Positions 1 to 56,657 of a stretch of 56,657 nucleotides of DNA are shown one piece after another. The position numbers were made by a program, and so were the translations under genes. The notes beneath the pieces were generated by a model. It was not told where the DNA came from and did no database searches. It saw only the letters and a list, made by a program, of their open reading frames with translations. Within the stretch, counting starts at the first letter, position 1. Every line of letters starts with the position of its first letter. Source of the DNA: Longimicrobiales bacterium (GTDB lineage: Bacteria; Gemmatimonadota; Gemmatimonadetes; Longimicrobiales; Gaopeijiaceae); NCBI GenBank assembly GCA_028278645.1, contig JANQDZ010000042.1, positions 1 to 56,657 on the forward strand. Reading direction: 5' to 3'.

Positions 1-196
<196 letters not shown>

Positions 197-197
<1 letters not shown>

Positions 198-2971
198 TAT
201 ATCCCCAACCAGTAGTTAACCTTGATCATGAACCGGTCGTCGGAGGGAGCATCCCAAAGCGCCTCCAGGTCCCTCTCGAAATCGAAATCGCCCACCATCA
301 CTCGGCCGGCCTGTCGGCGCTGCCATACCAGAAACATCGTGGACCCCGGCAGGTACTCCCACCTGAGGACCGCATTTCCGACCAGGGACCGGACGTTGAA
401 GTCCTTATCCCGGAAGGAATAATCCGTTTCTCCGTCCTCGTCGAAGTCCACGTTCTGCCACCGGTATCCGTCTTCTCTGATCTCCGAACAAACCTGGCCA
501 CCACCACAACTCACGACCCCATCCACTCGGGAGAAAGGCCCCTCCTCGAAGGCGTCGAAGTCGTACGTTCGCGGGGCGACCAGCTGTTTGTAAGTGACAT
601 AGTCCCCTGACGAGAGGAGCGGCTGGGCAAAAAGCTGGAAAGAGAGCTTCGGGGAGAAAGTCCAATTGATCCGAGCTTGCATCGAAACCGTGCGTCGCTC
701 CAACTCCCCGAAAAGGTACCGCTTCCCATAGGTCGGGTCGTAAGGAAGGGTGGACGTGGACGTCACATACTGATCTGTCACAGTCTGCTTGCTTACCCTT
801 GGTGCGAACGACATGTCCAGCTGGGACGAGGGCTTCAAGCTCAACCTGGCATCGAAGCTCAGGTCGTTCCCCGACTCGTCGAATCCACTCCTTCGGCTGA
901 ACCCGAGGCGGACGCTCACCGGTTTTCTTGAATCGGTGGTGACTCCCCCCCGGATCGATGTGCTCCCCGGATCGAACATCACCGGGCCACCCCGAGTGAA
1001 GGTGTAGTTGTAATGGTCCGGGCTGTACGTGACCGTGAGGTCCCCATTCCAGTCGTTGATGAAGGTGGACCGGGCGGTGATGTTCGCCGTACCGGTGAGC
1101 CGGGCATTCTCCCACGAATCCCAGGACCCCACGTCGTCCAGGGCTTCATGACTCCAACTCCCGACCATCCAAGACAAGAAGTTGTAGCTCTTGTACCAGG
1201 AGCCCGGGCGGATTTCCCGGTAGCTGAGGCTAGCCCCGGCTTCCATGTTCTCGGATGATCGGCTGTAGCCCAGATCATTGACTTCCAGACCCGACGTGGT
1301 CTGCCCGATCCATCCACCACCCGTCCAGTGCAATCCGTTCTGGCGGCTGAGCTGAAGTCGCCACTGGGCTCCTGTGATGGAAGTGGCGGTGGAGTCGACC
1401 CTGAGCCGGGTAGCATCGGGTCTCTGGAAGTAGTGATTGCTGGAGCGCTGAATCCGCATCATGGCGGCCGGATCCCCCCGCACGTGGCTGCCGGAAAAGA
1501 ATCCGTTCAGCGCCCAGTCGCGATCGTTCCACTGGTGCTGGAACTGGACGCCGGTGCTGAAGGCCCCTGACGACAGGTAGTCGAAGCTGCCGTCTGAGGG
1601 GAGGTTCCGGTTCATGCCGGTGATGATCCCGCCAATTTGGGAGGCGCCGCCATTGAAGTCCTGCTGGAGTTTCACAACGCCGAACTGGGCACGAGGCTCC
1701 ACCAGGAAGACTTCGTATCGACCGTCCTCGGTGTAAAACGCCCTGCCCTCCTCCGAGTCAGTGAGGGCTGCCAAGGCCCCGAACGATAACCCTGCGGTGG
1801 TCCTCCCGGTGACCTTTGCAGCGCCGAGGATCGTCGCGTCCGACGGAGTGTCGGAGAACTGGGCGGTGTAGGGAGGATATCCCTGCGGGCGCCGTCCGAT
1901 GCGCCTCGAGTAGAAGAGCTCATCCCCACGGCCGGTGAGCCCCAGACTGAAATCGAAGACCTGCGCGTCCTCGACGAAGAAAGGTCTCCTCTCCTCGAAG
2001 CGGGTCTCGAACGCGGACAGGTTGATGACCGCAGGGTCGGCCTCCACCTGCCCGAAGTCCGGGTTGATGGTTGCGTCCAGGCTGAACGCCGATCCCAATC
2101 CCAGGCGGAGGTCCGTCCCAACCCGACCGCTCAGATCGGAGCCGTCGAAAAACGGGTCCTCAGGTTCGGAAGGACCCGTGTGAAGACTGCTGACGGCATA
2201 GGGCCGGACCTCGATCCTCCTTGACGGCCGTGGGACCCGGACATTCTCCAACGTCCCGAACTGGCTGACGAAGCCCTGACGAGTCCGGGACCGGAGGGAG
2301 AAATAGCTGGTCTCGTTGGAGGACATCCGCTTCCTGGCGAAGTTGACGCCCCAGGTCTGGACGTCCTCGTGGGACTCGTACCGGATCTGGGAAAGAGGAA
2401 TCCGGATTTCCGCCGTCCAGCCCAACTCGTCGTGGTTCACCTCCGATTCCCAGACAGCATTCCAAGCCCGGTCCAGCCGCTGGTCGTCGTAGTAATACTG
2501 ATCGACCTGGACGTTCGCCGCATTCACCCGGAAGTAGTAGCCGGTCCGGCGATCCCTGTTTGGATCGAGGGAGACAGACAGGTAGTCGTAGACTCCTTCC
2601 TGATCCCTTCGAACCAACCGACCCACCACCGTCGAAGGATCGGACTCGTACATCCGGGCGCCTACATAGATGGCGTCTTCCCCGATGAGAAGCCTTACCT
2701 CAGTCTCCTCCTCCGCGGGGATCCCTTCCACCGGCGTTCCCTGAGTGAACCCGGTGGCCACAGGGGCCCGTGCCCAGTCCTCCTCATCAAGAATTCCGTC
2801 CAGGGAAATCTCACCCACGAGCTGGCCCGCCCGGGTCGTGGGTCGCGTGGGTGTAGTGGGGGGATCTCCAGGGGGCGTCCCTCCCACGCCCTGCTGGGCA
2901 GGTGCACTATCAGTCCCAAGGAGGAGTCCGAACAGAACCACAGCCGGGAACAGCCGAGCCCGATGGGTCAT
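197..2971 (-). CDS. DUF5916 outer-membrane protein with N-terminal CBM9-like domain
   Basis: A 924-aa exported protein. Residues 1-25 form a signal peptide ending near APAQ, followed by a Pro/Thr-rich linker. Residues about 50-245 resemble a carbohydrate-binding family 9-like beta-sandwich ([13 protein letters not shown], then [11 protein letters not shown] and [15 protein letters not shown]). The rest is the DUF5916 region, with the conserved segment [17 protein letters not shown] and then [14 protein letters not shown], followed by alternating aromatic strands typical of an outer-membrane barrel. The family is common in Gemmatimonadota and Bacteroidota; its substrate is unknown. The ATG overlaps the TGA of the DPP-IV gene by 4 bases, and its own stop overlaps the UMF1-type start, so the three genes form one coupled unit. 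A role in letting peptides or glycopeptides through the outer membrane is inference only. Confidence 0.88.
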
Positions 2972-5313
2972 CGATTCAAGAACTCGATGTCACAGTCGGC
3001 CTTCAGGAAGCGGCAGAGGGTTTGCTCATACACTCTCTGCATAAGCACGAAGCTCTCCAGGCTGTAAGCGGACCCGTGGGCCCCTCGCGGATAAAACCTG
3101 AACTCGGCGTCCTTCCCGGCATCGGTCAGGGCGGTGATCAGCTGCATGGTTTGCCTTGGCTGTACGTTCTCATCCATGCCCGAGTGCACCAACAGGAGGT
3201 GGCCTTCCAGGTTATCCACCATCGACATCACCGAACTGGCCTCGTAGCCGTCGAGGTTGTCTTCCAAGAGGCCCATGTAGCGTTCCGAATAGACGGTATC
3301 GTAGAGCCTCCAATCGGTCCCCGGAGAGTTGGCGATTCCCAATCTGAAGACGTCCGGGTGGGCGAGCATGGTGAAGATGGTTGTGTACCCGCCGTAGCTG
3401 GTCCCCATGATGGCCATGCGGTCGCCGTCCACCCAGGGCTGGGAGGCCATGTATCTCCCCACTTCCGCAAAATCGTTTGCCTCCCAGTGGCCGACTCTTC
3501 GGTAGACCATCTTCAGGAAGTCCCTGCCGTAGTTTCCGGACCCTCGGTTGTTGAGCCCCACGACGATGTACCCTTGCTGGGCCAGGTACTGGTTGAAGAA
3601 ATCGCTGGCGAACTCGTCGTAGACCTGTTGGGACCCGGGCCCTCCATAGATGGAGAGCACAAGCGGATGTGCTTCCGAGGGATCGAAGCCCGGAGGTCGG
3701 ATCATGGACCCATCCAACTGAACGCCATCCGATGTCTCGAAGGAGAACAGCTCCCCCGGGCTGTAGGCGTTGGATTCTGTCCAGCGCACCGTTGCGGAGT
3801 TGTCCTCCAATACGGCCAGGCGCCCCTCGGAGGTGCTCCGGAGCTCTACCTGAAGAGGGGTGTCGGTGTTCGACCACCGGTCGATGTAGTACTTCCCATT
3901 GGGTCCTACATCGAGGCCATGGTTACCTCGGCCTTCCGTGAGCCTTTTCTTGCCGGATCCGTCAAACCCGACTGCGTAGAGCTGCCGCTCCAGGGGTGAG
4001 TCCTCCGCCGACGTATAGAAGATGGTTCTGGACTCGAGATCCACTGCCTCCACTCGGATCACGTTCCACGGGCCAGCCGTCACCTGGTTCAGGAGGGTTC
4101 CGGCATAGTCGTACCGGTACACGTGCTGATGTCCGTCTCGGTCGGAGATCCAGTGGAATTCCTCCAAACCTTCAGGGAAGAAGAAGAAGTGCAGTATGCC
4201 GGCGAAAAAGTCGTAGACGTCGATCCACGTGTCGGACGTTTCTTCGAAGATCAGTTCCCGCTCACCGGTGGTGACGTCGAAGAAGAACAGCTGAACATGG
4301 TTCTGGGGCCGGTTCAGAGTCACCATCGCCAGGGTGTTCGGGCGGCTGGTCCAGTAGATCCTCGGAATGTAGTGCTCGTCGGGAAGACCGGGGTCCAACC
4401 ACACAACCCCACCATCCCGGACGTCGGCCACGCCGATCCGAACCGTCGGGTTCGACTCGCCCACTTTGGGAATCGTGATCTCGAGGAACTCAGGGTTTCG
4501 GCCGCTCCAATCCGTGATCGCGATGCTCCCCACTTCCCGCTCGTCGGTTTGCCAGAAAGCGATATGCTCGCCGTCGGGCGACCATTCCCACGCTTCCGCA
4601 ATTCCGAACTCCTCCTCATAGACCCAGTCGAAAACGCCGTTGAAGATCAGATCGGAACCATCGCTGGTCAGGCGGACGGTTTCGGCCGAGGACAGGTCGA
4701 AGGCATAAAGATCTCCACCCTGCTCGTAACCCACCATGCCGCCATCGGGGGAAAGCTCCGCGCTCCGAACGTCATCCGCCACCAGGTTGAGGTCCCCCGT
4801 TTCCAGATCATAAAGGTAGTAGTCGGAGATCCCCGACCGGCGATAAATGGGGCGGAAATCCGTCTGGAAAAGGACATGCCGGGAATCGCTGGCCCACTGG
4901 AACGAGTCGTAGGTCAGTGCGCCGCCGTCCCGCATGCGAAGGGAGGAGGCGGTGAAAGCCACATCATCGCCCAGAGTCGCCGGGTCAAAAACCCTGACCT
5001 CTTCCACACCGGTAGCGGGGTTCGTGGTCGTGTAAGAGAACCGGTCCCCTCCGTCGATCCAGTTCACGCTGGCTGGGCCTTGATTCCCTGCGAGAAGCCC
5101 GGCGGCCTGGATGGCTCCGAAGATGCCGTTGAAGCGTTGCCGGTGGTCCGTCGCTCGAACGGGAGTCGAGGGTCGGGTCTCGCTCGGAGCCGGCTCCGGG
5201 ACCACCTCGGAAGCCGGTGGGGGCAAGGGAGACGGTGCCGGTCCGCCGGCACAACCGGCAAGAAGGCCGGTCAAGAAAACAAGGGTCGCTGCTAGGGAAA
5301 TCCTGGTTCGCAT
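2968..5313 (-). CDS. Dipeptidyl peptidase IV-type S9 peptidase, lipoprotein
   Basis: A 781-aa exported serine peptidase of the DPP-IV (S9B) branch, expected to remove N-terminal X-Pro or X-Ala dipeptides in the periplasm. The ATG at 5313 is preferred to an upstream one at 5427 because it gives a clean lipoprotein signal (FLTGLLAGC) with Cys at residue 21. The beta-propeller domain includes DWVYEEEFGI, the double-Glu motif that binds the substrate amino terminus in DPP-IV. The C-terminal alpha/beta hydrolase domain carries the triad: Ser639 in GTSYGG, Asp714 in SGMDENV and His746 in RGAHGS. It heads the unit with the DUF5916 protein and the UMF1-type transporter (4-base ATGA overlap). A divergent TolC-family gene begins about 215 bases away, so the promoter should lie in that gap, but I see no convincing -35/-10 pair there. 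Confidence 0.93.
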   Translation of the reverse strand: MRTRISLAATLVFLTGLLAGCAGGPAPSPLPPPASEVVPEPAPSETRPSTPVRATDHRQRFNGIFGAIQAAGLLAGNQGPASVNWIDGGDRFSYTTTNPATGVEEVRVFDPATLGDDVAFTASSLRMRDGGALTYDSFQWASDSRHVLFQTDFRPIYRRSGISDYYLYDLETGDLNLVADDVRSAELSPDGGMVGYEQGGDLYAFDLSSAETVRLTSDGSDLIFNGVFDWVYEEEFGIAEAWEWSPDGEHIAFWQTDEREVGSIAITDWSGRNPEFLEITIPKVGESNPTVRIGVADVRDGGVVWLDPGLPDEHYIPRIYWTSRPNTLAMVTLNRPQNHVQLFFFDVTTGERELIFEETSDTWIDVYDFFAGILHFFFFPEGLEEFHWISDRDGHQHVYRYDYAGTLLNQVTAGPWNVIRVEAVDLESRTIFYTSAEDSPLERQLYAVGFDGSGKKRLTEGRGNHGLDVGPNGKYYIDRWSNTDTPLQVELRSTSEGRLAVLEDNSATVRWTESNAYSPGELFSFETSDGVQLDGSMIRPPGFDPSEAHPLVLSIYGGPGSQQVYDEFASDFFNQYLAQQGYIVVGLNNRGSGNYGRDFLKMVYRRVGHWEANDFAEVGRYMASQPWVDGDRMAIMGTSYGGYTTIFTMLAHPDVFRLGIANSPGTDWRLYDTVYSERYMGLLEDNLDGYEASSVMSMVDNLEGHLLLVHSGMDENVQPRQTMQLITALTDAGKDAEFRFYPRGAHGSAYSLESFVLMQRVYEQTLCRFLKADCDIEFLNR

Positions 5314-5529
5314 GAGTTTCTCGGATCTGAGGCAGGACAACATCTGAACGCCCCGAATGTACGGAATCTGGAGCAGTATGGGCACTCCTGAACGGAAGGC
5401 ACGGGCCCCGGTGAGGGTTAAGGCCATTATCTTCCTAACGTTCCAGCCGGTTCGGGTGTCTTTATCAGCAGACCCGAAACCAGGAATTGCCGAAGAGCAA
5501 GAATGCCAAGAAAGCAGAGAGGAAGCACC

Positions 5530-7110
5530 ATGTGGAGGATGAAGATTCGTAGCGCCGCCGTATTGTCTGCGTGGATGGCGCTCGTTCTCCCTATCAGCAT
5601 TTCAGCCCAGGTCGAAGAGGAGCCCTACCAGATGGGCCAGGCCCTTCCACCCCTCCCCACGGACGGCTCGTTGGTGGAGATGACGCTGGAAGAGGCCATC
5701 GCCAGGGCCCTGGAGCTGAACCTGGACATCCAGGCGGCCCGGCTGAATCCGGAGATTCAGGAAAACTCCCTGTTCTCCGCCCAAGCGGCGTTCGCTCCGA
5801 CGCTCTCGTTCACCGTGGGGCAGAACAACGCCAGCCAACAGTCGACGAGCCAGTTGGACGGCGGACTCAGAACCTCTACGGATCGGCTCACCTTTAATAC
5901 ATCGGTCTCAAAACCCGTCCCGTGGTACGGGGGCCGGCTGAGCGCAAACTTCAACAACAGCCGCACCGAGACGAACAATTCGTTTTCCACGCTGAATCCG
6001 TCGTTCCGATCCTCCCTGAGTTTCAGCTATACACAGCCTCTTCTCTCAGGCTTCAAGATCGACAATCAGAGGAACGCCCTGAGGACCCAAGAGATCCAGT
6101 TGGAGATCACGGACGTCCAGCTCCAGGGGCAGGTTGAGAACCTCACCAATCAGGTAAGGTCGTCTTATTGGTCGCTCCGGTCCGCCATCGAGAACATCGA
6201 GATCCAAAGGCGTTCCCTGGCTCTGGCCCAAGAGTTGCTTGCACAGAACCAGATCCGGGTGGAGTTGGGCACCATGGCCGAGCTCCAAGTGGTTCAGGCG
6301 GAATCCCAGGTGGCCAGCGCAGAGCAGTCCTTGCTAAATGCCGAAGTGCAGTGGCGGAATACCGAGCTCAGCTTCAAGCGGCTACTCCTGGGAGGCGCGG
6401 ACGATCCTCTCCTCTTCCAGACCATCAATCCGATTTCGCTTCCCGAAATGGAAGAGGTGACCGTCGATATCCAGGCCGCTATCGAAAGAGCTCTGTTACA
6501 GCGCACAGACATCCGGCAGCAGCGGCAACAGAGGGAGATCTCGGAGCTCAACCTCGAAGTGACGCAAGACAACGTGAAGCCGAGTCTGGATCTCTCGGCG
6601 AGTTATTCGGTTTCCGGGGTTGGGGGTGATCTATACCAGAGGGACCAGCTGGGCGGAGACCCGGTCCTCATCGGCCCGGGCGGATACCAGGACGCACTCC
6701 AGGCCATCGCCGACCGCGATACCCCGACCTGGAACCTGTCGCTGAACTTCTCCTACCCAATCGGGAATCAGGGGGCTAAGGCCAGCCTGGAGAGGGCTCG
6801 ACTCCAGATGCGGCAGACAGAGCTCGACCTGAAAAACCAAGAGCTGGTCATCGTCACCCAAGTCACTGACGCCGGGCTGAACGTCACCGACACCTATCTC
6901 CAATGGCAGGCGGCGCAGCGGAGCCGTGAGGTCGCGGAGCGGAGCGCCGAGATTGAACAAACCCGGTTTAACAACGGCGCCTCCACCAACTACGAGGTAA
7001 CACAGGCCCAGGACGATCTGAGAGCCGCACGTCTGTCGGAGCTGAGGGCTGTCCTCAACTACGTCAACGCTATCGCGGAGTTCGAGCGGGTGCAGAAGGT
7101 GGGCGGATAA
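5530..7110 (+). CDS. TolC-family outer-membrane efflux protein
   Basis: A 526-aa outer-membrane channel of the TolC/OEP family. The ATG at 5530 follows an AGAGGAAG ribosome-binding site and begins a signal peptide ending near ISISAQ; a longer frame from 5503 lacks these. After TLEEAIARALELNLDIQAAR (residues about 45-64), typical of the first OEP repeat, come amphipathic helices and beta strands (LTFNTSVSKPVPWYGG, FSYTQPLLSG), then a second repeat (VDIQAAIERALLQRTDIRQQ) ending in a long helix. Length fits the family. There is no adjacent membrane-fusion protein or inner-membrane pump, so it must either pair with a distant transporter or act in type I secretion. A strong terminator follows at 7173-7208. 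Confidence 0.92.
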   Translation: MWRMKIRSAAVLSAWMALVLPISISAQVEEEPYQMGQALPPLPTDGSLVEMTLEEAIARALELNLDIQAARLNPEIQENSLFSAQAAFAPTLSFTVGQNNASQQSTSQLDGGLRTSTDRLTFNTSVSKPVPWYGGRLSANFNNSRTETNNSFSTLNPSFRSSLSFSYTQPLLSGFKIDNQRNALRTQEIQLEITDVQLQGQVENLTNQVRSSYWSLRSAIENIEIQRRSLALAQELLAQNQIRVELGTMAELQVVQAESQVASAEQSLLNAEVQWRNTELSFKRLLLGGADDPLLFQTINPISLPEMEEVTVDIQAAIERALLQRTDIRQQRQQREISELNLEVTQDNVKPSLDLSASYSVSGVGGDLYQRDQLGGDPVLIGPGGYQDALQAIADRDTPTWNLSLNFSYPIGNQGAKASLERARLQMRQTELDLKNQELVIVTQVTDAGLNVTDTYLQWQAAQRSREVAERSAEIEQTRFNNGASTNYEVTQAQDDLRAARLSELRAVLNYVNAIAEFERVQKVGG

Positions 7111-7172
7111 GCCGCGCGGGTGCAGAGGAGGAGCGGTTAAATCACCATCGCCGATTCATCGGCCATAGGCAC

Positions 7173-7208
7173 AGGGGGTTGTCCTTCGGGGCACCCCCCT
7201 CTCTTTTG
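7173..7208 (+). terminator. Intrinsic terminator with UUCG loop after the TolC-family gene
   Basis: Positions 7173-7184 and 7189-7200 pair as a 12-bp stem, six strong pairs at the base and one mismatch inside, closed by a TTCG tetraloop at 7185-7188. CTCTTTT follows. The element lies 62 bases after the stop codon and ends about 57 bases before the next start, so the aminopeptidase gene probably has its own promoter or depends on read-through. Confidence 0.75.
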
Positions 7209-7264
7209 AGGAAATACCGGCTGCGACCAAGCTGTGCGTCCCCTGCTTCGCCCTCGAGGGTCTC

Positions 7265-8623
7265 ATGTTTAAAAAATGCATCTCATTCGGCTTCCTGGTT
7301 GCCTCCAGCCTCTTCCTCATCCCCGAAGTCCAGGCACAAAAGATTGAATACCCCCCGGAAGAATTCGCCACACGACGGCAAGCCCTCTGCAACTCATTGG
7401 GGAATGAGGGTTTGGTGTTGATGTTCGGGAAAACGATCGTCCCGGCCGGCATCCGGTTCAGACAAGACAACGACTTCTATTACCTGACCGGTAACGAGGA
7501 CCTGAACGCCATCATGTTCATGGACGCCTCGTCCTGTGCCGCTACCCTATTCCTGCCTGCCCAAACTGAAAGAGAGGCTAGCCGGGACGGATGGAATCTC
7601 CTGAACCAGGAAGGGGGCGCCCAAGCCCATGGGTATGCCGCTGTTCATCCCTTGACCCATCTACAGGAGTTCCTCGCCCGGAACCGGAACGGAGGCCAGC
7701 AAACCCTCTACACCCGGCTCTCGGAGAGCACGGAGGTCGATCAATCCCGGGCGGACATGGCGATCTACACGGGTCGGCGGATGGCCAATCCCTTTGGCGC
7801 CTTCCCTTCGGAGGACGCCTGGAGGGTCCAGACTCTGAAGGAGCGATTCCCTTATTACGATCTCAAAGACATCACACCCCACATAGACCCGCTTCGGATG
7901 ATCAAAACCCCTCGGGAGATCGAAGCGCTGAAGCGAAACGGGTGGGTGAGCGCCGAAGCCCACATTCGGGCAATCGGGGTGACTCGAGTGGGGGGGTGGG
8001 AGTACGAGATCGAAGCGGAAGCCACCCACACCATGCTGCATTTCGGAGCCGAGGGCGCCGGGTACAACGCAATCGTCGGCGCTGGGCCCAACAGCAACAT
8101 CTGGCACTACCAGGACAACGACCGGCAGCTCCAAGACGGCGACATCATCGTGATGGATTACGGCGCCGACATGGGTTACCTCACCATGGACATCACCAGG
8201 ACCTGGCCGGCTTCCGGAGAGTTCACCGAGCTTCAGGAGAGAGCATACAGGTGCACACTAGAAGCTGAGAAAGCCATCATCGCCGCCATGAGGCCTGGGG
8301 TCACCCGCGAAGAAACCCGAGCCATCGCCGCCGAGATCTTCGAGCGGTGGGGCTTTTCGGATCAATACCCGGGTGGGGCCGGTCACTTCGTCGGAATGAG
8401 CGTCCACGACGTGGGTGACTATGACCTCCCTCTCCAGGCCGGAATGGTGATCGCCGTAGAGCCCATCATCGACATCCCGGAGGAGGACCTTCACATCCGC
8501 ATCGAGGATACGGTTCTGGTAACGGAGGACGGACCGGTTATCCTCTCGGCCCACGTGCCCAAGGAGTTGGAGGAGGTGCTGGCCTTGGTGGGGCGGAGTG
8601 TGGAGAAGCGCCCCCGCAACTGA
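7265..8623 (+). CDS. Secreted Xaa-Pro aminopeptidase (M24B)
   Basis: A 452-aa metallopeptidase with a signal peptide (residues 1-25, ending VQAQ), preceded by GAGGG four bases before the ATG. The N-terminal creatinase-like domain (residues about 30-190) contains FRQDNDFYYLTG, the usual aminopeptidase P hallmark. The C-terminal pita-bread domain shows the metal ligands: Asp in IVMDYGADMG, Asp in TMDITRTWP, His in AGHFVGMSVHD, Glu in VIAVEPIIDI and Glu in IRIEDTVLV. It should cleave X-|-Pro bonds with two Mn or Co ions, here outside the inner membrane, which complements the DPP-IV peptidases in the window for proline-rich peptides. A terminator follows. Confidence 0.93.
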   Translation: MFKKCISFGFLVASSLFLIPEVQAQKIEYPPEEFATRRQALCNSLGNEGLVLMFGKTIVPAGIRFRQDNDFYYLTGNEDLNAIMFMDASSCAATLFLPAQTEREASRDGWNLLNQEGGAQAHGYAAVHPLTHLQEFLARNRNGGQQTLYTRLSESTEVDQSRADMAIYTGRRMANPFGAFPSEDAWRVQTLKERFPYYDLKDITPHIDPLRMIKTPREIEALKRNGWVSAEAHIRAIGVTRVGGWEYEIEAEATHTMLHFGAEGAGYNAIVGAGPNSNIWHYQDNDRQLQDGDIIVMDYGADMGYLTMDITRTWPASGEFTELQERAYRCTLEAEKAIIAAMRPGVTREETRAIAAEIFERWGFSDQYPGGAGHFVGMSVHDVGDYDLPLQAGMVIAVEPIIDIPEEDLHIRIEDTVLVTEDGPVILSAHVPKELEEVLALVGRSVEKRPRN

Positions 8624-8688
8624 GCACACCGTACCCGGCGGCGTTTCGTCCGGGTCAAGAAAGCCCAACGCCCCCCCACGAGAAAAAC

Positions 8689-8732
8689 CGAGGGCCCCGG
8701 CCATGATGGTCGGGACCCTCGTGCTTGTTTTA
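8689..8732 (+). terminator. Intrinsic terminator after the aminopeptidase gene
   Basis: Positions 8689-8702 pair with 8708-8721 (14 bp, including two G-T pairs) around a 5-base loop, followed by TGCTTGTTTTA. It sits 65 bases after the stop and before the convergent lipoprotein gene. Confidence 0.7.
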
Positions 8733-8773
8733 CCTCCCCAGTCCCCAATGTGAGAGGACCAAATCGGTTTTTC

Positions 8774-9148
8774 TTAGCGCCGCTTGCCGGTAACAAAACC
8801 TCCCTGCCCTCCGGCATCAAATTCGCCAGAGAAATCCGCCCCTTCGAATACGACTGCCACGAAGACCGTCATATCCGGCGAGTCGATCACGAAGCTCATC
8901 GCTTGACCGTCGATCACGATCTCAGTAACCGGCATGGTGCCCATTTCACTGGAGATCGATCCCTCATAGGCTTCCTCTTCCCCCGTGATGGTCAGGACGG
9001 CGTCGATTCCCATCCCTTCCACATCGAAGTAGCAGTCAAACGTGCCTACCGGATCGAGGGGGGGCGGGCCCGGCGGCGGCGGCGGGGGGCCGCTCGAACA
9101 GGCGATAGCGCACACGACCAGGGGGACCAGCGCAATCATTCTCTTCAT
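8774..9148 (-). CDS. Small lipoprotein of unknown function
   Basis: A 124-aa protein with a lipoprotein signal (ALVPLVVCAIAC, Cys at about residue 15) and then a run of Ser/Gly/Pro with eight or so prolines as a spacer. The ATG at 9148 is chosen because GGAGG lies six bases upstream; an in-frame GTG 15 bases earlier lacks one. The globular part (residues about 35-124) has alternating hydrophobic residues and many Asp, Glu and Gly (GTFDCYFDVEG, EAYEGSISSEMGTMPVTE, FSGEFDAGGQGGFVTGKRR), suggesting a small beta-barrel or sandwich. I do not recognise the family. It is the last gene before the converging terminator and may have its own promoter at 9202-9230. Confidence 0.75.
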   Translation of the reverse strand: MKRMIALVPLVVCAIACSSGPPPPPPGPPPLDPVGTFDCYFDVEGMGIDAVLTITGEEEAYEGSISSEMGTMPVTEIVIDGQAMSFVIDSPDMTVFVAVVFEGADFSGEFDAGGQGGFVTGKRR

Positions 9149-9201
9149 GGGGAGTCCTCCCACAGGTTAGGTCCGAGAATCGAATTGTTCTATCTAGGAC
9201 A

Positions 9202-9230
9202 GTTCTACGATTGAGCTCGTCCGGTGACAA
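9202..9230 (-). promoter_or_regulatory. Possible sigma-70-type promoter for the small lipoprotein gene
   Basis: On the minus strand TTGTCA (9230-9225) and TAGAAC (9207-9202) are separated by exactly 17 bases, about 54 bases upstream of the lipoprotein start. The match is 5/6 and 4/6 to the general bacterial consensus. The box overlaps nothing coding, since the upstream gene stops at 9246. Confidence 0.4.
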
Positions 9231-9245
9231 GGCTTGAGGGTGAAA

Positions 9246-10376
9246 TCACTTGATGGCCCACTTTCGGCACTTGGTGATGATCACCGCTCGCGCCTTACTT
9301 TCATCGTCCAGTATCTCGTAGAAATCCTCCAGGTAGTCCGCCGCCGATTCCACATTCCGTTCCGAAAGCCCAATCGGCCTCCTCGCTTGGGCCAGGACAT
9401 CCTCCCTCACAGCCTGAAACCGTTCGAAGGTGGCCATGTAATCGATCCCGGGTACACAAACACCCCAATACACCCTTTGCCGCACCTCGTCGTGGAGGTC
9501 CTTGGTCAACTCGTTCGGCCCCGCATAAGGAGCATCAACCAACCCGGTGAAATCGAAGTCGTAGGGGACGGGGTGATGCCCATCTTCCAGGCGAACAACC
9601 TCCACATTGTGACTGCTGCCAGTCCCCCAGTCCACGTTGCCGATCATGAACTGGAAGACATAAAAAAGGCTTAGCTGGTCTCGGACAAAACCGGTAGGGT
9701 AGGTGACCGGGGCGTCCATGATCAGGCCCCCCAGTCTGGCTGCCATGGCATCGTGGTTTTCGATGAGGAACGCCATCCGGGTAACCGGGTCGTTTTCCCC
9801 GCTCGTATCCAGATACGTGACCTTGGCCAACTGGACCCTGAAGCTGATGTCGGTAAGGTGATTGTAGATCCGGTACGCCAGATACTCTTCCAGCACGTTC
9901 TGTTCGTAGGAATCGGCACCCCTGCAATGGGTGACCATTTTGAGCTTGTCCAGGCCGTCGAAGGCTGTCCCGCGGGGCTCGGATTCGGGGAAGTTCAACC
10001 GGAGGGGCGGGTCCGAGCATATGCGCCGCTGGAGGCGGAACTTTCCCCGGGTTTTGACCTGTATGGGGATGTCGACGGCTTCCCCTCCTGCCCCGCGAAC
10101 GGCCACCTGCCCCGGGATCTCTTCGGATTCCTGCCCTCGGTCCTCCTTGAGCCTGCTGAAGTCGGTAGCCAAAACGAACTCGACCACATCATCGGAGGAG
10201 AAAAGCTTCTGGACGGCCTGCGGTCCCGGCGGAAGTGACTGCTCCAGCTGGGAGAGTCTGAGGGGTTCAGGAAGCGGAACTCCCGCCCACGCCGAGTCAG
10301 TTGGGCCACCCCCACTCAAAAAAGAGGGCGAACAAACGCTGAGGAGAAGGAGCTGGATGGCGAGTCTTTGGCCCAT
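9246..10376 (-). CDS. Secreted CotH-kinase-like protein (weak resemblance)
   Basis: A 376-aa protein with a hydrophobic N-terminus (residues 1-20) and an ATG preceded by AAGGAAAG. The middle part has a beta-rich region with VQVKTRGKFRLQRRICSDPP, then LDKLKMVTHCRGADSYEQN followed by a helix (VLEEYLAYRIYNHL). Further on come MIGNVDWGTGSSHNVEVV and HPVPYDFDFTG. This order (Lys in the strand, a GNxDW...HN segment, then D-F-D) resembles atypical kinases of the CotH/Fam20-like group, where an Asp-bearing motif binds metal. I make this call from pattern only; another secreted protein family is possible. It lies 12 bases after an SRPBCC gene and a methyltransferase gene and probably shares their transcript. 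Confidence 0.6.
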   Translation of the reverse strand: MGQRLAIQLLLLSVCSPSFLSGGGPTDSAWAGVPLPEPLRLSQLEQSLPPGPQAVQKLFSSDDVVEFVLATDFSRLKEDRGQESEEIPGQVAVRGAGGEAVDIPIQVKTRGKFRLQRRICSDPPLRLNFPESEPRGTAFDGLDKLKMVTHCRGADSYEQNVLEEYLAYRIYNHLTDISFRVQLAKVTYLDTSGENDPVTRMAFLIENHDAMAARLGGLIMDAPVTYPTGFVRDQLSLFYVFQFMIGNVDWGTGSSHNVEVVRLEDGHHPVPYDFDFTGLVDAPYAGPNELTKDLHDEVRQRVYWGVCVPGIDYMATFERFQAVREDVLAQARRPIGLSERNVESAADYLEDFYEILDDESKARAVIITKCRKWAIK

Positions 10377-10388
10377 GGTGCACTTTCC

Positions 10389-10823
10389 TTAAGCCTCCAA
10401 GGCTTTCTTCAGCAGGGCTAGGGAGCCCTCCAACTCTTTCCGGAACACCCCTTCCAGAATCCGTTTAGGAATGAACTTCAGCGCCCCCGCAGGTTGTCCT
10501 TCCACCGCCATTCTCACCCGGGTGCCGGAGCCGGTGGCATCGAAGGTAAGCTCTACCCTGGCCCTCAGCACGGAGTCCGGGGTGGTTTCGTAGACAATCC
10601 GCTCGTCACGATCGAATACGGTGGTAACGTAAGTGTTTTCAACCTGCCGACCCATGAACTCGCTCACATAACGCTTCCGGGTCCCGACAGCGGTGTCCCC
10701 TGGCGGATCCTTGTATGCCTCCTTGATGCCTGGCTGCCACTCGGGTTCCCGGGAAACGTCGTCCATATACTCGAACACGCGGGCGACGGGACTGTTGATT
10801 TGAACCTGGTGCTGGTACCGCAC
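10389..10823 (-). CDS. SRPBCC-family (START-like) protein
   Basis: A 144-aa protein starting with GTG at 10823, with an AGGAAGTAGGGG ribosome-binding site that includes the stop of the preceding methyltransferase gene. The longest frame starts at 10862 inside that gene and is less likely. INSPVARVFEYMDDVSREPEWQ at the start (N-terminal strand and first helix), the RVRMAVEGQPAGALKF strand and the long C-terminal helix (ELEGSLALLKKALEA) are typical of polyketide-cyclase/START-like hydrophobic-cavity proteins. Members bind lipids or other hydrophobic ligands; some are cyclases. No catalytic residue can be assigned. It sits 7 bases downstream of the methyltransferase and 12 bases upstream of the CotH-like gene. 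Confidence 0.85.
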   Translation of the reverse strand: MRYQHQVQINSPVARVFEYMDDVSREPEWQPGIKEAYKDPPGDTAVGTRKRYVSEFMGRQVENTYVTTVFDRDERIVYETTPDSVLRARVELTFDATGSGTRVRMAVEGQPAGALKFIPKRILEGVFRKELEGSLALLKKALEA

Positions 10824-10830
10824 GTGGCCC

Positions 10831-11538
10831 CTACTTCCTGGCTCGAACCGCGACGTAATCACCCCGATCGTACCCTGGCACCGGAGACTCGGAGGAATCG
10901 TTCGAGAATTTCGGGTGCAGTGTCAGGGTTTGGCTGGTTTCCACGATGGAGAATCCAACTTCCTCCAACAGATCCAGCTTCTCCTGCGTGGTTCGCCAGT
11001 TCGCCGCCGCGGCAAATTCCATGGGGTAAGGCACCTCGGGGGCGATGACCTTCAGAGTCTCGTCGTCCCAGGTCCCTACCATGGCGGCGAGGCGGTACAA
11101 GGTGCCGTAAGAACTTTCGGCCGGAACATCCGCCACGACCACATGCCCTCCGTCGCGAAGGACGCGGGACGCTTCCTGGAAAGCCTTCTTCAAGTCGCCG
11201 ATATAGCTGGGAGTGCCGTTGAAGAGCACGGTGTCGAAAGAGTTGTCGTCGAAAGGCAGAGATTCGGCAGGCCCGATCTTCACCTCCACGCCCCGCTTCA
11301 TGGCGATCTCGGCCATCCCCTCGGCCGGTTCGACACCAAAGCGGATATCGATATCATGGCTGTCCCGTAAGATCTTCTCAAAAAGGCCGCTCCCGCACCC
11401 AACACTCAGGGTCCGACCGGGGTCCTGAAGGGCTCCTGCAAGCAGCTCCACCTCGGATTGGAGAACGTTCCTGTTCTGCAGAAACCAGCTGTCGTATTCG
11501 GCAGCGTGTTCGTCAAACGGTTGATCCGACACGTTCAT
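10831..11538 (-). CDS. Class I SAM-dependent methyltransferase
   Basis: A 235-aa cytoplasmic methyltransferase if the ATG at 11538 is used (GAGAG just upstream); in-frame ATG at 11559 and a longer frame to 11673 are alternatives. The Rossmann motifs are clear: motif I RTLSVGCGSGLFEKIL, acidic end of strand 2 (RFGVEPAEGMAEIA), then SLPFDDNSFDTVLFNGTPSY and SRVLRDGGHVVVADV. This is the UbiE/Methyltransf_11 type; the acceptor is unknown. The first gene of a probable three-gene transcript with SRPBCC and CotH-like genes. A hydrophobic-ligand protein next to a methyltransferase suggests a lipid or quinone-like acceptor, which is inference. Confidence 0.9.
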   Translation of the reverse strand: MNVSDQPFDEHAAEYDSWFLQNRNVLQSEVELLAGALQDPGRTLSVGCGSGLFEKILRDSHDIDIRFGVEPAEGMAEIAMKRGVEVKIGPAESLPFDDNSFDTVLFNGTPSYIGDLKKAFQEASRVLRDGGHVVVADVPAESSYGTLYRLAAMVGTWDDETLKVIAPEVPYPMEFAAAANWRTTQEKLDLLEEVGFSIVETSQTLTLHPKFSNDSSESPVPGYDRGDYVAVRARK

Positions 11539-11883
11539 TTCTCTCGGTTGATGTGACATTCGACTTCGGTCCATCTCGAACCAAAGCGTCCAGTAACGGG
11601 AATCCCTCTGTACCCTCCAGGTCCGACCCTCGATCCAAAGTCGACCAAACCTGATCCCGCACCTTTCCTGCATCCGACGGTGGGATTCCGCCTGGGGAAG
11701 TGTCTCCTGAAGGAGGGCCTCGGAGAATGGAGGAGCCGGCCGACTTCGTCAATGCGTGATCGGTCGATCCAGAAACGACTCCCTTGAAAACTCAGGGGCG
11801 GGACCCCAATCATTCGGACTTCCGACCCGCGTATCTTGCGGTCGAACCCAAAAGCGCCGGCTTTTCACAACGGACAACTACCA
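11539..11883. other. Divergent intergenic region, no gene recognised
   Basis: These 345 bases separate the methyltransferase and symporter genes. Reading frames exist on both strands but their translations are Arg/Pro/Ser-rich and resemble nothing; none has a good ribosome-binding site except the downstream starts. TTGAAA at 11784-11789 could be a -35 box for the symporter, but the matching -10 is poor. Promoters for both flanking units must lie here. Confidence 0.5.
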
Positions 11884-13206
11884 ATGACCCAGCCACAACC
11901 GCGAGACTCCTTCACAACGAGATGGGGATTCATTCTGGCCGCCGCGGGGTCCGCTGTCGGATTAGGAAATCTCTGGATGTTTCCCTGGCGCTTGGGAGAG
12001 TTCGGCGGGGCCGCCTTCCTGATCCCGTACCTTGTGTTCGTCTACGTCCTGGGCACGACGGGGCTGATGGGAGAGTTCGCTTTCGGGCGATGGGCTCAAA
12101 AGGGCGCCATGGGAGCCTACGACAAAGCTCTCGAGGAACGGGGTATGGGATTCGGGAGAGTCCTTGGCGCCTACCCGATCTTGGTCCTCCTCGGTGTGTT
12201 GATCTTCTATCTCATCGTGTCAGGCTGGGTGCTTCGGTATCTGGTGTCGGCCCTCTCCGGGAATCTCCTGGGCGCAGGGCCTGCTGAGGATTACTTCAAT
12301 CAGTTCTCCGGAACCTCGGAGAGTATTTGGTGGCAGGCGTTGGCGGTGGTACTGACCGGAGCCATCCTCGTGCTTGGCATCTCGAGAGGAATCGAACGAG
12401 CCACGAAAGTGATGATGCCGCTGCTCCTCGGGCTCTTGGTAATCCTGCTCATCCGGTCGGTGACCCTCCCCGGAGCCAGCGAGGGGATCCGGTACCTCCT
12501 GGTTCCGGAGTGGTCGTATCTTCAGCGACCTCTCACCTGGGGTATGGCCCTGGGGCAAGCCTTCTTTTCCGTCTCGCTCACCGGCGCCGGAATGCTCGTG
12601 TACGGTAGCTACCTTAAGAGAGACTTCGACATCCCAAACGCAGCCCTGAACACGGTCACCCTCGATTCGGCCATGGCCATCATGGCGGCTCTCATCATCA
12701 TGCCGGCCGCCTTTGCGTACCAGATCGATCCGGCTGCAGGCCCACCACTCCTCTTCATTACTCTAGTCAGCGTCTTCCAGAACATGCCCGGCGGTCAGGT
12801 CATCGCCATTCTGTTCTTTCTGGGGGTCCTCTTTGCGGCGGTATCCTCCCTCCTGGCCATCAAGGAAGCGGTGGTGGAGGCCGCCATGGACCAGTTCTCA
12901 TGGACCCGGAGGACCGCCGTCCTCTGGATCGCCCTGGTGGCTTTTCTCTGTGGAATTCCTCTCGCGGTCAATCAGGGCCGTTTCGACAGTTTCGTCGATC
13001 TGATCACGGTCTACCTGGTTCCCTTCGGTGCAGCCATCGCCGGAGTTCTTTTCTTCTGGGTCCTGGGAATACACCGAGCCCGGGCCGAGGTAAACATCGG
13101 CGCCAAAAAACCCGTAGGTGCCTGGTGGGAGCCAGTGGCGAAATACCTGTTCGTCGGTGTGGCCGTGGCCATCATCGGCCTTTCCATGGCTTTCAGAATC
13201 GGGTAG
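11884..13206 (+). CDS. Neurotransmitter:sodium symporter (SNF/LeuT family)
   Basis: A 440-aa inner-membrane Na+-coupled symporter. The ATG at 11884 starts MTQPQPRDSFTTRWGF, the usual short cytoplasmic tail. TM1 reads LAAAGSAVGLGNLWMFPW, the signature unwound helix that binds Na+ and substrate; TM6 reads GQAFFSVSLTGAGMLVYGSY, again as in LeuT. About 11-12 hydrophobic segments follow to the C-terminus. Bacterial members import amino acids such as Leu, Ala, Trp or Tyr; the substrate here is not predictable. The next gene is an exported M28 peptidase 51 bases downstream, consistent with peptide digestion followed by amino-acid uptake. Confidence 0.94.
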   Translation: MTQPQPRDSFTTRWGFILAAAGSAVGLGNLWMFPWRLGEFGGAAFLIPYLVFVYVLGTTGLMGEFAFGRWAQKGAMGAYDKALEERGMGFGRVLGAYPILVLLGVLIFYLIVSGWVLRYLVSALSGNLLGAGPAEDYFNQFSGTSESIWWQALAVVLTGAILVLGISRGIERATKVMMPLLLGLLVILLIRSVTLPGASEGIRYLLVPEWSYLQRPLTWGMALGQAFFSVSLTGAGMLVYGSYLKRDFDIPNAALNTVTLDSAMAIMAALIIMPAAFAYQIDPAAGPPLLFITLVSVFQNMPGGQVIAILFFLGVLFAAVSSLLAIKEAVVEAAMDQFSWTRRTAVLWIALVAFLCGIPLAVNQGRFDSFVDLITVYLVPFGAAIAGVLFFWVLGIHRARAEVNIGAKKPVGAWWEPVAKYLFVGVAVAIIGLSMAFRIG

Positions 13207-13257
13207 CCGACGGCTAACTTGCCGAAGCGGCGAAAAATCTAAATCGGAGTCCATTCC

Positions 13258-14859
13258 GTGTACGCACCAACGGTTTTGGGGCGGTTCTGTCTGGTGGTTC
13301 TTGGCATATTGGGTTCGGTAGCCTGCGGACAAGCTCAATCCATCAGCAATGCGCTGGAGTCCATCACCGAGGCAGAGCTCAGAGACCACATCTACTTTCT
13401 GGCCGCCGACCTTCTCGAAGGCCGGGACGCCGGAACTCCCGGCTACCAGCTGGCTGCCGAGTATTCGGCGATTCATCTGGAACAGGCCGGTCTCGAGACC
13501 ATGTTCACCGACTCCGCCGGATCCCCGTCTTACTTCCAACAAATCCAGTTCGCGACCTCTGCGCTGAACGACCGGACCAGCTTGGTGGTCCACACTGGGG
13601 GCTCCGAGAGGACCCTCGTGCGCGGCGAGGACTACGTGATCCAGGAGTTCATGGCCTCCGGAGCCGACCGAAACACCTTCGAAACCCCGGTCTTCCTCGG
13701 CTACGGCATCGAGGAGCCCGACCTGGGGTGGAACGACTACGAAGGGCTCGACGCAAAGGGAAAGATCGGCGTGATGATCGTCGGCGCGCCGGTCAGGAAC
13801 GGCGATCCCGTCCTACCCCCCGAGCTACACCAGCTCTACAGCAGTCTGCAACAGAGCGCCAACGCGAGGTTCCAGGCGGCCATGAACCACGGTGTCACGA
13901 CCGTGGTTGTCATCCTGGACGAAGATTCAGCGGGTCTTTGGGAACTCATCAAGAGCCAAGCCAGCAACCCCTCGATCCGACCCATGACGGAAACACCCCA
14001 CGGCAACGTCCCGGCGCCGTCTTTCTCAGAGCTGGTCCTGATGAAGCCTGAGACTGCGGTAGACCTACTCGCGGGGATCGATGTTGAACTGGAAACGGGG
14101 GAGGGCCAGTACACCACAGGGCCCATGGAAGGTGTACAGCTCTCCCTGGAAACCAGGCACGATCTGGAGCCGGGATACTCCTCCCCCAACGTGGTCGGCC
14201 TTCTACCAGGCACGGACCCCGTGCTGAAGGACGAGTACATCGTCATTACGGCCCACCTCGATCATGTGGGGATCCAGAATGGAGCGATCTTCAACGGAGC
14301 TGACGACAACGCCAGCGGTTCCGCGGCGGTGATCGAGGCCGCCGAAGCTGCGGCCATGGCCCCTGGGAAACGATCGATGATCTTTGTCCTCCTCACAGCG
14401 GAGGAAAAGGGTCTTCTGGGGTCCATGGCCTTTGCCAGCAGTCCTCCCGTGCCCATCGACCAGATCGTTTTGAACATCAATCTCGACATGGTGGGAAGGA
14501 ACTCCAGGGACTTCCCCGACGTCCTTCTTGCCATGGGATCGGAGAACGGCCGAGCCGACCTGCTGGAGATGATCAGAGAGGTGAATGAGGGCGGCATACA
14601 CGCGCCCCTGGACTGGCGCTTGAACGAGGGGCCCGATCCCCACAACCATGTCCAGCGAAGCGACCAGATGTCCTTCATGCAGCGGGGGATCCCGGCAATC
14701 CTCATCACCAGGGGTTTTATGGGCCCGGACTACCATGAACCCAGCGATGACCCGGACACCATCAACTACGAGAAGGTCCTCCACGCCACACGACTAACGT
14801 TCGGCTTGGCGATTGAGGCGGCCAACCGGGACGTACTGGACTTCGGGGCCGGTGGTTGA
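13258..14859 (+). CDS. Exported M28 metallopeptidase
   Basis: A 533-aa zinc aminopeptidase starting with GTG (GGAG nine bases upstream). Residues 1-26 are a signal peptide; a Cys at GSVAC could make it a lipoprotein, though the lipobox is imperfect. A PA-like inserted domain (residues about 105-300) separates the first strand from the catalytic part. The two-zinc site is complete: His and Asp in ITAHLDHVG, Asp in NGADDNASGSA, Glu-Glu in TAEEKGLLGS, Asp in NINLDMVGR and His in PDYHEPSDD. It removes N-terminal residues from peptides outside the inner membrane. Probably co-transcribed with the symporter. Confidence 0.93.
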   Translation: MYAPTVLGRFCLVVLGILGSVACGQAQSISNALESITEAELRDHIYFLAADLLEGRDAGTPGYQLAAEYSAIHLEQAGLETMFTDSAGSPSYFQQIQFATSALNDRTSLVVHTGGSERTLVRGEDYVIQEFMASGADRNTFETPVFLGYGIEEPDLGWNDYEGLDAKGKIGVMIVGAPVRNGDPVLPPELHQLYSSLQQSANARFQAAMNHGVTTVVVILDEDSAGLWELIKSQASNPSIRPMTETPHGNVPAPSFSELVLMKPETAVDLLAGIDVELETGEGQYTTGPMEGVQLSLETRHDLEPGYSSPNVVGLLPGTDPVLKDEYIVITAHLDHVGIQNGAIFNGADDNASGSAAVIEAAEAAAMAPGKRSMIFVLLTAEEKGLLGSMAFASSPPVPIDQIVLNINLDMVGRNSRDFPDVLLAMGSENGRADLLEMIREVNEGGIHAPLDWRLNEGPDPHNHVQRSDQMSFMQRGIPAILITRGFMGPDYHEPSDDPDTINYEKVLHATRLTFGLAIEAANRDVLDFGAGG

Positions 14860-15073
14860 GGACACAGTACCCTGCGGAGGGACCTGGGGTCAGAAACAAT
14901 TCCGGAAGTTGAACGTATTCCACAACATCGGAGGACAATCACTCCACCGGGCCCAACGATTCCATCATTCCCGTGTTAAGGGTAGTCGGAGGTATTGACG
15001 CCGATGGGTCGAAGGCCCGCCTTGTGCCGGTAGAGAATGTGTTTGAGTGCGGTCTAGATGTAAGGAGGAACCC

Positions 15074-15523
15074 ATGGTCAACGTGCCCCGAACACTGGTA
15101 TCCCTGAGTTTGGCGCTGTTCCTATCGGGGTGCGCAGCGCTCAACAACCCTTCCCGGACCGACCGCACCGAGGGCGGGATCCGGAACGAGGGAGGTGCCA
15201 CCATCATTTCCGGCGTGGCCCTGGATGAAAAGAGAGGATCCATCCTTTATACCATGGAAGGTCGGGTACCGGGAATGCAGATCCAACGACGCACGGATAA
15301 GTGCCCGGAAATTACCCTTCGTAGCTTCGTGCCTTACCAGTCGGCGATCAATCCCCGGGTATACGTTGACGGAACTCGCACGGTCGACACCTGCATCCTG
15401 GAGAGTCTTATCACCGACAACGTGGAGTCCGTCGAGATCTACCCCATGGGCGTGACCATGCGTCCCGGCTATTCCACCCACGCCCACGGTCTGATCCTCA
15501 TCTTCATGCGGGGAGGCCATTAA
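15074..15523 (+). CDS. Lipoprotein consisting of an isolated TonB-plug-like domain
   Basis: A 149-aa lipoprotein: ATG at 15074 with AAGGAGG seven bases upstream, and LALFLSGC giving Cys at about residue 20. The remainder reads like the plug of a TonB-dependent receptor without any barrel: ILYTMEGRVPGMQIQR, CPEITLRSF, NPRVYVDGTRTVDTC, then DNVESVEIYPMG and THAHGLILIFMR. These match in order the plug elements of the SusC encoded nearby (NIVNSLQGNIAGVNVTN, ARIVIRG, PLFVIDGFPVD, NIENISVLKG, NGAVVITTK). Two Cys residues could form a disulfide. It converges on the susCD operon with a shared terminator region. Function unknown; a soluble decoy or partner of TonB or the barrel is inference. Confidence 0.78.
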   Translation: MVNVPRTLVSLSLALFLSGCAALNNPSRTDRTEGGIRNEGGATIISGVALDEKRGSILYTMEGRVPGMQIQRRTDKCPEITLRSFVPYQSAINPRVYVDGTRTVDTCILESLITDNVESVEIYPMGVTMRPGYSTHAHGLILIFMRGGH

Positions 15524-15552
15524 AAATCCCAACTCCGTCGAACGTCCTTGGC

Positions 15553-15595
15553 AAAAAAAAAGAAGCGCCCCCCGGAAGTGGTTCCGGGGGGCGCT
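15553..15595 (-). terminator. Intrinsic terminator of the susCD operon
   Basis: A perfect 14-bp stem (15564-15577 with 15582-15595) with a GTGG loop, followed on the minus strand by TTCTTTTTTTTT (15563-15553). It lies 19 bases after the susD stop. On the plus strand it could also slow transcription from the converging lipoprotein gene. Confidence 0.9.
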
Positions 15596-15614
15596 GTTCT
15601 GAGGAAAAGAAGAC

Positions 15615-17066
15615 TCAGTTTCCGGCTGGGTCCCACCACACCTCCGTGGTGATGTTCGGACTGCTCATGCCCTGGGCGGCCAATGCCGCCTGCAGGTTCT
15701 CATTGTTAAACGACTGCTCATCGGGGTTGTAGGAGTACCGCACCGGAATCTTGCCCAACCAGACCAAATCTTCTCCGACTGGCCGATCAGGCACTCCGGT
15801 TCGACGGGCGTTGGACCAGGCTTCGGCCCCGTTCATGAAGAGGCCGATCCACTGCTGAAGGTGGATGTCTTCCAGGCCGGTGTAGGCAATATCCGGGTTG
15901 GCCAGATACGCGTCGATTTGCGCGTCGGTTGGCCCATGTCCCCAGGCATCGTACTGGTTCATGTTGGCCTCGATGGCCTCCATATAGAGTGCTTCCGGAT
16001 CTGCAGTGATCCAGCCTCTCGCTGCCGCCTCCGCCTGTAGGAGGAGGACCTCCGAGTACGTCATGACGGCCGTGGGAGAAGCTGCCCCGTTCGCCCTCCA
16101 GAAATCACTGATCCTGGAGATATCCGCGAACGACACACCGGCCGGGAGGTCATCTCGCCCGTTCTCATGGCCCCGGTATTCACCATCGCTGGCGGCCGGC
16201 TCAGCGTAGGAGAACAGGCGGGGATCGTCGAGGCTCTTCAGAATCTCGACAATGGTACGGCTCATGGCATGGTCGTCCCGGCCCTGCCAGTTCTCGAAGA
16301 AGGGGTTCTCGTAAGGAGCCCCCGGCCAATCGATCATGGCGTTGTCGGCATTGCTGGTGAAGCCACCGGCGTTATAGGCAGAAACGAAGGCAGCCTGGGC
16401 ACCTGATGGATTCACCTCGGACATCCGCATGGCCAGCCGCATGCGAACGGAGTTGGCGAACTTCTTCCACTTCGTGAAATCGTTGCCATACAGGAGATCG
16501 CCGTCCCCGAAACCCTCGGCGCTGGCACTCAACATGCCCGCCCCTGCTTCTAGGTCAGCAAGCAGGGCAGAGTAGATGTCTGATTGGGAGTCGTAAACCG
16601 GCGTGGTGTTTTCCGCACCCTGCAGGGCCTGAGAATACGGTACATCGCCCCAGAAGTCTGTCACGTGATGAAAGATCCATGACTTCCAGATCATTCCGAC
16701 CCCTTGGGCGTTCACCAACCCTTCCTCGGCGCCGGTTTCGATAACCGTCTGGATGTCCATCAGGTTACCGGAGTAGTAGTTGTTCCAATAGGCCCTCATC
16801 CGGGAGTCCCGGACGTTACCCGTCTCCTCATCCGGGTATTGGATCTCGGCGAAGTGTTGGGCCCAGACGGCGGTATGGGACATCATCGAAGCGCCGGCCA
16901 AATTGGCGCTCGCGCCCTGTTGGATGGCGGTGGGAAGAAGGAACTGCACCGGCACCGTGGTCGGGGCGTTGGGGTTTGTGTTGAGATCGGTCAGCCCATC
17001 ACTGCAGGCAGCAGCAGCCAGGCCGAGACCGACAAGAAGCGCAACCACTTTGCTCTTGTTTTTCAT
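15615..17066 (-). CDS. SusD/RagB-family outer-membrane lipoprotein
   Basis: A 483-aa lipoprotein (signal GLGLAAAAC, Cys about residue 21; AAGGAGAG ribosome-binding site). DLNTNPNAPT directly after the anchor is the usual SusD-like_2 start. The body is rich in helices with tetratricopeptide-like pairs (WKKFANSVRMRLAMRMSEVN, VMTYSEVLLLQAEAAARGW) and ends with SFNNENLQAALAAQG and WWDP. It forms the lid over the SusC barrel and binds the substrate outside the cell. The gene begins 25 bases after the susC stop. SusD-like_2 members often go with peptide or mixed substrates, so a carbohydrate substrate cannot be assumed. Confidence 0.93.
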   Translation of the reverse strand: MKNKSKVVALLVGLGLAAAACSDGLTDLNTNPNAPTTVPVQFLLPTAIQQGASANLAGASMMSHTAVWAQHFAEIQYPDEETGNVRDSRMRAYWNNYYSGNLMDIQTVIETGAEEGLVNAQGVGMIWKSWIFHHVTDFWGDVPYSQALQGAENTTPVYDSQSDIYSALLADLEAGAGMLSASAEGFGDGDLLYGNDFTKWKKFANSVRMRLAMRMSEVNPSGAQAAFVSAYNAGGFTSNADNAMIDWPGAPYENPFFENWQGRDDHAMSRTIVEILKSLDDPRLFSYAEPAASDGEYRGHENGRDDLPAGVSFADISRISDFWRANGAASPTAVMTYSEVLLLQAEAAARGWITADPEALYMEAIEANMNQYDAWGHGPTDAQIDAYLANPDIAYTGLEDIHLQQWIGLFMNGAEAWSNARRTGVPDRPVGEDLVWLGKIPVRYSYNPDEQSFNNENLQAALAAQGMSSPNITTEVWWDPAGN

Positions 17067-17091
17067 GATAGTCTCTCCTTTGCCCTTGCCG

Positions 17092-20000
17092 TCACGGAGT
17101 GATGGTGAAGGTAAGCCCGATGCTCCGGGCCGATGGGAACTGGCCTGACTCGAGGCCTTGAACGTTACTGTTGTCGAATGCGGTCTCGGGGTCGATGTTC
17201 GGAGCGTTCGGGGACCACAGGTACAGGTTCCGTCCGATCAGAGCGACGCTTCCGCTGGAAAAGCCCAAGCGGGCCACCCATGAGTCAGGAAGCTGATAGC
17301 CCAGCCGTACCTCCCTGAGCTTGATGTACGTGGCGTCGAAGATCCCCGACTCTTGGTTCCCGTAGTTCCGGCCGAAGTAGGACTGGCCGCAGACTACCAC
17401 GTCATCAACACCGTCTCCGTTGATCGATCCATCCGGCAGGACGCCGTCCACCACGATACCGGGATCACAGTGGTCGTTTGTCCGGCCAATGAGGGTGGAC
17501 TTGAGAACACCGGCGTACTCACCGAACCAGTTCGTAACGGAGAAGATGTCTCCGCCCCTCTGACCGTCCAACAGGAAGCTCAGGTCGAAGGAGCCGTAGC
17601 TGAACCTGTTTTGGATACCGCCGATCCAGTCCGGGTTGTAGTTCCCCAGGATGCGGCGATTGTTATCCTTTTGCGGGCGGCCCCTGGAGTCCAGCAGCCA
17701 GCGTCCCTGCTCGTCCTTGAGGTAGCCGTTGCCGAAGAAGAGCCCGTATGGCTCACCTTTCCGGGCTTCGACGTTCATGCTCCACTGTCCGCCCAGACGG
17801 AGCGTTTTCAGGTCGCCGTAGAGGTCAACGACCTCGGAGTTGTTCTTACTCCAGTTCATGGTCACGTTCCACCGGAACCCGTTGTCCAACCGGACCGGCA
17901 TGGCTTTCAACAGCAGCTCAACACCGTGGTTCCGAATCTCACCGGCGTTCAGCCGTTGAGTGGTATAGCCACTGGTACTGGAAATCTGCACGCCCAGGAT
18001 CTGGTTTTTCGTGCTCCGGTCGTAATAGGTGACGACGAAGCCGAGACGTTCGTTGAAGAACCCGAGGTCGGCGCCGACCTCCCAGGCCGTGGTCTCTTCC
18101 GGTTTCAGAGTTTCGTTCGGAAGCTCGTTGGGCACACGGAACATGGGCGTGGAGCCCCAGGGCTGCAGAGTGCCATATACGGACGCTAGCTGGTATGGGC
18201 CGGCGTCGTTTCCTACCCGCGTCCAGCTGGCCCGGACTTTCCCGGAGCTGAACAGATCGCTGCTCATATCGAGAGCATCGGTGAAGACAAAGGCCGAGGA
18301 GATCGATGGGTAGAAGTAGGAGTTCGCACCATCTGGAAGGGTGGATGACCAGTCGTTCCGGCCGGTCATGTCCACGTTCCACCACCCTCTGTAGTTCAGG
18401 CTCACGGAACCAGAGATACTTCTCGTCTCCCACTGGGTGAGGTTATCCGTCGGAGACACGGTCCCTTTGTCGTTGTCGATGGTGAAGAGCCCGGGTACGG
18501 TGATCTTCGTTACCCCGACGTTGGACGTTTCATGGTGGAAGGTGGCGATATGCGAACCGGCCGTCACGTCCATGGAAATGTCTGGAGTGAGCTGCCGCGT
18601 CGCGCTGACCAAAAGGTCGGCATTGGTCAAAGACCGGTAGATGGTGTTCTCACCGAATCCCCCGTCAGGGTTGTCCAAACTATGGACCTCGACAACCCTC
18701 TTGCGATGGTCCCGGGACCAGTCCCGTCCGATCCGGCCTGTGGCCGTGATCCAGTCGTTGACCTGATAGGTCAGGTCGGCGTTGGAGAGGAGGCGGTCCT
18801 TTTCGTCGTAATTCTTGTTGACCAGTGCCCCCCAGAATGGGTTGTTGTGGTAGTTGTAGTTCCAGTTGTACTGGCCGCCGATTATACATGGCGATGGTTC
18901 ATCTCCAGTGCACCGGTAATTCCTCAGGGCATTCATGTCCGTCTGCCGACCGAACCAGGTGAACGACTGCATGGGATTGTCGTCAGTATAGCCGGTGCCC
19001 GGCCGATTCTCGTTATCCGAATCGATATAGCTCACCGACGCGTTCGCCTGGAGCCGGTCCGTGATCTCCGCCCCACCCTTCAGGCCCAGGGTGAGTCGGT
19101 TCATTTTCATCCCCGGCATCATCCCGGACAGATTCATATTCGCGACGGAAAGACGAATGTGGCTGTTCTCTGCGGCCCGGGAGACTGCAACGTTGGTATT
19201 CAGTGTTTTTCCTGTATCCCAGAAGTCCCGGACGTTGTTCGGGTGGGCCACCCAGGGCATGTTTGGACCGGTGAACTGATCGATGAGGCGCCCGTCCAGC
19301 TTCGGCCCCCAGCTTTCGTCCACCGCGTCATTCAAACCGCCGCCCTGACCGTCCACAAACCTGAATTCCCCATTGATCCCCTGACCGTACTCGTTCTGAT
19401 AGTCCGGGAGCTTGAGGGGGGTTTCGGCAGTGAAACTGACCGTGGCGGTCATTCCGAGGCCACCGCCAGGGGCGCCGGTTCCGGATTTGGTTGTAATGAC
19501 CACGGCGCCATTCGCGGCTCTGGATCCGTAGAGGGCAGCAGCGGCGGGTCCCTTCAGAACACTGATGTTCTCAATGTTTGATGGATCGATCTCGCCCGCT
19601 CCGTTCCCGTAGTCGATCCCACCGTTTCCTCTTTTACTCGCCCAGTTGTCGACGGGGAATCCGTCGATGACGAAAAGAGGCTGGTTGTTCCCTGCGATGG
19701 AGCTGGCGCCACGGATGACGATCCTGGCCGAACCGCCGGTGGGCCCGGCGTTCGTCACATTGACACCCGCGATGTTTCCTTGGAGAGAGTTGACGATGTT
19801 GAGCTCCGGCACGGCAGCAATCTCATCGCCTTGGATGTCCTGCACCGAATAGCCCAAGGTCGCTTTTTCTCTACGCAACCCAAGAGCAGTGACGGTGATT
19901 CCTTCGAGGCCAAGGGCCTCAATCTCCATCCCCACCTCCATGTTGGTCGCAACCGGGACCTCAGCGGTCTTGTAACCCAGGTAGGTGAAAACCAGGGTTT

Positions 20001-20232
20001 CCGCATCGGTGGGAAGGGTGAGAGAGAAGTTACCTCGGCTGTCTGTGAGTGTCCCGATCCTGGTCCCTTGGACAAAAACCTGGACACCCGGTAGTGGTTG
20101 TTCCGATCCCATGACCGTCACGTTTCCGGTAACGGTCCTCAGTTCCTGTGCGTTCCCGGTCCAAGGCAACGCCAGAAGCAAAGTGAGGGATAGGAGGGTC
20201 GACAACCCAAGACGAACTCCGGGTCGTAGCAT
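17092..20232 (-). CDS. SusC/RagA-family TonB-linked outer-membrane receptor
   Basis: A 1046-aa receptor: signal peptide 1-28 (NAQE), a carboxypeptidase-regulatory-like domain (residues about 32-108, PLPGVQVFVQGTRIGTLTDS), then the plug (about 115-250: IVIRGASSIAGNNQPLFVID and ENISVLKGPAAAALYGSRAA) and a 22-strand barrel to the C-terminus (RSIGLTFTITP). ATG has AGGAGG seven bases upstream. With SusD it takes up oligomers by TonB energy. A GH29 fucosidase lies 3 kb away on the far side of two small plug-like proteins, so a fucosylated glycan is one possible substrate. The gap before it (20233-20497) contains TTGACA on this strand at 20402-20397. Confidence 0.95.
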   Translation of the reverse strand: MLRPGVRLGLSTLLSLTLLLALPWTGNAQELRTVTGNVTVMGSEQPLPGVQVFVQGTRIGTLTDSRGNFSLTLPTDAETLVFTYLGYKTAEVPVATNMEVGMEIEALGLEGITVTALGLRREKATLGYSVQDIQGDEIAAVPELNIVNSLQGNIAGVNVTNAGPTGGSARIVIRGASSIAGNNQPLFVIDGFPVDNWASKRGNGGIDYGNGAGEIDPSNIENISVLKGPAAAALYGSRAANGAVVITTKSGTGAPGGGLGMTATVSFTAETPLKLPDYQNEYGQGINGEFRFVDGQGGGLNDAVDESWGPKLDGRLIDQFTGPNMPWVAHPNNVRDFWDTGKTLNTNVAVSRAAENSHIRLSVANMNLSGMMPGMKMNRLTLGLKGGAEITDRLQANASVSYIDSDNENRPGTGYTDDNPMQSFTWFGRQTDMNALRNYRCTGDEPSPCIIGGQYNWNYNYHNNPFWGALVNKNYDEKDRLLSNADLTYQVNDWITATGRIGRDWSRDHRKRVVEVHSLDNPDGGFGENTIYRSLTNADLLVSATRQLTPDISMDVTAGSHIATFHHETSNVGVTKITVPGLFTIDNDKGTVSPTDNLTQWETRSISGSVSLNYRGWWNVDMTGRNDWSSTLPDGANSYFYPSISSAFVFTDALDMSSDLFSSGKVRASWTRVGNDAGPYQLASVYGTLQPWGSTPMFRVPNELPNETLKPEETTAWEVGADLGFFNERLGFVVTYYDRSTKNQILGVQISSTSGYTTQRLNAGEIRNHGVELLLKAMPVRLDNGFRWNVTMNWSKNNSEVVDLYGDLKTLRLGGQWSMNVEARKGEPYGLFFGNGYLKDEQGRWLLDSRGRPQKDNNRRILGNYNPDWIGGIQNRFSYGSFDLSFLLDGQRGGDIFSVTNWFGEYAGVLKSTLIGRTNDHCDPGIVVDGVLPDGSINGDGVDDVVVCGQSYFGRNYGNQESGIFDATYIKLREVRLGYQLPDSWVARLGFSSGSVALIGRNLYLWSPNAPNIDPETAFDNSNVQGLESGQFPSARSIGLTFTITP

Positions 20233-20497
20233 TACGGTGCCTCCTGTAGAGAAGGGGAACAGTTCGCTCCCGCGTAGCCTGGCCTGGTCAGGGCCATCTA
20301 TTACAAATACCCGGGAGTGCCTACTCGGAAATACGCGTTCGAGCGCCTCCTTTCCTTTGGATGATGAATGTTAGGTATTCGCTTTTTGTGGTTGTTTGTC
20401 AACCCCGTCTAATAGTATTGTTCGATGCTGATCAGAGGTCCCTGGGATTGAGGGTCGAACACTCGTTTGAGAAACGAGGAGAAACGCCGGGTGAAAC
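20233..20497. promoter_or_regulatory. Divergent regulatory region between susCD and the plug-like pair
   Basis: A 265-base gap with an A/T-rich core at about 20360-20425. On the minus strand TTGACA (20402-20397) is a full -35 match pointing toward susC, but no good -10 lies at 16-18 bases (best AATACC at 17). On the plus strand TTGTGG and TAATAG are 18 bases apart, pointing toward the first plug-like gene. The exact promoters are uncertain. Confidence 0.4.
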
Positions 20498-21187
20498 ATG
20501 CACCTTTCCTCCGTAGGTATCGTGGTGCTGGTGGTTTTAATCCTCTTCCCCCGTGGGTTGGTCTCCCAGGAAGCTGTCCCCGAAAAGGCTGAGCCTGCCC
20601 ACTCTCTGGCCACCGCACAACTGATCCAACCCACGGATTCCCAGCAAGCATCTTGGAAGAGCCGGATCATGACCGGTTTGGCCGGGGCGGTTTTGGGTGC
20701 CGGCATTGGGTTCTTCGCATCCCAGGTATTCCAAGGGGACTGGGATGAGGGTGGTGGTGGGCAAGCGGTCAACCGACCAACCTGGGCGGCATTAGGGGGG
20801 GCCGGCGGATTCGCATTCGGCATCTCCGTGCCCATCGGTCGTACGGCCCCGGGATCCAAAACTTCCCTTCCCGGCGACAGCCGCTTCATCATTACGGGTG
20901 AAGAGATCCGCCAGGCCTCACTCGCCAATGCCATGGAGGCAGTGGAGTTTTTCCACCCCGAGTGGCTCCGGCAGCAGCGTCCGGACTCCTTCGAAGATTT
21001 TCGGGTTTTCACAGCCGGGGAAATCCCGGTATACTTCGACAACGCCCGTCTAGAGGGAATCAATGACCTTGCTGGGATCAGCGCCAGCAATATCAGGTCG
21101 ATCCGGCTTCTCACCACTCAACAGGCCACGATGCGATGGGGTACCGGGCATAGATTTGGCGCCATCCAGGTCCTGACCGTGGGCTGA
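20498..21187 (+). CDS. Exported glycine-zipper plus TonB-plug-like protein, copy A
   Basis: A 229-aa protein with a signal peptide (residues 1-23, ending LVSQ). Residues about 58-107 hold two Gly-rich hydrophobic segments (GLAGAVLGAGIGFFAS and WAALGGAGGFAFGISVPIG) separated by an acidic Gly loop, like a glycine-zipper hairpin. The C-terminal 100 residues follow the plug pattern: ITGEEIRQASLANAMEAVEF, then IPVYFDNARL, NIRSIRLLTTQQATMRWG and FGAIQVLT. No barrel follows. The next gene is a paralogue 60 bases downstream. It is divergent from susC. I know of no named function; see findings. Confidence 0.75.
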   Translation: MHLSSVGIVVLVVLILFPRGLVSQEAVPEKAEPAHSLATAQLIQPTDSQQASWKSRIMTGLAGAVLGAGIGFFASQVFQGDWDEGGGGQAVNRPTWAALGGAGGFAFGISVPIGRTAPGSKTSLPGDSRFIITGEEIRQASLANAMEAVEFFHPEWLRQQRPDSFEDFRVFTAGEIPVYFDNARLEGINDLAGISASNIRSIRLLTTQQATMRWGTGHRFGAIQVLTVG

Positions 21188-21247
21188 CGGTCCCCCAAAC
21201 CCGTCGGGAACAGTTTCTCGACTCAGGGTATTCTGAATCGAAGCCCT

Positions 21248-21946
21248 ATGAGAAACCTACTGATCCGATGCACAATTGCGTTGTCCCTGGCCGTCTCTGC
21301 CGACCCGGGGGCCGCCCAGAGCCCAGAACGGGTGGGTGGTGGGCCGTTCGAGTTCCGGGCGCCTGTCCTACCTTTTGATGGGACCCTCGTGGGGTCCCCC
21401 ACCCTAAGAGAACGGGTCCTCACCGGCCTGGCTGGGGCAGTACTTGGGGCAGGGCTCGGGTACTTCGCCTCCCAGATCGCCACCGGCGACTGGGAGCAGG
21501 GAGACGGACACGGCGGTGTTCACCGACAGAGTTGGGCCGCAGTCGGGAGTGTGGGCGGGCTGGTTCTGGGCTTCTCCATACCGTTGGGTAGCCGGTCCTC
21601 GAGACCCGGCGAGCCATTCCCCTTCGATGACGACCGCTTCACCATCCGCGGGGACGAGATCCGGGAGGCCATGGTGGTCAGTGCGTTAGAGGCCGTGGAG
21701 ACGTTCCATCCGGAGTGGTTGAACTTGCGAGGGCCGGACTCCTTCGTGCCTTACCCCAACGACCGCGTAAAGGCCTATCTCGATAACATCCCGCTGGGGA
21801 ACGCCGGAGAGCTGGCGGGAATCGAGACCTCTATGATCGAATACATACGGTTCTTCGACTCCCGAAAGGCCACTGCCCGGTGGGGTATGGGCCATCCCCA
21901 TGGGGCAATTCAGGTTGTCACCCTCGGAGGAGGGTCACCGCACTAG
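21248..21946 (+). CDS. Exported glycine-zipper plus TonB-plug-like protein, copy B
   Basis: A 232-aa paralogue of the preceding gene with the same layout: signal peptide (residues 1-24, DPGAAQ), Gly-rich hairpin (GLAGAVLGAGLGYFAS, WAAVGSVGGLVLGFSIPLG), then plug-like elements FTIRGDEIREAMVVSALEAV, VKAYLDNIPLG, IEYIRFFDSRKATARWG and GAIQVVTLGGG. Identity between the two is high in the hairpin and moderate elsewhere, so this is an old tandem duplication. The 3' end overlaps the converging fucosidase gene by 12 bases. Confidence 0.75.
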   Translation: MRNLLIRCTIALSLAVSADPGAAQSPERVGGGPFEFRAPVLPFDGTLVGSPTLRERVLTGLAGAVLGAGLGYFASQIATGDWEQGDGHGGVHRQSWAAVGSVGGLVLGFSIPLGSRSSRPGEPFPFDDDRFTIRGDEIREAMVVSALEAVETFHPEWLNLRGPDSFVPYPNDRVKAYLDNIPLGNAGELAGIETSMIEYIRFFDSRKATARWGMGHPHGAIQVVTLGGGSPH

Positions 21947-23392
21947 GGGTACGACCTTAAAAACCCAAGCGTGGCGGTCTTCTTCCCCGAGATCTGGTGG
22001 CAATCCGATTTTCAGCCCCTCCTCATCCTGAGACCAAACCACCGGTCGGCCGTTCCCCAGAAGGCTCACCGTGCTCTCCTCGTCCATGGGTAGGGCTGAG
22101 GAGTTTAGTGAAGTTACCGACACTTCATCGCCGGACCGCTCCAGGACAAAAACAAAGACGGATGCCCCGTCCTTCGACTGGGTAAAGCGGATGTCCTCCC
22201 CCTCCCCAAAGGTCGAGAATGGCCTCGTCGAGTAGATCCCCTCCCCATTTACCTCCATCCACAATCCGATCTCCGCCAACCGATCATAAGCCTCCTCTTC
22301 GAACGTTCCCTGAGGAGTGGGGGCGACGTTCAAAAGGAAGTTCCCCCCCTTCGAGACCACGTCGATGAGCGTGTGAATGAGCTGGCGAGAGCTCTTGTAG
22401 ACGGGTTGAAAACTGTGGCCCCAGCTCTGCGTCATGGTGAGGTTGGTTTCCCAGGGGTAAGGCAGGATCCCCGGCGGCACCCGCTGTTCCGGGGTCCGGT
22501 AGTCCTCGAAGGGGCCATGGACGGTTCGGTCCACAACGATCAGGCCCGGCTGATGCCCCCTGGCCATCTCCGCGATCCGGGGCATGTCGATATCCTGCTC
22601 CCACTCGGCGATATCGAACCCCCAGGACCGGACCTCATCATTGATGGTCGCATGGGGCCGGACCCATCCACCGTCCAGCCAGAGGATGTCCATGGGCCCC
22701 ATGGCGGTCATCAGCTCTTCGATCTGGTTGTACGTGAAAGCTTTGAAACTCTCCCACTTTTCAAGGTACTTCCGCGTGTCGTAGTTGTTGTTCCGGTTGG
22801 GGGTCGCCCACAGAGGTGACCAGTAGTCCGGATGGTGCCAGTCGGCTTTGGAGAAGTAGGCCCCGGTCAGGAACCCTTGGCCCCGAAAAGCGGAAAACAC
22901 CTCTTTCGCCACGTTGGCTCTGGGATGGTTTCGGAACGGACTCTCGGGGCCCGTGATCCGGAACTCGGTCTCTTCCGTGTCCCACATGCTGAATCCGTCG
23001 TGGTGTTTGGTGGTGAACACCACGTATCTCATGCCAGCCTTTTTTGCCGCTCGTGCCCACGGCTCAGGATCAAATTCGGTCGGGTTGAACTCCTGAATCA
23101 GGCCAAAGTACATCCGCTTGAACTCTTCATAGGGCACGCCCCCCCGATCCTGGAATGGCTGGTCCTCTGAGCAAAGAGCCCAGGACTCCACGATCCCCAG
23201 TTGGGCATACAGGCCCCAGTGCATCAGAAGGCCAAACTTCCGATCCCTCCAATCCTCCAGCTTCTCCTGGACCAAAGGGTCCCGAGGAGGAACGTACGCC
23301 TGGCTGGCTGGGGTAGGGTCCTGGGCCAAAAGGCCCGGGGCGAGGACGCTCAGGGCCAGAAAGGTGATGACGGAAGATGGCGCTCGCTTCAT
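21935..23392 (-). CDS. GH29 alpha-L-fucosidase, secreted
   Basis: A 485-aa glycoside hydrolase with a signal peptide (residues 1-24, GLLAQ). The N-terminal TIM barrel shows GLLMHWGLYAQLGIVESW, YVVFTTKHHDGFSMWDT and the nucleophile Asp in MDILWLDGGW; a C-terminal beta-sandwich (about 385-485) completes the fold. The enzyme hydrolyses alpha-L-fucose from glycans with retention. The usual EWY after the HWG motif is changed to ESW, and the acid/base residue is too variable to assign. The ATG overlaps the stop of a 70-aa upstream gene by 4 bases. With susCD 1.7 kb to the left, it may form a small glycan-use locus. Confidence 0.93.
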   Translation of the reverse strand: MKRAPSSVITFLALSVLAPGLLAQDPTPASQAYVPPRDPLVQEKLEDWRDRKFGLLMHWGLYAQLGIVESWALCSEDQPFQDRGGVPYEEFKRMYFGLIQEFNPTEFDPEPWARAAKKAGMRYVVFTTKHHDGFSMWDTEETEFRITGPESPFRNHPRANVAKEVFSAFRGQGFLTGAYFSKADWHHPDYWSPLWATPNRNNNYDTRKYLEKWESFKAFTYNQIEELMTAMGPMDILWLDGGWVRPHATINDEVRSWGFDIAEWEQDIDMPRIAEMARGHQPGLIVVDRTVHGPFEDYRTPEQRVPPGILPYPWETNLTMTQSWGHSFQPVYKSSRQLIHTLIDVVSKGGNFLLNVAPTPQGTFEEEAYDRLAEIGLWMEVNGEGIYSTRPFSTFGEGEDIRFTQSKDGASVFVFVLERSGDEVSVTSLNSSALPMDEESTVSLLGNGRPVVWSQDEEGLKIGLPPDLGEEDRHAWVFKVVPLVR

Positions 23393-23601
23393 CCGATGAG
23401 GTGCTCCGTAGATGGGGATTCTGCCGAGTCCCCCTCCACGGCCACCGGATCTGCATCCGCATTGGGGGTGCTCGCTTCCAGGGGTATGGTCCCCTGCATG
23501 AAGAACCCCTCTCCTCCCGCCATGTCAAGACTGGCCAGTGACAGGACGGCTACGGCCAGAAAGGTGATGGTCCCACACACCACCGATGTTCTCAAGCTCA
23601 T
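23389..23601 (-). CDS. Small exported protein coupled to the fucosidase
   Basis: A 70-aa protein with a strong ribosome-binding site (GGAGAAGGAG, six bases before ATG) and a stop overlapping the fucosidase start (ATGA), which argues that it is real. Residues 5-26 are hydrophobic (VVCGTITFLAVAVLSLASLD), followed by a polar acidic tail (EASTPNADADPVAVEGDSAE). It could be a single-pass membrane peptide or a secreted one. Not recognised. The fucosidase may depend on it for translation. Confidence 0.6.
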   Translation of the reverse strand: MSLRTSVVCGTITFLAVAVLSLASLDMAGGEGFFMQGTIPLEASTPNADADPVAVEGDSAESPSTEHLIG

Positions 23602-23942
23602 GATCCGCTCCTTCTCCTCCGGCCCCGCCCGGGGAGCACCTCATCGCAAGCATTCAGGGCTCATTGGGGACCGACTTCCTCCAAACTTCCGGCTCTATGG
23701 TAAAGCCCCGGGATCAGACCAGATTCAGTTCTTAATCGAGTGGACCGGCCCGGGATCAGGAGTGGATCAGAAGGAGGGAGCCGGGTTGGGATCCGCTCCC
23801 GGTGGCGGGAGTGGGCCGGACCCTGGCGCGGCCTTGCGGTGCCAGGGGGCCGGGGCCATCCTGCAACCCGCCTGGTGGAGGACAGCTGCCCTCCCTGGGC
23901 GTTCCGTACACCCGAGAGATGGACGAGCCTGAGGCATTACAG

Positions 23943-25010
23943 ATGACCGAGAACGTAATCGATCTCCGCAGTGATACCCTTTCCATGCCCACGGAGGAAA
24001 TGCTCCGAAGCATCCAGACGGCTGCTTTGGGTGACGACTCCCGGGACGGGGATCCCACCGTAGTGGAACTGGAGGCCTTGGCCGCAGAGATGATGGGGAA
24101 GGAAGCTGGTCTGCTGAATCCCAGCGGGACTCTCTCCAACCTCGTGGCCATGAGGACCCACGTGGAGCCCGGGGCCACGGCCGTCGTGGAACAGAGCGCC
24201 CATCTGTACGGGGCCGAGATCGGCGGGATCGCAGCGGCCTGTGGACTCCTGGTGCTTCCGGTCGGCGGGCATTACGGAGCCATGGACCCGGACCAGCTCC
24301 GGTTCGCCATCAAAAAGATCCCCACCCTGTTCCCGACTCCGGCCCTGGTTTGCCTGGAAAACACCCACAACGCGGCCGGAGGGACTGTCATCCCCCTAGG
24401 CCGGATGGAGGAGGCGGCCAGCGTCGCACGCCAGGGAGGTTTGGCCGTTCACCTGGACGGAGCCCGAATCTTCAACGCATCGGTGGCTTTGGGCACGAGC
24501 CCGGCAAGCGTAGCCGCACACGCGGACACAGTTTCGTTCTGCCTTTCCAAAGGACTCTCGGCCCCCATAGGGTCGGTTCTCACCGGGCCGAAGGATTTCA
24601 TCGATCGGGCAAGGATGGTCAGACGGGCCTACGGGGGCACCCTGCGCCAAGCCGGTATCATCGCGGCGCCGGGCCTCGTGGCCCTCAGGACCCTGATCGA
24701 CCGGCTTGCCGACGATCATGTGAACGCCCGCACCTTCGCCGAAGGTGTCGGAGCGATGGACGGACTCTACGTAGACCTGGATTCAGTCCAGTCCAACATC
24801 GTCAACCTGGACGTATCTGGTTTGGGAATTGATGCATCCACCTTCACCTCACACCTGGACCCCTTGGGCATCCGGGGCCTTTCCGGGCTGGGGAAGATCG
24901 TCCGGTTCGTGACCTACCGGGGAATCTCACCGGACGACATCCGCCAATCCCTGTCGGTTATTGACGGGCTGCTGGCCGCCCGGCCGTGGGCCACCGGGGA
25001 CCAGTCCTGA
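23943..25010 (+). CDS. ltaE: Low-specificity L-threonine aldolase (PLP)
   Basis: A 355-aa beta-eliminating lyase of PLP fold type I that cleaves L-threonine/L-allo-threonine to glycine and acetaldehyde. The ATG at 23943 has GAGG eight bases upstream and gives the typical start VIDLRSDTLSMPTEEM; an ATG at 23919 is an alternative. Conserved parts: LNPSGTLSNLVAM, CLENTHNAAGG (substrate carboxylate region), VHLDGARIFNA (Asp for the pyridine nitrogen) and the PLP lysine in CLSKGLSAPIGSVL. It faces an S9 peptidase gene that ends 66 bases away. Cytoplasmic; glycine or acetaldehyde supply is the likely role. Confidence 0.92.
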   Translation: MTENVIDLRSDTLSMPTEEMLRSIQTAALGDDSRDGDPTVVELEALAAEMMGKEAGLLNPSGTLSNLVAMRTHVEPGATAVVEQSAHLYGAEIGGIAAACGLLVLPVGGHYGAMDPDQLRFAIKKIPTLFPTPALVCLENTHNAAGGTVIPLGRMEEAASVARQGGLAVHLDGARIFNASVALGTSPASVAAHADTVSFCLSKGLSAPIGSVLTGPKDFIDRARMVRRAYGGTLRQAGIIAAPGLVALRTLIDRLADDHVNARTFAEGVGAMDGLYVDLDSVQSNIVNLDVSGLGIDASTFTSHLDPLGIRGLSGLGKIVRFVTYRGISPDDIRQSLSVIDGLLAARPWATGDQS

Positions 25011-25075
25011 TGTTCAAGATCCTCACGACGGGTGGTTCATTGGACAAAGAGTACTCCACTCGCGAGAGCACTTCC

Positions 25076-27400
<2,325 letters not shown>

Positions 27401-27593
27401 GGTTCTGACTCCGGTTCGGGCTAGTTGGTGGCCATCAGGCCTTTCTTGAATGCGAAAGGATGCGGCCTGTGGGGGAGTCCTGCCAGGGGAGTTCCATTCT
27501 GTGGGTTTCTTGTGCGGACGGGCCCTGTTCCCTATTCGTACCCGACGGCTGGACGCGGAGGGCCCCGAGAATCTCCCACCCCCCGGAGGCGGG

Positions 27594-28796
27594 ATGCCTA
27601 AAGACGAAAGAGCGATCGCAGCGCGCCTGGCTTCCCTGAAGGCGGAGCTGGCTCCAGACCTGGAGGTAATCCGCCTGCTGGGGACGGGGCGGATGTCAGA
27701 GGTCTACCTGGCTCGCCAGGCGTCTTTGGATCGCCTCGTAGCGGTCAAGATCCTCTCAAGCCAGATCGCCAGGAACGAGTCGGCACGGGCACGGTTCGAT
27801 CGGGAAGCCAAAGCCGCCGCGGCCCTTCAAACCCCACACGCCGTATCGGTCTATCGCTTCGGCCGTTCGGAAGACGGGATCCCCTACCTGGTCATGCAAT
27901 ACGTCTCCGGGGGCACCCTGGAGGACAAACTGGAGGCCGAGGGCCCGCTGGAGGAAAGCGAGGCCCGGACGGTCCTGGCCAACACGGCTGAGGCCCTGTC
28001 GGCAGCCCACGATCTCCACTTCGTCCATCGAGACGTGCGGGCGGGAAACGTGCTCTGTGAACGGGAAGGGAGCCGGGCATTGTTGTCCGACTTTGGCCTG
28101 GCCGGCGTCCGGCTGGAGAACCAGGATGCCGACGCTCGCATCACTCGTACCGGAGAGATCGTAGGCACCCCGGGTTATCTGAGCCCGGAGCAGCTCAAGG
28201 GAGAACCGGCCACCGAGGCCACCGACGTCTTCGCGTTAGGGCTCATGGGCTTCGAGCTCCTGACGGGGCAGGGTCCTTTCACCGGAGCTACGCAGCGAGA
28301 AACCATCATACGCTCCCTTCGGGAGCCCCCCATCCCCCTGGAGAGTCTCAGACCCGGAGTGGACCCGAAGCTCGCCGATCTCCTTGAGCGCTGCCTGGCG
28401 AAAGAACCCGGAAAGCGGCCTTCGGCGGCGTTCGTGGCCAAGGCGTTGCGGGACGAAGGGGAGGCAAAAGGCGGTGGCGTGGGCGGTACCGAAACGACCG
28501 GGGAGCTGACGGTGGTGGAAGCCCTTTTGAAGCGACGGCTCCCCCAGACGGTCGTCGCCACCTTCGCCATTGGTCTCGCTCTACTGTATTTCGTTGCGAC
28601 GGTGGCCGACGTGTTCCATCATCCCGCGTTCCAGGCAGCCCTGGCCACGTTTGTCGCCAGCTTGATCGGGTCGGGAATCATTGCCTGGTTCCACGGAGAA
28701 AAAGGGCCCCAGCGCGTGACGGCCCTGGAGGTCGTTCTCCTAACGTTCCTCGGCCTGGTGTGGATAGCCCTGGTGGTGACGATCTTCCTGCTTTAA
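27594..28796 (+). CDS. Membrane-anchored Ser/Thr protein kinase (PknB type)
   Basis: A 400-aa protein; ATG at 27594 with GGAGG four bases upstream, 48 codons inside the longest frame. Kinase domain residues about 23-285: P-loop [19 protein letters not shown] lysine, catalytic loop [20 protein letters not shown], and [11 protein letters not shown] in the activation segment. The usual HRDxKxxN lysine is Arg here. Residues about 315-400 are three hydrophobic helices ([57 protein letters not shown]) with no external sensor domain. The N-terminal helix ([16 protein letters not shown]) is common in Gemmatimonadota kinases. Substrate unknown. Confidence 0.92.
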
Positions 28797-29010
28797 CGGC
28801 CAGAGGCCGGTCCGTGATTTCTAACGAAACATCTCTCCGAAGGTAACGCAGGCGTCGGGATTCCCCGTCGTCACCGATGGCGCTGGCAGCCCTCACGCCC
28901 TCCTCGACATCCCCCGGGTCCAGCATGCCCTTCAGGTTGGCAGCATGGCCCCCCCACCAGCCATCGATCCCTCGACCTTTCGGCGGCCCAGGATTGTTGT
29001 CTTTTGACAT
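28678..29010 (-). CDS. Possible small protein of unknown function
   Basis: A 110-aa frame on the minus strand from ATG 29010. The first 65 residues have coding-like third positions (NLKGMLDPGDVEEGVRAAS, SRRLRYLRRDVSLEI), but no clear ribosome-binding site precedes the ATG, and the last 40 residues (Pro/Gly/Arg-rich) overlap the end of the kinase gene by 119 bases. It may be a short gene that in fact ends earlier, or only a chance frame. Otherwise 28797-29166 holds nothing I recognise, apart from a weak 5-bp hairpin at 28797-28809. Confidence 0.3.
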   Translation of the reverse strand: MSKDNNPGPPKGRGIDGWWGGHAANLKGMLDPGDVEEGVRAASAIGDDGESRRLRYLRRDVSLEITDRPLAVKAGRSSPPGLSTPGRGTLGERPPGPSRAGALFLRGTRQ

Positions 29011-29166
29011 GTAAGGAATTCGAAAGAAGTTAACGTTTCCCTGGCCTTTTCGCCTAGCGGGCACAGGGCGGAGATCCGAAGCTATTCACTAGGGAGTACC
29101 CCCTCGACGCCGGTCCGCGGGGGAATCCAGGGCCCAGAAAAGGTCACCAGCGATCCAGGAGATCGA

Positions 29167-30528
29167 ATGCCTGGCCGAGAACCAGAGAACCCCACCACCC
29201 GGCTTTTCCGACAGATCCTCCTGTCCTGCCTTCTCTCCGGGCTCTTTGCGGTTTTTTCCCCCAACCACCTCATCGGCCAAGAAGCGGACGTTTCGTCTCC
29301 CGCACCACAACTGCTGAACGTCTTCCTGGACTGCCACCTCATCATCAGCTGCGACACCGACCACTTCCGCCGGGAGATCACCTTCGTGAACTGGGTGAGG
29401 CGGAGAGAAGACGCCCATCTGCATCTGATTTTGACCTGGACCCGGTCCGGGGCCGGAAATGAGTACCAGTTCGACAACATCGGGTTGGGGGAGTGGACAG
29501 GGGTGGACTCCCACCTGACTTGGACGTCAAGCAGCGTCAACACCCAGGGCGAGGTCATCAACGGGATCACCCGTACCATGGCATTGGGGTTTGTGCCATA
29601 TGCTCAGCGCCTGGGGCTGGCCGAGCAGCTACGGGTGCAATTCGATCCGGCGGACGCTATCCAGAAGGCACGCCAGGTCCAGAACATCCAGAACCCCGAG
29701 GACGACCCATGGGACTTCTGGGTGTTCAGGATCAACGCCCGGGCCGACCTGAACGGTCAGGACAAGCGGAAGGTCCGGAACCTGAACGGTACGGTCTCCG
29801 CCAACCGGGTCACCGAAGCGTTCAAGCTCGAGCTCAGCTTCAACGGGTCGTTGAACGAGACCGAGAATCAGCTCAGCAGCGGAGACTGGTTTACCTCCGA
29901 TAGAAAGAGCTGGGGCGCCACCGGCGTGGTGGTGAGAAGCCTCACAGGCCATTGGTCCCTAGGAGCCCAATTCGGGGCGAACTCGTCTTCAGTGGCAAAC
30001 AGGAGGGCTGGATTCCGGGCAGCCCCGGCCTTGGAGTGGAATCTCTTTCCATACTCAGAGTCCACCCGTCAGCAACTCATCTTCATGTACCAGGTGGGCG
30101 GATCTTGGGTTGATTGGTGGGAAGAGACGATCTTCGAGGAGGACGCGGAGTGGGTTTTCGACCACCGGTTCCGAACGGACCTGAACTTCCGCCAGCCTTG
30201 GGGCAGCGGTGGAACCGCCTTCCAGATCGCCAGCCTCCTGGACGACGTCTCCAAGTGGGAGATGTCGTTGGAGGGCTCTGTCAACATCCGGCTTTTCCGG
30301 GGCTTCTCCTTCAACGTCGGTGGAAACTACCGGATCATCAGAAACCAAATCGGACTCCGTAGACGGAACCTCACCGATGAGGAGATTCTGACAGCGCGGA
30401 GGCAGTTGGCCACGGACAGCTCCTATCGGCTGAATTTCGGCATCACCTTCGATTTTGGTTCCGTGTTCAACAACGTGGTGAACACCCGATTCCCCCAAGA
30501 CGTCCGAGGTCCTCTCTTCTTCTTCTAA
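29167..30528 (+). CDS. Outer-membrane protein of unknown function with an N-terminal two-Cys domain
   Basis: A 453-aa protein preceded by AGGAG five bases before ATG. Residues 1-38 are a signal peptide (HLIGQ). The next 60 residues have a conserved-looking motif: LNVFLDCHLIISCDTDHFRR, EITFVNWVRRREDAHLHLIL, then GNEYQFDNIGLGEW. From about residue 180 alternating polar/aromatic strands run to a C-terminus RGPLFFF, as in an outer-membrane barrel. I recall similar unnamed proteins in Gemmatimonadota and Bacteroidota. No enzyme or transport role can be assigned. Its stop overlaps the remnant of an S41 peptidase on the other strand. Confidence 0.78.
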   Translation: MPGREPENPTTRLFRQILLSCLLSGLFAVFSPNHLIGQEADVSSPAPQLLNVFLDCHLIISCDTDHFRREITFVNWVRRREDAHLHLILTWTRSGAGNEYQFDNIGLGEWTGVDSHLTWTSSSVNTQGEVINGITRTMALGFVPYAQRLGLAEQLRVQFDPADAIQKARQVQNIQNPEDDPWDFWVFRINARADLNGQDKRKVRNLNGTVSANRVTEAFKLELSFNGSLNETENQLSSGDWFTSDRKSWGATGVVVRSLTGHWSLGAQFGANSSSVANRRAGFRAAPALEWNLFPYSESTRQQLIFMYQVGGSWVDWWEETIFEEDAEWVFDHRFRTDLNFRQPWGSGGTAFQIASLLDDVSKWEMSLEGSVNIRLFRGFSFNVGGNYRIIRNQIGLRRRNLTDEEILTARRQLATDSSYRLNFGITFDFGSVFNNVVNTRFPQDVRGPLFFF

Positions 30529-30612
30529 CCGGGCCGGAACGCCCAAGGGAAATCGTCACCACCAGATCCCGCCATCTCGTTGATGAGCAGGACTTTGGGC
30601 CCGAGGATCATG
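30525..30612 (-). pseudogene. Remnant of a tricorn-like S41 peptidase
   Basis: The minus-strand translation just before a TAG stop reads GPKVLLINEMAGSGGDDFPW plus AFR. This matches the catalytic core of tricorn-like S41 peptidases (archaeal tricorn has KIIAITNEYAGSDGD), with the nucleophilic Ser in AGSGGD. Only about 28 residues remain; upstream the frame enters 21-bp repeats, and the rest of the protein (PDZ and propeller domains, about 1000 aa in the family) is absent on both sides. So this is a gene fragment and not a gene. Confidence 0.65.
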
Positions 30613-30661
30613 GCCTGGGCTCCGTGAAGGTGTGCCTGGGCTCCGTGAAGGTGTGCCTGGG
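30613..30661. repeat. 21-bp tandem repeat (two full copies and a part)
   Basis: Two identical 21-bp units (30613-30633, 30634-30654) and the first 7 bases of a third. The unit lies directly next to the S41 remnant and is not in a recognised gene. Confidence 0.85.
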
Positions 30662-30793
30662 GTTTCTTTTCTGTTGCCAGAGTAGGCGACACAACCCCCT
30701 TTTGTTGCAGCAGCCTCCCAGTTTCTTTGCCGGGAGGTCCGGAGAGCACCTGCATCCCACCCCCGCCAAAGGCCTAATGGAAGGACGGCGATC

Positions 30794-32395
30794 ATGATCT
30801 GGGACTGGATCATCATCGGCTCAGGCTTCGGTGGCAGCGTGAGCGCCCTGAGATTGGCCGAGAAGGGGTACTCCGTCCTGGTCCTGGAGAAGGGCAGGAG
30901 ATGGGAACTCACAGACTTCCCAAAAAGCAACTGGAACCTGAGGAGGTGGCTGTGGGTGCCGGCAGTGGGTTTCCGTGGTTTTTTCCAGATGACCTTTTTG
31001 CGCCATGTGACCGCCCTGACTGGTGTGGGCGTGGGAGGCGGGTCCCTTGTTTATGCGAACACCCTTCCGACCCCGGGTGACGGCTTCTTCGGAGCCAAAG
31101 AGTGGGGCCATCTGGCCGACTGGCGAGAGGAATTGTCTCCCCATTACCAAACCGCCCGCCAAATGTTGGGGGCAACCGACAACCCACTGGACACGGCGCC
31201 GGACCGTGCCCTCAGGACCATGGCGGAGCGCGCAGGAAGGGTTGAGCATTTCCGGACTGCTCCAGTTGGCGTGTACTTCGGCCATCCCAGCGTAACCGTG
31301 ACCGATCCATATCACGGTGGGGACGGGCCGGACCGAACCGGATGCAACTTCTGCGGCGGGTGCATGACTGGGTGCCGGTACGGATCAAAGAACACTCTGG
31401 ATCACAATTATCTCTGGCTGGCTGAAAAGCTCGGAGCGACGATTCGGCCCGAAACGGAGGTAAGGTGGGTTGGCCCAGAAGAGGCCAACGGGAGCAGTCG
31501 TTATCTCTTGAAAGCCCGGGAGCGCCTCGGCCCTTTCCGAAGGAAAGATCGTTCCTATCGAGCGAAGAACATCATTTTCGCCGCCGGCGTTTTCGGAACC
31601 GTGGACCTACTCCTTCGCCTGAAGGCGGACCGAAGCGGCCTCCCGAACCTGTCGGACAGGATCGGTGACCGGGTCCGAACCAATTCAGAGGTCCTGATTG
31701 GCGTCACCACCCATCGGAGGGACCTGGACCTGTCAGAAGGAGTGGCTATCACCTCTGTCTATCAGACCGACGATCAGTCCACCCTCCAACCCTGCCGGTT
31801 TTCACCCGGATCCGGTTTTTTCCGGATCCTGGCGATGCCCCACTCGCCGGGTAGGACCGTTTTCCGCCGGCTCTTCAACGGGGCAACCCGTTTCTTCCGG
31901 AACCCGATCCGGAGCGTGCGAGCCTTCTTGGTCCCGGACTGGGCACGGTACACAACAGCCCTCCTTTACATGAGGACTCTGGAAGGGTTCATCCGACTCA
32001 AGCCAGGGAGGGGCCCATTTTCCCGTCTCGGCCACGGTCTTCGGTCTCAGGAAGGGGACGGCCCCTTACCCACAGCCGCCATACCGGAAGCCACAGAGCT
32101 GGCGGAGGAGTACGCAGGGGAGGTGGATGGATATGTGGGGAGCCTCCTCACGGAGGCCTTCTTCGGGATTCCCACCACTGCACATATCCTTGGGGGAGCT
32201 TGCATGGGCAAAACCCGAGATGACGGGGTGATTGACCAAAAGCACCGGGTTTTTGGTTATGATGGTCTTTACGTGATCGACGGCTCTGCCATCAGCGCGA
32301 ACCCCGGAGTAAACCCGTCGCTGACCATCACAGCCCTGGCAGAAAGAGCCATGTCCTTTATCCCTGAGAACAGCACCGACGGAGACACGGAATGA
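30794..32395 (+). CDS. GMC-family FAD oxidoreductase (cholesterol-oxidase-like)
   Basis: A 533-aa flavoprotein; ATG preceded by GGAAGG. The N-terminal Rossmann motif DWIIIGSGFGGSVSALRLAE binds FAD; VGGGSLVYANTLP follows; the C-terminal HILGGACMGKTRDDGVID and DGSAISANPGVNPSLTITAL are the usual GMC end. Residues about 181-196 hold CNFCGGCMTGCRYGSKN, a cluster of four Cys (CxxCxxCxxxC) reminiscent of a 4Fe-4S ligand set, found in this subgroup but not in classical cholesterol oxidase. It probably oxidises a hydroxyl group, with an unknown substrate and electron acceptor. The last bases overlap rmuC (ATGA). Confidence 0.85.
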   Translation: MIWDWIIIGSGFGGSVSALRLAEKGYSVLVLEKGRRWELTDFPKSNWNLRRWLWVPAVGFRGFFQMTFLRHVTALTGVGVGGGSLVYANTLPTPGDGFFGAKEWGHLADWREELSPHYQTARQMLGATDNPLDTAPDRALRTMAERAGRVEHFRTAPVGVYFGHPSVTVTDPYHGGDGPDRTGCNFCGGCMTGCRYGSKNTLDHNYLWLAEKLGATIRPETEVRWVGPEEANGSSRYLLKARERLGPFRRKDRSYRAKNIIFAAGVFGTVDLLLRLKADRSGLPNLSDRIGDRVRTNSEVLIGVTTHRRDLDLSEGVAITSVYQTDDQSTLQPCRFSPGSGFFRILAMPHSPGRTVFRRLFNGATRFFRNPIRSVRAFLVPDWARYTTALLYMRTLEGFIRLKPGRGPFSRLGHGLRSQEGDGPLPTAAIPEATELAEEYAGEVDGYVGSLLTEAFFGIPTTAHILGGACMGKTRDDGVIDQKHRVFGYDGLYVIDGSAISANPGVNPSLTITALAERAMSFIPENSTDGDTE

Positions 32396-33684
32396 GTGAA
32401 GTGATCCTCTGGGTCATCCTGATTCTCTCCATCCTGAACGCAGGAGCGGTCCTGGTCATCCTGGTTCGGCCTCCGTCCAGTCTCTCCCAGGGGATCCGAA
32501 ACGGAGTAGAAGAGGACCTCCGGAAGGGCCGGGAGGAATCTGCAGGGGCCGCCCGAAACCTTCGGGAGGAGGTTTCCGCCGGCCTGGCAGCGCTGGGTGA
32601 AAGCCTCTCGAATACCACGGCCAACGCCGGGAAGCTCCAACAGGATCAGCTGACCGCTTTCAGCACCCAGCTAAAAGAGCTTTCTGAGTCCAACAACCGA
32701 GCTCTGGATCAGATTCGATCCACGTTGGACACTCGGGTAAAACAGCTTCAGGAAGAAAACGAAAAGAAGCTGGAGGAGATGCGGAAGACCGTCGATGAGA
32801 AGCTCCAAGGCACTCTCGAGAAGCGGCTGGGGGAATCGTTCAAGCTGGTCGGCGACCGTCTGGAGGCGGTGCAGCGGGGGCTCGGAGAGATGCAGAATCT
32901 CGCCACCGGCGTTGGGGATCTGAAGCGAGTTTTGACCAACGTGAAGTCCCGGGGCACCTGGGCCGAGGTCCAGCTCGGCGGGATCCTGGACCAGTTCCTG
33001 GCTCCGGGGCAGTACCAGAAGAACGTACGGACAAAAGCGGGATCGGCGGAAACGGTGGAATTCGCCATCCGACTACCGGGCAAGCCGGAGGACCCCGAGA
33101 GCTCTGTCTGGCTCCCCGTGGACTCCAAGTTTCCCCAGGAAGACTGGATCCGACTCCAGGAAGCTTCGGAGGCTGGAGACGCTGAGGGCGTCCAAAAGGC
33201 CGCGGACGCTCTGGGGCGAACGCTGAAGCTCGAGGCTCAGAAGATCCACGACAAATACCTGGATCCTCCGGGCACCACCGATTTTGGCATCATGTTCCTG
33301 GCCACCGAAGGGCTATACGCCGAAGCCCTGCGCCAGCCGGAGCTGGTTCCCCAGCTTCAGGAGCGGTTCAGGATCGTGGTGGCCGGCCCCACCACCCTTG
33401 CCGCCATCTTGAGCAGCCTCCGCATGGGCTTCCAGACCCTCGCCATCGAGGCCCGGGCCTCCGAGGTCTGGGACGTCCTCGGCGCCGTGAAGACGGAATT
33501 CGGAAAATTCGGCGAAGTCCTCACCAAGGTGAAGAAACAGCTGGGGACGGCGAGCAACACCATCGAGGCCGCCGAGACACGTACCAGGGTCATGGAGAAG
33601 AAGCTCCAATCGGTCCAGCAACTCCCGGAACAGGAGGCCGATTCCCTCCTCCAGCTCCCCGGCATCCCGCCCGAAGACGAATGA
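32392..33684 (+). CDS. rmuC: DNA recombination protein RmuC
   Basis: A 430-aa protein with a membrane anchor at residues 3-23 (VILWVILILSILNAGAVLVIL), a coiled coil (about 40-170, with QEENEKKLEEMRKTVDEK) and the RmuC domain: SRGTWAEVQLGGILDQFLAP, EFAIRLPGK, VDSKFPQEDW and GIMFLATEGLYAEAL. RmuC limits inversion at short repeats in E. coli and is linked to nuclease-type folds. The start overlaps the GMC gene by 4 bases, although no functional link between the two is known. A transporter gene follows after 10 bases. Confidence 0.94.
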   Translation: MSEVILWVILILSILNAGAVLVILVRPPSSLSQGIRNGVEEDLRKGREESAGAARNLREEVSAGLAALGESLSNTTANAGKLQQDQLTAFSTQLKELSESNNRALDQIRSTLDTRVKQLQEENEKKLEEMRKTVDEKLQGTLEKRLGESFKLVGDRLEAVQRGLGEMQNLATGVGDLKRVLTNVKSRGTWAEVQLGGILDQFLAPGQYQKNVRTKAGSAETVEFAIRLPGKPEDPESSVWLPVDSKFPQEDWIRLQEASEAGDAEGVQKAADALGRTLKLEAQKIHDKYLDPPGTTDFGIMFLATEGLYAEALRQPELVPQLQERFRIVVAGPTTLAAILSSLRMGFQTLAIEARASEVWDVLGAVKTEFGKFGEVLTKVKKQLGTASNTIEAAETRTRVMEKKLQSVQQLPEQEADSLLQLPGIPPEDE

Positions 33685-33694
33685 GGGCGGCCGT

Positions 33695-34948
33695 TTGAAC
33701 GCTTTCCGGAAAAGCCGACAGGCCGGGATGGTCTTCATCCTGATCACGGTCTTCATCGACGTGCTCGGGATCGGCATCATCATCCCGATCCTGCCCGAGC
33801 TGGTCAAAGACTTCGTAGGCGGGAGCACGGCGGAAGCGGGTCGGTGGTTCGGAATCATTGCCGCCACCTACGCCCTCACACAGTTCTTCTTCGCTCCGGT
33901 CCTCGGTTCACTCTCGGACCGCTTCGGACGGCGGCCCATTATCCTCATATCCCTCTTCGGTCTGGGGATCGATTACCTGATCCAAGGCTTCGCCCCGACC
34001 ATCGGCTGGCTCTTCGTGGGCCGGGTCATTGCCGGAGTCATGGGGGCCAGCTTCACCACCGCCAACGCTTACATCGCCGACGTATCGGGCCCGGACGATC
34101 GGGCACGCAATTTCGGCCTTGTGGGCGTGGCCTTCGGCCTGGGGTTCATCTTCGGCCCGGCGCTGGGTGGATTCCTGGGCGAAATCCACTTGAGGTTGCC
34201 CTTCTTCGGGTCGGCCGCCCTAGCGCTCATCAACTGGTTGTACGGCTTTTTTGTCCTGCCGGAATCGCTCCCGCCGGAGAAGCGGGGGAGCTTTTCCTGG
34301 GAAAAGGCCAACCCCCTGGGGAGCCTGAAAGTCCTCAAGACGTACCCACTGGTGGCCGGCCTGGCCGTGTCCTTCATCTTCATCGGACTCGCCCAGCGGG
34401 GCCTGGAGGTGGTGTGGGTCCTCTACACCGGGCACCGGTTCGGGTGGGACGAAGGCACGAACGGCCTCTCCCTGGCATTGGTGGGTTTTATGGCCATCCT
34501 GGTCCAGGGCGGTCTGGTCCAGCCGTTCATCAAACGGTTCGGGGAAAGGCGATCCATCCTCTTCGGCCTGGTCGTGGCGACCTTCGCGTTCCTGGGCTAT
34601 GGCATGGCCTCGGAGGGGTGGATGATGTTTGCCGTCATCGTGGTCGGGGCGTTGGGAGGGGTGTCCGGGCCGGCCATCCAGGGGCTCATCGCCGGAACCG
34701 TGGAATCCCACGACCAGGGTAAGGTCCAGGGGGCAATCACCTCGCTCATGAGCCTGACCAGCATCTTCGCCCCCCTCATCTTCGCCACCGGCTTGTTCAG
34801 CTACTTCACCTCACCCGCCGCCCCCTTCGAGTTGCCCGGCGCTCCGTTCCTTGTGGGATCGGCTCTCTGGGCGGTCTCCTTCTTTATCCTTCTTCGGTTG
34901 TTCAGGCGGATCCCGGCACAAAAGTCCTCCGGCCCGGGCGACGGCTAG
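33695..34948 (+). CDS. MFS transporter, TetA-like (DHA1) group
   Basis: A 417-aa permease with twelve hydrophobic segments. It starts with TTG at 33695 (GAGGGCGG upstream); an in-frame ATG at 33728 would remove the short basic tail. Motifs: LGIGIIIPILPELV in TM1, GSLSDRFGRRPIIL (motif A) in the first loop, and AYIADVSGPDDRARNFG, which is typical of TetA-type efflux proteins. Predicted to export drugs or metabolites using protons. The third gene of the GMC-rmuC unit. The pilin operon ends 18 bases beyond its stop on the other strand. Confidence 0.92.
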   Translation: MNAFRKSRQAGMVFILITVFIDVLGIGIIIPILPELVKDFVGGSTAEAGRWFGIIAATYALTQFFFAPVLGSLSDRFGRRPIILISLFGLGIDYLIQGFAPTIGWLFVGRVIAGVMGASFTTANAYIADVSGPDDRARNFGLVGVAFGLGFIFGPALGGFLGEIHLRLPFFGSAALALINWLYGFFVLPESLPPEKRGSFSWEKANPLGSLKVLKTYPLVAGLAVSFIFIGLAQRGLEVVWVLYTGHRFGWDEGTNGLSLALVGFMAILVQGGLVQPFIKRFGERRSILFGLVVATFAFLGYGMASEGWMMFAVIVVGALGGVSGPAIQGLIAGTVESHDQGKVQGAITSLMSLTSIFAPLIFATGLFSYFTSPAAPFELPGAPFLVGSALWAVSFFILLRLFRRIPAQKSSGPGDG

Positions 34949-34966
34949 GCCCAAGCCTCTCGTCCC

Positions 34967-36013
34967 TCAGTTGGTTACCGAGGTCAGATGGGCCAGCGCG
35001 AACCCGGCCCAGGCAGCGTAGCAGGAGTGGTAGACGATCCGGCCGGCGTCCAGGTTGAGGCGTCCCATGGCGGCACCCTGGCCAGCCACCAACATGCCTT
35101 CCACGGTGAAGAACCCTTCCGGCCCCACATTCCCCAGCGTCCCCACCATCACGATCCCCTTCCAGTGCCAACGCGAGCTGGGCGGGATGTTCAGGGCACC
35201 GCTCACAATAAGGACGCCATGCCCGTTGTGGGCGGAGGTCGGGGAGAAGTCGCCGTTCACCCTGGTAATCGGGAACGAAGCACTCTCCAAGGCGCTGAAG
35301 TTTGGCCAGGATCCGTCGTAGTCCACAGGGAATTGACTGTCGGTCAGAACATCCCAGGGCACCCGAGCAGCCTCTACGACATTCTTGAAAGACCCCAAGG
35401 CCAGGCTCGGTGGGACCCCCATCACCGTCCCGCCTTCCCTTACCACCGTGTTGCCCCGAGCCAGGATCCCGGCCCATGAGTCGGCCGGCGCCCCAGGGCA
35501 CTGGCCGGCTATGGCGTGATCGGTGCCATCTACCATCGCGCCGAATCCGACCCGTACCTGTCTCGACGTCGTGATCAGCGGGGCGAGGGTCTGAACGGGG
35601 AGGTTCTTCAGGACCGCGTACTCGGAGACGATCCGCGATGCCGGCGCATACCTGTGCCGGGGATCGGCGAAAGTGCCTTCCGACGTCACGAAGTAAAGGT
35701 CTTCGCTCGGAGACAGCGTGGCGATCTTCCTCGTCGAGATGATCGCGGTACCACCGTTGATTTGGACCGTATCCGCTCGAGGGATCACCCCGCCCTGCCG
35801 GCCCACAAACCATTGGAGGCCGCCCTCCGCCACCGCGTGGGCCCGGGTGGTCTCGGCCCCGCGGATCGCCTGTGAGGCCTCCAGGCGAACGATCTGATAT
35901 CCCGCCGCGCCGATGGCCCCGATGGCGAACATGAGGAGGACCACCAGACTCAGTGCGAATCCTTCCTCCCCCACCGGCCCGAAAAACCGGGTCCAGCGGT
36001 CCTCAGTTCGCAT
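34967..36013 (-). CDS. PilX-like minor pilin / pilus assembly protein
   Basis: A 348-aa protein with a type IV pilin-like start GEEGFALSLVVLLMFAIGAI (residues 14-33) and an N-terminal helix (YQIVRLEASQAIRGAETTRA) typical of PilX. The rest is a beta-rich domain with little similarity to named families (QVRVGFGAMVDGTDHAIAGQ, ILARGNTVVREGGTVMG). It is the last of four overlapping genes (11-base overlap with the PilW-like gene). In known systems PilX, PilW, PilV and FimT form the tip that starts the pilus. The main pilin and the assembly ATPase are not in the window. Confidence 0.75.
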   Translation of the reverse strand: MRTEDRWTRFFGPVGEEGFALSLVVLLMFAIGAIGAAGYQIVRLEASQAIRGAETTRAHAVAEGGLQWFVGRQGGVIPRADTVQINGGTAIISTRKIATLSPSEDLYFVTSEGTFADPRHRYAPASRIVSEYAVLKNLPVQTLAPLITTSRQVRVGFGAMVDGTDHAIAGQCPGAPADSWAGILARGNTVVREGGTVMGVPPSLALGSFKNVVEAARVPWDVLTDSQFPVDYDGSWPNFSALESASFPITRVNGDFSPTSAHNGHGVLIVSGALNIPPSSRWHWKGIVMVGTLGNVGPEGFFTVEGMLVAGQGAAMGRLNLDAGRIVYHSCYAAWAGFALAHLTSVTN

Positions 36014-36890
36014 TTCTCAGGGGAACGGTTTGGGTGAGCTCGAAGGTGAGGTCGTCCCTCCCTCCCCCGGATGCGGGGCCGGTCCCTTGGAGAGAGATTC
36101 TGACCCGATCGATTCTTGCGAGATTCCTCTGCCCCCTTACCCTCCTTCGAAAACGGTCATTCCGGGCCAGCCCGTATTCGAACCGGGATAACCGTGACAT
36201 CCCCGTGGCCACCTCCGTGAGCACCCCACCTGCCGGACCCCTGAACAGCGCCCGGGTCTCGGGATCGAGCTTCGAGGGGGCGAGTTTCAGCTCGACCTTT
36301 TGGTACAGCATGACCAAATCGCCAACCGACAGGACCCCGGCGGGGGCCATACCGTCCAATCTCACAAATTCGGACGCAGCCCCCGTCGTATCAGCCCCTG
36401 CCCGGGCACAAGCATCCACCGCCCCCCCACCGGACGAATGGTATACGGAAGCCCAGGTGCCAGGCGTGTACCTCCAGGCGGCATCCCCGACCTTTACGCC
36501 ATAGCCGGAGACGGTAGACATGTCCGTGACCGCCTGGTCCACGGGTAGGAAGGCGAAGGTGCTCTGACCGTCCACGCCGCAAACACCTCCGACCAGGACC
36601 GGGGCCCTGAACACGATGGAATTCCGGTCGGCTGAGACGATTCCGCCCTGGAATACGCTACGGAGGTCGGCCGACGCCCGGGCGATGCCACCACGAACGC
36701 TCTCATGGATGTCCACCCGGCTCATGGCATCGGTATAAAACCGGTTTTGAGCGAGAAAAGTGGACGTGACCAAGGAAACCACGATGGTGGAAAGAACCAT
36801 TGCCACCATGGCTTCCAGAAGGGTGAACCCCTGCCGACCGGCTCCCTTTGGCGCGCCAGGCGTCGGAACGGGATAGGGGAGGGTTACCAT
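36003..36890 (-). CDS. PilW-like minor pilin
   Basis: A 295-aa protein with a class III leader ending in GRQG|FTLLEAMVAMVLSTIVVSL (cleavage after Gly21, Glu5 conserved), then a C-terminal beta-rich domain containing several Cys residues. The length and the pilin start are typical of PilW. It overlaps the PilV-like gene by 7 bases and the PilX-like gene by 11. Confidence 0.85.
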   Translation of the reverse strand: MVTLPYPVPTPGAPKGAGRQGFTLLEAMVAMVLSTIVVSLVTSTFLAQNRFYTDAMSRVDIHESVRGGIARASADLRSVFQGGIVSADRNSIVFRAPVLVGGVCGVDGQSTFAFLPVDQAVTDMSTVSGYGVKVGDAAWRYTPGTWASVYHSSGGGAVDACARAGADTTGAASEFVRLDGMAPAGVLSVGDLVMLYQKVELKLAPSKLDPETRALFRGPAGGVLTEVATGMSRLSRFEYGLARNDRFRRRVRGQRNLARIDRVRISLQGTGPASGGGRDDLTFELTQTVPLRNAN

Positions 36891-37267
36891 GGGCGCGACA
36901 CGAAGGCCGAAGCGGTGAGTTCCGGACCACTCCCATCCACTGGCGCGATCACCACCTGGATTTCCCTCATGAGGGGAGTAGCCTGCGTCACCAAATGGCG
37001 CCGAAGGAATGGTTCGCCCTGAAACTGGACGGTGTCCTCGGCCGTTCCAGGGAGGAGCGAGTCGTAGGGTAGATGTTGAAGGCTATCGAGGCGGTTCTGC
37101 ACCTCCACCGACACAGACGTGCCTTTCCCCGCTTGGTTCAGCTGAACCGAGAGGACCCCGGTCAGGCTCAGCATGGCCAGAACGCCCAACGAAAAAACCA
37201 CAAGTGCCCCCATCACCTCGATGAGGGTGAAGCCACCCCTGGTCGTGTTTTTCGTCTCGCCTCTCAT
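36884..37267 (-). CDS. PilV-like minor pilin
   Basis: A 127-aa prepilin: RGG|FTLIEVMGALVVFSLGVLA (cleavage after Gly12) followed by a helix with LTGVLSVQLNQAGKG and a small beta domain. The order of the helix residues (VFSLGVLAMLSL) is as in PilV. The ATG overlaps the stop of the FimT-like gene by 4 bases. Confidence 0.88.
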   Translation of the reverse strand: MRGETKNTTRGGFTLIEVMGALVVFSLGVLAMLSLTGVLSVQLNQAGKGTSVSVEVQNRLDSLQHLPYDSLLPGTAEDTVQFQGEPFLRRHLVTQATPLMREIQVVIAPVDGSGPELTASAFVSRPW

Positions 37268-37764
37268 GACCCTTCGATCCTTGCTACGCCCATGCTGTTA
37301 AAGGATACCGTATACCAAGTGTTTCCCAACCCAAAAACGGCCCGACCCAGCGCGACCCCTGAGCCCTCCAGCTCCGCATGCCCTTGACGGTTGAACGCCA
37401 GAGTGTCCCCGGCGGTCTGGAGGTCCAGGACCGAGAGGGTGAGCTCAGCCTCGTCACCGTAAAAGCGGCGGAGGATCGTGTCCCCGGACTCCGATCGCAC
37501 CACATACCCGAGGCCACTCTCGTCGAAGTCCAACACAGTTACCCGTCTAGACCTGGAAGCCTCGGTTTTTGTCACATTCAGATCCCGGACGAACACCTCC
37601 GCGGCTCGCTGGGCGGCAGCCTTTTGTTGGTAGCCTCGGAAAGTACTCGTGGCCCAGGTGAGGAGAATCGCCGCAAAGAGCAGAACCACCAGGAGTTCGA
37701 TCAGCGAATAGCCCCGGGCGATGGCTGCGGACAAGGCTCTTCCGCTCGCAATCGATTGACGCAC
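37264..37764 (-). CDS. GspH/FimT-family pseudopilin
   Basis: A 166-aa prepilin from GTG 37764 (AAAGGGA six bases upstream); a longer frame from ATG 37848 would give an unusually long leader. The leader is basic, ending AIARG|YSLIELLVVLLFAAILLTWA (Glu5 conserved). The C-terminal part shows FVRDLNVTKTEASRSRRVTV, the GspH-like start of the globular domain. First gene of the pilin unit; a long inverted repeat and a -10-like TACAAT (37941-37936) lie about 170 bases upstream. Confidence 0.85.
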   Translation of the reverse strand: MRQSIASGRALSAAIARGYSLIELLVVLLFAAILLTWATSTFRGYQQKAAAQRAAEVFVRDLNVTKTEASRSRRVTVLDFDESGLGYVVRSESGDTILRRFYGDEAELTLSVLDLQTAGDTLAFNRQGHAELEGSGVALGRAVFGLGNTWYTVSFNSMGVARIEGS

Positions 37765-37890
37765 TCTTTTTCCCTTTGTGTAAGAACTGGAATAATCCGT
37801 TGATCGGGTAATCGGCACAATAGGCCCGGAGGACACCCCTCCCTCCATCCTTCATCCCCTGTGTAACAACCCATGCAGAATCCTCCCGCT

Positions 37891-37941
37891 GGAAGGGTGT
37901 TGCGAAACCGCACCCCCTTTCCGCAACACCCTTCTATTGTA
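37891..37941 (-). promoter_or_regulatory. Long inverted repeat beside a -10-like box in the pilin/M28 gap
   Basis: Positions 37893-37904 and 37922-37933 are perfect 12-bp inverted repeats, extended by one pair (37892/37934) and a G-T pair, with a 17-base loop. On the minus strand the repeat begins three bases after TACAAT (37941-37936), where transcription of the pilin operon would start. No good -35 was found. It may be an operator or a 5'-leader hairpin; the T-run needed for a terminator is weak. Confidence 0.45.
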
Positions 37942-38000
37942 CCTTTTCAACTTCTAGTCGGTTGTGAATTGAACCAAGCGCCTACCACGTGGAGGCTTTG

Positions 38001-39623
38001 ATGATCTTCCGAAAGCTCATGATCCTGATTGTTTTGGCTGGGATACCCTTCTCCTCTGCCCTTTCCGCCCAGCAGTTTCGGGGTGGCCCGGCTACCAACC
38101 AGTTCCCCGTCGACGACCCGATCATCAAGGCGATCTGGGAGGAAGGTTGGGACAATTCCCAAGTCTACTCGCTGGCCCAGGTCCTGGCCGATTCCATCGG
38201 GCCTCGGTTGCCTGGCAGCCCTGCTTTCGACGCGGGTGCGGATTGGGCCCTGAAGCTATTCCGTTCTTGGGGGATGGAAGGCCGAACGGAGGAGTACGGG
38301 ACCTGGAAAGCTTGGGAACGGGGAGTGACGAACGTCGATCTCTTGGAGCCCAGAATCAGAAGCTTGGACGGAATGATGCAGGCCTGGAGCCCGGGGACGG
38401 ATGGCCCGGTGACGGGGGAAGTCGTGACGCTTCCCATGGCCTCTTCACCCGAGGAATTCCAGGAGTTCCTGGGCACGGTCCGGGGGAAATTCGTCCTCAT
38501 GTCGGCAGCCGAAACGAGTTGCCGGCCCATGGACAACTGGGAGGAGTGGGCGACGGTCCAATCCCTGGAAGCCTATCAGCAGCTACGTCAGGAAACCCGG
38601 GCCGATTGGAACGCCCGGATGATGGCAACGGGTTTGGTCTCTCAGGGAGGCCGCGGCCCCGACCAATCCGCCATCGTCCGAGCCCTGGAAGAAGCCGGCG
38701 CGGCTGGGCTATTCAGCTCCAGCTGGACCGGTTATTGGGGATCCTCCCGACTCGGGGGCACCCGAAACGCTGTTGCTCCGGGGATCCAGTTCGGGTGCGA
38801 AGACTATGGTCTCCTCTTCCGCCTGGCCGAAAACGGGCAGGGGCCGGTGGTTCGCTTGAACGCCGAGGTCGAGGAGCTGGGGACCGCACCCACCTACAAC
38901 GTCATCGGTGAGATCCGTGGAACAGAGAAGCCGGACGAATACATCATCCTGTCGGCCCACTTCGACACCTGGGACGGCGGATCCGGAGCAACCGACAACA
39001 ACACCGGGACCGTCATCATGATGGAGGCTGCCCGGATCCTGAAAGAGGTCTATCCGAACCCGAAGCGGACCATCCTGGTGGCACTCTGGAACGGCGAAGA
39101 GCAGGGGTTGAACGGATCCCGGGCCTTCGTAGCCGATCACCCGGACATCGTCGAGAAAACCCAAGCTCTCTTCAACCAGGACAACGGAACCGGTCGGGTG
39201 TCCAATATCTCCATGCAGGGTTTGACCGGCGTCGCGCCTTACGTCGGGGGCTGGATGGCGGCCCTCCCGACCCAGATCTCGCAGCACATCGACCTGAACA
39301 TCCCGGGGAACCCCGGCACCGGTGGGTCCGACTATGCGAGCTTCATCTGCGCCAGCGTCCCGGCTTTCAGCCTGAGTTCGTTGAGGTGGTCCTACGGTCA
39401 GACCTACCACAATCCCACGGACACCTTCGACAAGGTCATTATCGATGACGTGAAGAACAACGCGGTTCTCACGGCAATGCTGACCTATATGGCCTCGGAG
39501 GAAGAGGACCTGCTCCCGAGGGACCACAGGGTGCTCGGTCTGGATCCACGGACAGGGGAGCCCAGGGCCTGGCCCCAGTGTCGCGCCCCTGCCCGGAACG
39601 CTGACGGATACTTCCGTCGATAA
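38001..39623 (+). CDS. Exported M28 metallopeptidase, second copy
   Basis: A 540-aa peptidase from ATG 38001 (GGAGG six bases upstream), with signal residues 1-24 (ALSAQQ). Residues about 150-270 form a PA-type inserted domain. Two-zinc ligands: His and Asp in LSAHFDTWDGGSG, Asp in GATDNNTGT, Glu-Glu in LWNGEEQGLNGS, Asp in FNQDNGTGR and His in TYHNPTDTFD. It differs strongly from the M28 at 13258-14859 (FDTWDGG instead of LDHVG), so it belongs to another subfamily. Acts outside the inner membrane on peptide N-termini. Confidence 0.93.
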   Translation: MIFRKLMILIVLAGIPFSSALSAQQFRGGPATNQFPVDDPIIKAIWEEGWDNSQVYSLAQVLADSIGPRLPGSPAFDAGADWALKLFRSWGMEGRTEEYGTWKAWERGVTNVDLLEPRIRSLDGMMQAWSPGTDGPVTGEVVTLPMASSPEEFQEFLGTVRGKFVLMSAAETSCRPMDNWEEWATVQSLEAYQQLRQETRADWNARMMATGLVSQGGRGPDQSAIVRALEEAGAAGLFSSSWTGYWGSSRLGGTRNAVAPGIQFGCEDYGLLFRLAENGQGPVVRLNAEVEELGTAPTYNVIGEIRGTEKPDEYIILSAHFDTWDGGSGATDNNTGTVIMMEAARILKEVYPNPKRTILVALWNGEEQGLNGSRAFVADHPDIVEKTQALFNQDNGTGRVSNISMQGLTGVAPYVGGWMAALPTQISQHIDLNIPGNPGTGGSDYASFICASVPAFSLSSLRWSYGQTYHNPTDTFDKVIIDDVKNNAVLTAMLTYMASEEEDLLPRDHRVLGLDPRTGEPRAWPQCRAPARNADGYFRR

Positions 39624-39637
39624 CCGGCCCCTTTTCC

Positions 39638-40240
39638 TTGAGCGCCCGAACGCCCGTGCGAGTCTGGCTCCCGGCCCTCCTCCTCATCTCCCTGCCTGGC
39701 GTCCTGTGGGCCCAGGCAGGGGCTGAAGGCCAGTCCGAAGATCGGGTGGGGTCAGCGGCCTCCGTGGTCATAAAGGCAGGACAAATCGCGGGCGAAGACC
39801 GAGTTCATCTGGGTGGGTGGGCCGGCCTCGTTTTTTCCGGCAAGCTGGCTATCGGCGGAGGCGGATTCTCCCTCCTGAAGAGCGTGGGACTCACAGGTCC
39901 CGAAGGGCCAACCGGATTTGCTCTCGATATGGGGTACGGGGGTCTGACGGTTCGCTTCTGGGAGCCTTTGGGCCATGACCTTACCGCCGAGATCGGCATG
40001 CTTTTGGGTGCGGGACACGCGGAGGTCCACCAGCAGATATCCGGAACCGAATTCGGCTCGGACAACTTCCTCGTGGGTGAGGGCGAGTTGGGGATCGCCT
40101 ACTCGTTGTTTGGTGGGCTCCACCTGGGAGCAACAGTCGGGTACCGACTCACCTCAGGCATCGAAGACCTGGCCGGTGTCTCAAAAGGAGATCTGAACGC
40201 ATTTACCGGAAGCCTCTCACTCCGTCTGGGAGGAACCTGA
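39638..40240 (+). CDS. Small outer-membrane beta-barrel-like protein
   Basis: A 200-aa protein that would start with TTG at 39638; an in-frame GTG at 39656 would also give a good signal peptide (VRVWLPALLLISLPGVLWAQ). The mature part has repeated Gly/aromatic strands (VHLGGWAGLVFSGKLAIGGG, ALDMGYGGLTVRFWEP, LHLGATVGYRLTSGIEDLAG, GSLSLRLGG) typical of an eight-stranded barrel. No recognised family or substrate. It lies between an M28 peptidase and the Ppx/GppA gene (5-base gap). Confidence 0.7.
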   Translation: MSARTPVRVWLPALLLISLPGVLWAQAGAEGQSEDRVGSAASVVIKAGQIAGEDRVHLGGWAGLVFSGKLAIGGGGFSLLKSVGLTGPEGPTGFALDMGYGGLTVRFWEPLGHDLTAEIGMLLGAGHAEVHQQISGTEFGSDNFLVGEGELGIAYSLFGGLHLGATVGYRLTSGIEDLAGVSKGDLNAFTGSLSLRLGGT

Positions 40241-40245
40241 TCTAC

Positions 40246-41775
40246 ATGGCATCCAACGGGTTCCCCTTCCGCGTGGGGTGCGTAGATACCGGGTCGAACG
40301 CCATCCGCTTCCTCGCCGCAGAGTTCACGGGTCCAACCGAGTTCGAAACCTTGGCATACCAGCGCGTTCCGGTGCGACTTGGCCACCAGGTGTTCCTCAC
40401 AGGGCAGCTGGCCCCCAAGGCCATGGAAGGCGCGGTGGAGGCCTTTGCCTCGTTCCGGGACCAGATGAAAGGCCTAGAGTTGGACGGGTTCCGGGCCGTG
40501 GCTACCAGCGCCGTCCGGGAGGCTAAAAACGGATTTGAGCTCGTGGGACGAATCCTGGAGGAGACGGGAATCGTCCTGGAGATGATCTCCGGATCGGAGG
40601 AAGCACGGCTGGTACACCTGGCCGTGGCGAACCGCGTGGACCTCAGCGGGGGCCAGTGGATCCTGACCGATCTGGGCGGAGGCAGTGTCGAAGTCTCCCT
40701 GGTGGACGACATGGGCATGATGTGGAGTGAATCCCACACCATGGGGTCGGTCAGGCTCCTGGAGGAGCTGAGCGAGGCCGGACCGGACTCGCCGGGGTAC
40801 CAGCGCCTCCTCTCCGACTACGTCTCCACCCTCAGGATCCCGTTCCCTGCCCAGTACTGGGTCCCTGCGGGATTTGTGGCAACCGGTGGAAACATCGAGG
40901 CTCTGGCCGATCTGGCTGGCATCCAGAGGGACCCACTCGGTGTCGGGACCCTGCCTGTAAAGGACCTGCGATCGGCCATCGACCTCCTGGCGCGGCTCTC
41001 CTACCGCGAGAGGATGACCCAGCTTGGTCTGAGGCAGGACCGGGCCGACGTGATCCTCCCAGCCGCCATTGTATACCACCATCTAGCCCGCCTGGCGTCT
41101 GCCGAGGAAATCCGGGTCCCGGGGGTCGGGGTGAAGGAGGGGATTCTGGTGGATCTGGTCGATGATCTGATTTCCCACACCACCCATGAAGTCCGAAGGG
41201 AACAACAGCTCACGAAGGCCGCCATCTCCTTCGGTCGGCGGTTCATGTTCGACGAAGCCCACGGCCTCCATGTGGGCAAGTTGGCACTCTCGATTTTTGA
41301 CCAGACTCAGGACCTCCACGGCCTGGGGACCCAGGATCGCCGCCTTCTCCTGGCCGCCTCGATTCTCCATGACATCGGCGCCTTCGTGGGCCACAAGAGA
41401 CATCATAAACACTCCCTTTATATTCTCTCCCACTCCGAGCTGCCGGGGCTTTCGTCCAAAGAGATGCTCATGGTCGCAAATATCGCCCGGTACCACCGCA
41501 AGAATATCCCCAGAGACCACCACCCTGACTTCATTCGGCTATCGGAAGAGAACCAGAAGCGGACTACGATCCTCGCAAGCATTCTCAGAGTCGCCGATGC
41601 CCTGGACCGATCCCACTTCCAGAGCGTCCACGAAGTGAAGGTCAGCTGGGGCAAGAGGGAGATGAAGGTCGAGTTGGTCGGGGAGGGTGACCTCCTTCTG
41701 GAGCGGTGGGCCGTATCCCGGAAGAAAACCCTGTTCGGCAAGACCTTCGGCCGAGAGGTCACGATCCACGTCTGA
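40246..41775 (+). CDS. Ppx/GppA-family phosphatase with HD domain
   Basis: A 509-aa cytoplasmic enzyme. The ASKHA-fold N-terminus shows VGCVDTGSNAIRFL (residues 9-22), ATSAVREAKNG, ISGSEEARLVHLAV and TDLGGGSVEVSL, and the C-terminal HD-like domain has LHDIGAFVGHKRHHKHS and IARYHRKN. The family hydrolyses polyphosphate from the end (Ppx) or converts pppGpp to ppGpp (GppA). Length matches E. coli Ppx (513 aa). The two activities cannot be told apart from sequence here. Confidence 0.92.
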   Translation: MASNGFPFRVGCVDTGSNAIRFLAAEFTGPTEFETLAYQRVPVRLGHQVFLTGQLAPKAMEGAVEAFASFRDQMKGLELDGFRAVATSAVREAKNGFELVGRILEETGIVLEMISGSEEARLVHLAVANRVDLSGGQWILTDLGGGSVEVSLVDDMGMMWSESHTMGSVRLLEELSEAGPDSPGYQRLLSDYVSTLRIPFPAQYWVPAGFVATGGNIEALADLAGIQRDPLGVGTLPVKDLRSAIDLLARLSYRERMTQLGLRQDRADVILPAAIVYHHLARLASAEEIRVPGVGVKEGILVDLVDDLISHTTHEVRREQQLTKAAISFGRRFMFDEAHGLHVGKLALSIFDQTQDLHGLGTQDRRLLLAASILHDIGAFVGHKRHHKHSLYILSHSELPGLSSKEMLMVANIARYHRKNIPRDHHPDFIRLSEENQKRTTILASILRVADALDRSHFQSVHEVKVSWGKREMKVELVGEGDLLLERWAVSRKKTLFGKTFGREVTIHV

Positions 41776-41804
41776 CAGTAAATATCAGGACGCCATATCA
41801 GTCA

Positions 41805-41835
41805 TTGACATACGACTGTCCTGGTTCCCTATTGA
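41805..41835 (+). promoter_or_regulatory. Possible promoter upstream of the small basic protein
   Basis: TTGACA at 41805-41810 is a full -35 match, and TATTGA follows after 19 bases, an imperfect -10 at a long spacing. It is in an A/T-rich 122-base gap with a second TTGACC further on. Confidence 0.3.
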
Positions 41836-41897
41836 CCTTATTCAGTCAGTATTTGGGTTTTGTTGACCTGCCCTTTGTTCAAGGAAGGGGGCCGATC

Positions 41898-42305
41898 GTG
41901 CCCGAAGTCGACGAAAAAGTCATGAAGTTCGTGGAGGATATTCTCAAGAAGAATCCGAAGATTCAGCTGGAGGACCTCTTCGAACGCACCAAAAAGTTCA
42001 AGAGCTCGATCGGTCGACTGAGCAAGCGACAGTTCAACTCCCGGTACCCACTCCAGGTGAAACGCCGCCGGGCCCTTGCGGCAAAAGCCAGGGCCGGAGG
42101 GAAGGGGAGAACCGCTGCGGCGGCTCGACGAGCTCCCCGCAGATCAAGAACCGGCTCGAGCGAACCTCGGGACCGGGTCCGGCAAGTGTTCCTGCGGTTC
42201 GCCACGGACATCGCCGCTGCAGAAGAAAGAAAAGACCTGGTCCGGGTCCTGGCGGGAGTAGATGACTATGTAGACCAGGTGATGAAGGACGTGGCCAAAA
42301 GCTGA
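41898..42305 (+). CDS. Basic protein of unknown function, possibly DNA-binding
   Basis: A 135-aa protein from GTG 41898, with AAGGAAGGGG seven bases before it (a longer frame to 41706 lies inside the previous gene). Residues 1-60 are a helical Lys/Arg-rich domain (KVMKFVEDILKKNPKIQLED, KFKSSIGRLSKRQFNSRYPL); residues about 60-90 are an Ala/Arg/Gly linker (AKARAGGKGRTAAAARRAPR); residues 95-135 are a helix pair (RVRQVFLRFATDIAAAEERK, LVRVLAGVDDYVDQVMKDVA). The basic linker resembles histone-H1-like or nucleoid proteins. Not recognised. Confidence 0.7.
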   Translation: MPEVDEKVMKFVEDILKKNPKIQLEDLFERTKKFKSSIGRLSKRQFNSRYPLQVKRRRALAAKARAGGKGRTAAAARRAPRRSRTGSSEPRDRVRQVFLRFATDIAAAEERKDLVRVLAGVDDYVDQVMKDVAKS

Positions 42306-42350
42306 GCCGACCGGGAGAGCCGGCAGCGGAGCGGCTCCGAGCAGCCCACC

Positions 42351-42566
42351 TCAGCCCTTCGCTTCGTGCCCTCGGCATTCCAATACGGGAAGCCGAGGGT
42401 ATTTCTCAAAAGCCGGGTCCTCTTTTGCCCTCTCACAGAGGAAGAACTCCGACCCGGCTTGGTTCCGGACGATCCGGACCCACTGACAGTCCCAACATAG
42501 CCCCACCTGGCTCGGGGGAACTCGGGCCGGATCCGGGGCCGGATCCCGGTCCGGATCCTCGAACAT
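42351..42566 (-). CDS. Small four-Cys protein coupled to pgeF
   Basis: A 71-aa protein from ATG 42566 (GGAGG four bases upstream, sharing the A of the TGATG with the pgeF stop). Residues about 23-67 hold CWDCQWVRIVRNQAGSEFFL, then CERAKEDPAFEKYPRLPV and LECRGHE: four Cys in a CxxC...C...C arrangement typical of a small zinc-binding fold. I recognise the pattern as recurring but know no function. Translational coupling suggests it follows pgeF in one transcript. Confidence 0.75.
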   Translation of the reverse strand: MFEDPDRDPAPDPARVPPSQVGLCWDCQWVRIVRNQAGSEFFLCERAKEDPAFEKYPRLPVLECRGHEAKG

Positions 42567-43408
42567 CACTCCTCCGACGGAAGGCGTACTCCCAGGAATC
42601 CCACCTGCCTAGCCGCGTCTCCCCGCCGATGGGAGAAAAAGGGAGAGCCCTCACAGAGAGTGCACCAAGCTGACTGGCTCAATCCGGATTCGAGAACCCC
42701 CATCTCCAGTGCACGGGCGGCCAAGTGGCCACGGATATCCACGGGTGTGGGCTCCCCGGGGTCGGGGAGACCCAGAGCGTTATGAACCTCGGGCCCCACC
42801 TCGTAGCAGTCTCCACAAACGGCGGGGCCGAAATGGACCGTCAGCTCTTCAGGCCGGGTCCCGAACTCTCTCGAGATGAGGCCGATCCCCCGTTCCAGGA
42901 CTCCAACCACGGTCCCTCGCCATCCAGCGTGAAGGAGACCCACCACCTTTCTCTCCGGATCCACGAGGTAGACGGGTACGCAGTCCGCCACCGTCACGGC
43001 CAAGAGGACACCGGGGGAGCCGGTGAGATGGCCGTCCGCATCAGGGCCCAGAATCATGTGGCCCTCTTCCACCTGCGGATCGTCCTCCTCCGGAATTGTG
43101 TCAGAGGGAGACCACTCATATATGGACACCTGTCGGCCGTGGATCTGCCGCGAGTGGGCAATCCTGGGGAAGTCCAGGCTCACCCTCAGTGCCGCCCAGG
43201 CGTGCCGAACCCCCTTTGCCGGAGGGTCGGTGAAGCGGGCGAAGTTCCGCGGTGCTTTGCCGTCCGGACCCCCTCGCCCGGTGATCCCCTGCGCAAGCCA
43301 AGGGAATCGGGATTCCCACTCAGGGTTGACCCAGACACCAGGGTTACCGGGGTGGAAGACCTCTTTGATCTCTCGGGCGTGAACCCCAGACTCCGTCAGG
43401 CGTATCAT
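42566..43408 (-). CDS. pgeF: Polyphenol-oxidase/YfiH-family protein (peptidoglycan editing factor)
   Basis: A 280-aa member of the multicopper-like YfiH/LACC1 family. The zinc/copper site is visible: HSRQIHG, AVTVADCVPVYLVDPE, LLHAGWRGTV and the Cys in FGPAVCGDCYEVG. E. coli YfiH removes misplaced L-Ser from peptidoglycan precursors; eukaryotic LACC1 acts on purine nucleosides. The N-terminal 60 residues before the conserved core are longer than usual. Divergent from sucA. Confidence 0.92.
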   Translation of the reverse strand: MIRLTESGVHAREIKEVFHPGNPGVWVNPEWESRFPWLAQGITGRGGPDGKAPRNFARFTDPPAKGVRHAWAALRVSLDFPRIAHSRQIHGRQVSIYEWSPSDTIPEEDDPQVEEGHMILGPDADGHLTGSPGVLLAVTVADCVPVYLVDPERKVVGLLHAGWRGTVVGVLERGIGLISREFGTRPEELTVHFGPAVCGDCYEVGPEVHNALGLPDPGEPTPVDIRGHLAARALEMGVLESGLSQSAWCTLCEGSPFFSHRRGDAARQVGFLGVRLPSEE

Positions 43409-43526
43409 GGCTTCGGGCTACCCGGAATCGGGTGGAATGATCCGGGAAACCTGTCCTTTCCCTCGAAATTCCCTAGCTTTCAGTTTCAGCCAAAAACAAG
43501 GTAGTCGGGGCACCAGATTTGGAGCC

Positions 43527-46454
43527 ATGAGCGAACCCCTTTTCGACCAACAGAATGCCGCGTATGTCCAACTCCTCTATGAGGAGTTTTCTCGGAACCC
43601 GGAGTCGGTGCCCGAGGCGTGGCGCGCGTTTTTCAGCAAGGGCCCAAAGGCCGCGGCCGACGCCGGTCTCATCGTACCCGAGACCCTCGCACCAGAGTAT
43701 CCACCGGTGGCCCCAGCCGCACCAGCCAAAGCCGCGGTTGCAGCCCCACCCGCGGATCCCGACGCCAGGCCTCCGGGCGCAACAACGCCCTGGCCGGCCG
43801 TTGAGGAGGCCGTGGAAGAACCGGCCGGCTCGGCCCCAGCAGACACCCCAACCGCCGGGGATCAGGAGACCGTCCAGCGGCTCCTGAGGGTCGTAGCGAA
43901 GGGGGCCGCCCTGGTTCAAGCCCTCCGCGAACATGGGCATCAGATGGCCAACCTCGATCCTCTGGGATCGGAGCCGCCAGGACATCCGGAGCTGGATCCC
44001 TCCTTCTTCGGGACCACCATGGAAGAGTTGGAGGAGATTCCGGCTTCGGTCATCAACCCCCGGTGGGGCGACGAGCCCCTGGCTGGTGTTCTTCGCCGCC
44101 TCCACGACGCCTACGTGGGATCCATCGGATACGAGTTCGAACACCTGGAGGATCCGGACAAGGTCCGCTGGTTGTGGGAGAAGGTGGAGGAGGGGGTCCT
44201 CACCAGGCCTTTGAACGAGGAGGAGAAGAAGCGTCTCCTGATTCGCCTGACCGAGGTTGAGGGCCTCGAGCATTTCTTGCACCGGGCCTACCTCGGCCAG
44301 AAACGGTTCTCTCTAGAAGGGACCGACATGATGGTCCCCATGCTGGATCAGGCCGTCGAGGAGTCGGCGAAATCAGGCGGGCGAGAGGTCATCATCGGCA
44401 TGGCGCACCGCGGGCGACTGAATGTACTGGCTCATATCCTGGGAGTGAGCTACCGGGAGCTCTTGGAGGGATTTGAGGATAAGCCGCTGCGAGACACCTC
44501 CCTGAGCATTCCTCGCCGAGGAACAGGAGATGTGAAATACCACTTTGGGGCCGACCTACCCTACCGTCTCGCCGACGGATCGAAGGTGAATGTCTCCCTG
44601 ACCCCCAATCCATCCCACCTGGAGTTCGTGAACCCGGTCGTGGAGGGATTGGTCAGGGCAAAACAGTTCTCCGGACCCGACAAGGATTTGCCTCAGGAAC
44701 TGGACAGAGTTGTTCCGATCCTCCTCCATGGAGACGCGGCATTCGCCGCCGAAGGGATCGTGGCGGAAACCCTCAATCTCTCCCGACTGGAAGGGTATTC
44801 GACGGGGGGAACGCTGCACATCATCGTGAACAACCAGGTGGGTTTTACCGCCAAACCGACCGAAGGCCGCTCCACTCGTTATTCAAGCGATCTGGCAAAG
44901 GGCTACGACATCCCCGTCTTCCACGTGAACGCCGACGACCCCGAAGCGTGCCTGGCGACAGTCCGCCTGGCCATGGCCTATCGGGCCCGCTTTCACGACG
45001 ACGTAGTGATTGACCTGATCGGATACCGGAGGCACGGCCACAACGAGGGTGACGAACCGTCCTACACCCAACCCGGGCAATACCAGACCATCGGGGATCA
45101 CCCCACGGTCCGGACGATGTGGGCCGAACGACTGGCAGATGAAGGGATCGTGTCAGGAGAAGGGGCGGAGCTGATCCAAAGCGAGGTCGCTCGGCGATTA
45201 CGGGAAGCCCAGGACCGCGTACGGGACGAACCGGATGAGCCGCCACCAGATGAGGAAGGCCTCGAGGCGGAACAACTTCAACCGGTGGACACGAGGGTGT
45301 CGCTGGATGCTCTCGTCCGCCTGAACGACGAGGCTCTGAGGACACCCGAAGGCTTCACCGTCCACCCCAAGCTCGGCCGCCAGCTTCAGAGGCGGGTCTA
45401 TGAGTTCGGGCCGGATTTTGAAGTGGAGTGGGCCCATGCCGAAACGCTGGCCTTTGCTTCGCTTTTGGAAGATGGAGTGCCCATCAGGCTGAGTGGCCAA
45501 GACTCGGAGCGGGGCACATTCAGTCAACGCCATCTGGTTCTCCACGATGCCGAGACCGGTGAGGAGCACGTCCCGCTCGAGCACGTCGGGACGGCTCGTT
45601 TCGAAGCCTACAACTCTCCGCTGACCGAGACGGCGGTCTTGGGTTTTGAATACGGATACGAGGTCGGGTCCGACCGGGATCTGGTCCTGTGGGAGGCCCA
45701 GTTCGGTGACTTTGTCAACGTGGCACAGGTCATCATCGATCAATTCATCGCGGCCGGGAGTGTGAAGTGGGGCCAGGCGGCCCGCCTCACCCTCCTCCTG
45801 CCTCATGGTCATGAGGGCCAGGGGCCGGAGCACACCTCGGCTCGGCTGGAGCGGTTCCTCCAGCTTTCGGCCGAAGACAACATGAGTGTCGCTTACCCGT
45901 CGACGCCGGCCCAGTATTTTCACCTGCTCCGTCGTCAGGCGCTGACGCCCGTGGCCAGGCCTCTCATCGTCATGACGCCGAAGAGTCTCCTTCGGCACCC
46001 GAAGGCCACCTCCACCGTGTCACAACTCGCCGACGAGGGCTTCCATTCGGTTCTCGATGATCCCTCCACGGGGGACCGCCGGGAAGAGATCACACACCTG
46101 ACCCTCTGCGCCGGGAAGCTCTACTACGAGCTGGAGACCCACCCGAGGCGCCCGGACCTGACGCATGTAGCCATCGGCCGGGTTGAAGGCCTGTACCCCT
46201 TCCCCGGAGAAGCCCTGCGTGAGCTGGTCGGCTCGTATCCGAACCTCAAGACAGTCGTCTGGGCTCAGGAAGAGCCCACCAACCAGGGCGCCTTGGCCTA
46301 CATCGGTCCACGGCTCCGTTCGGTGGTGCCCAGGTCGATTCCGTTGAAACCTGTCGCGCGACCGGACCGAGCCAGCCCCGCCGAAGGGAAGGCCAAGGAC
46401 CACCTCAAGGAGCAGAAGAGGATCGTGGAAGAGGCGTTGGGGCTGAGGGAGTGA
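43527..46454 (+). CDS. sucA: 2-oxoglutarate dehydrogenase E1 component
   Basis: A 975-aa thiamine-diphosphate enzyme that decarboxylates 2-oxoglutarate in the TCA cycle. The ATG at 43527 starts with the typical E2-contact segment (NAAYVQLLYEEFSRNPESVP, residues 10-29), followed by an Ala/Pro linker (about 50-120). Conserved: MAHRGRLNVLAHILG, ILLHGDAAFAAEGIV, TLHIIVNNQVGFT (ThDP-binding), YRRHGHNEGDEPSYTQP and, in the C-terminal half, RGTFSQRHLVLHD and LPHGHEGQGPEHTSAR. The E2 and E3 genes are not adjacent. It converges with the cco cluster 44 bases away. Confidence 0.97.
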   Translation: MSEPLFDQQNAAYVQLLYEEFSRNPESVPEAWRAFFSKGPKAAADAGLIVPETLAPEYPPVAPAAPAKAAVAAPPADPDARPPGATTPWPAVEEAVEEPAGSAPADTPTAGDQETVQRLLRVVAKGAALVQALREHGHQMANLDPLGSEPPGHPELDPSFFGTTMEELEEIPASVINPRWGDEPLAGVLRRLHDAYVGSIGYEFEHLEDPDKVRWLWEKVEEGVLTRPLNEEEKKRLLIRLTEVEGLEHFLHRAYLGQKRFSLEGTDMMVPMLDQAVEESAKSGGREVIIGMAHRGRLNVLAHILGVSYRELLEGFEDKPLRDTSLSIPRRGTGDVKYHFGADLPYRLADGSKVNVSLTPNPSHLEFVNPVVEGLVRAKQFSGPDKDLPQELDRVVPILLHGDAAFAAEGIVAETLNLSRLEGYSTGGTLHIIVNNQVGFTAKPTEGRSTRYSSDLAKGYDIPVFHVNADDPEACLATVRLAMAYRARFHDDVVIDLIGYRRHGHNEGDEPSYTQPGQYQTIGDHPTVRTMWAERLADEGIVSGEGAELIQSEVARRLREAQDRVRDEPDEPPPDEEGLEAEQLQPVDTRVSLDALVRLNDEALRTPEGFTVHPKLGRQLQRRVYEFGPDFEVEWAHAETLAFASLLEDGVPIRLSGQDSERGTFSQRHLVLHDAETGEEHVPLEHVGTARFEAYNSPLTETAVLGFEYGYEVGSDRDLVLWEAQFGDFVNVAQVIIDQFIAAGSVKWGQAARLTLLLPHGHEGQGPEHTSARLERFLQLSAEDNMSVAYPSTPAQYFHLLRRQALTPVARPLIVMTPKSLLRHPKATSTVSQLADEGFHSVLDDPSTGDRREEITHLTLCAGKLYYELETHPRRPDLTHVAIGRVEGLYPFPGEALRELVGSYPNLKTVVWAQEEPTNQGALAYIGPRLRSVVPRSIPLKPVARPDRASPAEGKAKDHLKEQKRIVEEALGLRE

Positions 46455-46497
46455 GGCTGACCCCCGGGCTTTCCCAGGGCATTGGCCCTCTCCCCCC

Positions 46498-46635
46498 TCA
46501 GTCGTCCTTCAAAATCCTCTCCGGCGGGTCATCCAGGTCGTCGAACTGTCCCCGTTTCACGGCAACGACGAAGAGGATTGCAAAGACCGCCCCCAGGAGA
46601 ACGGCGATGGGCAGAAGGAAAAAGACAGCGTCCAT
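46498..46635 (-). CDS. ccoS: cbb3-type oxidase assembly protein CcoS
   Basis: A 45-aa protein whose translation from ATG 46635 is clear: one hydrophobic helix (FFLLPIAVLLGAVFAILFVV, residues 5-24), then VKRGQFDDLDDPPERILKDD at the C-terminus. The GQFDDLDxPxxRIL pattern is diagnostic of CcoS, needed with CcoI for copper delivery to cbb3 oxidase. It follows ccoI by 11 bases. Confidence 0.93.
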   Translation of the reverse strand: MDAVFFLLPIAVLLGAVFAILFVVAVKRGQFDDLDDPPERILKDD

Positions 46636-46646
46636 GGTGGTCTAAG

Positions 46647-49181
46647 CTACCGAAGCTGATCCACACGTTCTACGGCCTTCTCGACCCTGGATGCCCCCCA
46701 GATCACCATTCCGCTGGAAAGGGGCATCAGTATGGCGGCGATCAGGGGGTTCACCAGGCCCGCCGCGGCAAAGGTGACAGCCGCGATGTTGTAGACAATG
46801 GAGCGAACCTGGTTTTTCTTGATGGAGGTGGCGGCTGCCTCCGCCGCCCGAAAGCCAGCGACGATGGGTAGAAGAGACGGGACCGAGATGACGCCATCCG
46901 CTACAAGGATGCTACTGGCCGCTCCGGTCCCCATGGCGATCCCCACATCGGCCTGAGCCAATCCCGGACCGTCATTCATTCCGTCACCTGCGAACAGCAC
47001 TCGGTCTCCGAGGTCCCGCTTGCTGCGGATCCAATCAGCCTTCTCGGACGGGTCCATCTGGGCCAGCGATTCCTCGATCCCGGCTTCTTTTGCCATCCTC
47101 AAACCCACCTCACCGACGTCCCCCGTGATGAGGACCACTTCTTTTCCGGCCTCCACCATAGCCCTCACAGCAGCACGGGAATCGGCCCGGACTCGATCCC
47201 CGAGGAGGATGGTCCAGGATCGACCTCTCCCCCCGGTCACCGGTACCTTCCCCCCGGTCACCGGTAGCTTCCCCCTGGTCACCAGTACCCTCCCGGGCCC
47301 GCCACTCCGGATCTCCCACTCCTGACCATCCACCGATCCTCGGATTCCAAACCCAGCTTCTTCTCGGACCTCTTCGGCGATGGGCAGGGGTATGCCACGC
47401 TCCACCGCTGCCCGGGTGATGGCTCGTGCAATGGGGTGCCCGCTGAAGCGCTCCAGACCACTGGCGATTCGCAGTGCCTCGTCATCTGCCTCGACGACTT
47501 CCAGGTCCCCGGCGGTGACCGTTCCCGTCTTGTCCAGGGCCACCAAGTTGATGGTCCTCATCTCAAGAAGGCCGTCCCCGCTTCGGAACAGGAGTCCCCT
47601 GCGAGCGGCAGCCCCGAGGCCGGCGGCCGCCGCCAGAGGCCTGGCCAAAGCCAGCGCACAGGGACAAGCAACTACAAGGACGGCCACAGCCGTGAGGAGC
47701 GCTTTCTCCACACCGGCGAAGAAGTACCACCCGGTAAAGGTGAGGGCCGCCACCAGTAAGGTGACCCCGGTGAACCAGGGAGCGATGCGGTCCGCCAGGC
47801 CCGGCGCCACCCCTCGATCGGCCGACAGCCTGAGCTGATCGGCCATCTGCTGGAGTACCGTTTCCCTGCCCACGGCGGTGACCCGAACCGTCAGGTACCC
47901 GTCGACCAAAACCGATCCGGCCACCACCCGGCTTCCGGGCTGGGCATCAACGGGCTCCGACTCGCCGCTGATGAGTGCCATGCGGAGATCCCCCTGGCCC
48001 CCATCCACGACTCCGTCGGCCGCCACCTCTTCGCCAGCGGCAATATCCAGGATGTCGCCAACCTCGAGGTCGTCCGATGGCACGACCTCCACACCGTCCC
48101 CCACCCGCCTGCGGGCCGTGGCAGGAGACGCAGCCGCCAGGGCTGTGGCGGCTTCGGACGCCCGGCGCCGCCCCCTGGACTCCAACATCCGCCCTGCCAG
48201 AAGAAGGGTGACCAACATGCCCATGGAATCCAGGTACGTGTCGCCTCCGGCGACGGTCACCACCACGGCGTGACCGAAGAGGACCGCCACACCCAGAGCG
48301 ATGGGGAGGTCCATATGGAGGACCTTGTGGCGGAGACCGCTGATAGCTCCCGCGAAGAAGGGCTCCGCGCACCAAAGGGCCACGGGCGCGGCTAGCGCCA
48401 AGCTGATCCACTGAAAGAGGGTGATGTACCGCGGGTCCATGCCGTCGAGCCAGCCGGTGTAAAGGGCCGCCGACAACATCATGATGTTCATGGCGGCGAA
48501 CGCCGACACGCCGAGACGGACCAGTAGTCCCCGGTCGGGTTCCCCCTCCTCGCCGAGGATCCTGGGCCTGTAGCCCAAAGTGCTGATCCGCCCTGCCACC
48601 TCGCCGAGGCTCACTGACTCGGGATTCCACCGGACGAAGGCCCGCCCGGTTGCGTAGCTCAGGGTCGCCTCGGTAACACCTTCCGTCCTTTGGAGGACGT
48701 TTTCCGTCACCCACACGCAGGACGCACAACGAAGGCCATCCACCTGGAGGCGGATCTCGCAGAGCCCGTCGGGTCCCGCCGCAACGGGAAGAGCATCCCA
48801 GTCACCAGTCATCCCCTCCGGCCGCGGGGGGAAGGCTTCCCGATCCCGATAGTAGGCCTCTAAGCCGGCTCCCTTGATGATGGCCGCCGCCATCTCGCAG
48901 CCGGAACAGCAGTAGACGTCCTCCGACCCCTCGACTGGTGTCCCGCAGTGGGGGCAGCGGGAGACGGGCGATGCAGAAGTCGTGGGCGGCCCTCCGGCCG
49001 GCACTCCTCTTCGTGCATCGGCGGAGCCGGCGCCGGCTGGGCCGGGATTACTGACCCCGGCGGAGACGGAGTTTCTGCGCCCGGCGGAGCCAGGGTTACT
49101 GCCCCCGGCGGAGCCAGGGTTACTGCCCCCTGACGGTCCGGGATTATCGCTGTTCGGATTGGTAGGAGGGCACAATGTCAT
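46647..49181 (-). CDS. ccoI: Copper-transporting P-type ATPase CcoI
   Basis: An 844-aa P1B-type ATPase that supplies copper to the oxidase. Residues about 1-72 are Pro/Gly/Ser/Ala-rich with 8-residue repeats (GSNPGSAG), then RCPHCGTPVEGSEDVYCCSG (metal-binding), the HMA domain (GLRCASCVWVTENVL), eight TM segments with VVACPCALALARP in TM6, phosphorylation site LDKTGTVTAGD and the hinge GDGMNDGPGLAQAD. The ATG at 49181 overlaps ccoH by 38 bases; a later start cannot be excluded. The nucleotide-binding domain carries a three-copy 7-aa repeat (LPVTGGKVPVTGG). Confidence 0.95.
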   Translation of the reverse strand: MTLCPPTNPNSDNPGPSGGSNPGSAGGSNPGSAGRRNSVSAGVSNPGPAGAGSADARRGVPAGGPPTTSASPVSRCPHCGTPVEGSEDVYCCSGCEMAAAIIKGAGLEAYYRDREAFPPRPEGMTGDWDALPVAAGPDGLCEIRLQVDGLRCASCVWVTENVLQRTEGVTEATLSYATGRAFVRWNPESVSLGEVAGRISTLGYRPRILGEEGEPDRGLLVRLGVSAFAAMNIMMLSAALYTGWLDGMDPRYITLFQWISLALAAPVALWCAEPFFAGAISGLRHKVLHMDLPIALGVAVLFGHAVVVTVAGGDTYLDSMGMLVTLLLAGRMLESRGRRRASEAATALAAASPATARRRVGDGVEVVPSDDLEVGDILDIAAGEEVAADGVVDGGQGDLRMALISGESEPVDAQPGSRVVAGSVLVDGYLTVRVTAVGRETVLQQMADQLRLSADRGVAPGLADRIAPWFTGVTLLVAALTFTGWYFFAGVEKALLTAVAVLVVACPCALALARPLAAAAGLGAAARRGLLFRSGDGLLEMRTINLVALDKTGTVTAGDLEVVEADDEALRIASGLERFSGHPIARAITRAAVERGIPLPIAEEVREEAGFGIRGSVDGQEWEIRSGGPGRVLVTRGKLPVTGGKVPVTGGRGRSWTILLGDRVRADSRAAVRAMVEAGKEVVLITGDVGEVGLRMAKEAGIEESLAQMDPSEKADWIRSKRDLGDRVLFAGDGMNDGPGLAQADVGIAMGTGAASSILVADGVISVPSLLPIVAGFRAAEAAATSIKKNQVRSIVYNIAAVTFAAAGLVNPLIAAILMPLSSGMVIWGASRVEKAVERVDQLR
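47229..47291 (-). repeat. In-frame 3 x 21-bp repeat in ccoI
   Basis: Three units of 21 bases (47229-47249, 47250-47270, 47271-47291) with a few changes between them, each giving seven residues of the type G-K-x-P-V-T-G. The insertion lies in the nucleotide-binding domain. Confidence 0.85.
49044..49139 (-). repeat. In-frame 4 x 24-bp repeat at the start of ccoI
   Basis: Four units of 24 bases (49044-49067, 49068-49091, 49092-49115, 49116-49139), each coding for eight residues like SNPGSAGG. The unit length is a multiple of three, so copy-number changes keep the frame. Confidence 0.85.
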
Positions 49182-49326
49182 CAGCCCCCGAGACGGCGAT
49201 GTAGATAAAGACCGCGTTCACCACGACGACCAGAACCAGCCCGAGGGTGATGATGACCGGCCAGAGCCGAAATCGGCTGGTGGGCCCCTCCGTTCCCTGG
49301 TCGTTCCTAGTCGATGCCTGAGCCAA
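49144..49326 (-). CDS. ccoH: Shortened CcoH/FixH-family protein
   Basis: A 60-aa protein, probably from TTG 49326 (GGAG six bases upstream; overlap with ccoG of 20 bases). One TM helix in the middle (LWPVIITLGLVLVVVVNAVF, residues about 21-40) and IYIAVSGADDIVPSYQSEQR after it, the conserved FixH segment. Typical FixH proteins are about 150 aa with a periplasmic domain, so this one keeps only the anchor and its neck. FixH/CcoH stays with the mature oxidase. Confidence 0.8.
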   Translation of the reverse strand: MAQASTRNDQGTEGPTSRFRLWPVIITLGLVLVVVVNAVFIYIAVSGADDIVPSYQSEQR

Positions 49327-50650
49327 CGTCCGCTCCCGCCTTAAAGGTGGTTGGGATAACGATCTCCCCATCGGGTGTGGTAACCCTGACCAGAAGAGAT
49401 GTAGTTCGGCCGATGCCCTGATCCGGAGGCACCCGAACGATCAAAGGAAGCGTCCGTGCTTCGGTTGAGGCCAGTCGGACGTCCTGGAAGATCACTTCAG
49501 CGCCGGGGATCCCCTCCACCACCACCTGGAAATCCACAGGCTCCTCACCCGGTTTGTTGTTGGTGATTTGAACCAGGAAGGTGTTCCGAATAAACCCGTC
49601 GGGATCGACGGTGAACAACGTCCCGGGCACCCGGTTCACTGTGGCTTCGAAGGGAATCCTTTGAGAGGCCAGGGTGAATCCGAAAGCCGCCAAGGCCACC
49701 AGGAGGCCTCCATAGACCACGGTACGAGGCCGCAGCCTTCTTACCGTTCGGCCGGACTGCTCCGCCATGGACGTGTACTCCACCAGAGTTCGGTGCCCCA
49801 GCTTGTCCATGACGGAAACGCAGGCGTCGATGCAGCGGGCGCACTGAATACACTCCAGCTGGAATCCGTCGCGGATATCGATACCCTGGGGGCAAACCAC
49901 GACACACTTGTTGCACTCGATGCACCTGCCGTCGGCCGCCGCCGCCTTCCCCTTTGCCCGGGGTTCCCCACGAGCCGGATCGTACCCGATGAGGAGGGTT
50001 TCATCGTCGGTGAGAGCACTCTGGAAGCGAGCATAGGGGCAGAGAAAGTTGCAGAACTGCTCCCTGAACCAGGTGAAATCCAGGTACCAGAGACCGGTGA
50101 AGATGAGGACGAAGGAATAGGCCAGGTTACCCGACTGCCCGGTCCACAGCTCCCTGGCAGGGACGAAGAAGCTGACGAAGGCCGTCCCAAGTAGGAGGGA
50201 TACGGCCAAAAAGGCCGCCCACTTGGCTGCCTTCCTCCAGATACGATCGAAACTCCACGCCTGCTGATCCCGCCTCTTTCGCTGAACTCGATCCCCCTCG
50301 ATCCAGATCTCCAGCGGCCGAATCCAGGTTTCCAGGAAGACCGTTTGGGGGCAGGCATACCCACACCAGAGCCGGCCCCAAAGGGAGGTGAAGAAGAAGA
50401 GGGCGAACGCCGCAAAGAGGAGGATCAACAGTAGGAAGAAGCTATCGGAAGCCGTAAAGATGGCCCCGAAGAAGAAGACCTGCCGCGCCGGAATGTCGAT
50501 GAGGAGGAGTGGCTTCCCCCCAACCAGGATCCAAGGGGTAAGGAAGAGGATCAGGTGGAGGGCCAGGAACGTCCAACGCCTGAGGGTAGTGAACCTACCT
50601 TTGATGGATTGGGGATATACCCACTCCCTGGTTCCGGAGAACCCCAGCAT
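49307..50650 (-). CDS. ccoG: cbb3 accessory protein CcoG (polyferredoxin)
   Basis: A 447-aa membrane protein that reduces Cu(II) for the oxidase assembly. The five membrane helices and Fe-S motifs are typical: LWCGYACPQTVFLE, FCNFLCPYARFQSAL, CIECNKCVVVCPQGID and LECIQCARCIDACVSVM. The periplasmic C-terminal Ig-like domain (about 330-447) is present, with FQVVVEGIPGAEVIFQ. It is the first of the assembly genes after ccoP, 110 bases away, across a 14-bp repeat. Confidence 0.95.
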   Translation of the reverse strand: MLGFSGTREWVYPQSIKGRFTTLRRWTFLALHLILFLTPWILVGGKPLLLIDIPARQVFFFGAIFTASDSFFLLLILLFAAFALFFFTSLWGRLWCGYACPQTVFLETWIRPLEIWIEGDRVQRKRRDQQAWSFDRIWRKAAKWAAFLAVSLLLGTAFVSFFVPARELWTGQSGNLAYSFVLIFTGLWYLDFTWFREQFCNFLCPYARFQSALTDDETLLIGYDPARGEPRAKGKAAAADGRCIECNKCVVVCPQGIDIRDGFQLECIQCARCIDACVSVMDKLGHRTLVEYTSMAEQSGRTVRRLRPRTVVYGGLLVALAAFGFTLASQRIPFEATVNRVPGTLFTVDPDGFIRNTFLVQITNNKPGEEPVDFQVVVEGIPGAEVIFQDVRLASTEARTLPLIVRVPPDQGIGRTTSLLVRVTTPDGEIVIPTTFKAGADVGSGID

Positions 50651-50674
50651 ACGTCGTTCTATCTTTCTCGCCGA

Positions 50675-50730
50675 GCGTCGGGGTTTTTGCGTCGGGGTCT
50701 TTGCGTCGGGGTTTTTGCGTCGGGGCTCTA
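50675..50730 (-). repeat. 4 x 14-bp tandem repeat between ccoP and ccoG
   Basis: Four 14-base units (50675-50688, 50689-50702, 50703-50716, 50717-50730), the first and third identical, the second with one change and the last with three. On the transcribed strand each unit reads AAAAACCCCGACGC. The array ends 24 bases before ccoG. No spacers, so not a CRISPR. Confidence 0.9.
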
Positions 50731-50760
50731 GCTCCGAGGCTTCACCGCCGGGACTTCAGG

Positions 50761-51405
50761 TCAGGAGCCTACACCCCCTTCTCCGTGCTCCTCGCCACGA
50801 CTCCCTTCCTCGGAGCCATGACTCCCCCCCTCGGAGCCTTCGTCCTGGCCTTCCTCGGAGCCTTCTTCTCCACCTGCCGTGATCTGCTCCAGGGGAATCC
50901 CTAACGCTTCGGCGTTCTTGGCCAATACGTACGCGGCCGCATGATTGATCTGTTCTGCACTCAGGATGGTACCCCACGCCGCCATCCCCTGCTCAAGTAC
51001 CCCATTGGTGATGGTATGGACTATCTCTTCCGGCGACCCGCCGTGGAGCCAGGTGTCGTCCAGGAAACTCTGGCCGATTCCTCCCTCCAGGTTCTGGCCG
51101 TGGCACACGAAACAGTACATCGTGTACACGACCTCCCCACCGGCGATGGCCTCAGGGGTCATGGCGAACTCGACGTCCTCGGCAGCCTGGACCGGCCACC
51201 GAACCGCAGCGGCCGCCATTTCCGCCTCGAACCGGGCTTCCTGGGACCGGTTGCCAATGAAATGGTAGTGGACCGTATAGCCTACCGCCCAGAGGATGCA
51301 GATCCAGAAGAGACCCAACCACCAGTCTGGGAGAGGGTTGTCATATTCTTCGATGCCATCCGCCTCATCGGCGTGGCCCAACAAACGATTGGTGTCCTTG
51401 CTCAC
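50761..51405 (-). CDS. ccoP: cbb3 oxidase subunit III CcoP (one haem)
   Basis: A 214-aa membrane cytochrome c from GTG 51405 (overlap with ccoQ of 4 bases). It begins with MSKDTNRLLGHADEADGIEE and the TM helix PDWWLGLFWICILWAVGYTV; a periplasmic domain has one CxxCH site (YCFVCHGQNLEGG) and a distal Met (EQGMAAWG). Proteobacterial CcoP has two CxxCH sites; only one is visible here. The last 40 residues are Gly/Glu/Ser repeats (EEGSEEGQDEGSEGGSHGSE). Confidence 0.92.
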   Translation of the reverse strand: MSKDTNRLLGHADEADGIEEYDNPLPDWWLGLFWICILWAVGYTVHYHFIGNRSQEARFEAEMAAAAVRWPVQAAEDVEFAMTPEAIAGGEVVYTMYCFVCHGQNLEGGIGQSFLDDTWLHGGSPEEIVHTITNGVLEQGMAAWGTILSAEQINHAAAYVLAKNAEALGIPLEQITAGGEEGSEEGQDEGSEGGSHGSEEGSRGEEHGEGGVGS

Positions 51406-51581
51406 GTCTCGTCTCCATCCGTGAACGGTAACAGGGCCGCTTCTTCCATCATGGCCTTATGCCTTGGTGTGTAGGCCCACCAGACCCAAGCCAGGAAGCT
51501 GACAAGAAAAAACACTGTCATGATTCCCATGAGCCAGCCGAGGCTGATGCTCTCGGCTGCCAGCTTGAGTATGGGATTCAC
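51402..51581 (-). CDS. ccoQ: cbb3 oxidase small subunit CcoQ
   Basis: A 59-aa single-helix protein, GTG start overlapping the ccoO stop (GTGA). MNPILKLAAESISLGWLMGI precedes the helix MTVFFLVSFLAWVWWAYTPR. Its short length, location between ccoO and ccoP and the WVWWAYTPRHK end are typical of CcoQ (FixQ), which stabilises the oxidase. Too short for usual gene callers. Confidence 0.9.
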   Translation of the reverse strand: MNPILKLAAESISLGWLMGIMTVFFLVSFLAWVWWAYTPRHKAMMEEAALLPFTDGDET

Positions 51582-52309
51582 TCACCACCCCCCTGATCCG
51601 AGAGATAGGCCTTCCCCTCCCGACCCAAGCGTTGGAGATAAGCAATCATTGCCACGATTTCGGTGTCGGCCGTGGTTTCCACACCGGTCGCGGCCAGGCT
51701 CGTGACAATCTGCTGCCCTTGTGCCGCGAGACTGGCCGGCACGCCCTCCACGTCCGCATCGGTGTAGGGGACCCCGGCCTTCTTGAGGGCCCGGACCGAT
51801 TTTTGGACGTCATCCGGATCCACCGTTGCCGTCAGAAGCCATGGGTAGGGGGGCATCACACTTCCCGGCGAGGTGCTCCGGGGATCCCGCATGTGCTCAT
51901 AGTGCCAAGCATCCGGGTACTTCTGGGCCAGCCGATGGAGATCTGGTCCCATCCGCCGAGACCCCAGGAGAAAGGGTCGGTCGTACTGGTATTCCGGCGC
52001 CCGGCTCCACGGCCCGTACCGCAGCACCTCGGCTCGCATGGGCCGGACCCACTGGGAGTGGCATAGATAACAACCCTCCCTGATGTATATATCCCGACCG
52101 GCGACCTCCAAGGGCGTATAGGGAGTGACCCAGTCACCCGTCTCCGGACCGGCGCCGGCCGTGTACATGGGGATGATCTCCACGACCCCGCCAATGAGGA
52201 TCGCGATCGTGGTCAATACGGCGAAGAGCCCTCCGCGGGATTCGAGAACCCGGCGGTGGAACTGTCCGTATTTTTTCTCCGAACCGTCGATGTGTTCGTT
52301 GTTGGTCAT
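51578..52309 (-). CDS. ccoO: cbb3 oxidase subunit II CcoO
   Basis: A 243-aa mono-haem cytochrome c: N-terminal helix (VLTTIAILIGGVVEIIPMYT), then IREGCYLCHSQWVRPMRAEV (haem binding) and RRMGPDLHRLAQKYPDAW plus MPPYPWLL, all diagnostic of CcoO. It transfers electrons from CcoP or the cytochrome donor to CcoN. It starts 12 bases after ccoN. Confidence 0.96.
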   Translation of the reverse strand: MTNNEHIDGSEKKYGQFHRRVLESRGGLFAVLTTIAILIGGVVEIIPMYTAGAGPETGDWVTPYTPLEVAGRDIYIREGCYLCHSQWVRPMRAEVLRYGPWSRAPEYQYDRPFLLGSRRMGPDLHRLAQKYPDAWHYEHMRDPRSTSPGSVMPPYPWLLTATVDPDDVQKSVRALKKAGVPYTDADVEGVPASLAAQGQQIVTSLAATGVETTADTEIVAMIAYLQRLGREGKAYLSDQGGGE

Positions 52310-52321
52310 GATCGGCCTCCC

Positions 52322-53770
52322 CTACACCGCCGGAGCCGGAGCATGCGTCTCTTCAGAGACCGACGCCCCGGATCCTTTGATGGTTTTCAGGAGGTTAAAG
52401 AGGAACATCACCATGCCCGTCAGATAGAGGACCCCACCCAAGAGCCGCATCCAGTAGTAGGGCATCAGGCGGTTCACGATGTCCAGGAAGAAGGGGTTTG
52501 CCAGCTGACCGGCATCGTTCACGGCACGCCACTGGAGGCCTTCCATCAATCCCGCAACCCACATGCTGACGGTGTAGAGAACAATCCCGATGGTGGCCAG
52601 CCAGAAGTGCTGTGTGGCCATCTTGGGATAGGCCAATTCCCGTTTCCATAGCTTGGGCACCAGCCAGTAGAGCGTCCCGAAGGACATCATCCCCACCCAG
52701 CCCAGGGCACCACTGTGGACGTGGCCGATGACCCAGTTCGTGAAATGGGCCAGCCCGTTCACAGCGCGAATCGACATCATGGGTCCTTCGAAGGTACTCA
52801 TCCCGTAGAAGGACACCGCCACGACCATAAATTTGAGAATCGGGTCCGTCCGCAGACGATCCCACGCCCCCCTGAGAGTCAAAAGCCCATTCAACATGCC
52901 GCCCCATGAGGGCGCCAGAAGCATGACACTGAACACCATCCCCAACGTCTGAGCCCAATCCGGTAAGGCCGAGTAAAGGAGGTGGTGGGGGCCGGCCCAA
53001 ATGTAGAGGAAGACCAAACCCCAAAAGTGGACGATGGAGAGCCGGTAACTATAGACCGGCCGGTCCGCCGCCCTGGGCAAGAAGTAGTACATGAGCCCCA
53101 GGAACGGGGTGGTCAGGAAGAATCCCACCGCGTTGTGCCCGTACCACCATTGTACAAGGCCATCGGTCAGCCCCGCGAAGATCGGATAGGACCGGAAGAG
53201 AGTCGCCGGGATCGCCAGGCTGTTCACGATGTGGAGCACGGCGATGGTGATCACGAACGACATATAGAACCAGATCGCCACGTAGATGTGCTTCACTTTC
53301 CTGATGGCGATGGTCCCGAAGAAGTTTATGGCGAAGATCACCCAAACCACCGTGATGGCTATGTCGATGGGCCAGATCAGCTCCGCATACTCCTTGGACT
53401 GGGTCATTCCCAGCGGGAGCGTAATGGCCGCCGCCACGATGATGCCCTGCCAACCCCAGAAGTGGAGCTTCGAGAGCAAGTCCGAGTACATCCGAACCTT
53501 CAGCAAGCGCTGCATCGAGTAATAGATACCCGTGAAGCAGATGTTGCCCCCGAAGGCGAAGATGACCGCGTTGGTGTGAAGGGGACGAAGGCGCCCAAAG
53601 GTGGTCCACGGGAGGCCCAGATTTGCGGGCCACCACGCGATCTGGAGGGCAATGATTACGCCCACCAGCATGCCCACCGCGCCCCAGATTACCGTAGCGC
53701 CGAAAAATTTCCGAACGATGTCGTCGTCGTAGTTCGGCATGGGCACAGCCGCTGTTCCGACCTGTGACAT
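52322..53770 (-). CDS. ccoN: cbb3 oxidase catalytic subunit I CcoN
   Basis: A 482-aa haem-copper oxidase subunit, ATG at 53770; a longer frame starts 204 bases earlier inside sufE and is unlikely. Haem b ligand His65 ([13 protein letters not shown]) and His352 ([11 protein letters not shown]); CuB ligands His212 ([11 protein letters not shown]) and His262/263 ([11 protein letters not shown]); b3 ligand His350. All are present, so the enzyme should reduce O2 to water with high affinity and pump protons. It heads ccoNOQP-GHIS. Confidence 0.96.
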
Positions 53771-53784
53771 GAGGCTACCGGGTT

Positions 53785-53845
53785 TTGAAGGTGCTGGTTG
53801 TTGTTCGTTCTGAAAATTGCTGCGAGGAAAACTACGCACCTTCAA
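53785..53845. promoter_or_regulatory. Inverted repeat in the leader of the cco operon
   Basis: TTGAAGGTGC at 53785-53794 and its perfect complement GCACCTTCAA at 53836-53845 flank 41 A/T-rich bases, just upstream of ccoN. No FNR-type box (TTGAT-N4-ATCAA) is seen. Could be an operator loop or RNA hairpin. Confidence 0.4.
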
Positions 53846-53864
53846 GGGATGAAGCGAGGGGCCG

Positions 53865-54323
53865 CTACAGCTCTTTCGGTTCCCCCGCTCCCTCTCCACC
53901 CACTTCTTTGCGGATCCCCCGTCGGATGGCGGCCATGATGGCGCGCATGCCCCGAAGACGCATGGGGGAGACAACCTCTTCCAGACCCATCTCGGCGTAG
54001 AACGTGGTGGGCACGTCGAGTACGACCGAGTAGTCCTCCCCCTCCAGGCCCTCTCGGATGATTCCGGCGAATCCTCTCACGGTGGGGGTTTCCGGTGGAC
54101 AATCGAAGAAAAGGTGAACCTTCCCTTCTTCAGTCACCTCGGTAGCGAGAAAAAAGGGTGACTGACACTCGTGGACCCGGGCAAGCCGGTTCGGGTCATC
54201 GGCATAATGAGGCGGGAGGTCCGGGACCTTGTTGGCGTAGCGGAGGAGCGCCTGACCCTTGAGCTCTCGGGGGGCGGAAGCGAACCGATCAACGACTCTC
54301 TGGAGCTTTTCGGGGAGGGGCAT
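53865..54323 (-). CDS. sufE: SufE-family sulfur acceptor
   Basis: A 152-aa protein from ATG 54323 (ATG at 54374 would add 17 residues). [20 protein letters not shown] at residues 7-26 is the SufE start, and the sulfur-accepting Cys53 lies in [32 protein letters not shown] is the conserved beta-hairpin/helix. SufE takes sulfur from cysteine desulfurase SufS for Fe-S cluster building; no suf genes are near. It lies 94 bases after the cco start in the other direction and divergent from a sulfurtransferase. Confidence 0.9.
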
Positions 54324-54557
54324 GGGGCCGCTCGGGAGAAGATGGATGAATGACGACTCCCCCTTGGTACTCATCACCCCCCGGGAGGTTCGACGGGGCC
54401 TTCGCCGGAACCGATGGACGGACAGTGCTCGGGAGAGCATGAAACTATCCGGGGACACTCGTGTTTCAGGAACATCCTCTGACGCCCATGGCTGGAGGCG
54501 GAAGAGAATCCAAGTGGCAGTTGGCGAGAGAGTACGCTGGAGAAGGAGAGATCCATT

Positions 54558-55433
54558 ATGTCTGGGCACCTCGATCCCCAAGAGAAATTCAAAACTTATG
54601 CCCACCCCGAGAAGCTGGTCTCGACCGAGTGGGTCGCTGAGCATCTGGATGACCCCTCCATTGTCATCGTGGAATCTGACGAAGACGTCCTCCTCTACGA
54701 CACCGGGCACATCCCGGGATCGGTGAAGATCGATTGGCACACCGATCTCAACCATCCCTTGGTCCGAGACTACCTGGAGCCCGACGCCTTCGCACGCCTT
54801 TTGTCAGAAAAGGGAATCGGCCCGGAACACACCGTGATCTTCTATGGGGACAACTTCAACTGGTGGGCGGCTTACGCCCTCTGGGTATTTCACCTTTTTG
54901 GCCACACCAACACCCGCCTGATGGATGGCGGACGGCAAAAGTGGCTGGCCGAGGGCCGTCCATTGACGTTGGAGGTTTCGGACCGGCCCATGACGGAGTA
55001 CCCCGTCCCCGTCAGGAATGACCAACCCATCCGGGCTTTCCGGGACGAGGTCATGAGCCACCTGGAGGGAGGGGGCAAGCTGGTTGACGTGCGGTCAACC
55101 GAGGAGTTCACCGGCACCTTGCTACACATGCCGGATTACCCCCAGGAAGGGGCGCTGAGAGGCGGGCACATTCCGGGTGCCGCCAGCGTACCGTGGAAAC
55201 GGGCAGCGAACGAGGACGGGACTTTCAAAGGAATCGGAGACCTTCGGGCTATCTACGTCGATGACGCAGGGATCCGCGAGGGTGAGGAGGTGATCGCCTA
55301 TTGCCGAATCGGCGAGCGATCGAGCCATACCTGGTTCGTTCTCACCTACCTCCTGGGGTTCCCCGGCGTCCGGAACTACGACGGGTCCTGGACCGAGTGG
55401 GGGAATCTCGTGGGGGCGCCCATCGAGAAGTAG
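54558..55433 (+). CDS. Rhodanese-type sulfurtransferase (two domains)
   Basis: A 291-aa protein with two rhodanese domains (residues about 20-140 and 165-285); the active-site Cys249 lies in [24 protein letters not shown] precedes ATG by eight bases. Thiosulfate or 3-mercaptopyruvate sulfurtransferase activity is expected; the CRIGERS loop favours the thiosulfate type. It is divergent from sufE (183-base gap), so they may share regulation of sulfur transfer. Confidence 0.92.
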
Positions 55434-55500
55434 GCTGAGAAGGGCACGGGGTCGTCTTCATTGCCTTGCCGTCCCCACCATCCAGGTCCACACTTCCACC

Positions 55501-56172
55501 ATGTTCGGATTCATCGGAAGCGCCTTCGTGGCCGGTCTGGTTGGAAGCCTTCACTGCATAGGTATGTGTGGTCCCTTCGCCGTGGCTTGTGGGGGCCGAG
55601 CCGGAGACACTCTCCTTTGGCACGCAGGCCGGGTGGCCACTTATGCCATCATGGGTGCCCTGGCCGGAGCTTTCGGCTCATTGATACCGGGACCCGGATG
55701 GGTAGGCGCCGTGGTCGGGGGAGTCCTCATCACCTGGTTCGCGGCGAGCCTGGCTGGGCTGGTGCCCGAGCCTCACGTTTCCCTCCCCGGCGTCAAGCAC
55801 CTGGCCACAAACCTTGCCACCCGTACCAACATGGCCGCCCGGTTCGGATTCGGAATGGCCACCGGGCTACTACCGTGTGGACTTGTGTACGCCACACTGG
55901 CCGTACCGGTCGCCTCTGGGAGTCCTAGCATCGGAGCTCTCTCCATGGCAGCCTTCGGCGTTGGCACCGCCCCCGCACTCACGGCGGTGGCGCTGGGGCT
56001 CAGGAAGGTGGTGATGAAGGACATACGGCTGCGTCGGCTATTGGCAGCAGGCGTTTTCCTGGCGACCATGTGGTCCATCGGAGTCCGAACCGGTGTGGTT
56101 GGCGAGCGGCGTATGCACCACGGGCCCGGAGCGGGGGCCGAGTCCGAGATGCTTATGGAGGGTCAACGCTAA
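55501..56172 (+). CDS. TauE/SafE-family (UreH_2-like) membrane protein
   Basis: A 223-aa protein with about six membrane helices, beginning FIGSAFVAGLVGSLHCIGMC followed by GPFAVACGG, the Cys/His-bearing first helix of the UreH/TauE-SafE group, and ATGLLPCGLVYATLAV later on. Similar genes often follow ccoS in other bacteria and are suspected to handle copper or other metals for oxidase assembly; here it is separated from the cco operon by sufE and the sulfurtransferase. Transport activity is inferred. Confidence 0.85.
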   Translation: MFGFIGSAFVAGLVGSLHCIGMCGPFAVACGGRAGDTLLWHAGRVATYAIMGALAGAFGSLIPGPGWVGAVVGGVLITWFAASLAGLVPEPHVSLPGVKHLATNLATRTNMAARFGFGMATGLLPCGLVYATLAVPVASGSPSIGALSMAAFGVGTAPALTAVALGLRKVVMKDIRLRRLLAAGVFLATMWSIGVRTGVVGERRMHHGPGAGAESEMLMEGQR

Positions 56173-56290
56173 GCTCCGAAATCCCGGGAGTTCTCTTCGG
56201 GCGGCCCCTGGGTAGTTCCGGAAGCCCGTCTCTTCGAGGGGTGATTCGTCCCGGTTTGCTCGGTGGTCTGCCGGCGTGCCTGTTGGGGTT

Positions 56291-56400
56291 TCGCGTTGCG
56301 CCTTCGGCGGTCTCGCGTAGCGCCTCCGGTGGTCTTGCCTGGCGCCTTCCACGGTCTTGCGTGGCGCCCTCGGCGGTCTTGCGTTGCGCCTTCGGCGGTC
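56291..56400. repeat. 5 x 22-bp tandem repeat
   Basis: Five 22-base units (56291-56312, 56313-56334, 56335-56356, 56357-56378, 56379-56400) with scattered differences, the first and last nearly identical. They start in the gap after the TauE/SafE gene and end directly at the palindrome. Because 22 is not a multiple of three, they rotate through all frames, so no protein is coded. The rest of 56173-56290 holds no gene that I recognise. Confidence 0.85.
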
Positions 56401-56403
56401 TCG

Positions 56404-56419
56404 CGTTTCAGCTGAAACG
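56404..56419. other. 16-bp perfect palindrome
   Basis: CGTTTCAGCTGAAACG is fully self-complementary and follows the 22-bp repeat array by three bases, with TTTT after it. It could bind a dimeric regulator or act as a weak terminator. Confidence 0.5.
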
Positions 56420-56427
56420 TTTTGGCC

Positions 56428-56622
56428 TCAGCACCCGGTCGCTCGACTCACCCTGAGTGATCGGGCTGAGGATCGCGTTATTCCAAACTCCCTTCTCCGA
56501 GTCTCCATCTCCCCGGGCAGGCCTCCACCGGTCTCCATTCGAGCGGTGTCCCATTCCAACATGAGGACGCCCGAACCGAGCTTGACAGCTTCGACAGCGG
56601 CGGGTGCTGCGGAGTCCGACAT
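56428..56622 (-). CDS. Possible small ORF at the right end
   Basis: A 64-aa frame from ATG 56622 with GGAGG nine bases upstream. The first 35 residues look coding (AAPAAVEAVKLGSGVLMLEW) but the last 20 are Arg/Ser-rich and unlike a folded protein. It ends just before the palindrome. Not recognised. Confidence 0.35.
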   Translation of the reverse strand: MSDSAAPAAVEAVKLGSGVLMLEWDTARMETGGGLPGEMETRRREFGITRSSARSLRVSRATGC

Positions 56623-56657
56623 AGCCCTTTTCCTCCAACCTGACAGCCCCTCCCAAG

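Follow-up and report, generated by a model that had tools for sequence, protein, structure and literature searches.

A barrel-less plug-domain lipoprotein conserved beside one SusC-SusD lineage in Gemmatimonadota

Results

Plug-like genes on both sides of a susCD pair

The window, by which we mean the whole 56,657-nucleotide stretch of Longimicrobiales DNA analyzed here, carries a susC-susD pair with a small plug-like gene on one side and two on the other. SusD (15615-17066, minus strand) is a member of the SusD-like_2 family (PF12771; Pfam match E 4e-101), and SusC (17092-20232, minus strand; TIGR04056) is composed of an NTE (CarbopepD_reg_2), a Ton box, a plug (residues 125-243) and a barrel. 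PlugA (15074-15523, plus strand, 149 aa) converges on susD and lies tail-to-tail with it, while PlugB (20498-21187, plus strand, 229 aa) and PlugC (21248-21946, plus strand, 232 aa) are divergent from susC. A sequence-only reading of the window had described three exported ORFs that lack a barrel on both sides of susCD, and these ORFs were confirmed. PlugA is a lipoprotein in which a linker leads into a single compact plug domain of the TonB-receptor type. PlugB has a signal-like N-terminus, a glycine-rich two-helix segment and a plug-like C-terminal domain (approximately residues 125-229), and PlugC is its tandem paralogue. All three chains stop directly after the plug, with no C-terminal 22-strand barrel.

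PlugA is adjoined on its other side by an M28 peptidase (13258-14859, plus strand), which we regard as context and not as part of the PlugA-SusCD module, because it is common only to the window and a genome of the same genus (G001). A sodium:neurotransmitter symporter (11836-13206), an M24 peptidase (7265-8623) and an S9 peptidase (25076-27400) are also found around susCD and, together with the M28 peptidase, suggest peptide use in this genome. We considered peptides as the SusCD substrate, a guess made from these neighbours and from an amino-acid permease at a related locus (L082), and did not adopt it because the flanking genes vary from locus to locus.

PlugA, PlugB and PlugC are divergent plugs

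Searches with the single proteins were silent. PlugA, PlugB and PlugC gave no match to the plug family PF07715 at E <= 10, thus staying short of the curated Pfam cut-off, and no usable match in Pfam and NCBIfam as a whole. A phmmer search of PlugA against PDB sequences returned weak matches only, none of them with a plug, and pairwise BLAST of the plug proteins against the local SusC was not significant. Comparison of profiles gave a different result: PlugA orthologues against SusC plugs scored 98.5%, and a clean PlugB/C-type profile scored 97.5% both against SusC plugs and against PlugA, compared with 0.1% for the SusD control. With too many iterations the PlugB/C profile took in SusC plugs, and the counts given below were therefore taken from a cleaner two-round profile. 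Run over the 395 genomes of a phylum sample, the PlugA profile also retrieved SusC plugs within frames of about 1000 aa (E ~1e-12).

Structure prediction agreed with the profile comparison. The AlphaFold model of PlugA, built from 13 orthologues, had a pLDDT of 80, and all 50 of the 50 Foldseek matches listed for it were plugs of TonB-dependent transporters (best E 4e-5). Aligned by VIA-align to TonB-receptor plugs, the model reached Z 9.6 over 106 residues, and also Z 9.5. For PlugC, residues 100-203 aligned with SusC plugs at Z 8.1 (95 residues, 2.6 A), while the best Foldseek E-value of its model was 0.065, with none below 0.06. The fold of PlugB would be the same, given its 48% identity to PlugC over 182 aligned positions. 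The earlier claim of a plug fold is thus borne out by profiles and models alike, and the structure prediction against the plug family that had been proposed as its check returned a TonB-receptor plug for PlugA and for the C-terminal domain of PlugC. Overall these results show that all three exported proteins are plug domains that lack a barrel. Because BLAST against SusC was not significant and Pfam was silent, we describe them as divergent, compact plugs.

The lipobox of PlugA reads LSGC, and its cysteine (C20) is invariant among full-length orthologues, as expected of a lipid anchor. Also invariant in the orthologue alignment are a cysteine pair, C77/C107, which from its conservation in sequence probably forms a disulfide, and plug-motif residues that include R83, V98, G100, E121, Y123, G126, G132 and G139. 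The linker that follows the lipid cysteine is unconserved, and the profile alignment indicated that the SusC loop around residues 193-212 is shortened in PlugA. A pattern search that finds the Ton box of the local SusC (EGITVTA at residue 110) found none in any of the 16 PlugA orthologues.

PlugA falls in a different subfamily from PlugB and PlugC. The N-termini of the latter two read as Sec-type signals, neither of the window's two proteins has a lipobox cysteine, and inspection of both by eye identified no Ton box. In the AlphaFold model of PlugC the C-terminal plug domain forms a block with pLDDT mostly 83-90 and the N-terminal half is low-confidence helix, which we read as a glycine-rich two-helix hairpin. 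The glycine-rich segment of PlugC gave a weak Gly-zipper match (E 0.043), and the hairpin of both proteins looks membrane-active. The same architecture of a plug and a glycine-rich two-helix segment as at 20498-21946 was seen in a few relatives (L009-L014). PlugB and PlugC represent a second plug subfamily, found here upstream of susC and elsewhere downstream of susD: 17 of the 148 PlugB/C-type matches listed were near a listed SusD, all 17 of them downstream of it, and 10 of these 17 were on the SusD strand, as in a susC-susD-plug operon.

PlugA is linked to one SusD lineage across the phylum

Examination of the neighbourhood of homologues, also proposed by the sequence-only reading, revealed that the linkage to susCD recurs. 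In a first set of relatives, 17 out of 19 PlugA homologues followed a PF12771 SusD within 1.4 kb on its downstream side and were convergent with it. We also scanned the 84,980 species genomes of a second collection, which overlaps the first set in species, with a 5-row PlugA alignment, the 16-row alignment being too diverse; all 13 PlugA loci recovered were from Gemmatimonadota, and all 13 were convergent beside SusD. The 395-genome phylum sample contained 23 PlugA orthologue loci at 115 bits or more, followed by two truncated copies at 67-68 bits, with all other matches at or below 51 bits. SusD was adjacent and tail-to-tail in 21 out of 22 testable loci of this sample, and about 3.6 kb off in the one exception. 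The outer neighbours of these PlugA-SusD cassettes vary between loci, and PlugA is found in six families of the class (f1, f2, f3, f6, f7 and f10).

The linkage is specific to part of the SusD family. A free plug was found within 1.6 kb downstream of SusD at 22 of 34 high-scoring PF12771 loci, 3 of 6 middle-scoring and 1 of 17 weak ones, and downstream of SusD at 2 of 30 PF07980 loci, where locus orientation was handled by hand and all matches were downstream. Fisher p-values for the high-scoring PF12771 loci were 4.9e-5 against the weak PF12771 loci and 9.9e-7 against the PF07980 loci, both indicative since the score bands were chosen after seeing the data. The remaining 12 of the 34 loci in the high-scoring subgroup had no free plug within 1.6 kb, and none of ten plug-less loci checked had a replacement small lipoprotein. 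Loci of like plug state group together on the SusD tree, and PlugA has been lost or replaced several times.

Pairwise identities of PlugA and SusD were closely correlated over 16 loci (r 0.94; Mantel 0/2000), a value that may largely reflect shared vertical descent. The f10 cassette was nearest to f1 for both PlugA and SusD, as would be seen if the module were transferred in one piece. In two genera (L084 in G022 and L085 in G043) we observed near-identical SusD genes accompanied by a PlugA whose in-frame deletion is the same in both and by a shortened PlugB/C-type gene; G043 has an intact cassette as well. Either a recent transfer or a mix-up of sequence between the assemblies would account for the similarity of these two loci. 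Purifying selection acts on PlugA, with dN/dS of 0.06-0.25 for PlugA pairs as well as for PlugC, the more distant pairs being near saturation. These data show that PlugA and one SusC-SusD lineage (SusD-like_2, PF12771) make up a conserved gene module, and that PlugA has diverged in step with this lineage.

Free plugs elsewhere in the genome

Ten free plugs of the PlugA/B/C type were found in the window's own genome (G000). Eight are close to a SusC gene (in the window and on contigs C34, C94 and C103), and the other two share an 8-kb contig. On C34, two more PlugB/C-type free plugs lie tail-to-tail directly upstream of another SusC (L088:4876-5810), a placement resembling that of PlugB and PlugC beside susC in the window. 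The genome also encodes plug-only lipoproteins that score above the Pfam cut-off, CarboxypepD_reg domains joined to a plug and an M56 peptidase joined to a plug, and these are mostly away from SusC genes. The M56 protein is a BlaR1-type peptidase with a plug-like C-terminal end (PF05569 and PF07715; C85:68431-69762, L104:5435-6763). The plug-only lipoproteins past the Pfam cut-off are at C34:33037-33594, C76:1390-1935 and C78:42535-43227 (L089, L090 and L091), and two of the three have a SusC-like Ton-box-like sequence before the plug, VDIGYGTVDK (in C34:33037-33594) and IDIGYGEVDK. Judged by these motifs, they would make likelier TonB decoys or sensors than PlugA, PlugB or PlugC do. The free plug is thus a unit used often in this genome, with PlugA as the part dedicated to one SusCD lineage. 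With about 20 or more barrel-less copies here, the plug fold now appears as a free building block in Gemmatimonadota. The open-access papers searched describe no function for barrel-less plugs.

Discussion

We have identified three barrel-less plug-fold proteins beside a SusCD pair, which are very probably tied to SusCD in function. For PlugA, the best explanation is that it serves the cognate SusCD importer as an accessory lipoprotein of the outer membrane and docks through its plug fold, a reading to which as a whole we give a probability of roughly 0.5. We infer its docking, sidedness and function; binding to SusC would be in keeping with the plug fold, the genetic linkage and the finding that accessory lipoproteins bind SusC (PMC7618045). 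Since PlugA has no Ton box, TonB would not pull PlugA itself. PlugA would most likely dock on SusC by the surface that plugs use on barrels, or through the resident plug. Once docked, it might stabilise or seal SusC while the resident plug is displaced in transport, a role that we suggest tentatively and by analogy, as the plug of the SusCD levan importer is gone from the barrel in vitro when the SusD lid is closed (PMC7782687) and the T9SS Plug protein bound to SprA (6H3J) closes an outer-membrane pore from the periplasm (PMC7463736). In the intact apo levan utilisome, plugs are present (PMC7618045). The T9SS Plug and PlugA are alike in proposed role only, the T9SS pore being the SprA translocon.

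As an accessory, PlugA is helpful and not essential, because it is absent from about one third of these SusCD loci and truncated in two cassettes. Its gene is convergent with susCD and therefore not co-transcribed with it. Also counting against an accessory role are the plug that SusC already possesses and the many free plugs of this genome that are away from any SusC. A bolder version, which we think doubtful, makes PlugA a third, plug-shaped subunit. As a second cork, lipid-anchored and lacking a Ton box, it would dock on the SusC barrel or inside it and control the pore for as long as TonB keeps the resident plug out. If true, a second cork would mean a two-plug gating cycle for TonB-dependent transport.

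SusE/SusF and other SGBPs are encoded downstream of SusCD in Bacteroidota, and the position of PlugA downstream of susD, together with its lipid anchor, raises the question of whether the plug fold has been recruited here to bind substrate in a surface lipoprotein of this kind. The invariant cysteine pair would fit a stable secreted domain, and lipoproteins of such a kind do bind SusC (PMC7618045). Against this, the conserved positions of PlugA belong to the core motifs of plugs, no ligand site is obvious, and the long SusC plug loop is the one that PlugA has shortened. That loop (approximately residues 193-212) is on the substrate-facing side in known transporters. We therefore consider ligand binding unlikely, if the strongest of the other explanations. 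A role in assembly or stability, in which the free plug fills new SusC barrels or aids folding before the resident plug seats, is in line with the co-divergence of PlugA with the cassette and its dispensability at some loci, and some SusCD pairs depend strongly on one assembly factor, BamH (PMC12611786). However, the gene for a chaperone would be expected to run in the same direction within an operon, and PlugA is convergent, which makes this role rather improbable.

The sequence-only reading had suggested that free plugs could act as exchangeable gates; PlugA would then swap with the resident SusC plug and alter permeability or specificity. The structural premise stands, in that PlugA has the plug fold and keeps the core plug motifs, and displacement of a SusC plug from its barrel has been seen in vitro (PMC7782687). 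Two points speak against gating by exchange: SusC retains a complete, covalent plug of its own, and a swapped-in PlugA could not be opened by TonB without a Ton box. We regard such gating as improbable. It is very unlikely that PlugA is a selfish or drifting by-product, a duplicated fragment of a SusC plug kept by linkage and without a role: that about a third of loci lack it and that it is truncated in two cassettes would be expected of such a fragment, but not the low dN/dS, the invariant lipobox and cysteine pair and the upkeep across six families. Lastly, the suggested roles of TonB decoy or TonB-activity sensor, for which other free plugs of the genome that keep a Ton-box-like sequence such as VDIGYGTVDK might speak, found no support in PlugA, and we rejected them as highly improbable given the Ton box missing from all 16 orthologues and the unconserved linker.

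An accessory lipoprotein of SusCD with the shape of a plug differs from the systems to which it can be compared. PlugA, PlugB and PlugC share fold, element order and core motifs with the SusC/RagA plugs of TonB-dependent transporters (PF07715; 6z9a, 8aa4), but PlugA is free-standing and lipid-anchored, PlugB and PlugC follow a glycine-rich hairpin, and none has a barrel; PlugA in addition lacks the Ton box, has one shorter loop and carries an invariant cysteine pair. Like the accessory lipoproteins of SusCD systems (SusE/F, SGBPs and the surface glycoside hydrolases of utilisomes; PMC7618045), PlugA is small, adjacent to susD and associated with one SusCD type, whereas its plug fold and convergent gene set it apart and its binding to SusC is presumed. 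The other barrel-less plugs of the same genome (CarboxypepD_reg, M56 and Pfam-level lipoproteins) are mostly off SusC genes, and some have a Ton-box-like sequence. The sequence-only reading knew of no described system of this kind, and we found none with free-standing plugs and SusCD in the open-access literature either. The module is best described as a SusCD importer variant with a plug-shaped accessory, and neither the open-access papers nor the profile libraries searched contain it.

How TonB-dependent pores are sealed during plug movement is a long-standing open question. A separately encoded natural plug, kept with one SusCD lineage across a phylum, would offer a genetic handle on pore sealing. 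Overall, the conservation of PlugA beside its pump suggests that SusCD importers of this lineage have an extra part that had gone unrecognised.
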